Below the pieces are notes generated by a model that saw nothing but the letters and a program-made list of their open reading frames with translations, made no database searches and was not told the origin of the DNA. Positions 1 through 41,688 of a stretch of 41,688 nucleotides of DNA are shown piece by piece. Numbering within the stretch: position 1 is the first letter of the stretch; each line of letters begins with the position of its first letter. The stretch lies in contig BAXO01000048.1 in NCBI GenBank assembly GCA_001310555.1, positions 1 through 41,688 of the forward strand, in the 5' to 3' direction. Source of the stretch: Bacillus sp. JCM 19058 (GTDB taxonomy: Bacteria > Bacillota > Bacilli > Bacillales_H > Bacillaceae_D). The position numbers were made by a program, and so were the translations under genes.

Positions 1-41
1 AATCCTCTGCTCTCCCGGCGAATCCTTCTGCTCTCCTGGCA
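1..41. repeat. Imperfect tandem duplication at the window edge
   Basis: Two adjacent copies of about 20 bases (1-20 and 21-41) share the core CTGCTCTCC and both start with AATCCT. They differ by one inserted T and a few substitutions. The repeat may continue to the left of the window. No function can be assigned. Confidence 0.5.
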
Positions 42-448
42 GATCACGTGAGAAATAAAACTTCAAAATTAGTCGCAACAACAGCTTAACGATAAAAAAA
101 GCTTGTACTCTCATAGTTACAACAGTGCTAAGAGGATTGACCACCAGCGTATTGTGCGCAAATGTAATCCGGGTTTCCTATTTAGTGTTCGTTGAAGCAA
201 TTAAATTCTTAAATAAATCGTCATCTGCGATTAGGAATTTACTTTACGTCACAATAAATAAAAGAGCATGATTATCACATCGATAAAATCAAGCTCTTTT
301 ACTCCAACTCCGAAGCTTAATGACGTTGGAGTCTACCTCAAAATTCAAGTAACTTATTTTAATTATTTACCGCAAGGCTCCCTTTCCATTGTTGCTTAGC
401 TTCCAAATAAAATCGGGGATATTGCAATTTGTTAGCCCTGTCACTTGG
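42..448. other. Non-coding flank beyond the trailer end of the I-C array
   Basis: No convincing gene is seen here. The stretch is AT-rich and contains two hairpins. One, at 260-300, is listed separately as a terminator. The other is an 8-bp inverted repeat ACTCCAAC (301-308) with GTTGGAGT (325-332). The region lies downstream of the array in the direction of pre-crRNA transcription (minus strand). Confidence 0.6.
250..300 (-). terminator. Likely terminator of the I-C pre-crRNA
   Basis: AAAAGAGC (260-267) pairs with GCTCTTTT (293-300), extended inward by TGATT pairing with AATCA. On the minus strand the stem is followed by a T-rich tail (TTTTATTTATTG). It lies about 150 bases past the last, oldest repeat of the array, where a long precursor crRNA would be expected to end. 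Confidence 0.55.
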
Positions 449-2546
449 ATTTCAATCCACGCACTCATATAGAGTGCGACTTTAGACAACTTAAATTCTT
501 CTACTCAATATAGTTTATTTCAATCCACGCACTCATATAGAGTGCGACAATTACAATAAATGTAATTAAATAAACCATTCCTAATTTCAATCCACGCACT
601 CATATAGAGTGCGACCAACGAGCGGATTTATGCAGGTTCGGAGTATCCAGAATTTCAATCCACGCACTCATATAGAGTGCGACAGAAATAGACCTAGACA
701 AAGCAGTAGAACTAATCATTTCAATCCACGCACTCATATAGAGTGCGACCTCCCCAATTCCCTACGCATTAAAGCGAGTTCCATATTTCAATCCACGCAC
801 TCATATAGAGTGCGACAATTACAACCGTTAAAACAATCATTGCAGTATCATTTCAATCCACGCACTCATATAGAGTGCGACCATGGCTTTTAGTAATTGT
901 TTGTAGGTTTTTATCTATTTCAATCCACGCACTCATATAGAGTGCGACGATGTGCTTAATGACAATTTATTTAGAGACTATGAATTTCAATCCACGCACT
1001 CATATAGAGTGCGACTCATTTGGCCTGTGTAGACCATATAAGCTGTTGTCATTTCAATCCACGCACTCATATAGAGTGCGACATATTATCGGTGAGGTCG
1101 GTTATGACCAGATATCGATTTCAATCCACGCACTCATATAGAGTGCGACGCTTGGTTGGTATCGACACCGCACAGGCGAAGCTATTTCAATCCACGCACT
1201 CATATAGAGTGCGACAGAAAGGGGTCAATAACATGGAAATGACGATCCATTTCAATCCACGCACTCATATAGAGTGCGACGGCATGTGTTCAAGTACCCA
1301 ATCCATCAACGATTATTTCAATCCACGCACTCATATAGAGTGCGACATGAGCGGAATTACAAAGTACAACGGTGGAGCTTGGATTTCAATCCACGCACTC
1401 ATATAGAGTGCGACTTGTTACTTAACATTTTTTTATCTAATAATGAAATAATTTCAATCCACGCACTCATATAGAGTGCGACAAACAAGCCTTTGAAAAA
1501 TCTGTCAAGCACGTTATATTTCAATCCACGCACTCATATAGAGTGCGACACGGCTTACGGAGGGGTGACAATTGCACTTGACGATTTCAATCCACGCACT
1601 CATATAGAGTGCGACAATTTATTAGCTTACGTTGCCAAAGACAGTAATGATTTCAATCCACGCACTCATATAGAGTGCGACCATTTTTGTATCTGGACTA
1701 CACCTATCCATTAAGATTTCAATCCACGCACTCATATAGAGTGCGACTTGCGCGTAGTCAAATTGTTCCTCGCTAACTATCTCTGATTTCAATCCACGCA
1801 CTCATATAGAGTGCGACTCTGTGCGAACCCTTCCATTACATTGAAATTACCATTTCAATCCACGCACTCATATAGAGTGCGACTATAGGCTATGCAAATG
1901 CGGATTGTCCTGATTAACAATTTCAATCCACGCACTCATATAGAGTGCGACGGAAGTGATTGACCGATACCAAGAGATACGTAAAATTTCAATCCACGCA
2001 CTCATATAGAGTGCGACAACGTGGAAAATACGAACAGCCGATGACCAACATATTTCAATCCACGCACTCATATAGAGTGCGACTGTTTCTTCGATAGCTG
2101 TCCACGTCTCAAATCGGAATTTCAATCCACGCACTCATATAGAGTGCGACCGCATGGCTCGAAGCAAACGAGAGGTTTGTAAAATTTCAATCCACGCACT
2201 CATATAGAGTGCGACCTGGAATGACATACCCACCGTCTTGACCTTCGTATTTCAATCCACGCACTCATATAGAGTGCGACGAAATGACTTACGGCAAGCA
2301 TCGTGATACGGTCGCATTTCAATCCACGCACTCATATAGAGTGCGACTATAGACGCTGCGTATTTATTAATCGATTTTTTATTTCAATCCACGCACTCAT
2401 ATAGAGTGCGACATTAAGCGAACGGGATTTATTCCTGTACAGTCTAATTTCAATCCACGCACTCATATAGAGTGCGACTAGAGTTAGAATTAGCCCTTGT
2501 ACAACGTAATTTTAATTTCAATCCACGCACTCATATAGAGTGCGAC
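449..2546 (-). CRISPR. Type I-C CRISPR array, 32 repeats and 31 spacers
   Basis: A 32-base repeat recurs 32 times, first copy 449-480, last copy 2515-2546. On the plus strand it reads ATTTCAATCCACGCACTC then ATATAGAGTGCGAC; the crRNA-sense strand is the complement, starting GTCGCACTCTATATGAGTGC and ending GTGGATTGAAAT, the type I-C form of B. halodurans. CACTC and GAGTG form the stem cut next to by Cas5c, leaving the 11-nt handle UGGAUUGAAAU. Spacers are 33 to 38 nt and all different by eye. Every repeat I checked is identical, including the trailer-end one at 449, so the array has not visibly decayed. The leader is at the 2547 side, so the newest spacers are at high coordinates and the array is transcribed right to left, the same direction as the cas genes. 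Confidence 0.98.
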
Positions 2547-2725
2547 AGCGAATTTCGTTTAAAAATGTAGAAATATACAAAGATTTTAATTAAAATTCGC
2601 GATTCACATCCATATTAAGGGTTAATTGGATATATTTACATGTTTAATAAACGAAAAGTTATTGTTTTTCAGTGCGAATCTCATTAGAAAATAATGTGAG
2701 CTTTGGGTTCGCACTTACATCAATA
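2547..2725 (-). promoter_or_regulatory. CRISPR leader with two inverted repeats
   Basis: This AT-rich stretch lies between the cas2 stop and the first repeat and should hold the pre-crRNA promoter and the signals for spacer integration. GCGAATTT (2548-2555) is repeated inverted as AAATTCGC (2593-2600). AGTGCGAA (2671-2678) is repeated inverted as TTCGCACT (2708-2715), with further pairing CTCATTA/TAATGTGAG inside. Neither stem has a T tail on either strand, so they are not obvious terminators. A TATATT-like -10 is present on the minus strand near 2570, but no strong -35 was found. Confidence 0.75.
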
Positions 2726-3025
2726 TTAAAAGATCAAAGGCTCCTCTAGATCAACAGATTCTCTTGCTCCAACATGCTCGACCTTATTTTTGTAATTTTC
2801 CCCCAACCGATATAATCGAAGGCTGTCTTGTGATTGATCGATCGTATCAGTTAGTTCAATCTTCAATGAAGAATATTGAGTTGAATCTACTATACATTCG
2901 AAGACAGAGTTCTGAACTCTTTGTCCATAGTTTTGACAAATTTTCGCAACTTTTCTTAACCGCTTTTGCCCTACTGGGTTAGTTGTACTCACATCATAAG
3001 TTATTAAAACTAACAAAATATTCAC
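2726..3025 (-). CDS. cas2: CRISPR-associated endoribonuclease Cas2 (type I-C)
   Basis: Cas2 forms the spacer-integration complex with Cas1, bridging two Cas1 dimers. The protein is 99 residues, close to the usual 90-100. It starts with the typical first ferredoxin-fold strand LVLITYDVST, whose Asp is the conserved metal-site residue, and continues with RLRKVAKICQNYGQRVQNSV. The reading frame is intact. The start is GTG at 3023-3025, directly after the cas1 stop TAG (3026-3028), so the two are translationally coupled. It is the last gene before the leader and array, the normal position in I-C loci. Confidence 0.95.
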   Translation of the reverse strand: MNILLVLITYDVSTTNPVGQKRLRKVAKICQNYGQRVQNSVFECIVDSTQYSSLKIELTDTIDQSQDSLRLYRLGENYKNKVEHVGARESVDLEEPLIF

Positions 3026-4055
3026 CTACTTCCATAAAAATGGAGGGTATTCATCTAGATCGTTACGCAAAAATCGGGCTAACAACATTGCTTGAACATG
3101 TGGGACAAGTCCCCATGTGATTTTGTCACCTAGATATGGGTGTTTTATTTTTTCTTGTTTCTTATTTTGCCAGGCAGTTAAGAATTTTTTTTCTCGCCTC
3201 ATCAGACAGAATGACAGCACCGTTTTCTTTTTTTATAAAGTCACCCTTTTTCACTACTTTTTTATTTATTAATGATAATACGAATTTATCAGCAAATACA
3301 CCTCTTAGTTCTTCCATAACATCTAAAGCAAGAGAAGCCCTTCCTGGACGATCACGATGTAAAAATCCGACATAAGCATCAAGTCCTACCCCTTCTAAAG
3401 CTGATGCTGTATCATTAGCCAATAAAGTATAAGCAAAGGATAGTAAAGCATTTACATTATCTAATGGGGGCCTTCTCGACCGTCCTTTGAAATAAAAGTG
3501 CTCCTTTTGCTGTAAAATCATTTGATTAAAAACCTTATTGTAGCTAATAGCCGCTTGCCTTCTAATCCCCTAAGCCTCTCTAGCTCGTTACATTCCCTCA
3601 CATCTAAAAGAATAGAAGTTAAATGTTGTGAAATTTCTTTGAATGAGGAGACATCGATACGTAGAGGATAATCCCTTGTCATTCTTTCAATACACCACTT
3701 GTTATTATAGATTTTACCAACAATAAAATTACGGGCTATTTGGGCCGACTCTCCCTCATCGTCTGAGAGGCGGTATTGCTTTTTTTCTCAACACGACATT
3801 CCCTTTGCTTTTGCCAATTACCCTTGCAAGAAATCTGCCGCTCATTGTAAAAAAAAGCAATTGATATATTACGTTCAGCACAATACCCCATTAAAGCTGG
3901 ACTCGCACCAGTATAACCAAATGTCACAATAGACTCTAAGTTGTGCAACGGTAGTCTTCCTATCGCTTCTTGCTCTTTAAGTAGAACAACGTTACTTCCG
4001 TCTAACGACAGATATACGTCTGATTGATGAACAACGTATTCAAAAGCTTTTTCAT
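3026..4055 (-). CDS. cas1: CRISPR-associated integrase Cas1 (type I-C), frameshifted in this sequence
   Basis: Cas1 is the integrase that inserts new spacers at the leader-repeat junction. The span fits about 343 residues, the family length, but needs several one-base corrections (near 4015, 3830, 3790 in an A run, 3545 and 3200). Recognisable pieces in order are the start MKKLLNTLF, the segment [20 protein letters not shown], and the catalytic helix region [20 protein letters not shown] with the conserved His and acidic residues. The C-terminus is [14 protein letters not shown] chose ATG at 4053-4055 because it overlaps the cas4 stop as ATGA and gives the usual Cas1c N-terminus. The frame breaks fall in homopolymers and are probably sequence errors; if real, adaptation would be lost. 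Confidence 0.9.
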
Positions 4056-4712
4056 TCCGATATTTTCCCTTCAATGTAACGTTTCACCGATCGTTTATCC
4101 ATTAAATTTGGTAAACAAATGTTTTGAAGTGAGCAGTTTTTGCAATAAGCACCTGTTTTTACTTTAGGCGTATGCCTACGCTGATAATAATGATACATCT
4201 CTTTCACTACAGTGCGAACTTTTTTCTTTAACTCCTTTGTTAACGGAACCTCGACTCGATGTTGTATTTCATTATAAAACATATAGCCAACTTCTACTTC
4301 ACAGAACAGCATTTCTTCTAAACACAGTGCTTGAGTTGTTAGCTGTAAAAGATCTGAATCGTCCTTTTTTTGGTTTTCCACGTTTATATTCGATTGGATA
4401 AGGTAGATATTTCCCTTCTAAACCAATAACTTCGACCCCTCGTTCATCTTTAATAAATTCAACAACATCGCAAATTCCTGTTATTCTCAGTTCGTTTGAC
4501 TTTATGGGCATAGCGCGGACGATAAGTTTATCGCCGCGCTTTTCTCTAATCGTCGTATCATCAGCTTTTCGGTGAAGATGCTGCCCCTCTATTGTTCTCA
4601 CATTTTCTTCCCATTGCTGTTCTATATGAATCAAAGCCCATTGACGCTTGCAAAATTGAAAGTGTTGAATCCCAGATAACATTAAATAATTATCTTCTTC
4701 ATTAAACGCCAT
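4052..4712 (-). CDS. cas4: CRISPR-associated exonuclease Cas4 (type I-C), one frameshift
   Basis: Cas4 is an Fe-S, RecB-like nuclease that trims prespacers and selects those with the right PAM; in I-C it works with Cas1-Cas2. The N-terminal Cys is in GIQHFQFCKRQWALIH, the RecB motif is PIEYKRGKPKK, the motif-III-like helix is LLQLTTQALCLEEM, and the C-terminal Cys cluster is GAYCKNCSLQNICLP, giving the expected four-Cys cluster. One frameshift lies in an A-rich run near 4375. The start is taken as ATG 4710-4712, five bases behind a GAGGT, overlapping the end of cas7. The cas4 stop overlaps the cas1 start. Confidence 0.93.
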
Positions 4713-5562
4713 CAATGACCTCGACATTCAAACCATCTAACTCATCTATTTTGACCGTGTAGTCTCCAAATTCTTTTGGCCTGTCAACATTCTTTTCAAC
4801 TTTTAGTAAACGATGAACTTTAGCAGATGAATATTGACCAAGCTTGGACTGATGATTCCACCAACATACTTTATGAACTTCCATGCTCCTTCAGGGCGGG
4901 CAGAAGATGCGTCGTTTTCAAACAATGTAACGAGAGTTTCTTTAATTTTTTTTGCATCATCATTAGAAAAGCCAGTTTTTTTCTGCTAGTTGAGTGTTGA
5001 TGCTTCCATAAAAAACATACACTCCAAAGTCAACCCGATGTTTCATGCCCATCGTATCTGAACCCTTTTCCTTTCCTGATTCAGAATTGACGCTTTTCGT
5101 AATCTGTGTACTCGTAATACTAATTGGATCAACGCTCGTTGCTGTATGAATAGATACCGGTCCTCGGATACCGACTGAAACCCCTTTATTTCCCGAACCT
5201 TTAAAGGCGAAAACCTGTCCGAAACTTCTGACGTCGTACCACTCCTTGCAAGCAAGAACAGCAAATTGCTCACTTGATCCATTCTTTGTTTTTAATATTT
5301 TCTCTAACTCAGGATGAGCCTCAGCCCGTTCTTTTAAACTTTTAAACTGATCAATTTTTCGATCATTCGATTGAACAAACACTGATTCTTCCATATCTAA
5401 AAGCCGGTTTCTGATTTTCCTTTTAATTGCCACATCTGAAATTTCGCCATAACCATCATAATTTTGTCTTGGGCGATTTCCATTTAACGGGTCACCGTTT
5501 GGATTAGCTTTTGTTACTGAAATTACAACTGCAAAATCAATTTTGTGATCTAATGGATTCAT
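4702..5562 (-). CDS. cas7: Cascade backbone subunit Cas7 (Csd2, type I-C), frameshifted near the 3' end
   Basis: Cas7 polymerises along the crRNA spacer and forms the backbone of the I-C interference complex. The N-terminus shows ISVTKANPNGDPLNGNRPRQ, the first RRM strand and loop of Csd2. The centre has GIRGPVSIHTATSVDPI and the C-terminal half GSDTMGMKHRVDFGVYV, all typical of this family. About 285 residues are implied once breaks near 4965 and 4885 are bridged. The ATG at 5560-5562 overlaps the cas8c stop as ATGA, behind GGAGG. Cas7 is the subunit that makes every sixth crRNA position flip out, relevant to the regulatory RNA found upstream. Confidence 0.95.
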
Positions 5563-7489
5563 TCTTTACTTCCTCCTTCTTGATTTGTGCTTTCTTCACC
5601 TTTTATAATTTCCTTTTTTTGATAGAGTTCTTGGCGTTGACTTGAGAAACCTAATAAATATTTTCCAGTTAGCGGTTCGTTACAAAAATCATTAAAATGA
5701 AACCGTGACAAAACCTCATCGATCATTTTTGTATAATACGTTGCTCTTGCCCCTTGTCGAACTAGATAAGGCTGTATTGCCTCTTGAATCGTTTTCCACG
5801 TTCGTTCTGGGTGCATCGAGAATGCAGTCATATAACGGGTGGCATTTGTTGCACGAGACTCTTTGGAATCTAAAGCGTTCCTCTCAAATACATCAGCAAT
5901 CGCTAAAAGGCGCCCAAATAAGTAACTTCGATCCGAATTGTCTTTATCTAAAGCCACACCAGATCCCTCCTTTTTATTAACTAATGCACATGTAACACTA
6001 AGTGTTTTTTTCCCATTCCCATCTTTCCATTGCTGTTGGTTTTGACGCCCGTTGAATAGCATTTCTTAATATATCAGTTGGAACTTCTTGCCCATCAACA
6101 ATACAAGGGAATATTCGTTCGATTAATCCTTTAATTAGTTTTTCATCTGCTTTTGCTCCATAAGCCGCAAAAGCAATATCCTTTGGTGAAGGTGCTCCTA
6201 AGAATGGCAAAGTAGCTCCTTGTTTACTCTTTCGATAGCGATGCTGCCATACACAGGTAGAGTGCCATTGTTTTAACCTAGATAAATAAAGCTCTTTATT
6301 GAGATTACGATAATACAATACCGCTAAGCGCCCTGTTGTAGCAGAATCGATAATCAAGATATTGACATCATCATCCAAATCTAAATTACTACCATAACCG
6401 TCAATTGCCTTAGCCACCCTTTGAGAAAAATTTACATGTGTATAGGATTTCACAACTTTCTCTTCTTCGGGCTCAGCGGGAGCATCCCATTTCGAAAAAA
6501 ATATCGAAACTATCGTCAGTTGGCTCGGGAACTTCAATTTTCTTATTTGCCCAGACAAGAAAAACACGTTGAGCGACAATCTTTCCTTGGTAGTTAATTA
6601 ACCATTTCAAGGCATTATGAGCTTTTTGTGAAACATCGTAGCTAATATTTGCAGCCTCGTTACTTTTGTTAAATCGTCCTCTATATGTAAAACCTTTCTC
6701 ATCATTGGCTGAAATGAGCTTCGCTTTATCAGCGGCATTTCTAATTTTATTTGCATGTCTCTCAGTCCTCGGTAGGACAGTTCCTGTTACATAGCAATAG
6801 TCCTCATCGCTCAATAACCGCTCATAATACCGGATAAAAGAATCATAGAGCTCCGTATCCCTCCAAACTACTTTTAATATATCTTTGGGAGAATAGACAT
6901 TAAAACGAATGAATGCGCTTTCTTGACCTCCTGTGACTGCACTAAAAATTGGTGGTTTATCACCGTGTAGTAGCCTATATTTATCATCCCATTTAGAAAT
7001 AAGTTGTGCTTCTTCATCTAAAAATAAAACTCTTTCATTGACTAAATCCTTTATTAACTGACCTTTACTTAAATACTGATAAATACTTTTAATCTTCCAA
7101 TGCCCAAATGGCGACTCTGTCCATTCCTTTAGTTGATTAATATATGATGAAAATGTCTCTTTGTTGCTTTTAATATTTCCTCCGTAGGCAACAAAATCTC
7201 CAGCAACGTAGCTTAGTTTGTCATGAAGAGGGTAAGGAGCAACTTTTGAACCGGCACGGCTTGCGGAATCCTCGGTGCACGGGATTAATGTATTTGCGTC
7301 ACTTTTATCAATGACAATTGCCGAGTGGAACGCACCTTCCTCTGTAATATTTACTTCAATGTGAGCGTTTTGCGTCGTGTGAGATATGGGTATAAGGGTG
7401 TATTCTTTATCATAATGAGTTTTTTCAATAACACCGATTCGGCTAAGGTTTGATTGGTACGTCTGATATAAGTTGTACAACCAACTCAT
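5559..7489 (-). CDS. cas8c: Cascade large subunit Cas8c (Csd1), two frameshifts
   Basis: Cas8c recognises the TTC PAM and recruits Cas3 in the I-C effector. Bridging breaks near 6490 and 6030 gives about 640 residues, a usual Csd1 length. The N-terminus is [19 protein letters not shown], and further conserved stretches are [28 protein letters not shown] and [19 protein letters not shown]. In I-C loci the small subunit Cas11c is made from an internal start within cas8c, so the 3' part (about 5559-6060) probably also encodes Cas11c; I did not pin its start. The start ATG at 7487-7489 overlaps the cas5 stop and follows GGAGGTGAA. Confidence 0.95.
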
Positions 7490-8209
7490 TTATTCACCTC
7501 CTTATCCATTTCTTCAAGCAGCTCTTTAGCTGATTGAACATTTGATTGGTCAAAATACTTCGGTTCCATGTCAGCCACTTTCCGAACGAGTGTACACTGC
7601 TCTGGTCGAATGAACTCAATGACTCCATCCTTCATGACTGGATTCCAGAGCCGCACTTCCATCTCCTTACGCCCGATTTCATCTGGATAATTAAGGCCAT
7701 GAACCATTGTTCCCAAATGAATTTCGCCATCATAGCCATCATAAAACCCTTCACCTTCCCCGAAACGGCACGGCTCCACATACCCTTGGCATTCCCTAGC
7801 ACCTAAAAAAATGTCTCTTCGTCCTCCAGCTTTAAGCGAACGCTTCATAATACTGTGATGCTTCGCTTCAATCCGATCAAAAGCTAGATCGGGCCGATTC
7901 ATATTGAATTCAAAATGAGCAGCAACCTGATAACAAGGTTTTTTTTAAATACGTATAGTTTGCTAACGTGTTACCTCCACCATATTCTATTGGGCGAATT
8001 CCTTTTGACTCCATTTTAATCGGATTCATCACTCGAATTTTATCCACGACAATATAAATGGTCGGCTTCCAATAAATGGATTCTACTATTCCTTTTATAG
8101 ATTGATAGGTTGGGACACTATAGGTTAATTTTTCTCCACCTAGTTTCATAAGTGGATCAGTGAATAGTCCATATTCACCCCATAAACTGAACTCTATGGA
8201 ATTTTTCAA
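7486..8209 (-). CDS. cas5c: Cas5c (Cas5d), the pre-crRNA processing nuclease of type I-C, one frameshift
   Basis: In type I-C, Cas6 is absent and Cas5c cuts the repeat RNA, leaving the 11-nt 5' handle, then stays in Cascade. The span corresponds to about 240 residues, the family length. The N-terminus has [19 protein letters not shown] and the Tyr-containing SIYWKPTI; the catalytic neighbourhood downstream is [20 protein letters not shown], with the Lys-His pair expected at the active site. The frame breaks in a T run near 7940. The start is most likely TTG at 8207-8209, eight bases behind a perfect AAGGAGG (8218-8224); the GTG at 8216-8218 overlaps that Shine-Dalgarno. It is the first gene of the effector operon and lies directly behind the promoter targeted by the CreR-like RNA. 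Confidence 0.93.
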
Positions 8210-8251
8210 AATAAACACCTCCTTAATTCCTATTTTTTTTCCGATGATTCA

Positions 8252-8281
8252 ATCTTATCAAATCCTTTCATTAGGAGTCAA
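8252..8281 (-). promoter_or_regulatory. Promoter of the cas5-cas8c-cas7-cas4-cas1-cas2 operon
   Basis: On the minus strand TTGACT (8276-8281) and TAAGAT (8252-8257) are separated by 18 bases, a good sigma-A promoter. Transcription should start near 8245, about 20 bases before the cas5 Shine-Dalgarno. The -35 box lies inside the protospacer addressed by the CreR-like RNA at 8335-8420. No other good promoter was found inside the operon, whose genes mostly overlap by ATGA. Confidence 0.7.
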
Positions 8282-8304
8282 TGAAGAATAATACGTTATA
8301 TGAA
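8268..8304 (-). promoter_or_regulatory. Self-target site of the CreR-like RNA: TTC PAM plus protospacer over the cas promoter
   Basis: Read on the minus strand, TTC (8304-8302) is followed by ATATAACGTATTATTC (8301-8286). The pseudo-spacer starting at 8364 reads ATATAGCGTATTATTC. Fifteen of 16 positions agree and the exception is position 6. Beyond position 16 agreement drops to chance level. A full-length protospacer would run to about 8268 and cover the operon -35 box at 8276-8281. TTC on the non-target strand is the known type I-C PAM. Confidence 0.85.
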
Positions 8305-8319
8305 TTTGCTTTATCATTA

Positions 8320-8328
8320 TGATATAAT
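8320..8328 (+). promoter_or_regulatory. Extended -10 promoter of the CreR-like RNA
   Basis: TGATATAAT at 8320-8328 is a perfect extended -10 element. It predicts transcription start near 8335, just at the beginning of the degenerate repeat stem. There is no good -35 at the proper distance, which is common with extended -10 promoters. The -35 zone (about 8300-8305) coincides with the PAM of the self-target, so Cascade bound there could also affect this promoter. Confidence 0.65.
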
Positions 8329-8334
8329 AAGTTG

Positions 8335-8420
8335 TCACTTTTTAAGAAAGTGTGGATTGAAAAATATAGCGTATTATTCGTGTTAGAAGCCTATCTTTAT
8401 TTCAAAAGCTAGGCTTTTAA
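8335..8420 (+). ncRNA. CreR-like Cas-regulating RNA (degenerate I-C repeat plus pseudo-spacer)
   Basis: The sequence 8331-8363 is a degenerate I-C repeat: the stem is replaced by CACTTT/AAAGTG around the loop TTAAG, while the handle TGGATTGAAA (8353-8362) is intact and only its last base is changed. A pseudo-spacer starts at 8364 with ATATAGCGTATTATTC, matching the cas5 operon promoter next to a TTC PAM (see 8268-8304). There is no second repeat; instead the transcript runs into hairpins formed by GAAGCCTA (8386-8393) with TAGGCTTT (8410-8417), or AAAAGC with GCTTTT, followed by T-rich sequence. It is divergent from the cas5 operon and convergent with cas3. The layout fits known CreR RNAs of type I systems, which guide the effector to silence its own promoter because pairing is limited to the seed side. 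The role here is inferred; transcription is untested. Confidence 0.8.
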
Positions 8421-8447
8421 CTTTTGGAGGCTAATATAAGAGTGACC

Positions 8448-10857
8448 TCACCTTCCATCATTTGATAATTCTAAGCCATACTCCTCGCTATATGCTCCTT
8501 CTTTTAAAACGAGAACGCTTCCATCTAAATACGAAACAAGCCCATCGTTTTTTGTTAGCTGGTCTATTTCAAATTGTGATAGATTAACTGAGTACTGCTG
8601 GGCTTTACGAAGTAAAGCAGTTAAGTCCTCAATCGATTGTTCGCTATTTAATGTAGCGATCATCTTTTCGCCCTCTCCATAAGGTACAAGGACTGATGTC
8701 GTTAAATCGGCAATCACACGAAAATGCTCAGCAGCTGTGCGATAGCTGTTTAAAATAAATAATTTAATTTGTTCATTATCATTGGTTGCCCTATAGGATT
8801 CCAAATATTGGTTTTTCCTTCTTGAAACGGTTAACAGCTCTGTCATCTCAATTTTAAGTTTTGGAATGAAGTAATTTAGATCAGATTCTAGATCAGTATA
8901 AAATTCCTTAAAATATCGCTCCATTGCTTGTCTTGATAACAAGTGTCCACCATAAGAGCTTTCGTCATGATTCATATTTTTCAAAATACGCTTAGTTACT
9001 TTTTTTCCGTGACGAATTTCTTTTAAGAGACGCAAATTTTCTTCTGCATGCTCAATCAAGTAAACTTTCTGGATCCCCATTCTACCGTGACGGTTACAGC
9101 GCCCTGCTGCCTGAGCAATCGAATCCAGCCCTGCTAATGAACGTATAACCGATTCAAAGCTAATATCTACTCCTGCCTCAATTAATTGAGTGCTGACGCA
9201 TATAATTCTTTCTTTATTTTCCAGCTTAACTTTTATCTCCTTTAAAATCGCCTTTCTATGAGCTGCACACATCGATGTGCTTAAATGATAAAGCTCTTCA
9301 TTTCCTTCTCTATCCTTTAATTTTTCGTATAGTCTTTTACGACAGCTTTCGTATTTAAAATTACTAAAAGGCTTCGCTTTTCCTGCATTTGCTCTTCGAT
9401 AAAATCAACTAATTTTTTATTATTAAATGTTTGGTCTGTAGCAAGATCAGTTAATTCGACCCGCTTAAATGAGTGAATGACCTGATCAATGTTTTTTATT
9501 ATTTCAGCATCCTTTTCAATCGAAAGCTCATGCTTTACAAAATCAAGGGCAGGCTGAGTAGCTGTACATAGTACAATGCTTGCTTTTCCATAATCCTTTA
9601 AAAAAATTCACTGCATCATTAAAAAGTGAGACACAGGAAACTGGAACCTTTTGTACTTCATCAAAAATAATGACCGACTCACTCAAATGATGGAGTCTAC
9701 GAATGTTTCTACCCCCTTTTGCATAAAACACATTTAAAAATTGAACCATCGTAGTAAATATAATCGGTGCATCCCAATTATCCTTTGCAAGCTTTAGCCT
9801 TTGTCTGTCATTTACAATGCCATCTTCCTTTTCATCATTGTCATCGTTATCCTCAATGACATTTGAATGATGCTCTAATAGATGTTCATCTGCCTTTAAA
9901 ATCTTCCGTACCTCGGTAGCGTTTTGTTCAATAATCGTTGTGTAGGGCACAACATATATGATGCGCTTTTTGTCGTGAATGTTGCATGCTTAAGGCATAT
10001 CTTAAGCTTGCCAGTGTTTTTCCACCACCTGTAGGGATCGACAGCATATAAATCCCCGATGGACGCTGAGCAAATGCATCACACTGCTCTGACATATCAC
10101 TTCGTAAACGATTAATTAGTGAGTCAGCTTCATCATCTTGTTTAAACGAATTGATTTTATCTATAAGCCTTTTATAATATGTATCGAATAGTTTTTGGCT
10201 ATCATATGTCTTCTCATATTCTTTGTTTTCTTCAAACAAGCGCGTGTTCGTTCGATCACTATCAATTAATGCGCTAAATATAAATTTAGTTAAAAACATG
10301 AGTGTCCTTTCTCGCTCTAAAGGTCTTTTCGCCAAAAATCCTTCCAACTCAACGGATGCCTGATGAACGTATTGATGAAAATCTGACTGGTTCATAACAT
10401 GCTCAAAAAATAATTCTTTCGCTGGTTCAAACTCGCAAAAAAACTTTATCACGGACACGTCGTAAATAAGGTGATTCTAATTCTGGAGTTAAAAAAAATC
10501 ATGAAGATAGGAGTGGTGGGATAAAATTGCATTTCCAACAATTTCAGCGACAATGGCAGTTCTTTCGTTGAGGTTCTTCTTATGGAAGAGCTCATAGAGA
10601 AGCTTTCCTCCTGCAGTAGAATGATCGACACTTCCTCTTTTAGGAGGGGAATCGGGGTTAGTAATGGCTTCTAGTAAATAGTCTTGGAACTCTTTCGTAT
10701 ACTTCCCTAGATCATGAAGTATACCAGCTAATCCAGTTAGGTGCTTTACACCTATTTTTCTCCAAACGATTCGGCTAATTTTTTTCACTTCTAATAAATG
10801 CTGCTTTACCGTTTGAATTTTTTTATCACTTTTACGAACATGGGCAATAAAATTCAT
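8448..10857 (-). CDS. cas3: CRISPR-associated helicase-nuclease Cas3 (HD plus DExH, type I-C), several frameshifts
   Basis: Cas3 is recruited to DNA-bound Cascade and unwinds and degrades the target. The span equals about 803 residues, normal for I-C. The N-terminal HD nuclease domain has LAGILHDLGKYTKEF (His48-Asp49) and ILSHHSY. The helicase part has SIPTGGGKT (Walker A, coded near 10018-10045), IIFDEVQKVP (a DEVQ Walker B near 9655), and the C-terminal motif STQLIEAGVDISFE with AQAAGRCNRHGR (motif VI). Frame breaks occur near 10490, 9955, 9600, 9390 and 9300, mostly in A/T runs. I start at ATG 10855-10857, behind GGGAGAGG. It is separated from cas5 by 238 bases that hold the CreR-like gene, so it is probably transcribed from its own promoter. 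Confidence 0.94.
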
Positions 10858-10944
10858 ATAAAGCCTCTCCCTTTTTAGAGAAAAAAATAGTGAAATTCTA
10901 TTAAAAGAGTACATGACATTCAATCATTTCAAATAACTAGTTCT

Positions 10945-10965
10945 TTTATAATGCACATTATAACA
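10945..10965 (-). promoter_or_regulatory. Candidate cas3 promoter
   Basis: On the minus strand an extended -10, TGTTATAAT, lies with its TATAAT at 10957-10962. Transcription would begin near 10950, about 90 bases before the cas3 ATG. No good -35 is present. I found no seed-length match of the CreR-like pseudo-spacer to this promoter. Confidence 0.5.
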
Positions 10966-11163
10966 TAATATCAACAAATTAGGTTATAAGACTCATTTCA
11001 TTTGCTTCGATATTAAACATAGAAATTGAAATGTTTTGATAAAGTCTTTTGTCAAAGAAAGTAAAATATAAAAGAAATTATACATTTAAAAAAATTTCCA
11101 ATAATGCAAAAAAAGGAACGGTGTATTAAACCATAAAAAAACTTGTCCAACTTAGTGTCTACG

Positions 11164-11193
11164 ATTCGTCCATGCACATATATAGAGTGTATT
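11164..11193 (-). repeat. Isolated degenerate type I-C repeat upstream of cas3
   Basis: On the minus strand this reads CACTCTATAT followed by ATGTGCATGGACGAATC, matching the array repeat at most positions: the 10-base block CACTCTATAT is identical, and GTGC.TGGA is kept. The handle is shortened by one base and altered. A TATACT (11195-11200) sits directly upstream, and a run of seven T (11141-11135) follows about 22 bases after the repeat. It has the same orientation as the array. It is either the remnant of an older array end or a second, decayed CreR-like gene; the following bases GTAGACACTAAG have no convincing match near the cas3 promoter. The rest of the 10858-11286 gap is AT-rich and shows no gene. 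Confidence 0.6.
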
Positions 11194-11286
11194 TAGTATA
11201 GCCCTTCATCAAAATTGTTTTTTTTCTGTATAGTTCTATGAAAACCTGTTTCGACATTGAGCAAATTGCTCGTTTTTCTATGCACT

Positions 11287-12192
11287 TTATAAACGCAAAA
11301 AGGCAGGAAATAGATGGGACTCTATTTCCTGCCTCGTCTCAGTCACCCTTTGGTTATATATCCCTTCACAAATAACTTCAGCTGCTCCAGTCATGAGAAC
11401 ATCGCCGTTTTCACACCATTGTATCTGTAAGCCGCCGCCTAATAAATGGACCGTCATCTCAGTCCCTTTTTTAGCTTTTCCATTCAAAATGGCGGCTACA
11501 ACGGCGGCACAAGCACCCGTGCCGCAGGCTTGAGTGATACCAGAGCCGCGCTCCCATACTCGAAAATGGAGCTCGCTTTCGCTTACAGCTTCGACAAATT
11601 CAACATTCACCCAATCCGGAAAACGATGATGTTTTTCAAGAACGGGGCCAAGTTCTGTGACAGGTGCTTTTTCAATGTCATCAACAAAGATGACGCATGG
11701 GGATTTCCAAGCGAAACAGCGGTGAGCTCCACGGTTTTTCCGTTTAGCGTCATCGGCTCAGCAATGACTGTCTCGCCCGGATGACCTGTCATTGGAATTT
11801 GCTCGCGCAATAATTGTGGTCGTCCCATATTTACCGTCACAGTGACGACCTCATCTCTCTTTACGTCAACGGTAGCCTGAACGAGTCCGCCCAATGTCTC
11901 GATCCGAAACGTTCGTTTATGCACATAAGCATGCTCATATGCATATTTAGCGACACAACGCAAGCCGTTCCCGCAATTTTTTTGCTTCAGAGCCATCGCT
12001 GTTAAAAACCCTCATGCTCACCTCGGCTTTGTTTGAAGGTCCGATCAGAATGAGGCCGTCGGCTCCGATCCCTTTATTTGGGTCAGCCATCTCTCTCGCT
12101 AATGATGGGAGCCTCTCCTCAGATAGCTTTTCCTGAAATAAATCTATATAGATATAGCTATTCCCTAACCCATGCATTTTCGTAAACTTCAT
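11287..12192 (-). CDS. dapF: Diaminopimelate epimerase, frameshifted
   Basis: DapF converts LL- to meso-diaminopimelate for lysine and peptidoglycan synthesis. The N-terminus [17 protein letters not shown], the catalytic-Cys region [16 protein letters not shown] and the second catalytic-Cys region [13 protein letters not shown] identify it; both Cys residues are present. Frame breaks near 11980 and 11690 split it. The frame stays open to 11287, giving about 300 residues, longer than the usual 275-285. A one-base change would end it at TGA 11343-11345, just before the terminator stem, which I find more likely. In B. subtilis the same gene (yutL) also lies in this neighbourhood. The CRISPR locus is inserted directly downstream. 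Confidence 0.92.
11291..11334 (-). terminator. Strong rho-independent terminator at the end of dapF
   Basis: AGGCAGGAAATAGA (11301-11314) pairs perfectly with TCTATTTCCTGCCT (11321-11334) around a 6-base loop. On the minus strand it is followed by TTTTGCGTTT. The stem overlaps the last codons of the open dapF frame, so the real dapF stop may be slightly upstream. Confidence 0.8.
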
Positions 12193-12207
12193 AACAGCTT
12201 CACTTCC

Positions 12208-12438
12208 TTAACCGTTCATTCGTCCAGAATAATCGTCATCCGCTTCAAGAATCGTCATTTTTCCATGGCAGCACGGCATGATCAAAATGGTTTTCACGCC
12301 TTCCCTTGCTTTTTGCAATTCGCGCAGCTTCATATGTGTCAACACTTGCTCCTCCTCGCAAAACGGGCAAGAATGAAAGTAAATATCATTATATATTTTC
12401 TCATATGGCCAAGTATTGACAAAAGGAATGACATCCAT
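12208..12438 (-). CDS. Small Cys-rich protein of unknown function
   Basis: This is a 76-residue intact frame starting at ATG 12436-12438, seven bases behind GGAGG. It has SCPFCEEE and MPCCHGKMTILEADDD, so a CxxC and a CC pair that could bind a metal. I do not recognise the family. It sits between yuzB and dapF on the same strand with only 15 bases to dapF, so it is probably cotranscribed with dapF. The good ribosome binding site and composition support a real gene. Confidence 0.75.
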   Translation of the reverse strand: MDVIPFVNTWPYEKIYNDIYFHSCPFCEEEQVLTHMKLRELQKAREGVKTILIMPCCHGKMTILEADDDYSGRMNG

Positions 12439-12515
12439 CTGTTAGCCTCCAAATCTCGGTATAGAATCAAATGGAGCGCTAAACCCATATTCAGATTAGG
12501 CTTAACGCTCAACCA

Positions 12516-12752
12516 TCAAAACATTGGATTTTCTTCCAAATGCTTATATATATTTTCAACCAGCTCTTCGCTCGTATCTCCCGAGACGTATTCTCCGTTT
12601 ACTAATGCATAGGCTTCCATCGCACAGCTTGTACAATGACTGAGACAGCCATACTCGATAACATCGAGATTAGGATCTTTCTCGAGCTCTTCCATGGCTT
12701 TCTGAGATTCACTAGCTAAATTACTTATACAAAATTCGATAATCGGACGCAT
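12516..12752 (-). CDS. yuzB: YuzB-like protein (DUF1450)
   Basis: A 78-residue protein almost colinear with B. subtilis Yuz[32 protein letters not shown], and the C-terminus [16 protein letters not shown]. The Cys at residue 8 and the cluster GCLSHCTSC resemble a thioredoxin-like ferredoxin fold binding an Fe-S cluster, but no activity is established that I know of. It starts at ATG 12750-12752 after AGAGGTGA. It lies next to yutJ as in B. subtilis. Confidence 0.92.
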
Positions 12753-12967
12753 CTGACATCACCTCTTGGAGACCGTTCAAAATAGCATCGCTGCATTTAG
12801 TTCTTTCATCATAACTAACATACCGCTCCAGTCCGATTTTATTTTTTTGAACAGCGTCATACATATATTTCTCCCTATTATGCTACTCCTCCAGCCCCGA
12901 GAAGTCAATTCAGGAATACTAATAGAAAAAGAAGAGAAAAGCTAAGGAGAAGTTTTTCACAAAATCG

Positions 12968-13014
12968 TTGTTATTTTGCCATAAAATCGTTATACTCAAA
13001 AGTGACCAGGGTCA
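12968..13014 (+). promoter_or_regulatory. Promoter with palindromic operator ahead of the TetR-yutJ unit
   Basis: TTGTTA (12968-12973) and TATACT (12991-12996) are 17 bases apart. Just downstream, at the expected transcription start, is the perfect palindrome TGACC-AG-GGTCA (13003-13014). The position suits autorepression by the TetR protein coded from 13037. Confidence 0.65.
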
Positions 13015-13036
13015 TTTTTTTGAGGAGCGCCAACAG

Positions 13037-13616
13037 ATGAATGAACAGTCGAAAAAAGAACGAACAAAAAAACGAATTGAACAAGCAGCGGTGAAGCTGT
13101 TTCACGATAAGGGGTATACACAAACGACCGTCAAGGAAATTACACAGGCGGCCTCCGTCGCAAAAGGAACGTTTTTTTAATTACTTTCCGACTAAAGAAT
13201 CCATTTTGCAATCACTTGCAAAAGATCGGATAGAAGCTGTTCCCGAACATATGAAGCAAGAGCTTTTGTTTAAGCTACCGCTACCTTTACGAATTCGTTC
13301 CTATTTGGATTTTATCCTAAGCGATTATACGATTCATCCGAAATTAACCGTTCAAATCTGGAAACATGTGATTGAAGAGCAGCAGCTGTTAATTCCACAT
13401 TGGGAGTTGCTGTTAAATGATGCCCAAAGCCGTCAGGAGCTGAAGCCAGACATCTCCGTTGAAACGTGGAGTCATATTATCAACGGCCTCGTCTCTTACG
13501 GTTTGCATACATTTAACAGCGTACCGAGCAAGTCGCAGTTGCTCATAAAAGTGATGGCGCTGGTTCAGGAAAGCTTGGAAGCAATTATTGAAAAAAAAGG
13601 AGATATCCCAGTATGA
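13037..13616 (+). CDS. TetR/AcrR-family transcriptional regulator, one frameshift
   Basis: The N-terminal helix-turn-helix is clear: AAVKLFHDKGYTQTTVKEIT, then AASVAKGTFFNYFPTKESIL, the typical TetR recognition helix with the YF motif. The C-terminal ligand domain is not assignable by eye. One extra T in a run of seven near 13172 breaks the frame. The start is ATG 13037, nine bases behind GAGGAG. About 192 residues is standard. Its stop overlaps the yutJ start as ATGA, so it is cotranscribed with yutJ and probably controls it through the palindrome at 13003-13014. Confidence 0.88.
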
Positions 13617-14680
13617 AGAAACTCGTCCTTTTGGGCGGAGGGTATGGCTGTATGCGAATCCTTCAGCGCATTCTCCCTCACGGACTCCCAAATGACATGG
13701 AAGTTGTGTTAATTGATCGCTCACCTTATCACTGTTTAAAAACTGAATACTATGCCCTTGCTGCCGGAACGGCTTCGGACCATCATTTACGCGTACAGTT
13801 CCCTGACGATGCCAGGTTGACGATTAAATACGGGACCGTCAAGGAAATTCATTTAAACGAAAAGGCGGTTGAGCTAGACAATAACGAACTCGTTTCGTAT
13901 GATCAGCTCATCATAGGACTTGGCTGTGAAGACAAGTATCACAATGTTCCTGGCGCCGAAGAAAACACGTACGGCATTCAAACGATGAGCGCCACGCGGC
14001 AAACGTACGAAGCGATAAACAATGTTCGTCCAGAGGGAACAGTTTCTATTGTCGGAGCTGGCTTAAGCGGGGTTGAACTGGCCAGCGAGCTACGGGAAAG
14101 CCGACCTGATTTAACGATAAAGCTATTTGATCGAGGCGAGATCATTCTTTCGATGTTTCCGCGTCGCTTAAGTACCTATGTCCAAAACTGGTTCGTCGAA
14201 CACGGTGTCGAGGTCGCCAACAAGTCGAATATTACCAAAGTTGAGCCTGGGGCGCTTTATAACCATGACGAACGAATGGAGAGCGATGCGATTATTTGGA
14301 CAGCGGGGGTTCAGCCAGTCGAGGTCGTACGCAAGCTGCCAGTCGAGAAAGATGCGAATGGACGAATCCTTTTGGCTGCACAGCATTTTTTGCCTAATGA
14401 CGACTCAGTCTTTGTTGTTGGTGACTGTGCGAGTCTGCCTCAGGCCCCTAGCGCTCAACTAGCCGAGGGTCAAGCAGAGCAAATCGTAACGATTCTGAAA
14501 AAGCAATGGAACGGAGAAGCGTTGCCTGAAACGCTGCCTAGAATCAAATTAAAAGGCGTACTCGGCTCACTCGGAAAAAAGCACGGCTTCGGATTGATGG
14601 GAGAACACACCTTGCTCGGTCGTGTCCCTAGAGTGTTAAAAAGTGGTGTTTTATGGATGTACAAATATCATTCGGGCTAA
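13613..14680 (+). CDS. yutJ: NADH dehydrogenase-like flavoprotein YutJ
   Basis: This is a type II NADH dehydrogenase-like oxidoreductase of 355 residues with an intact frame. The FAD-binding motif is LVLLGGGYGCMR at the start; the NAD-binding motif VSIVGAGLSGVELASEL is near residue 145; the second FAD motif is DSVFVVGDCASLPQAPSAQL. B. subtilis YutJ has the same length and position. It probably acts at the membrane surface; its electron acceptor is not known to me. It is coupled to the upstream TetR gene, which is not the arrangement I recall from B. subtilis. Confidence 0.93.
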   Translation: MKKLVLLGGGYGCMRILQRILPHGLPNDMEVVLIDRSPYHCLKTEYYALAAGTASDHHLRVQFPDDARLTIKYGTVKEIHLNEKAVELDNNELVSYDQLIIGLGCEDKYHNVPGAEENTYGIQTMSATRQTYEAINNVRPEGTVSIVGAGLSGVELASELRESRPDLTIKLFDRGEIILSMFPRRLSTYVQNWFVEHGVEVANKSNITKVEPGALYNHDERMESDAIIWTAGVQPVEVVRKLPVEKDANGRILLAAQHFLPNDDSVFVVGDCASLPQAPSAQLAEGQAEQIVTILKKQWNGEALPETLPRIKLKGVLGSLGKKHGFGLMGEHTLLGRVPRVLKSGVLWMYKYHSG

Positions 14681-14768
14681 TTCCCCGTTACTATTGCAAA
14701 GACTTAGGGAGCAAGAAGGTTAACATCGCTTCTTTTCATTGTAGAGCGAGGGAGTTTATGGTCATAGC

Positions 14769-14802
14769 AAAAAAAGAAAGAGGACAATCTCTTTCTTTTT
14801 TG
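14769..14802. terminator. Bidirectional terminator between yutJ and yuzD
   Basis: AAAAAAGAAAGAG pairs with CTCTTTCTTTTTT around GACAAT. The A and T flanks make it work in both directions, which fits the convergent genes yutJ (plus) and yuzD (minus). The remaining 14803-14927 shows nothing recognisable. Confidence 0.8.
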
Positions 14803-14927
14803 AAGAAACTACCATGTTCAAGCCTAATTCGTTATTGAGCTCCTAACTTACGTGAACTTTGTTTCAGCATCTGGCAACTGCAGTACATTCGCAGCAAGTC
14901 GCACATGTTCATCCGTGAACGCGGAGT

Positions 14928-15243
14928 CTAATCGGCAGTCATCTCTTCAATTTTTGCATAGATAGCTTTGAGCTTCGGATTCCCTTCGGCAATAACTTCA
15001 TCATTAAAGACGACTAAAGGGTAAAAATATTCTTCGTCGATGATTGCCTGTGAATAGCGCTGCTGCTCAGGACTATTGGGCTGCTCGATATCTACGTAAG
15101 TGAAGGAAACGTTGCGTTCGGGATATTTTCGCCCTACCGCTGCCTCGAGCCATTCCTTCGTTTCCATTGCACTCGGAAGGTGGATACAGCTTGCACACTT
15201 TTCTTCTGCTCCGTAAACGATAAATTCCAGCTTTTTTTGTCAC
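14928..15243 (-). CDS. yuzD: YuzD-like thioredoxin/glutaredoxin-fold protein, one frameshift
   Basis: About 105 residues matching B. subtilis YuzD: EFIVYGAEEKCASCIHLPSA with a CxxC pair, ETKEWLEAAVGRKYPER, and a conserved cis-Pro region EEYFYPLVVFNDEVIAEGNP. The fold is thioredoxin-like. One extra A in a run of seven near 15232 breaks the frame directly after the start. I take GTG 15241-15243 as start, ten bases behind GGGAGAGG. It is divergent from the NifU-like gene yutI, and its CxxC and the neighbourhood suggest a role in Fe-S or thiol chemistry, unproven. Confidence 0.88.
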
Positions 15244-15392
15244 ACTGTCACATCCTCTCCCTTAAAATAATAATCAAGTGCGAGAAAATATTCAATTCGC
15301 CTGTTCCCTTCCGATGGGAGTGAAAAAACAGTTTAACGTGGATTTTTTTTTAACAGGCTATTATAATAAGTTGTAGAAAGGGGTTGTTAAAA

Positions 15393-15632
15393 ATGACAAC
15401 TAGTACTGAAATGCTGGAACAAGTGCAGGAAGTATTGGATAAGCTTCGTCCTTTCTTGCTTCGTGACGGCGGCGACGTAGAGCTTGTCGATGTAGAAGAC
15501 GGCATCGTCAAGGTTCGCCTTCTGGGAGCGTGCGGTTCTTGCCCAAGCTCAACCATTACATTAAAAGCAGGAATTGAGCGTGCCTTGCTTGAAGAGGTGC
15601 CAGGTGTAACCGAAATTGAGCAAGTGTTTTAA
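15393..15632 (+). CDS. yutI: NifU-like Fe-S scaffold/carrier YutI
   Basis: A 79-residue NifU C-terminal-domain protein. [20 protein letters not shown] and the cluster-ligating [20 protein letters not shown], with Cys47 and Cys50, are unmistakable. It carries and delivers Fe-S clusters. The start is ATG 15393, behind AAAGGGG. A TATAAT lies at 15362-15367 upstream, with no clear -35. It is followed by its own terminator. Confidence 0.95.
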
Positions 15633-15731
15633 TTCAGGGGAATTCTAGCTTTCGTCATAACCTATTTTATAAAGACAGCAGCTGCGGCGAGAGCTTAAGC
15701 ATTTCTAAATACATCCGCTCGGCCTTCAATT

Positions 15732-15772
15732 AACCGCTCCGTTTCATGCTGGAGCGGTTTCTTCTTTTTTTT
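15732..15772 (+). terminator. Terminator downstream of yutI
   Basis: AACCGCTCC (15732-15740) pairs with GGAGCGGTT (15751-15759), followed by TCTTCTTTTTTTT. It separates yutI from the convergent thrB. The stretch 15633-15875 otherwise shows no gene. Confidence 0.85.
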
Positions 15773-15875
15773 ACATTTTAGCATGCTCGCCCCCGCCTTT
15801 AAACAGATCACCGGTAGAGAGATGCCAGATGAAGATGAACCTACACTTTCTCGATCCGTTTGCTGAAACTTAACA

Positions 15876-16802
15876 CTAGCCCTCATTCGGCACTTTTTCA
15901 TTCCGATACTCCACTTGAATTCCCGTTTTCGCTGGCTTGAGAATATCGATTTCGAAACTAGGAAAGCGGCTCTTTAAAGTAGCCTGGATATTCCTCCCCC
16001 TATTAACAGGTGCCAAGCAAAGCATCGTCGGACCTGCTCCGCTCAAGGCAGCGCCATAGGCAGCCGTTTCTTCCAGAACATACCGGATTACCGTTTCAAG
16101 GTGTGGAATCAGCTCTTGACGATACGGGTGGTGCAGTAAGTCCTCACTCATCATTTGACCGGCGGCCGGCCAATCTCCTTGCAGGACTGCGGCAACAAGT
16201 ACATTGGAAATACTGCTCGCCTGAACCGCTTGTCGATGGGAGAGCGTTTTGGGTAAAACACTGCGCGCCTTTTTCGTCATTAGCTCTTCCGCTGGAATGA
16301 GCATTACTAAATCAATTTCTGGCACGCCACCATAAAGCACCTTCGTCCTTTTATTACTATGCGTTCCGATGACTAGTCCCCCATAAACTGAAGCGGAAAC
16401 ATTGTCAGGATGCCCTTCCCAAAGGCTCGCGATCCGGACTTTTTCTTCACCCGATAAACGAGCACCGAGGAGCTGATTGGCCAGTTCAATTCCTGCGACA
16501 ATCGCTGCTGCACTACTGCCAAGACCGCGAGCGAGCGGAATATCACTCGTCATTTCCACCTCACAGCATGGAAGCTCTTTTCCAAGCTGGTCAGCGACAT
16601 GTTTTGCTACATCGCAGATCAGATTATCCTCGCCCGCAGGAACGTCCTTTAAATCAGGTGTAGAAGAATAAAAATACCATTGATCGGCTTTTTGGGCACT
16701 TAAGGTGAGATAGCGATTCACCGCCAACCCGACAGAGTCAAATCCAGGTCCAAGATTTGCCGAACTGCCAGGAACGGTTATGATCAACCGCCCCGTCCTC
16801 AT
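15876..16802 (-). CDS. thrB: Homoserine kinase
   Basis: ThrB phosphorylates homoserine to O-phosphohomoserine in threonine synthesis. The 308-residue frame is intact. It is a GHMP kinase: [17 protein letters not shown] at the N-terminus, the ATP-binding [16 protein letters not shown], and the C-terminal [17 protein letters not shown]. The ATG (16800-16802) overlaps the thrC stop as ATGA. It is the last gene of hom-thrC-thrB. Confidence 0.97.
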
Positions 16803-17863
16803 AGCCAGGCACCACCTTTAAGGTGATCCAAAAAGGCTTCTTCCTTGTTCGGTAAAACGAGCGGTTTGACGGTTACCGAATCGATGGCCGTGTTCGGATC
16901 CTTTAATCCGTTACCTGTTAAGACACAGACAACCTTCGCTCCTTTTTTTAATTTCGCCCGAGGTCACTTGCTTTTTCAACCCAGCTAGTGACGCACAGGA
17001 TGCCGGCTCAGCAAACACGCCTTCACGCTGTGCCAACAATTGATAGGCTTCGACAATTTCCTCGTCTGTTACGAAATCAATGCGTCCGTGCGACTCTTCG
17101 GCAGCTTTGACGGCCTGTGTCCAGCTCGCTGGATTTCCGATACGAATGGCTGTCGCAATTGTTTCAGGGTCTTCTATCGCTTTACCACGCACGATTGCAG
17201 CTGCTCCTTCGGCTTCAAAACCCCTCATCTCAGGCAAACCCGTCCCCTTTTTCTCATCGTATTCCTTAAACCCTTTCCAATAAGCCGTAATATTTCCGGC
17301 ATTCCCCACTGGTATCGAAAGAACGTCCGGTGCTTGACCAAGGTAATCGCACACTTCAAATGCCGCCGTTTTTTGACCCTCGATCCGGTACGGGTTGACG
17401 GAATTGACAAGTGTGATTGGTTCCGTCTCACTTATGGAACGAACAATCGTCAATGCATGGTCAAAGTTCCCTTTAATTTCGAGAACTTCAGCTCCGTACA
17501 TTACGGCTTGCGCCAGCTTGCCTAACGCAATTTTCCCTTCTGGTATGACGACAATACAGCGCAAACCAGCCTTGCCCCATAGGCAGCAGCGGCGGCTGAC
17601 GTATTGCCGGTGGAGGCACAAATAATCGCCTTGCTTCCCTCCTCTTTAGCTTTAGCAACGGCCATCACCATTCCTCGATCTTTAAATGAACCGGTAGGGT
17701 TTGCCCCTTCGTATTTGACGTAAAGGTCAACTCCCCATTCCTCAGAGAGTCGGTTCAGCGGGATAAGCGGTGTGCTGCCTTCCTGCAATGTCAGCTGTGG
17801 CGTCTCCTTTGTAACCGGTAAAAAGTCTCTATATTCTTCGATTAGTCCTCTCCATCGCGCCAT
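16799..17863 (-). CDS. thrC: Threonine synthase, two frameshifts
   Basis: ThrC converts O-phosphohomoserine to threonine with PLP. The PLP lysine is Lys61 in [19 protein letters not shown]; the phosphate-binding SIPVGNAGN loop follows further on. One missing base near 17575 and one extra A near 16955 break the frame. Corrected length is about 354 residues, as in B. subtilis. I start at ATG 17861-17863, ten bases behind GGAGG and one base after the hom stop. It overlaps thrB. Confidence 0.95.
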
Positions 17864-17864
17864 T

Positions 17865-19158
17865 TTAATTGCCTCCTTCAACTCGATAACAGCTTTGTAC
17901 AGATTTTACGACCTCGAGATCGCTTAACCGTTTATACAGGGCTAAATAATTTTCTTTATTTGTTTTATGAGTAATAATGACAATTTCGGCAAATTCCTCA
18001 CCCTCTACAGGAAGCTGTAGCAGCTTTTCAAAGCTTACTTCAAATTCAGCAAACAACGAAGTAATCGCCGAAAAAGCACCGGCTTCGTCTAACACTTGCA
18101 GACGAAGAAAATATTTTGAATCAATTTCTTTATCCTCTTTCAATGCTTTTTGGTGAAGAGGCTTCTGAATCGCTTTTCCGTTAACACCTAGCCTCATATT
18201 CTTCATGACGACGACCAAATCAGAAACAACGGAAGTTCCCGTCGCCAATGATCCGGCACCAGGACCATAGAACATCGTTTCGCCGACGGCCTCACCATAT
18301 ACGTAAACAGCATTATATTCATTATGAACAGCGGCCAATGGGTGGTCATTGGGAACAAGCGTTGGTTGAACACTGACCTCGACTCGTCCGTCATCCCGCT
18401 GTGCCAGTCCAATCAGTTTCATTGTATAACCTAGTTGATTACAGAAATACAAATCGGTATCGGATATATTGGAAATCCCCTCGACAGAAACGTCATCCAA
18501 GCTGACATTTGTCGAAAAACCGAGTGTAGCCAAAATGGACATCTTCCTTGCCGCATCAAGCCCTTCTACATCGGCTGTCGGATCGCTTTCGGCAAAGCCT
18601 AGCTCCTGAGCTTGCTTTAATACTTCATCGTAAGAGCTACCCTCTTGAGACATTTTCGTCAAAATATAATTCGTTGTACCGTTCACGATACCCATCATCT
18701 TTGTAATCCGATCAGCGGCAAGCCCTTCCGACAGACTTCTTAGAATCGGAACTCCCCCTGCCACACTCGCTTCATAAAACAGATCGCAGCCATTTTCAGC
18801 TGCCGTTTCAAGAAGCTCTGCCCCGTGGAGTGCCATTAAGTCTTTATTTGCCGTCACCACATGCTTCTTTTGCTTAAGGGCCTGTAAGACATATTGCTTT
18901 GTTTGCTCAATTCCACCCATGACTTCGATAATTACGTCTACTTCCGGGTCCAGCAACACATCCTGAACATGCTCTGTCAGGATTGCCTCATTAAGATGGA
19001 TATCTCTTTTTTTTGCTTTTATCACGAACGAGAACCTTTCGTACCTCAACCGGGCACCCCACTTGATGCTGCAGCTCTTTCTGATGCTTATTGATAATCG
19101 TGACTACGCCCGTACCTACTGTCCCTAATCCGAGTATCCCAACGCGAACCGCCTTCAC
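17865..19158 (-). CDS. hom: Homoserine dehydrogenase with C-terminal ACT domain, one frameshift
   Basis: Hom reduces aspartate semialdehyde to homoserine. The N-terminal Rossmann motif is [14 protein letters not shown], followed by the conserved [17 protein letters not shown] and the substrate region [10 protein letters not shown]. The C-terminal ACT domain ([20 protein letters not shown]) senses threonine. A frameshift in an A run near 19013 separates the first 45 residues. The start is GTG 19156-19158. About 430 residues is the usual length. It is the first gene of the threonine operon; I saw no riboswitch or T-box in the short upstream region. Confidence 0.95.
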
Positions 19159-19318
19159 TATTTTTAACACTCCTATCCTTCATTGTTCCCCTAAAATGAA
19201 CAATTGTATTTCTATAAAGGACATTATAGACCTGTTTTTATAAGAACACAAGGGTATTCTGGCAAATTTGACATTTTTGGTTCGAGGTGCATGTCCCGAT
19301 TGACATCAGCCTTGACAA

Positions 19319-19347
19319 GCCTGACGCGCTCAACACTCGCGTCAGGC
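19319..19347 (-). terminator. Strong hairpin downstream of yutH, terminator-like
   Basis: GCCTGACGCG (19319-19328) pairs perfectly with CGCGTCAGGC (19338-19347) around a 9-base loop. It lies 20 bases past the yutH stop. The U tract is poor (TTGTC on the minus strand), so its strength as an intrinsic terminator is uncertain. Confidence 0.5.
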
Positions 19348-19366
19348 AAGTTTCGGCAATGTACGA

Positions 19367-20392
19367 TTAAATCCAGTCAACGCTAGGCGCTTTTTGTTCC
19401 GTTCTTGGCAACTTAATCTGCTCCTGAAAATGCCGCAAGAAGTCTTCATTTTGCTTTTCTTCCTTAATAAGAGCAAAGAACGCTTGCCCGTATTCGTGTT
19501 TCTTCTCTTGCACTTGAGCGCGATAATAATTCTCAATTCCTTCAAAGTAATGTACCGGGCAAAGTAACCTAGCATAGCTAAGCGCCATCCGTAGGGTGTC
19601 AGCGGTTCAAATTGCTCATACCCTTCCAAAAATGAAAAGATTTCCCTCTGTTCGTCGGCAAAGCTACTGCGCTTGGAGCGAAGCCATTCGGCAATATCAC
19701 GCATCGGTGATCATAGATAAAATCTGTTGGGCACTTTAAAATGTTCCCTCGTTCTGAAGGGACTAACCACGTACGTTCCGTAAATCGACGATGACAAATC
19801 GTCCCTTGCTCATATGCGCTCGAGCGTTCATCGATTCGCGCATCGACAGCGTATTGGATTGCATTTTCTGTCAACCCCATAAAATAAGGAAACGTAAACA
19901 AAAAGGCTTCATCAACTTCAGATTGAGGCCTCTCATGCAATAGCTGCAAGTACCAATCCTCTAGCTGCTGTAATCGGGTTTGCCATAAATTGTGCCACTT
20001 TCCGAAGTACTCATAACTCTTTTGATTAATTGGTATTTGCTTTCCGTGATAATGAATGGCTCCTAAATGCTCGCCTCTTTCATAACTTGTATTGATTCGT
20101 ACGTTCTCAGCATCTCGCCACTCGGAAGCTTGAATAAGTAAACCTCCTGGCCATCGATTAACCCAACAAGCTGTTGATTTCGAGTTTTTACGAGCTCAAG
20201 CACTGATTGATCATGTAATTGGTGTCTCATATATGAAATGAATGCTACCATGTCATTTTCACCAGACGCGCATTGCTCCTTTGGCAGTAGCAAATAAGAA
20301 TCGTACGCAGTATCAAAGCCCTCATAGTCCCCCATCGCAAATCGGGATTCGCAATAAAGCCCGTAATAATCATAGACGTTTCGTTCGAACAT
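19367..20392 (-). CDS. yutH: YutH-like spore coat-associated protein (CotS/kinase-like), frameshifted
   Basis: Segments closely follow B. subtilis YutH: YDYYGLYCESRFAMGDYEGF, FTFPYFMGLTENAIQYAVDA, GTICHRRFTERTW, the DFIYDHR catalytic-loop-like motif, LTPYGWRLAMLGYF and HYFEGIENYYRAQ. The family is an aminoglycoside-phosphotransferase-like fold associated with the spore coat. Breaks near 20060, 19720 and 19590 split it; bridged length is about 341 residues. The start is ATG 20390-20392 behind GGGAGG. It is transcribed divergently from yutG. Confidence 0.88.
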
Positions 20393-20517
20393 GCATCTGC
20401 CTCCCATCCGCCCATTTCTTTCTAGTCTATGACCTAGACGAATAAAAGGTGTGCGTATCTCGTAGACTAATACGAAGCATTTTCGTCATTTTTGCTGGAA
20501 GCAATGGAGGTGGGTCA

Positions 20518-21142
20518 ATGTCAAAACAAGATTCTGTGGAAACAAAAGCACGCTCATTGTTGTCTGAACGTGGAGTTAAGCTCGATGATATTGCCGAGCT
20601 CGTTTATTTTTTTACAGGTAAAGTATCACCCGGAATTGTCACTAGCGGTTTGTAAAGAAAATGTTGATCGTGTCATTGCCAAACGTGAAGTACAAAATGC
20701 GATTTTAACTGGAATACAGCTCGATTTATTAGCTGAACAAGGTAAGCTTGCCCAGCCCTTGCAAGGAATTATTGAGCGCGATGAAGGGCTGTACGGTGTG
20801 GATGAAGTGATCGCCTTTTCGATCGTCAATGTTTATGGCTCGATCGGCTTCACGAATTACGGCTATATCGATAAGCAAAAACCAGGTATTTTAGAAAAGC
20901 TCAATAACAAAGAGAAAACAGGACAATGTCACACCTTTCTTGATGATATTGTCGGAGCTATTGCCGCGGCTGCCTCAAGCCGTCTTGCCCATCGGCAGAA
21001 AACGTTGAATGACCTTGATTCAGCATCCGGAAGCGAGGCTTCTTTCTTATTTGAACCTATACGGAGACTTATTCAAAGACATTCGTCAAAACTTGATTTT
21101 ACTTTAACGAGGTGTCCAGGTTCATTTTCCTTAAGGCGATGA
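20518..21142 (+). CDS. yutG: YutG, phosphatidylglycerophosphatase A family, frameshifted
   Basis: PgpA-family proteins dephosphorylate phosphatidylglycerophosphate. Recognisable are ETKARSLLSERGVKLDDIAE, KYHPELSLAVCKENVDRV, GLYGVDEVIAFSIVNVYGSI and TFLDDIVGAIAAAASSRLAH. The frame breaks near 20615. The start is ATG 20518, behind GGAGGTG. The open frame runs to 21142, but the last 40 residues do not look like PgpA; a +1 shift would stop at 21012, giving about 165 residues as usual, and a hairpin at 21136 also argues for an earlier end. Confidence 0.85.
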
Positions 21143-21164
21143 TGTGAGCTCCTATCATCATCGC
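21136..21164 (+). terminator. Hairpin after yutG
   Basis: GCGATGATG (21136-21144) pairs with CATCATCGC (21156-21164), followed by TTCTCC. The U tract is weak. It is the only terminator-like structure between yutG and the arsR unit. The rest of the gap to 21318 shows nothing clear. Confidence 0.4.
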
Positions 21165-21318
21165 TTCTCCATATGGATGATTGTTCGTTTCCTTTTTCCT
21201 GAATAGCTTTATCTCATTAATAAGCAGTGCTTCCTCGCCTTTCGATCACTTCAAACGTATACCTTTACTACCAAACTGATTCTCTGCGTATTAAACCTAA
21301 CCACTCGCAAAAGCCTCT

Positions 21319-21356
21319 AAATATAACTATACGGAAATATAATTGTATGGTAATAT
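21319..21356 (+). promoter_or_regulatory. Promoter with 16-bp tandem operator ahead of arsR
   Basis: AAATATAACTATACGG (21319-21334) is followed directly by AAATATAATTGTATGG (21335-21350), identical at 13 of 16 positions. The second copy contains TATAAT (21338-21343), and an extended -10 TGGTAATAT lies at 21348-21356. The latter would start transcription at or next to the arsR ATG (21363). The tandem half-sites are good candidates for ArsR autorepression. Confidence 0.5.
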
Positions 21357-21362
21357 TGTGAC

Positions 21363-21674
21363 ATGAAACATTCTATAATTTTTGAAGTATTAGCTGAGCG
21401 AAACAGACGCTACATCCTCGACCTTTTGCGAGAACGCGAGCACGCAGTCGGAGAAATCGTGGAGCTAAGCGGCTTAAGTCAGCCTGGTGTTTCAAAGCAC
21501 CTTCGTATTTTACGAGAGGCTGGTTTAGTAAAGACACGACAGGCTGGCCAGAAGCGTTTGTATGGTTTGCAGCCCGAACCGTTGGCAGAAATTGACCATT
21601 GGCTAGAACCATACAGACAGTTCTGGTCAAGTAAATTGGATGCGCTCGAACAATTTCTAGATGAGGAGGAGTGA
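21363..21674 (+). CDS. ArsR-family transcriptional regulator
   Basis: A 103-residue winged-helix protein: LAERNRRYILDLLREREHAV, then the recognition region LSGLSQPGVSKHLRILREAG and the wing RQAGQKRLYGLQPEPLAEI. No metal-binding Cys cluster is present, so this is the subtype paired with SRPBCC/AHSA1 proteins and not a metal sensor. There is no clear Shine-Dalgarno. Its stop overlaps the next gene as GTGA, so the pair is translationally coupled. Confidence 0.9.
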   Translation: MKHSIIFEVLAERNRRYILDLLREREHAVGEIVELSGLSQPGVSKHLRILREAGLVKTRQAGQKRLYGLQPEPLAEIDHWLEPYRQFWSSKLDALEQFLDEEE

Positions 21675-22173
21675 GACTAAGTAAAATACTCGAAGGTCGA
21701 AGCATTTCAAGCACCCGGTCGAAAAAAGTTTGGTCTGCATTAACCGAGCCGGAAAAACTTGCCCGTTGGTTAGCCGAAGCGGTGGTTAATTTGGAAAAGG
21801 GCGGGCGTTTCGAGCTCGTATTCAGTGGGACCGAGGGAAACAGCGTTGTCTGTCATATAACCGAAGTGGAACATTTATCTGTTTTTGAATTTACATAGGA
21901 TGATGATTTGATCAAAGTTGAACTCTTTCCAGAACAAGATGGCTGTCTTCTCGTATTAAAGCAAACCTTTAATGCTCTTAACGATCAAGCAGCAAAGGAT
22001 TTAGCGGCTGGCACGTCCATATCGATGTTCTGATCAGTGTACTCGACCAGCCTTTCGTTCCGTTTTCCTATCAACGATGGGGTGAGCTTTATGAGGAGTA
22101 TATAAAAAAAAGTCAATCATTTCTCGTAAAAGGTGCAGCATTCAAAGTAAAAAGCTCCACCCTATTAGTATAA
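21671..22173 (+). CDS. SRPBCC (AHSA1-like) domain protein, frameshifted
   Basis: The START/SRPBCC fold is recognisable from KKVWSALTEPEKLARWLAEA and GGRFELVFSG, the usual order of first strand, helix and ligand-cup strands. The frame breaks near 21895 and 22020; later pieces such as KVELFPEQDGCLLVLKQTF and the end FLVKGAAFKVKSSTLLV complete about 167 residues. The start GTG 21671 overlaps the arsR stop, following GAGGAG. ArsR-SRPBCC pairs are common in Bacillaceae; ligand unknown. Confidence 0.75.
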
Positions 22174-22201
22174 AGACTCAAATGTAAAGGAGTTAATCTA
22201 A

Positions 22202-22640
22202 ATGAGCAAACCATTCGTGGTTAACGAAGAAATTAACATTCATGCATCCTTGGCCAAGGTATGGGATGTACTTATTAAACCAGCATACGTAAAGGAATGG
22301 GATGAGCTTCCCGAAGGATACCCGGAAGAGGATATGCGTGTAGGTAGTGAAGTCTTATGGGAGCTGCCGAATGGAGAGCACTCTAAAACGACTGTAATTG
22401 CAGCAGAAAAGGAAAAAGAATTGAAAATTGCGCTTTATGTCTCGAATTGGAGTGTGTTCCCAGAGCGAGGCGAGGTCGCCTACACATATAAACTGGAAAA
22501 GGCCGCAGAAGGAACAAAGCTTTCGATTGCTATAGGGGATTTCTCGCTGTTGCCTGACGGAGAAAACTATTATGAGGCATCGTTGGAATTTGCTAATGAA
22601 GCAAAGCAAAAAAATTAAGCAGTTGGCAGAGCATGGCTAA
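22202..22640 (+). CDS. Second SRPBCC-domain protein
   Basis: Starts with NEEINIHASLAKVWDVLIKP, the characteristic SRPBCC N-terminus, followed by VGSEVLWELPNGEHSKTTVI and GTKLSIAIGDF. The printed frame ends at 22618 after an A run of seven; removing one A extends the helix to KQLAEHG and ends at 22640, which is the normal C-terminal helix. The start is ATG 22202 after AAAGGAG. It follows the first SRPBCC gene by 28 bases and probably belongs to the same operon. Confidence 0.8.
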
Positions 22641-22678
22641 CAGCAGGAGACATATCGAATAGGGCGACTACGGGTCAG

Positions 22679-22721
22679 CAGGTGAGCGGGACGTCGAGCA
22701 TCAATCTTCCCGCTCACCTTC
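22679..22721 (+). terminator. Terminator-like hairpin after the SRPBCC genes
   Basis: AGGTGAGCGGGA pairs with TCCCGCTCACCT around a 15-base loop; the tail TCTAACG is weak on the plus strand. It lies between the plus-strand SRPBCC genes and the minus-strand yutF and could serve both. Confidence 0.6.
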
Positions 22722-22767
22722 TAACGAAAAAACACTCCGCTCAAAGCTAGCTCCTTCAGACAGGCTT

Positions 22768-23547
22768 TCAGGTTCGCTCCAAAGCGTCGAACCTCCATTC
22801 CGCTAATGAATCCACAGTAAACGTTGGCTTTTCTTTCTTTTTGGTCAGCTGCTCCTTCGTCGTTACTCCTGTATGGACAAGAAGCGTGTCCATGCCGATT
22901 CGTAGTCCTGCCATAATATCAGTATCGTAGTTGTCACCTACCATCAATGTCGTTTCTTTCGCCGTGCCGATCACCTCGAGTGCTTGCTCGACAATAATCG
23001 GCTCGGGCTTTCCGATGAACGTTGGTTGAATACCGGTTGAAACGGATACCGTCGCAACAAGAGAGCCTGCGCCCGGCATAAGTCCACGCTCCGTAGGCAA
23101 GGCTACATCTCCATTAGTGGCAATAAATTGTGCGCCTGCACGGATTTGTAATACAGCCGCCGCTAATTTATCATAGGTTATCTCCCGATCGAGCCCCATG
23201 ACCACATAATCAGCCTCTGTATCGACAAGCTGATGACCTTCAGCCATAAGAGCAGCGCGCAAACCTTCCTCGCCAATTGAAAAAATCCGTGCACTCTCGC
23301 TCTTCTTGCTTACAAACGCCGCTGTCGCCATGCTCGTTGTAAAGACATGCTGCGCCGTCGCTGGAATTTGCATGCTTTGAAGAATCTCTGCGACAGCTTC
23401 AGGACGTTTTGTCGAGTTATTTGTGACAAACAAGTAGGGTAACCCCTTTTTCTGAAGCGTTTGTACAAATTTAACCGCTTCGTTTATCGTTTCTCTTCCC
23501 CTATACATCGTACCATCTAAATCGATTAAAAATCCTTGATAATTCAT
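22768..23547 (-). CDS. yutF: HAD-family p-nitrophenylphosphatase/NagD-like phosphatase YutF
   Basis: A HAD hydrolase of NagD type, 259 residues. Motif I is GFLIDLDGTMYRG (Asp9 nucleophile, Asp11), motif II LFVTNNSTKRP, and motif IV LMVGDNYDTDIMAG with the GKPEP lead-in typical of the NagD cap subfamily. The physiological substrate is unknown. The start is ATG 23545-23547 behind GAGGGAGA. The frame is intact. Confidence 0.93.
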   Translation of the reverse strand: MNYQGFLIDLDGTMYRGRETINEAVKFVQTLQKKGLPYLFVTNNSTKRPEAVAEILQSMQIPATAQHVFTTSMATAAFVSKKSESARIFSIGEEGLRAALMAEGHQLVDTEADYVVMGLDREITYDKLAAAVLQIRAGAQFIATNGDVALPTERGLMPGAGSLVATVSVSTGIQPTFIGKPEPIIVEQALEVIGTAKETTLMVGDNYDTDIMAGLRIGMDTLLVHTGVTTKEQLTKKKEKPTFTVDSLAEWRFDALERT

Positions 23548-23615
23548 ACGCTCTCCCTCTATATTACAAGTGTATTTAAATAAAAGAAAAAGCCGTTTTG
23601 AACGCTTCGCATCAA

Positions 23616-24259
23616 TTATTCGCTCTTCTCCGCTCGCCTGATCACGTAAGTGCAAAATGAGACATCCTCTTTGGCGATACACGATTCCCTTTTCACTTCT
23701 GCATCTCCTAGTAATTCGCGGAATAACTTTTTCTCACAAGCGCAAGCAACCGGGTATTTTTTTTCGCTATTTTGGCAATCGGGCAATTATATTCAACCAG
23801 CTTGTAAGTATCCTCGTCTTGCTGCTCCCATTCCACCATATAGCCATTTTCATGCTGAATTTGCGCCAATGCTTGAACACGCTCCGAAAAAGGCCCTTTG
23901 ATAGACGGCTGATACTTGATTTGGAGTCGTTCTTTTCTTTGTTCAAACAAGTGCTCAATCATGGCATTACCACTAATTTTTTTCCATATCCTCAAGGAAC
24001 TCAAGTGAAAGGCTCCCATAATTGCGGGGGAAGCTTTCTTCACCTTGTTCCGTTAAAAAATATTGATGTGTCGGGCGTCCCATCGCCTTCCGAATCAGGC
24101 GGACTTCCACGAGACCTTCTCGCTCCAACCTTGTAGATGACGGCGAATAGCCATTTCAGTTATTTCTATTTCCTTGGCCATTTCAGAAACCGTTCGATTT
24201 CGATGGCGTTTTAACAGCCATAAAATCATTTGACGAGTGGAGCCAGCGTTTTTATTCAC
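23616..24259 (-). CDS. HTH regulator with C-terminal Cys cluster (SufR/DeoR-like), frameshifted
   Basis: The N-terminal winged helix is TRQMILWLLKRHRNRTVSEM followed by AKEIEITEMAIRRHL and RKAMGRPTHQYFLTEQG. The C-terminal part has NCPIAKIAKK, then after frame correction at an A run near 23757, ACACEKKLFRELLGD, RESCIAKED and VSFCTYVI. Five Cys in this arrangement resemble the Fe-S-binding domain of SufR-type repressors. Breaks also occur near 24135 and 24000. About 214 residues. The start is probably GTG 24257-24259. It sits among Fe-S related genes (yutI, yuzB, lipA). Assignment to SufR proper is not certain. Confidence 0.72.
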
Positions 24260-24324
24260 GGACCATCACCATCCTTAACAATATTGTATGCGATGACGCG
24301 AATATTGTAAATTTTAGAGACTTT

Positions 24325-24777
24325 TTAGCCTTTTTTCGGCTCCGGCAAAAAGGCGGAAACAGGTCCAAGTTCTTTGTTCAAATAGGCTCTGACCGCATCG
24401 GCAAACATAGCGTATTCCTTCTGATGCTCCAATAAAATGCGCGAAACCTCGGAATGGTCGATATCGAGATAATCTTGCACGAGCGATTTTCTAAGCTTAA
24501 TTACCCGCTTTAAAGATGCTGCAGTCTGTTCTGTGATAACCCGTTCATCCTCTAATATGTCAATAATATCCTCGTAACTTCCTGGATCGCGCATAATAAA
24601 GCCATCGATCATTCCGTTGCCGACATCAAGAATCGATTCGATCAACCCGATAGCAACTCGCTCCAAAGCCAATTGATCGGTTCGCTTCTCGCTGTTAGAA
24701 ACTGTTTCAACATGTGCTTGTAGCTCTTCAAAGTAACATAACGTTCGTTCAATTTTTTCTCGATCGACAAAGTACAT
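24325..24777 (-). CDS. yutE: YutE, DUF86 (HepT-like) protein
   Basis: A 150-residue helical protein nearly colinear with B. subtilis YutE: MYFVDREKIERTL, ESILDVGNGMIDGFIMRDPG, SYEDIIDILEDERVITEQ and the C-terminus LNKELGPVSAF. The RKSLVQDYL segment is the HepT-like Rx4HxY-type region, with Tyr kept but His replaced by Asp. No cognate MNT nucleotidyltransferase is next to it, so a toxin-antitoxin role is not supported here. The start is ATG 24775-24777 after GTGGAG. Confidence 0.92.
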   Translation of the reverse strand: MYFVDREKIERTLCYFEELQAHVETVSNSEKRTDQLALERVAIGLIESILDVGNGMIDGFIMRDPGSYEDIIDILEDERVITEQTAASLKRVIKLRKSLVQDYLDIDHSEVSRILLEHQKEYAMFADAVRAYLNKELGPVSAFLPEPKKG

Positions 24778-24973
24778 TGTTCTATCCACTCCACTCATTA
24801 TTAACACTTCGATAATTTATACCAGTCATTTCCTTTAATCCTCTGCCCGTTCTGTACCAAGATGGGTGTAATTTACACGTTTCGTGCTCAAGCTACATGC
24901 TTTTCTACGTTGAGTTGAAGTGATATTCCACTCGTTCTCGGGAACGATAACCGTATAAGGAGGTGGTCTAATA

Positions 24974-25253
24974 GTGTCAGACAAAAAAAAGCAAGGATTA
25001 CTCAGATTTTGCCAACGTTGAAGCAATGCGGAACTATCTGATTCCCGAGTCTTCTCCTGAAGGTCCGTACGGTTCACCGATTAATAAAGATAAACCGGTC
25101 ACGAATAAAAGTACACCTTGGAAACCGGGACAGCGTTATTACAGCGCCTTTAATTATTCAAGCAAATCGATTCATCAAGGGTTACCTCGCCGTTATCCCG
25201 GCGCTCATCCGACCCACGATAACCCAGATATAGATGAAGCGTACGATAAATAA
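24974..25253 (+). CDS. Small conserved Bacillaceae cytosolic protein, one frameshift
   Basis: About 92 residues beginning MSDKKK, then YSDFANVEAMRNYLIPE, GPYGSPINKDKPVTNKSTPW, GQRYYSAFNYSSKS and GLPRRYPGAHPTHD. I recall this as a family annotated only as cytosolic protein. One extra A in the run of eight at 24983 breaks the frame. The start is GTG 24974, eight bases behind a perfect AGGAGGTG. It is convergent with yutD. Confidence 0.82.
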
Positions 25254-25262
25254 TGATGATAT

Positions 25263-25297
25263 GTAAAGAAGGGCTGTTGCCCTTCTTTACTTTTCTA
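25263..25297. terminator. Bidirectional terminator between the small cytosolic protein and yutD
   Basis: GTAAAGAAGGGC (25263-25274) pairs with GCCCTTCTTTAC (25279-25290), loop TGTT, followed by TTTTCTATTTTTTTT on the plus strand. It overlaps the last codons of yutD on the other strand. Confidence 0.85.
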
Positions 25298-25573
25298 TTT
25301 TTTTTGACTCGCTTAAGGACAAAATAAGCACAGCCAAAGTTGCAATATTCGTATAAATAATCGGGGAGTGTACTAATTTTCGTATCAAATGTCGATTTCT
25401 TATGCCGATCCTCAAAAAAAACCTCGGAGCCTCAGCTGATTATAGCCCCAATCTCCGACAATGTAATCGTATTTATTTAACACTTCACTGTATCTCTCTT
25501 TAAAAACTTCTTCATTCCAGCCATTCTTTGCTTCTTCAACAATTTCGAATTGCAACCCTTGAATTTGGATCAT
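25287..25573 (-). CDS. yutD: YutD (DUF1027), two frameshifts
   Basis: A short gene that is easy to miss because two T/A-run errors cut it. On the minus strand ATG (25571-25573), seven bases behind GAGGTGA, starts MIQIQGLQFEIVEEAKNGWN, then EVFKERYSEVLNKYDYIVGD, WGYNQLRLRGFF. After correcting a run of eight T near 25420 it continues EDRHKKSTFDTKISTLPDYL and YEYCNFGCAYFVLKR. This is almost identical in layout to B. subtilis YutD. About 95 residues. Function unknown. Confidence 0.87.
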
Positions 25574-25854
25574 CTACGACTCACCTCAGCATTTGTCCAT
25601 TTCTAAGTTAGCTCTAGTCGGTTTTTCTTAAGCATAGTCAGAACACCGACGGATAGGAGCCTTATTGTTTCCTTCATCATATTTGTACTTACGTTACACT
25701 TCAAAGGTCCGCACGTGGTACATAGAGAAAGGAATTATTTTCAGTACATTCGTTTTTCCTTATTGTATCACAACATCCACTCATTTTCGCCAGCATTTAC
25801 TAGCTGTAACAAACATGAAATTAGGTCAATCTGATTAATAAGGAGGTCGACATA

Positions 25855-26454
25855 ATGAAAAAGAGACTGCTATTCCCTATCATTCTTAGCATTTTATTAT
25901 TTTCCGGCTGCCAAGCAACTGAGGAAGGACAACCGTTTTTACAGCGTCCTAACACCCTATCTTCGGAAAAGCTTCCGCATCTTGATCTTGAAGCTGACAA
26001 AGGACAAAAAGAGACTTTCGGATATAGACGTTACCAAAAGCAGCAGTTTAAAGCACAGCCACAGCTTGATCGAGATCAGCTTGCCAATAACGTCACTCGT
26101 CTCGCTTTATCTAACCAGCATGTGGAGGAAGCGGCGGCTCTTGTAACTAGCAAATACGTATTAATCGCTTACGACGCCTCAAGCGGTGACAGAGAGGAAG
26201 TGGCCGAGCAAGTAAAACGCAGTGCCAGCTCTATTCTTCCACGATTCTTTAAGATTTATCTGACAGACGATCACGGGATGTTCGAAGAAATCGAACGGTT
26301 TCAAGGACTTTCAACTCGTTCGAAGCAGACGGGACGATCGCTTGAAGAGACCATTAAAGAAATGCAGCTATCTCCTCAAGGGGATCGAAAAATAAGGACA
26401 GAAGAAAGGAGTCTGCCGTCCGAGCGGCATCACTTCCGAATGAAGAGCCACTAG
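25855..26454 (+). CDS. yutC: YutC, YhcN/YlaJ-family spore lipoprotein
   Basis: A 199-residue lipoprotein: signal peptide KKRLLFPIILSILLF followed by the lipobox SGCQ (Cys19). The YhcN/YlaJ domain shows LANNVTRLALSNQHVEEAAA and LVTSKYVLIAYDASSGD. Proteins of this family are found in the spore inner membrane or cortex. The start ATG 25855 follows AGGAGGTCGAC. The 281 bases upstream show no other gene. Confidence 0.88.
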   Translation: MKKRLLFPIILSILLFSGCQATEEGQPFLQRPNTLSSEKLPHLDLEADKGQKETFGYRRYQKQQFKAQPQLDRDQLANNVTRLALSNQHVEEAAALVTSKYVLIAYDASSGDREEVAEQVKRSASSILPRFFKIYLTDDHGMFEEIERFQGLSTRSKQTGRSLEETIKEMQLSPQGDRKIRTEERSLPSERHHFRMKSH

Positions 26455-26455
26455 A

Positions 26456-26490
26456 TCGAAAAAAGGAGGCAGCCCTCCTTTTTTCGTCTT
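26456..26490. terminator. Terminator between yutC and lipA
   Basis: CGAAAAAAGGAGG pairs with CCTCCTTTTTTCG around CAGC, followed by TCTTT. It suits both convergent genes. Confidence 0.85.
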
Positions 26491-26549
26491 TATAAACTTC
26501 ACAGCCTCTCGCTCTAAGAAGAGCAAAACTGTATATGTGTGCTTCCAGA

Positions 26550-27474
26550 TTACTTATTTACGGCATGCTGACTTTCTGCCTTACGCGCTTCCTCACGGAC
26601 TTGAGCCTGATTTACTTGCTCATCAGCATGATAGGAGGAGCGTACCAACGGTCCAGATTCACAATGGCTGAAGCCCTTCTCCAAGGCAATCTGCTTCAGC
26701 TCCGCAAATTCATCAGGATGATAATACTTTACTACCTTCAGATGCTTTTTCGTCGGCTGCAAGTATTGACCAATCGTCATAATATCAACGCGATTAGCGC
26801 GCAAATCGTCCATCGTCTCAACAATTTCTTCCTTAGTTTCGCCCAAGCCGATCATTAGGCTTGATTTTGTTGGGATATCCGGGTGCATGTCCTTTGCTCT
26901 GCGTAGAAACTCAAGCGAACGCTCATAAGTGGCTCTCGCCCGAACCCTTGGTGTTAAGCGGCGAACGGTTTCTATATTATGGTTCAAAATATTCGGTCTT
27001 GCATCCATTAATATTTTTAGACTCTCCTCTTTGCCGAGCATATCTGAAGGGAGAACTTCAATCGTACAAAACGGGTTTTTTTCGCCTTACCGCTCGGACG
27101 GTTTCTGCAAAAACAGAAGCACCTCCGTCCTTCAGATCATCGCGAGCCACCGCTGTTATGACTGCATGCTTAAGACCCATCAGCTCGACAGATTCCGCAA
27201 CCCGTTCGGGCTCTTGTAAATCGAGCTCATTTGGGAGGCCTGTCTTGACAGCACAAAACCGGCAAGCTCGTGTACATACGTCACCGAGAATCATAAATGT
27301 TGCTGTTTTTCGAACGGCCCAGCACTCATGAATATTCGGACAACGCGCCTCTTCACAAACTGTATGTAATTTTTTTTCGCGCATCATTTTTTTCAAGCCT
27401 GTATAAGACTCGTTCGTATTTAGTTTAATTTTCAACCAATCAGGCTTGCGTAGATGCTCTTCCTTTTTTGCCAT
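26550..27474 (-). CDS. lipA: Lipoyl synthase, one frameshift
   Basis: LipA inserts sulfur into the octanoyl chain on lipoyl domains. The auxiliary cluster ligands are [12 protein letters not shown], the radical-SAM cluster is CTRACRFC, and the C-terminal [17 protein letters not shown] contains the conserved RSSYHA Ser ligand. A T-run error near 27080 breaks the frame. The corrected length is about 308 residues, as expected. I take the second of two adjacent ATGs (27472-27474), eight bases behind GGAG. It is divergent from lytH. Confidence 0.95.
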
Positions 27475-27732
27475 CATAATCACTCCATCCAATTCCGGTA
27501 TATCCAGTCTTGCAGCAGCAAGCAATATTACAAAAAAACACTCATACACTCGATAGGCGTTCAGCCTATATTCATTAGCGAATCATCATGTATACTGTAC
27601 CATGAATTTGCGAAAATAACCAAACTGGCGCTCAAAATTTCCATTGATTCTCATCGATTGTTTTTCGTTTTTTTACACACGATACAATGGAAGACTATTT
27701 TAAAACTGCCTGTGAGAAAGGAGCTCCTTCGG

Positions 27733-28750
27733 ATGAAACCAATTATTACTGGAATAATTATAATCCTCGTTCTGTTAGCCTATCCTCCTGAAGCATTCGC
27801 TGCAGACAAGGAGGAGCTGACTTTAGAACACAAAAATGAAAAACGCCTTGAGCTCTATAAAAAAAACAGCGGCGCTCACAAACATCCCATGGTATTATTT
27901 AGCTGCCGTCGACTCGTATGAACGCGGGCTGAGACGCTCACTACGTGACCGTCCCGTCGAAGAAGTTGATCGGAATATTTTATTCTCCTCGTAATTGGGC
28001 TGGACCGCTTAACCCAGAGCTCGAGGATCGGGATCCTTTGTCCATTAGCCTGTTTAATGGCGTAGGGCTTGACGGAAACGGTGATGGTATTGCCGATCGA
28101 AATGATGACGAGGATCTACTTTATACGTTTGCCAAACATTTGGAAACTTACGGATTTTCAAAACAAGACTTTCGCATCGCTTTATGGGAATACTATCAGC
28201 GTGAACAAACCGTTTCGATTATTTCCGGTCACGCTGATGTCTTTAAGAAATTCGGTCACGTTAATCTCAATGATCATGCTTTCCCCCTTCCTCTCAATCA
28301 TAGTTACAGCTATAGAAGCACTTGGGGAGCACGGCGTGGCTGGGGGGGAAGAAGGATACATGAAGGAACAGATATTTTTGCAGGTTACAATGTCCCCGTA
28401 CTCTCGACATCTTATGGAGTAGTTGAAGAAAAAGGCTGGAACATGTACGGCGGCTGGCGTATCGGAATTCGGGATATCGATAATATTTATCATTATTACG
28501 CTCATTTAAGCGGATTTGAAAAAGGGATTGAAAAAGGAAGTATCGTTGCTCCTAGCGATGTTGTCGGCTACATCGGCAGCTCCGGCTATGGTAAACCAGG
28601 GACACAAGGGAAGTTCCCCCTCACCTTCATTACGGTGTATATCGTGATAACGGCTATACCGAATGGTCGTACGATCCGTTCCCTTCATTAAAAAAAGTGG
28701 GAGCGAAAAGCCTACCAAGATCGAAAAAAGAAAAAATAATACGTGGCTAA
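27733..28750 (+). CDS. lytH: LytH-like M23 peptidase (sporulation cortex), frameshifted
   Basis: LytH trims cortex peptide side chains to single L-Ala, an L-Ala-D-Glu endopeptidase in B. subtilis (yunA). The start ATG 27733 follows AAAGGAG. Residues 1-22 form a signal/anchor. The mature part has WYYLAAVDSYERGLRRSLRD, then the M23 motifs: HEGTDI (Zn His and Asp), HYYAHLSG, and after correcting a C-run break near 28617, PPHLHYGVYRDN (HLHYG motif). A second break lies near 27890. About 338 residues. A GATACAAT element about 50 bases upstream could be a promoter -10, but the sigma factor is unclear. Confidence 0.9.
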
Positions 28751-28828
28751 GTGACACGTATCAGCTCGGAAATGGGTATGATGGGAATCCTGTATTCATC
28801 CTGTTTTTACGTACCATTTATGATCGAG

Positions 28829-28872
28829 AAAAAACGAGCGTGAGAATCGATCGTCTCACGCTCGTTTTTTCG
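28829..28872. terminator. Strong bidirectional terminator after lytH and metS
   Basis: AAAAAACGAGCGTGAGA (28829-28845) pairs with TCTCACGCTCGTTTTTT (28854-28870), loop ATCGATCG. On the minus strand it overlaps the last codons of the MetS-like gene. Confidence 0.9.
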
Positions 28873-28986
28873 TATTTAGTTTTTCTTTTTGTTTCTCTAC
28901 TCTGACCGCATTGGCAATACTAAGTCCCATGCCTCCCCAAATAATAACTATCCCAACGATCATCATGACAATGGCACCGAGCTCAT
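28856..28986 (-). CDS. MetS-like small subunit of the NSS transporter, one frameshift
   Basis: A single-helix membrane protein of about 43 residues: ELGAIVMMIVGIVIIWGGMG followed by LSIANAVRVEKQKEKL. This matches the MetS family, short proteins needed by some bacterial NSS amino-acid importers. The ATG (28984-28986) is one base out of frame with the body, so one base is missing after the start codon. GGAGGAG lies six to eight bases upstream, inside the end of the transporter gene. It is one base downstream of the transporter stop. Confidence 0.78.
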
Positions 28987-28987
28987 G

Positions 28988-30525
28988 TTAATCTCCTCCT
29001 TCTTCTGACTTCATATCGGAAGAGAGCTTCAATGTTTGTTTTTTCCATTTAAAGGAAGTGAACGCAAATCCGACAATGATGACAGCAATAATGACAATCC
29101 ATCCGTATTGTATAAGAAAGGAAGTCGGGTATCCTTCATAATTTTCATTAATGTTGATCAGGATATTCTGTACAGTCATATACCCAAGCACGAACGGCGT
29201 AATGATACCGAGACAGATTTTCCACCATAAGCCTATTTTAAAATCTGAAATGCTATTCGTATGCTTTTGGAGCTCCGGCAATTTTCGCAAAAACCAAGCA
29301 ACCGCAACAACCGATACTAAACCTGCCAAAGCAACTCCGAACTGGTTGATAAAATAATCCACAGTATCCAGGAAGAACATACCGCCCTGAGAAGCATAAA
29401 TTAACGAAATTAGCGCCGTTAATCCACCGCCAAAAGCAACGGCTTTCGTCCGTGAAACGTTGAATTTATCTTGTATAGCCGATACATACGTTTGGACAAT
29501 AGAAATGAGTGAGGTTAAGCCTGCAAGAAATAGCGATGCAAAAAATAGAAAACCGAAAAAGCTATTCATTCCCGGAAAAGCATTTATAATCGCCGGGAAA
29601 ACGACAAAAGCCAAGCCAATTCCAGCATTGGCAACCTCATCGACACCCACTCCGGTCGTATGCGCCATAAAGCCCAACGCCGCAAACACACCGATACCAG
29701 CAAGCAGTTCAAAACCAGAATTACTAAATCCTGTAATAAACGCGTTGTTATTAATGTCCGATTTCCGCGGCAAGTAGCTGGCATAAGTTATCATGATCGC
29801 AAAGCCGATCGATAAACTAAAGAATATTTGTCCGTACGCCGCAACCCAAACACTTGGAGAAAAAAAATATCCGCCCAGTCTGGCTTGAAGAAAGCCTCCA
29901 ACCCAATAATAGCGCCCTCCAACGTTATTGCGCGTATAACGATAAGCAAAAACATACCGACGAGCAAAGGTATACAAATACGGTTCGCCCATTCAATCCC
30001 GCGTTTCACACCTTTAAACAACAAGCTTAAAACAATAATCCAGACAACAACTAAAGGCACGAACACTCCACCAACGATTGAGCCAAAATCGCCTGGTCCG
30101 CCGCCTGAAACTAAATCTACTCTTTGTAAATATTGCTCCATTAGAAATCCTTCAGTATCATCGCCCCATTTTAAGCCGAAGGAAAAATAACTAAACGACA
30201 TCGCCCAAGCGACGATGACCGAATAGTAGGTCGCAATGACAAACGAAATCGCTACTTGCCACCAGCCGATCCATTCCGTCTTTTTATTCACACGCGCATA
30301 AGTAAGAGGGGATGAGCCCCGATATTTTTGCCCTAAAGTAAATTCCATAATCAATAACGGGATTCCCGCTGTAAGCAAAGCAAATAAATAAGGAAGAAAG
30401 AAAGCCCCTCCCCCATTCTCATAAGCAACATAAGGAAAGCGCCAAATATTTCCGAGACCGATTGCTGAGCCGACGGCGGCCAGAATGAATCCTGCTCGCG
30501 TTCCCCATTGTTCTCTTTTTTCCAT
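28988..30525 (-). CDS. Sodium:neurotransmitter symporter family (NSS) transporter, one frameshift
   Basis: An Na+-coupled amino-acid importer of the LeuT fold. The N-terminal sodium-site motif is GFILAAVGSAIGLGNIWRFP, followed by GGGAFFLPYLFALLTAGIP. The 3' part has GFAIMITYASYLPR (TM6 region) and TM8-type GLTSLISIVQTYVSAI. A T run of eight near 29862 breaks the frame. Corrected length is about 511 residues, normal. The start is ATG 30523-30525. The downstream MetS-like subunit suggests methionine/alanine or similar neutral substrates; the true substrate is not deducible. Confidence 0.92.
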
Positions 30526-30579
30526 TCATCTTACTCCTTTCAAAGTGATTTTATTAGCAGCTCGTATCTGTTTGAAAAA

Positions 30580-30632
30580 AAATTGTAGGGAGTTGCCCTG
30601 CTATTAAATAAGCTTCACGACGAACTCCCTCT
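30580..30632 (-). terminator. Terminator of the NhaC-family gene
   Basis: On the minus strand AGGGAGTT pairs with AACTCCCT around a long loop that has its own small stem (AGCTTATTTAATAGC), followed by ACAATTTTTTTT. It lies 60 bases past the antiporter stop and just ahead of the NSS gene. Confidence 0.65.
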
Positions 30633-30653
30633 AAATTGTCATAGCTTCCGCTG

Positions 30654-30681
30654 ATTGTTATCTGATTATACTGATAACAAT
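30654..30681. repeat. Inverted repeat just past the NhaC-family stop
   Basis: ATTGTTATC (30654-30662) is repeated inverted as GATAACAAT (30673-30681) around TGATTATACT. There is no U tract, so it could be an operator for the NSS operon. The -10-like TATAAT within its loop on the minus strand supports a promoter-operator, weakly. Confidence 0.4.
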
Positions 30682-30689
30682 TACATTTG

Positions 30690-32301
30690 TCAAAACGCCT
30701 TGCTCCTTTGTCTATGAACGGTTTGCCTCAAAAGCAGTACTGCCCCACTGAGTAGCACAAGACCCGCCAGCAAGCCTAAAATTGCACTGCCTGTCGCTCC
30801 AAGTACTAAATAGGCAATCACTGAAATACCCGCAACGATAAGCGTGTAAGGGAGCTGGGTCAAGACATGATCAATATGAGTACTGCCTGCCCCTGCAGAC
30901 GATAAGATCGTTGTGTCCGAAATCGGAGAACAATGATCTCCGAAAATCGCACCCGCTAATACCGCAGCAAGCATCGGCAGCAGCATGTCAATTTGAATGA
31001 CTGCAGCCATTTCTCCTGCAATTGGCAACAATAGTGAAAAGGTTCCCCAAGACGTTCCCGTCGATAGCGCGGCAAAGCCTGCGACAAGAAAAAGCAATAC
31101 GGGTAAAAGCATCACTGGAATCGTTCCGTCAATTAACGATGCTAAATATTGGCCTGTACCCAATTCGCTAATGATCTCAATCATCATCCAGGCGAGGATC
31201 AGAATATAGATCGCTGGAAGCATTGATTTTATTCCAGAGCCAAGCGCTCTAGTAAAGTCGCGTAACGGGAGCTTTGCCAGGAACGCCGAGAGCGCGGCTA
31301 TCGCAAAGCCAATGAGTCCGCCATAGACAAGTGAAACTGCCACATCCATATTTTCAAAAATAGACAGTAGCGTGAGCTCCCCTTCCGTTGCTGCCGCTCC
31401 GGTCAGAAGCATAAAGATGACCGTGGAACAAACAAGTGCTGTTAACGGCCAGACAAGGTAGCCGACCTTTCCAACATTACCGCTCATTTCATCAGGCTCT
31501 GCCTTAGACAGCTGAGAGCCTGGTGCAACCAACTCGCCTGTTTGCTGTGCTCTATTTTCATGGATCTTCATCTGACCGATGTCGAGCTTAAAAATAACGA
31601 CCGCTATCATGAAGATAATCGCAAGCAGAGCATAATAATTCATCGGTATTAGTAATATAAATGCTTGAATAGCTTCATATTCAGTAACGCTATGCATCGT
31701 TAAAATTCCAGCGATAATCGTAATGATATACGCACCCCAGCTCGAAATCGGGGCGAGAACACACATCGGTGCGGCCGTGGAATCGATCAAATAAGCAAGC
31801 TTAGCTCTAGAGAGTCGATGTCGATCAGTTACCGGGCGGCTAATATGCCCAACCGCGATACAATTAAAATAATCGTCTATAAAAATAAGAAACCCAAGAA
31901 CAATCGTTAACAGCTGTGCACCAACCGTGTTTTCACCCGCTTCATTGCCCATTCTCCGAAGGCGCGGCTTCCGCCGGAAATAATCATTAAAGCAGCCATC
32001 ATACCGAGCAGCAATAAAAACAAAATGATAAAAAAAATTCCCACGTGTTCAAAGCGAAGCCTGACTGTGCCATCGCCGTATGAATCGAGGATAGGCTGAG
32101 CGTTTCAGGGGACTCAAAATCAAAAATGATCCGTACAAAAATCTCATAAATCATGACACATGCTGCCAACGGATCAAAGCCGTTCAACATTAGTGCTCCT
32201 ACAACGATCCCAAGCCCAAGGGATAATAGGACCTTCCGCGTGATGATCACCATAGCCAAGGCAAGAACTGGTGGGATTAATGAATAAATTGATAGTTCCA
32301 T
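30690..32301 (-). CDS. NhaC-family Na+/H+ antiporter, predicted lysine transporter (LysW type), one frameshift
   Basis: A polytopic membrane protein of about 536 residues. The NhaC signature is GAIFGDHCSPISDTTILSSA, and LGFLIFIDDYFNCIAVG is the conserved ion-pathway helix. The N-terminus MELSIYSLIPPVLALAMVII is typical. Frame breaks near 32015 and 31940 separate the first TM helices. By sequence alone it would be called an Na+/H+ antiporter. The lysine riboswitch directly upstream (32400-32565) instead predicts lysine transport, as noted for riboswitch-controlled NhaC-type proteins in other Firmicutes. The start is ATG 32299-32301. Confidence 0.88.
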
Positions 32302-32330
32302 CTAACATTCTCCTTGTTTCGGGAAATGGC

Positions 32331-32369
32331 TAAAATATAAAAAGACAATAATGGTTCCCCATTATTGTC
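32331..32369 (-). terminator. Attenuator terminator of the lysine riboswitch
   Basis: On the minus strand GACAATAATGG pairs with CCATTATTGTC (11 bp, loop GGAA), followed by TTTTTATATTTT. It lies between the riboswitch aptamer and the start codon, the position of the lysine-stabilised terminator. Confidence 0.85.
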
Positions 32370-32399
32370 CACTAATTTGACAACTGTTAGCCCCATCCT

Positions 32400-32565
32400 C
32401 AGTAGTTCTCCCTGTTTTTTTTACAGGACAGTGCTGCATTTGTTCAATACAGCCCCAGCAAAAAAAGAGCCGACCCTCTTTTTTGCTTCGGCAAATTTCC
32501 CTTTCAACTTCGCTCAACGCTGTCGACTCCCGAAGCCTACTGATAAAACCTGCGCCTCTACCTCA
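32400..32565 (-). promoter_or_regulatory. Lysine riboswitch (L box)
   Basis: The minus strand carries the conserved L-box blocks in order: GGTAGAGGCGCAGG (32549-32562), AGTAGGCTTCGGGAG, GAAAGGGAAA, GCCGAAGCAAAAAAG with its stem partner CTTTTTTTGCTGG, GGGCTGTATTGAACAAATG, and GGGAGAACTACTGAGG. These match the B. subtilis lysC leader pattern. Lysine binding should favour the terminator at 32331-32369 and shut off the NhaC-family gene. Confidence 0.92.
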
Positions 32566-32628
32566 TCTCACCGATGAGGTTATTTTATTCAATTCCGTTT
32601 ACCATCCTAGCATTTTTTCAATATAACA

Positions 32629-33399
32629 TCAATGATTTTCTTGCCCCTCGCCTGTTTCCGGCATTGGAGGAGCGACAATCATTCCTCCCCCTCCCTCAAG
32701 ATAATAATTTGGAACAGGTCCATTAAGAATAGCAAACCCGATCGGAAAAGTAACTTCGACTGTTTCTGTTACAACATCAAACGGAATAATTATTTCGACA
32801 TCGACCTCAATAAATATATCTAAGGAAACCCTCGTACTATTAATGCTCACACGCTCCACTTTATCTCTCAGGTCAGCATTCACATCACTGACAGTTGAAA
32901 ATCGAATCGGCACCGTCGGACCAAGATTTGCGAGCAAAGCGTTATTTGTCGCCCGACCAAGGGGAATTTCATGAACGATCCCGCTTCTTCCGTCCTGTCG
33001 GTTCGTCGCCTCCCCGTCGCTCGTTATTTCTCCAGACCGTACAGCTCGCAGCTGCGTGGCAATTTCATTCATCGTCGCCCCCATGATTTGTGTATACATT
33101 TGTGTATCATATACCATCGAAGTAACATAGCCATTTTCATTACGCTCAAACACAATTAATTCATTAATATCAATGATTTCTCCTAACTGATTCGACAAGG
33201 CCGAATTGATTGAGTGCGTCGCTATATTTTGAATCTCCATTTCGGCAATCCGTGTTAATGTCGGTTTTAGCTGACGATCAATATAAATTAGGCTGAGTAT
33301 CGTCAAAAAAATAAACACACAAGAGGAAAGAAGCAGTGTGTAGCGAAATGGCAAAGCCTCCTTCTGCGATTGGGTTTTAATTGGTCTTCTAATGGCCAC
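32629..33399 (-). CDS. yunB: Sporulation protein YunB
   Basis: A 256-residue protein with one N-terminal TM helix (YTLLLSSCVFIFLTILSLIY) and an outside domain: EMEIQNIATHSINSALSNQL, GATMNEIATQLRAV and VPIRFSTVSDVNADLRD. YunB is a mother-cell sporulation protein needed for full spore formation in B. subtilis. The frame is intact. The start is GTG 33397-33399, seven bases behind AAAGGGGG. Confidence 0.9.
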   Translation of the reverse strand: MAIRRPIKTQSQKEALPFRYTLLLSSCVFIFLTILSLIYIDRQLKPTLTRIAEMEIQNIATHSINSALSNQLGEIIDINELIVFERNENGYVTSMVYDTQMYTQIMGATMNEIATQLRAVRSGEITSDGEATNRQDGRSGIVHEIPLGRATNNALLANLGPTVPIRFSTVSDVNADLRDKVERVSINSTRVSLDIFIEVDVEIIIPFDVVTETVEVTFPIGFAILNGPVPNYYLEGGGGMIVAPPMPETGEGQENH

Positions 33400-33418
33400 A
33401 TGAAAACCCCCTTTGTCT

Positions 33419-33427
33419 TATTGTATG
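33419..33427 (-). promoter_or_regulatory. Candidate sporulation (sigma-E/K) -10 of yunB
   Basis: CATACAATA on the minus strand fits the -10 patterns of both sigma-E (CATACANT) and sigma-K (CATANNNTA). An AC lies 15 bases upstream. Placement about 20 bases before the start codon is close. The B. subtilis gene is made in the mother cell. Confidence 0.4.
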
Positions 33428-33761
33428 CAAGGGGGATAAGTCGTTTGCCTATTAAATTCAAAAGCGAAAAAAGGCAGGCATTGCCCGCCCTTGTCCTTGT
33501 TTGGCTTGTTAATTCGCCTGCTTTATTCATACGTCAGCCTCAGCTGTTCGGCTGAGATTCAGTGCCAAGTATTTCAGCTTCTAGACTGTCTTGTTGTAAT
33601 CCAAGACTCGACGTGGACTAGAAGAATTTTTCAGCGGATTGTAGCAGACTCCGCGTTGTTCGTTCTATGCTGCCTCGATCGCTGTTTGTTACCCTACCTT
33701 GAACTTCTGACACCCATACGCATGTGAACCGTCCGTTTCGACTAACTTTTCTTTCCGAGCA

Positions 33762-34250
33762 TTAGCGCTTAGTCCGTTCGTATAAACGGAATTGATGAGC
33801 GTAACTATTCTTTTCGTCAACGTTGCCTTCCTCCACTGCTTTCAGCTGCCACTGGGAATCATCGAGCTCTGGGAAAAACGTATCTCCCTCAAACTCAGCA
33901 TCAATATACGTAAGATAGATGCGCTCGACATCCTCCCAAAACAGCTTAAACAGTTCGGTTCCGCCGATCAAAAAGATTTCTTTTTCTTGCTCAGCTAACG
34001 CCAGCACCTCTTCACGACTGTGCAAGACCTCACAGCCTCGTGCCGTAAAATCCTGATTTCGAGTCAGAATGACATTTTTTTCGCTTTGGCAAAGGCTTTC
34101 CGATCGATTGAAACGTTTTTCGCCCCATGACGATCGTATGTCCTGATGTTGTCCGCTTAAAATGGGCGAGATCCGCCGGAAGGTGCCAAGCATGCTATTA
34201 TCCTTTCCGATGACACGGTTCTTGCTCATTGCCAATATAAACGAGATCAT
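33762..34250 (-). CDS. folA: Dihydrofolate reductase with an out-of-frame internal segment
   Basis: DHFR reduces dihydrofolate for the thymidylate cycle. N- and C-terminal parts are typical: [19 protein letters not shown], and [20 protein letters not shown] followed by [20 protein letters not shown]. Between about 34080 and 34195 the open frame is not DHFR. The adjacent frame there reads [13 protein letters not shown], then [19 protein letters not shown], the true DHFR sequence including the NADPH-binding [10 protein letters not shown]. So one C is missing after the ATG at 34195 and one A is extra near 34082, and the frame stays open by chance. The ATG overlaps the thyA stop. Confidence 0.93.
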
Positions 34251-35040
34251 ACCGAAATCTCCCCTTTAATAGTAGGGTATGGCTCATAATGAAGCAGTTC
34301 AAAATCGTCGATACTGAATTCAAAGATGGAAGAGACATGCGGATTAATCTTCATTGTCGGTAACGGGCGCGGCTCTCTACTAAGTTGAAGCTTCACTTGC
34401 TCTAGATGATTTTGATAAATATGAGCGTCTCCCATCGTATGTACAAACTCTCCCGGCTTCAAGTCAGTCACTTGAGCAATCATCATTGTTAATAGCGCAT
34501 AAGAGGCGATGTTAAAAGGCACGCCAAGAAAAATATCCGCACTGCGCTGGTACAGCTGGCAGGAAAGCTTACCCTCATGAACATAAAACTGAAATAAGCA
34601 ATGACATGGAGCAAGGGCCATATCTTCAATTTCAGCCGCATTCCAGGCACTGACGATCAGCCGCCTCGAATCAGGCTTGTCCTAATTTGCTCAATTAGCT
34701 GGCTAATTTGATCGAGCGTTTTTCCATTCGCTCCTTCCCAAGAGCGCCATTGCTTTCCATAAATTGGACCTAATTCCCCGGCTTCATCGGCCCACTCGTT
34801 CCATATTCTTACTTTATTTTCCTGTAAATATCGAATATTCGTTTCACCTTTAAGAAACCAAAGCAATTCATGGATAATGGAACGTAAGTGGAGCTTTTTT
34901 GTCGTCAAGGCCGGAAAGCCTTCCTCCAGATTGAAACGCATTTGATAACCAAAAACACTAATTGTGCCTGTCCCTGTACGATCGGACTTTTTCGCTCCCG
35001 TCGTCAGCACATGCTCACACAAATCCAAGTATTGTTTCAT
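34247..35040 (-). CDS. thyA: Thymidylate synthase (ThyA type), one frameshift
   Basis: Methylates dUMP to dTMP, producing dihydrofolate for the overlapping folA. Motifs are [57 protein letters not shown], the catalytic [10 protein letters not shown] and [18 protein letters not shown]. Two short breaks lie near 34655. The 264-residue length is standard for ThyA. The start is ATG 35038-35040 behind GAGAGGGAAG. Confidence 0.95.
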
Positions 35041-35210
35041 GTTCTTCCCTCTCCTTTGCCTTTCACAATCGTTCTCTTTTTTTAATTGTACCATTTATTG
35101 CACGAGTTCAAAATTGAGACGCTAGCCTTTACAATGATTGAACTCGTTTGATTACGCTGAAAATCAGGCGGAAACCATCCTCCACCTGATTGAACACTTA
35201 CCTGAACGAT

Positions 35211-35338
35211 TTAAGGCGAGCGACTCTCCTCTACGTATTGCTTGATGGGAATATTTCCCTCGATCGAATATCCGGAAAGGCAGTTATCCGTTCAAGTAGG
35301 AAGAACGATTCTCCAAATAACAGCAGATTTTCTTTCAT
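35211..35338 (-). CDS. Possible small protein downstream of yunC, frameshifted
   Basis: ATG 35336-35338 lies behind AGAGGACAGGG, 11 bases after the yunC stop. It reads MKENLLLFGESFFLLERITA, then in the next frame GYSIEGNIPIKQYVEESRSP to TAA 35211-35213. I do not recognise it, and the frame change makes it uncertain. A separate hairpin, ACGAGTTCA (35102-35110) with TGAACTCGT (35139-35147), lies downstream and may terminate it. Confidence 0.3.
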
Positions 35339-35349
35339 ACCCTGTCCTC

Positions 35350-35670
35350 TTAGTTAGTAATCCCTCTCATCTTTAATAAAGCATCCTTGCCTTTCATGCC
35401 AACGATCACTCCAAGCTCCTCGGCTGCAATCGTTACAGACTCGAGCGGTGCTTCTAATAGTTGCTCAATATTTCTTACACCGATAGCTCGGCCAGCAACG
35501 ATTTTACGCTCCTTTAACTTTTCATTTTCATTAAATAAAGCAATATCAAGCGCCCCGCACATAATATATCCGGTATCATTAGCAACAGCCATCAAGTTCG
35601 TTTTCGGTAGCTTGACCGTTACTGCGACAAACATCTCATTTTCAATGACGATCGGATTCATTTCAATCAT
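35350..35670 (-). CDS. yunC: YunC (DUF1805) protein
   Basis: A 106-residue protein matching B. subtilis YunC: EMNPIVIENEMFVAVTVKLP, LMAVANDTGYIMCGALDIAL, VAGRAIGVRNIEQLLEAPLE and the end GMKGKDALLKM. The family has no firm function. The frame is intact. It sits just downstream of yunD as in B. subtilis. Confidence 0.92.
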   Translation of the reverse strand: MIEMNPIVIENEMFVAVTVKLPKTNLMAVANDTGYIMCGALDIALFNENEKLKERKIVAGRAIGVRNIEQLLEAPLESVTIAAEELGVIVGMKGKDALLKMRGITN

Positions 35671-35734
35671 TGTCTCACGCCCCTTTCTTCTCCTTCATTC
35701 CAAGGTATGAAAGAGGAAAAGGGATGTGCCTGGC

Positions 35735-37102
35735 TCATGGCCAATTTTGTGCAAGCTTCCAAGCTAAAATATCGCGTAAAAGCTCCGGCATGAAATAAAT
35801 CTTCTCTTCCGCTTCGTAAATCGATGGGTACAAATGACCAAAGGTATACATATCCAAAGTTGCCAGCTCATATACTCTTTCTTCTTGCAGGGGCTCACCA
35901 AGAATATAAATTGCCTCGACTTGCTCTTCTCGATTTAAAGACACCTCGATCCCCGTGAATATCATTCGACCGAGTATCTTGCCTCGAAAACCAAAACCTT
36001 TCAGCTTCAATGTGCGAAGTTCGCGAGTAAAGGAACGAATAATCGCCTCACGTAGCTGCCGTCCCGTTAGATTGACGATACAAGGATTGATCGGATGCGG
36101 ACAGGTTCGGTGAATATCTCCCTTAGTAATCGGACCTTGCTCAAGTGAATTGAGCAAAACACCCGCATTGAGCATCGCTATTTCCTTGTTGCACCATTCG
36201 GCTAAAGCCGAACAAAGAAGCTGGGTTAGCTCCGTTTCCTGCTGCCATAATACCGGCATCGTCATAGGAAGGTGACTAACGACTTCAGCTAGGCTAACGC
36301 GTGCTTCCTCATCAAGTCTTGCGAGCAGCTGCTCAGTTGCTCGATCAGCCGTCAGTTGAGTTGCGTCCCAAATCCGTGCCTCGGATTCAACAACTCTCTT
36401 TCTATGGAAATCAAAGGCAAGATTAATTTCACCTAAATATTTCCCTTGTTTGCCGACTTGAGTAATTAACGTGCCGTAGACTCGTTTCCCCTTCTCTAGC
36501 AAGTGATGGGAGTGGGAGCCGACGATCACATCGATCCCTTCAATCGTTTCAGCAATTTCCTCATCGCGAAACAAGCCTAAATGAGACATCAAAATAACGA
36601 CATCAACCTGCTGACGCACTTCTTCGACTAAATCGCGAAGTGGCTCAAATGTTGAGTCCATGCTCCAGCCTAGCTGTTCGTATAAATGCGTGAACGGGGC
36701 CGTCCAGCCAATCAGTCCAACACGGAGGCCGCTTGCAAACGCATGAATAGCATAAGGCTTGACCCATTGAGGTCTCGTCCGATCCCGCTCAAATAAATTA
36801 GCAACGATGACTGGGAATCTCGCTTGCTCATATAATTGCTCAAGCTGCGCTTTTGAAAAGGTGATTCCTTCGTTATTGCCGATCGTTGCATAATCAACCC
36901 CCGCCTCGTTCAATAATGCGACATTTCCTTTTCCTTCTGTTGCCTCAGTCATCGAATGACAGCGATCCGTGTGATCGCCAAGCTCAAGAAAGAGCGTTGA
37001 TTCATTGCGGTGCTTCTTGACATGACCGACAATTTGCGCCCAATGGTCGAAGCTGCTGTGAATATCGTTTGTATGATATAGCGTTATTTGTTCAATTAGC
37101 AA
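35735..37102 (-). CDS. yunD: Metallophosphatase/5'-nucleotidase family protein YunD
   Basis: A 455-residue two-domain enzyme. The calcineurin-like domain has ITLYHTNDIHSSFDHW (DxH metal ligands), LFLELGDHTDRCHSM (GDxxD), GNNEG, where the usual His of GNHE is replaced by Asn, VVILMSHLG and IDVIVGSHSHH. The C-terminal 5'-nucleotidase domain has NAGVLLNSLEQGPITKGDIH and GRQLREAI. No signal peptide is seen, so it is cytosolic, unlike most 5'-nucleotidases. Substrates are probably nucleotides or cyclic nucleotides. Frame intact. Confidence 0.92.
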   Translation of the reverse strand: MLIEQITLYHTNDIHSSFDHWAQIVGHVKKHRNESTLFLELGDHTDRCHSMTEATEGKGNVALLNEAGVDYATIGNNEGITFSKAQLEQLYEQARFPVIVANLFERDRTRPQWVKPYAIHAFASGLRVGLIGWTAPFTHLYEQLGWSMDSTFEPLRDLVEEVRQQVDVVILMSHLGLFRDEEIAETIEGIDVIVGSHSHHLLEKGKRVYGTLITQVGKQGKYLGEINLAFDFHRKRVVESEARIWDATQLTADRATEQLLARLDEEARVSLAEVVSHLPMTMPVLWQQETELTQLLCSALAEWCNKEIAMLNAGVLLNSLEQGPITKGDIHRTCPHPINPCIVNLTGRQLREAIIRSFTRELRTLKLKGFGFRGKILGRMIFTGIEVSLNREEQVEAIYILGEPLQEERVYELATLDMYTFGHLYPSIYEAEEKIYFMPELLRDILAWKLAQNWP

Positions 37103-37165
37103 ACACTCTCCCCCATTCCCATACTCAAGCTCAGAAGGATGAACGCGAGCTCAGCCTTCCTTTTT

Positions 37166-38008
37166 TTAAAATAAGCCTAGCTGTCTCGGTGCAAGCCCCT
37201 GATATTCAATTCCGAGTAAATTGATAAACTGTTTGGCGTTATCAGCGGCATCACCCCCAGAATTATTGTTAAAGACGATATATATATCCTTTGTCTTCTG
37301 TTGCAGCTCTCTAATATTTACAAGCCATTCCTGCAGCTCTTCTTCATTATAACGGTATAAATAACGGACTTCACGCCATTTTCCGTTCCCTGGATCATTC
37401 CAGCCGTATTGGTTACGCCCATGAAAGCGGATGAGTGTTTTCTCTGCATTGGTAGGCTCTAATACGGTCGGAATTGAGCCTGTCCCAGCCTGAGGCTCGT
37501 CACATATGCTATGAATCCAGCCATCCTCACGCATATAGCTAAGGGTCCTTTCTCTCATGGCACCCGTAAACCAGGATTGATGTCGAAATTCAAGCGCAAG
37601 TGGGAAGGCTTCAAGCTTTTTCTTCACGTACCGCAGCCATTGTACATGCTCTTTTTTACAGTCAAACCAAGGCGGAAACTGACAAAGCACCATCGCCAGC
37701 TTGTTTGCAGCCTGCAATGGTCCTAGTGAAGCACAATAGGCCGCAAACATTTCCTCCTTTGATTCAAACGGCTGACTGCCGCGCTGATGACCTGTAATCC
37801 CTTGATACGCCTTGACGATAAAGCGAAAAGACTCAGGCGTTTCCTTTGCCCATTTCTCCATATTACGCAACGGTTGAATAGCATAAAATGATGAATCAAG
37901 CTCAACAGTTGGAAAATATCCGGCATAAGCAAGAAGCTTCGTCTGGCTTCCTATTCCTTCATATAAAGTATCGTGATCGCCCCAGCCTGTTAACCCAATA
38001 TAAATCAT
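37166..38008 (-). CDS. yunF: YunF, DUF72 family protein
   Basis: A TIM-barrel-like DUF72 protein of about 280 residues: YIGLTGWGDHDTLYEG, FPTVELDSSFYAIQPLRN, LAMVLCQFPPWFDCKKEHVQ, PLALEFRHQSWF and YIVFNNNSGGDAADNAKQF. The last motif is the diagnostic NN..GG.A..NA.Q. Function unknown. I prefer ATG 38006-38008, six bases behind AGGGTG, over GTG 38015-38017. Confidence 0.92.
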   Translation of the reverse strand: MIYIGLTGWGDHDTLYEGIGSQTKLLAYAGYFPTVELDSSFYAIQPLRNMEKWAKETPESFRFIVKAYQGITGHQRGSQPFESKEEMFAAYCASLGPLQAANKLAMVLCQFPPWFDCKKEHVQWLRYVKKKLEAFPLALEFRHQSWFTGAMRERTLSYMREDGWIHSICDEPQAGTGSIPTVLEPTNAEKTLIRFHGRNQYGWNDPGNGKWREVRYLYRYNEEELQEWLVNIRELQQKTKDIYIVFNNNSGGDAADNAKQFINLLGIEYQGLAPRQLGLF

Positions 38009-38120
38009 ATTCATCACCCTATTCCGGTTAAAATCGAATCGTTAAAACGAGCCGTTGCAACGACTGCCTCTATTTAATCAAAACCAATAGCCTTATTATA
38101 TCAAGATTTTATATCCTCCG

Positions 38121-38241
38121 TTAACTATAAAATTTTTGAGCTATTAAAAAGGACAGGCTCTGCCAAGCAGGTGACACATTTTCCATTTTCATCCGCTTTT
38201 CAAGTTCGCCTTTTTGACAAAGCTGGTAAGAAACTTCACAT
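38121..38241 (-). CDS. Possible small protein with a perfect ribosome binding site, frameshifted at the start
   Basis: AAGGAGG (38250-38256) is followed eight bases later by ATG (38239-38241), but the next codon is TGA. One base off, the frame continues EVSYQLCQKGELEKRMKMEN then VSPAWQSLSFLIAQKFYS to TAA 38121-38123. The signal and plausible composition suggest a real ~40-residue gene hit by one indel. The family is not recognised. Confidence 0.35.
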
Positions 38242-38617
38242 TTCTTTGTCCTCCTTAATGGATAATACCGTTCGGATACCATTGACTTTGTTATTGAGCT
38301 TTTTTTTCCATCCGGAAAAATTCCATACAAAAAAAGCCTTTCAAAGTAAGAAAGACCTTAATATTGTTTGTATAGCCACACCTCTTCTAGCCAGCTATTA
38401 TTAAGAGCAGATAAAGTCATCCTCTATTTAACAGACTTACCGACCCGCTACTATAGCTATATCCTCATTGCTTTCCGAGAATGCATATAACAGAATTACT
38501 CGAGCAGCAAACGTAGTTTCGATAACGCTGAAACGCACTTTCCGGCTAAAAGTGACCCACTACGCATCATGATGAAGACGAGCCACATAAGCAAGCAACG
38601 AATCAATCAGTTCAGGC
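38242..38617. other. Non-coding stretch
   Basis: Apart from the Shine-Dalgarno at 38250-38256, nothing convincing is seen: no gene, no strong terminator and no repeat. Confidence 0.5.
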
Positions 38618-39319
38618 TTACCGGGGTCTATATTCGTAAAATGAGTTACGATACACCCCTTGTATAGGCTGCGATTGGGGTTGAGGACTTTGATAACGGG
38701 CTTGATTATTATCATACTGATGACCCGAGTATTTCATCATATTCGAATGCGCCGGAGACTGCACGGTCGAGTTTGTTCCAGCAATACATTCATCCGTTGG
38801 TCCAATGACAATCGTTTCATCGTTTAAAGGTTCAAGCGTGTCTCTCAACTTTTCTGGATCCAAACAATACGTATGAGCCAACACTTCAATAGGGGTTTTT
38901 GTTAAAATGTCAGATCCGAAAATGTATTCAGGATACGGGGTGTCAAAGATCGCCAGCAAATGCGTCTCGTCTTGAGTCGCTTCTTCCCAATGCCACCAGC
39001 CTTGAGGAATGTTTGCGACCTGTCCTGGCCGAATTGGAGTGTTTGATATTTCATTGTTGAAAGGGTTGATTAACGATACAGCGGCAGAACCAGAGATGCA
39101 ATAAACCAACTCGGCAGCATTTTGATGATAATGGGGTTCAACAACACGGCCTTCACTTAAATATATATCAAGAAGAGAGACTTCTCCAAGCGTATTTAAT
39201 ACATCTCTGCCTAGACGATTAATATAATTTTCAGCGTTTCGGGTCTTTAATCGATTTTTGTTCAGGTCGGCAAAATACTGAATGTCCGGTGCTGTATAAT
39301 CGATATAATAGGTTGGCAT
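38618..39319 (-). CDS. Cupin-domain protein with a Gln/Pro-rich tail
   Basis: A 233-residue single-cupin protein. Cupin motif 1 is VEPHYHQNAAELVYCISGSA, with two His and the Glu expected to bind a metal; motif 2 is RPGQVANIPQGWWHWEE, with the third His. The last 50 residues are rich in Gln, Ser, Pro, Tyr and Asn (YQSPQPQSQPIQGVY), resembling spore-surface proteins, but this is only a resemblance. The substrate is unknown. Frame intact; ATG 39317-39319 after AGGAGT. Confidence 0.85.
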   Translation of the reverse strand: MPTYYIDYTAPDIQYFADLNKNRLKTRNAENYINRLGRDVLNTLGEVSLLDIYLSEGRVVEPHYHQNAAELVYCISGSAAVSLINPFNNEISNTPIRPGQVANIPQGWWHWEEATQDETHLLAIFDTPYPEYIFGSDILTKTPIEVLAHTYCLDPEKLRDTLEPLNDETIVIGPTDECIAGTNSTVQSPAHSNMMKYSGHQYDNNQARYQSPQPQSQPIQGVYRNSFYEYRPR

Positions 39320-39456
39320 GACAGAACACTCCTTTCTAATTAATCACAGTTAGTGTATGTGATGTGTATTTGAAGCGTGACAAATGCCTATGTTGAATCC
39401 CTTAATGTGCTCGGACATTTCATCCATTTATTCCTAAGCGTTTCCCTAAAGCCACT

Positions 39457-39976
39457 TTATCGTTCCAGAGCCTCTTTTGCGCGTTTAAGAAGCTGAGCAG
39501 TGAATTCAGATTTGTATTCCGAATAAGATAACAACTTTCGATAACCTTTACGATAGGCATCCAATTTATGCTCAGCATATCGTTTAGCTTCATCAGGACG
39601 GGACCGCAAAAAATCCCTTAGCGTCAAATTGTCAGTCCATAAGGTCGAATTTAACTGAGTGACTGCTAGGTTGAACGAGCTTATCCCACGTTTTCTACAA
39701 TATAGCCTCCCTTGAATACCTGCTGCTCCAAGGCATTCATATCCAATTTGTTCTAACTTCTTTTTTTTGAGTTAGATTAATCTCTAAAGGTCCAGCAAGT
39801 CCGACCAATATATCAACAATAGGCTTAGCAACAAGTCCAGGAATTGAAGTACTACCGAAGTGCTCGAACGTCACGTTTGAATCGAAAATAAGTGTTAAAG
39901 AATTCGTTTCGACTTCATACCATTTTTTCCAGTCTGGATTGTATTCTGAAATCGAAATTTCTTCATCTATAACCAT
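39457..39976 (-). CDS. GrpB family (UPF0157) nucleotidyltransferase-like protein, one frameshift
   Basis: The N-terminus shows ISISEYNPDWKKWYEVE and the family core FEHFGSTSIPGLVAKPIVDI, with the GS..xPG.x.KPxVD nucleotidyltransferase-like motif. After correcting a T/A run near 39763 it continues LEQIGYECLGAAGIQGR, then ISSFNLAVTQLNSTLWTDNL and TLRDFLRSRPDEAKRYAEHK. About 173 residues, normal. ATG 39974-39976 follows GGAGGT. Confidence 0.88.
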
Positions 39977-40133
39977 CTTAGACCTCCAGCCTTCTTCATA
40001 TCCTCTGGCAACTATCCTCAACGATTTGAAATATATTTAGTTTTATCATATTGAAATTGTAATGTTTTAACAAGAAAGAGTTCCTTATGATTTAGCCGAT
40101 CAATGAATTTAGTTGCTGCAACAGTCGGCACCG

Positions 40134-40559
40134 TTAAGTAGAGTATACTCCAACCAAGATTACTGAGGTTAAAAATATTATTTGCAAAACGGTTCTCAGT
40201 AATAAAGGTGTTGCCCGCTTCCCACCAATGCTAATCTTATGTTTGGCAGCGCGAATGTTAGCTGGAAACATAAGGACAAGTAAAACGGCCAAACATACCG
40301 AAGCCAATCTTGCAGTTCCCGGAATTAGCAGACCTAATGCCCCAACAATCTCCAAAATTCCTGTAATCGTCACGATAAAGCCAGGATTCGGCAGCGATGG
40401 AGGGACCATTTTAATTAGATCAGGCCGTCTTTTCCCCCAATGAGCTATACCTGTAAATAAAAACATAATAGCAACAGCAATGCGTAATGATAACTGCCAA
40501 TCAAAACCGATTAAAAGAGAAAGAAAAAATGATCCGATTAGTACAATAAATGGTGCCAT
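40134..40559 (-). CDS. DoxX family membrane protein
   Basis: A 141-residue protein with four TM helices: FIVLIGSFFLSLLIGFDWQL, FTGIAHWGKRRPDLIKMVP, IVTITGILEIVGALGLLIPG and LASVCLAVLLVLMFPANIRA. The GHW-type motif and the EIVGALGLL helix are typical of DoxX. It lies 15 bases downstream of the DUF2269 gene on the same strand, so they form an operon. Function unknown beyond membrane redox or stress associations of the family. Confidence 0.88.
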   Translation of the reverse strand: MAPFIVLIGSFFLSLLIGFDWQLSLRIAVAIMFLFTGIAHWGKRRPDLIKMVPPSLPNPGFIVTITGILEIVGALGLLIPGTARLASVCLAVLLVLMFPANIRAAKHKISIGGKRATPLLLRTVLQIIFLTSVILVGVYST

Positions 40560-40574
40560 TTGTAGTCCCCCTAT

Positions 40575-41037
40575 TTAAAAGCCTCTCGCAATCATCAAAT
40601 ATAATACGACAATGGGTAATAAAGTAGCTGCTATCCCGAAGCTTCCCCAATAACGTGAAACTCTCCAATACGCATTAGAAACGGTGCCTTCCTTAATTGC
40701 TTGGGCACTGTGACGGATCATGCTTCGCTGCATAGGCAACAATACGCCTAGCCAGAGAATGCCGGTCAAGGCAAACAAAAGCAATGAAAGGGTAAGCCAA
40801 TTGAAACCGGTCACCGAATAACCTGCTTGAACAGTCATTAGAATGCCTGTAACAATAATTAAAATTAACCCCGGAAGTGTAAAGATAAAGTCTGCCAGCA
40901 TTACATTTTTCACAGTGGAATGAATATATGCCGGCTCCTTTGTGATGTCTGCCCTAATTTTCCAAAATGCCGCGGTAATGATATTCCCTAAAAAAAATAA
41001 TTGCCCCTAATACATGCAAGAACACTAAAAGCTCCAT
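40575..41037 (-). CDS. DUF2269 family membrane protein, one frameshift
   Basis: About 153 residues with four TM helices: MELLVFLHVLGAIIFLGNII, ADFIFTLPGLILIIVTGILM, LTLSLLLFALTGILWLGVLL and GIAATLLPIVVLYLMIA. The N-terminal HVLGAIIFLGNI and GFNWLTLSL are DUF2269 hallmarks. A run of eight T near 40990 breaks the frame. The start is ATG 41035-41037, eight bases behind AAGGGGTG. Confidence 0.82.
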
Positions 41038-41042
41038 ACTGT

Positions 41043-41257
41043 TCACACCCCTTTTTTATTCTTAATTACGTTAGATTGTCGGTCAAAAATGTCGAAAGTC
41101 ACTCTTGTGACATGAATTTGAATCGATTGATAAGGCACTTCGCATAGGCCTCGATGTGGACAAAAGTAGCAGCTTCTTCTGTTTTCTATTGATTTTTTTG
41201 TTCCAACTATTTCCACATTTTTTTGGGTCAAATCCTCGAAATTTAAGTTTATTAGCT
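41043..41257 (-). other. Unclear segment between the operator-promoter and the DUF2269 gene
   Basis: Two overlapping minus-strand frames are open here; one has CYFCPHRGLCEVPYQSIQIH, the other starts MQLANKLKFRGFD. Neither resembles a known family to me, and there is no good Shine-Dalgarno. It may be a 5' untranslated region, or the degraded remains of the missing TetR gene expected behind such an operator. Confidence 0.3.
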
Positions 41258-41263
41258 AATTGC

Positions 41264-41292
41264 ATTATACATACCGCCGGTCGGTTTGTAAA
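41264..41292 (-). promoter_or_regulatory. TetR-type promoter-operator upstream of DUF2269-DoxX
   Basis: On the minus strand TTTACA (41287-41292) and TATAAT (41264-41269) are exactly 17 bases apart. The spacer holds AACCGACCGGCGGTAT, a near-palindrome of the ACCGACCGGTCGGT class bound by many Bacillus TetR regulators, with one base missing from symmetry. Such placement between -35 and -10 gives direct repression. Confidence 0.65.
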
Positions 41293-41391
41293 TAAAAAAG
41301 ACTTTTTAGGAATCCACACTTATCGCACGATCAACTTACGGAATCCACTACCGAGCACGATTCGTAGGAAAAATAAATTAACCCCTTCTTA

Positions 41392-41687
41392 TTTTAAATA
41401 CACCGTATGTTCTAGTTCTACATGCGGTGTATGAAAGTAAAAAGGGGTGTAGTTGCGAAATTTAAATACATCTTATTTTATGGTTCTACAGATGCCCAGA
41501 GGAATGGTGCTATCGCCTTTGTTCATTTAAATACATCCTATGTTCTGGTTCTACAATAGATGAGCAAAACACACCACTTAAAAATTCTGCCATTTAAATA
41601 CATCCTATGTTCTGGTTCTACTTAACTTGGTAGATGCAGTTATAAGCTATTTACCGAATTTAAATACATCCTATGTTCTGGTTCTAC
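41392..41687 (-). CRISPR. Second CRISPR array, type I-B-like repeat, truncated by the window end
   Basis: Five copies of a 30-base repeat are visible: 41392-41421 (4 mismatches), 41460-41489 (3 mismatches), 41525-41554, 41592-41621 and 41658-41687 (all identical). On the plus strand it reads ATTTAAATACATCC then TATGTTCTGGTTCTAC. The crRNA-sense complement starts GTAGAACCAGAACATAGGAT and ends GTATTTAAAT, the ending typical of type I-B (Clostridium and Bacillaceae) repeats. Spacers are 35 to 38 nt. The two decayed copies on the left mark the trailer end, so the array continues rightward to its leader and it is transcribed on the minus strand. No Cas6 or I-B genes are in this window. Confidence 0.93.
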
Positions 41688-41688
41688 T

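Follow-up and report, generated by a model that had tools for sequence, protein, structure and literature searches.

A candidate creR gene in a Bacillus type I-C CRISPR-Cas locus carries a guide matching the promoter of its own cas5 operon

The 41,688-nucleotide stretch of Bacillus sp. JCM 19058 DNA analysed here (the window) very probably encodes, to judge from its sequence, a defence system that turns itself down by means of a guide to its own cas promoter. Reading the gap between cas3 and cas5 (8210-8447) revealed a plus-strand element antiparallel to the cas genes, and we are confident in proposing it as the creR gene of a type I-C system, through which Cascade would repress the cas5-cas8-cas7 operon. 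The locus lies on the minus strand in the order cas3, cas5c, cas8c, cas7c, cas4, cas1, cas2 and then the array. The features discussed below are as follows.

449-2546, minus strand: CRISPR array, 32 repeats found by repeat search
4705-5562, minus strand: cas7c (csd2), a single tblastn match that contains an out-of-frame stretch and internal stops
5613-7489, minus strand: cas8c (csd1), read in three pieces, with frame breaks
7486-8209, minus strand: cas5c, start TTG at 8209, one frame break near 7913-7932 (tblastn)
8252-8257, minus strand: predicted -10 box of the cas5 promoter, TAAGAT (promoter scoring)
8276-8281, minus strand: predicted -35 box of the cas5 promoter, TTGACT, at protospacer positions 21-26 (promoter scoring)
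8286-8301, minus strand: guide target, 15 of 16 bases matching, mismatch at position 6 only
8302-8304, minus strand: TTC, the I-C PAM of the self-target (pattern search; PAM in relatives)
8320-8328, plus strand: extended -10 of the creR gene, TGaTATAAT (sequence; promoter scoring)
8331-8363, plus strand: degenerate I-C repeat, whole including the handle, single copy
8331-8352, plus strand: hairpin part of that repeat, stem CACTTTT/GAAAGTG (fold; both-side stem changes in relatives)
8353-8363, plus strand: crRNA-type 5' handle TGGATTGAAAA, equal to the array repeat handle save the last base
8364-8379, plus strand: guide (pseudo-spacer), 16 nt (match to the cas5 promoter region; relatives)
8383-8420, plus strand: terminator-like hairpin of creR, with a CCTATC/GATAGG-type stem common in relatives (fold, alignment, pair counts)
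8448-10923, minus strand: cas3, read in four pieces (tblastn-type matches; frame breaks)

A preliminary description made from the sequence had placed a degenerate I-C repeat in this gap, on the strand opposite to the cas genes, with a restored stem and an intact crRNA handle. The repeat reads as described, and both stem and handle are borne out by the fold and by comparison with the array repeat. The handle is TGGATTGAAAA in creR and TGGATTGAAAT in the array, so the element carries the crRNA handle of its cognate repeat, as CreR RNAs do. Outside the array, likeness to the array repeat occurs at a single place in the 41,688 bases, at 8332 on the plus strand (at most 12 mismatches in 32, ungapped). 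The extended -10 promoter attributed to the RNA is likewise present, and the form TGnTATAAT stands in the best-scoring creR promoter of 20 of 35 loci, the window included, drawn from the best 80 of 577 cas5 loci. The predicted RNA folds at -20.7 kcal/mol (z -3.1; one of 200 shuffles folds as well) into the repeat stem and a strong 3' hairpin, so that it has one repeat and ends in a terminator-like hairpin with no second repeat. This terminator-like end had also been claimed, and the fold and the relatives' hairpin agree with it; a simple terminator scan listed no terminator for the hairpin, and the call therefore rests on folding and relatives. No match reaching the cut-off of any Rfam family was found for 8200-8480.

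The guide was said to match the minus strand at 8301-8286 behind a TTC in 15 of 16 bases, with position 6 as the sole mismatch, and it does. With position 6 left free, TTC plus guide has one exact match in the window; the other match (three mismatches) is the guide itself, and dinucleotide shuffles of the window give 0.10 matches on average for the pattern with up to three mismatches. The element thus has the PAM-flanked partial match to its own cas operon promoter that characterizes CreR. That promoter is predicted to read TTGACT-18 nt-TAAGAT on the minus strand. The protospacer had been described as covering the -35 box (8276-8281), and the box does fall at protospacer positions 21-26; the paired stretch, however, stops four bases short of it, abutting the box without overlap. 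As the -35 region of creR overlaps the TTC, creR may also repress its own promoter in the window. We rejected this as a general feature because the distance between target and creR is about 40 nt greater in six Paenibacillus loci (L008, L016, L025, L037, L038 and L048).

Relatives were sought among the best 80 of 577 confirmed I-C cas5 stretches, found by a scan with the Cas5 C-terminal piece and numbered here with an L, which together with the window make 81 sources. A handle-first scan, asking for a handle and a guide with a TTC-flanked local target, matched 36 of the 81, or 35 (34 loci and the window) after L051 was rejected as an array artefact. Its controls gave 1 of 81 with reversed guides, 2 of 81 with complemented guides and 0-1 of 81 with shuffled guides in ten runs. 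Wider scans added L063 and L045, so that an element with a matching target occurs in 36 of these best 80 loci and in the window; the wider-scan matches in L015 and L017 were set aside as, by eye, an array repeat and a palindrome. The scan that gave L045 returned 0, 0 and 1 with shuffled guides. In this locus (1505-1810) the creR-like element lies upstream of cas3 on the cas strand, and its target is mismatched only at position 6 of 16. The remaining 44 of the 80 have no matching element. Among the 81 sources, a cas3-cas5 gap of less than 130 nt was seen in 33 of the 46 listed without the element versus 1 of the 35 with it, and a handle-free search near cas5 and cas3 found no element in the 46 loci outside the first 35.

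Of the 35 elements, 31 went into a covariance model, which contains no target although each of its rows had been picked because it had one. At E <1e-3 it matched 38 of the 81 sources (the best 80 of 577 and the window), and in all 37 model-matched loci of the cas5 set the element lies between cas3 and cas5. In a fresh set of 398 genomes from the class of the L003 genome (a Bacillus, hence Bacilli), all 15 model matches fell in cas3-cas5 gaps. Three repeated known loci (L003, L066 and L071) and were dropped, leaving 12 new elements, two of which (L085 and L086) share an identical guide and target. For 10 of these 12 there is a target behind TTC that is mismatched, if at all, at positions 6, 12 or 16. 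We then define the core as the 13 of guide positions 1-16 that exclude 6, 12 and 16. When 50 elements (the 31 model rows, 7 other first-set loci and the 12 new ones) were searched with no PAM condition, the best guide match had at most one core mismatch in 46, and TTC stood directly before 45 of those 46 matches although the search did not require it. Retention of the repeat-like part with loss of the match, raised earlier as grounds for doubt, is the exception: most loci keep both, with guide and promoter changing together. The exceptions among the 50 are L068 and L071, which retain repeat and terminator with no local target; L069 and L093, where the guide-target match is only partial; and L091, whose TTC-flanked match is only partial, with two core mismatches. 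Without the PAM condition, the best match for L091 most probably is the reverse complement of the guide itself.

Guides fit their own targets better than those of other loci. Own pairs matched at 12.94 of the 13 core positions versus 9.71 for guides set against other loci's targets; over the 22 distinct targets the values are 12.91 and 8.60, and none of 50,000 permutations was as high. The guides are for the most part AT-rich variations on a single sequence. These match counts are conditioned by selection, because the 35 pairs and those of the tree described below were admitted only with one core mismatch or none (33 of the 35 have none), and 31 of the 50 elements searched without a PAM are model rows; the controls, the fresh set and positions 6 and 12 are free of such conditioning. 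Mismatches within positions 1-16 of the 35 pairs number 31 at position 6, 26 at 12, 9 at 16 and 2 elsewhere, while positions 17-36 are near background with a slight excess at 17. Both features pointed out for the window beforehand, a match that stops after position 16 and a position 6 that is ignored, are thus seen across the pair set, and position 12 behaves likewise. A Cas5 tree was drawn for 46 members (the 35, L063 and 10 of the new ones), with 21 of its 42 inner branches left open. Across it, guide and target agree in all 46 pairs at eleven positions (2-4, 7-11 and 13-15), which together require 59 or more changes to the same letter on both sides. Agreement is seen in 45 of the 46 at position 5, in 4 at position 6 and in 12 at position 12. 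The match is therefore conserved and covarying across homologous loci, as in CreR, and the co-variation of pseudo-spacer and promoter that was to be looked for in related I-C loci is found at the paired positions.

In the R-loop formed by Cascade, every sixth base is flipped out. Judged from the sequences, the pairing pattern is what such an R-loop should leave if the guide extends to only about 16 nt. Matches at positions 6 and 12 are no more frequent than shuffled columns give (in the set of 46 with L045 replacing L086), so active avoidance of a match there is unsupported, the matches being at the chance level of column composition. The guide has U or G at position 6 in 41 of 46 and at position 12 in 39 of 46, though unpaired with the target. 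The RNA structure has changed in step as well: 8 pairs (29 cells) of the repeat stem and terminator change on both sides, against a mean of 4.3 pairs and 12.5 cells in shuffles and 2-6 pairs and 5-13 cells in slid versions.

The layout at the promoter bears on two other explanations. The best-scoring cas-side -35 lies at protospacer positions 15-29 in 30 of 34 loci drawn from the best 80 of 577, and the two matched copies lie on opposite strands, about 60-130 nt apart, AT-rich and beside divergent promoters. Such an arrangement would also suit an inverted-repeat operator for a protein repressor, with the repeat-like hairpin a coincidence. We consider this very improbable, as a crRNA handle precedes one copy (the search was built that way), TTC precedes the other in 45 of 46 cases with no such requirement, and free variation at just positions 6 and 12 fits Cascade pairing. 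In addition, the target of L076, L090 and L093 lies on the opposite strand and, by eye, downstream of the promoter close to the ribosome-binding site of the next gene; as read from these sequences, the aim has moved but an aim is retained. Because creR is antisense to any cas3 read-through transcript, it might instead act as an antisense RNA on such a transcript or on the cas5 mRNA. This is extremely improbable: in the usual layout the matched site lies upstream of the predicted cas5 -35 and hence outside the cas5 mRNA, and the TTC and the pattern at positions 6 and 12 would be left unexplained.

The element is mainly a feature of Bacilli, because in a phylum sample the model matched 3 of 398 genomes versus 110 of 398 for Cas5c, and the loci examined in extension of that sample yielded little more. 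One of the three matches is the genome of L003 itself, and the other two genomes have no matching target. The 40 extension loci (2 model matches, 30 Cas5c loci of the 110 matching genomes and 8 plasmid loci) gave L101, a copy of L003, and two weak cases, L106 and L132, with 0 matches for shuffled guides in four runs. On these results we rejected the idea that creR is general to all I-C systems. L106 (handle at 2805, minus strand) has a solitary repeat and a same-strand target with mismatches at positions 6, 10 and 12, and may be a creR of a different I-C lineage within the phylum sample.

The state of the cas genes in the window also calls for comment. Frame breaks (2729-10923) occur in six of the seven (cas3, cas5, cas8, cas7, cas4 and cas1), and in cas2 alone the frame stays open from the first matched base onwards. 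Elsewhere in the window, many ORFs look short by eye, which is why we regard the breaks as likely assembly indels, with decay as the alternative. Upstream of cas3, at about 11165-11200, inspection by eye showed a degenerate CRISPR repeat whose handle is damaged, probably left over from a second array. Both the six broken genes and this damaged repeat would fit a fossil, a once-active creR in a decaying cas locus that no longer functions in this organism. We think this unlikely, since the guide is intact, as are PAM, handle, stem and promoter, the matched cas gene pieces keep 58-89% identity to a relative, and the short-looking ORFs elsewhere in the window fit assembly indels. The Cas5 piece is nearest by identity to that of L088 (79% over 92 columns, the highest among the Cas5 tree set of 46), the best match to 7486-10986 in a plasmid comparison has 68% identity over 38%, and viral contigs held no relative of the Cas5 piece.

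From the anatomy, PAM, conservation, guide-target covariation and geometry of creR, we infer its transcription, processing, loading into Cascade and repression. A short plus-strand RNA would start at about 8335, with the degenerate repeat capping its 5' side and presumably still cut by Cas5c, and would end in an intrinsic terminator where a second repeat would otherwise stand. After processing, the RNA, with an 11-nt handle and a 16-nt effective guide, would load Cascade (Cas5c-Cas8c-Cas7), which would open the DNA at TTC and the 16 nt that lie shortly before the cas5 operon's -35 box. Bound there, Cascade would keep RNA polymerase off the promoter, while pairing that ends at position 16 should be too short to call in Cas3. 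Repression would accordingly track free Cascade, and would be lifted once array crRNAs or anti-CRISPRs occupy the complex. Parts of this scheme have precedents, as I-C Cascade without Cas3 is reported to repress promoters at a TTC-flanked target over the promoter, for which a repeat-spacer array without the second repeat suffices (PMC10865793), and truncated I-B crRNAs are reported to repress without cleavage (PMC10551041).

Autorepression by CreR has been reported for types I-B, I-E and V-A (PMC13131331). CreR is described as a crRNA-like RNA partially complementary to the cognate cas promoter (PMC13131331; PMC12737573 section 3.2), relieved, according to the review, through crRNA competition or anti-CRISPRs (PMC12737573 section 3.2), and is said to be encoded by a mini-CRISPR (PMC12948488). 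The window element resembles these in being a predicted crRNA-like RNA with a partial match to the cognate cas promoter. It differs in belonging to type I-C, a subtype unnamed in the available text of the I-B, I-E and V-A reports, in consisting of a single repeat with a terminator hairpin replacing the second repeat, and in lying antisense between cas3 and cas5, mainly in Bacilli. A CreR of type I-C was absent from the titles and abstract openings of the literature searched; the primary 2023 CreR survey may hold an entry. Racr RNAs, phage-encoded solitary repeat units (PMC10651486), are likewise solitary repeat mimics, but the window element sits inside a cas locus, whose Cas5 has no relative in the viral contigs, and has a self-target guide. 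CRISPRCas_18 (PMC9067536), a candidate structured RNA lying some 300 b upstream of I-C cas3, is likewise an RNA predicted between genes of I-C loci and is set apart by its description: it lies on the other side of cas3 and is palindromic, with no guide in the description available.

Closer in mechanism is CreA of the CreTA modules, known from I-B in haloarchaea and I-F in Acinetobacter (PMC12737573; PMC10097628; PMC10989794), where a guide RNA with a degenerate repeat directs Cascade to a promoter that it matches in part. The window element could accordingly be an antitoxin RNA of a CreTA or CrePA module and no cas regulator, a reading to which the extra ORF between the targeted promoter and cas5 in some relatives (L063, L050, L052 and L069) lends something. 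We judge it quite improbable, because in the window the target is cas5 itself, no toxin gene is seen under the targeted promoter, and the approximately 42 nt between the predicted -10 box and the cas5 start leave no room for another ORF, although this argument covers ORFs and not a small toxic RNA.

In relatives the same place is sometimes occupied. L063 has a 140-aa ORF between the targeted promoter and cas5 (3805-4352) that is Nuc_deoxyrib_tr-like (below the Pfam cut-off) and matches the PADLOC TIR effector model. In L050 (2380-4447) the targeted promoter precedes a DUF4062 ORF (Pfam match over the cut-off), a second ORF has a weak DUF7830 match, and PADLOC gave no match for either. The ORFs of these two loci are possible CrePA-like guard modules in type I-C. 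Right behind the targeted promoter, L076 (4291-4488) has an HTH_Tnp_1 protein (over the Pfam cut-off) and L088 (1719-2027) a 102-aa ORF that looks OrfA-like by eye, neither of these OrfA-like HTH ORFs having a visible partner. L060 has a 142-aa ORF before cas5 with no Pfam or PADLOC match. Small peptide ORFs lie between the creR-like element and cas5 in L052 (4543-4617), L069 (4380-4499), L068 (4426-4593) and L074 (4358-4456); those of L052 and L069 (24 and 39 aa) have no Pfam match and look toxin-like by eye. The position of the ORFs behind the targeted promoter suggests a guarded-effector role in those lineages. We offer, as a tentative idea that may well prove wrong, that the I-C creR family is both thermostat and guard, that the promoter is a cargo slot, and that the family records the bases read by Cascade (2-5, 7-11 and 13-15, not 6 or 12). 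The slot would hold cas5 alone in the window, and in relatives TIR-like or DUF4062 ORFs, insertion sequence OrfA-like HTH ORFs or toxin-like peptides before cas5. If this were true, loss or inhibition of Cascade would release both the cas genes and the effector.

Backed by this comparison of dozens of loci across many genera of Bacilli, the proposed creR would extend RNA-guided self-repression of cas genes to type I-C. Its guide-target pairs may serve as an evolutionary record of the way in which I-C Cascade reads DNA, and also of the match length that should bind without attack. Excising the cas3-cas5 gap from an I-C operon may thus remove a regulator, and creR would offer a natural design for a short-guide repressor.
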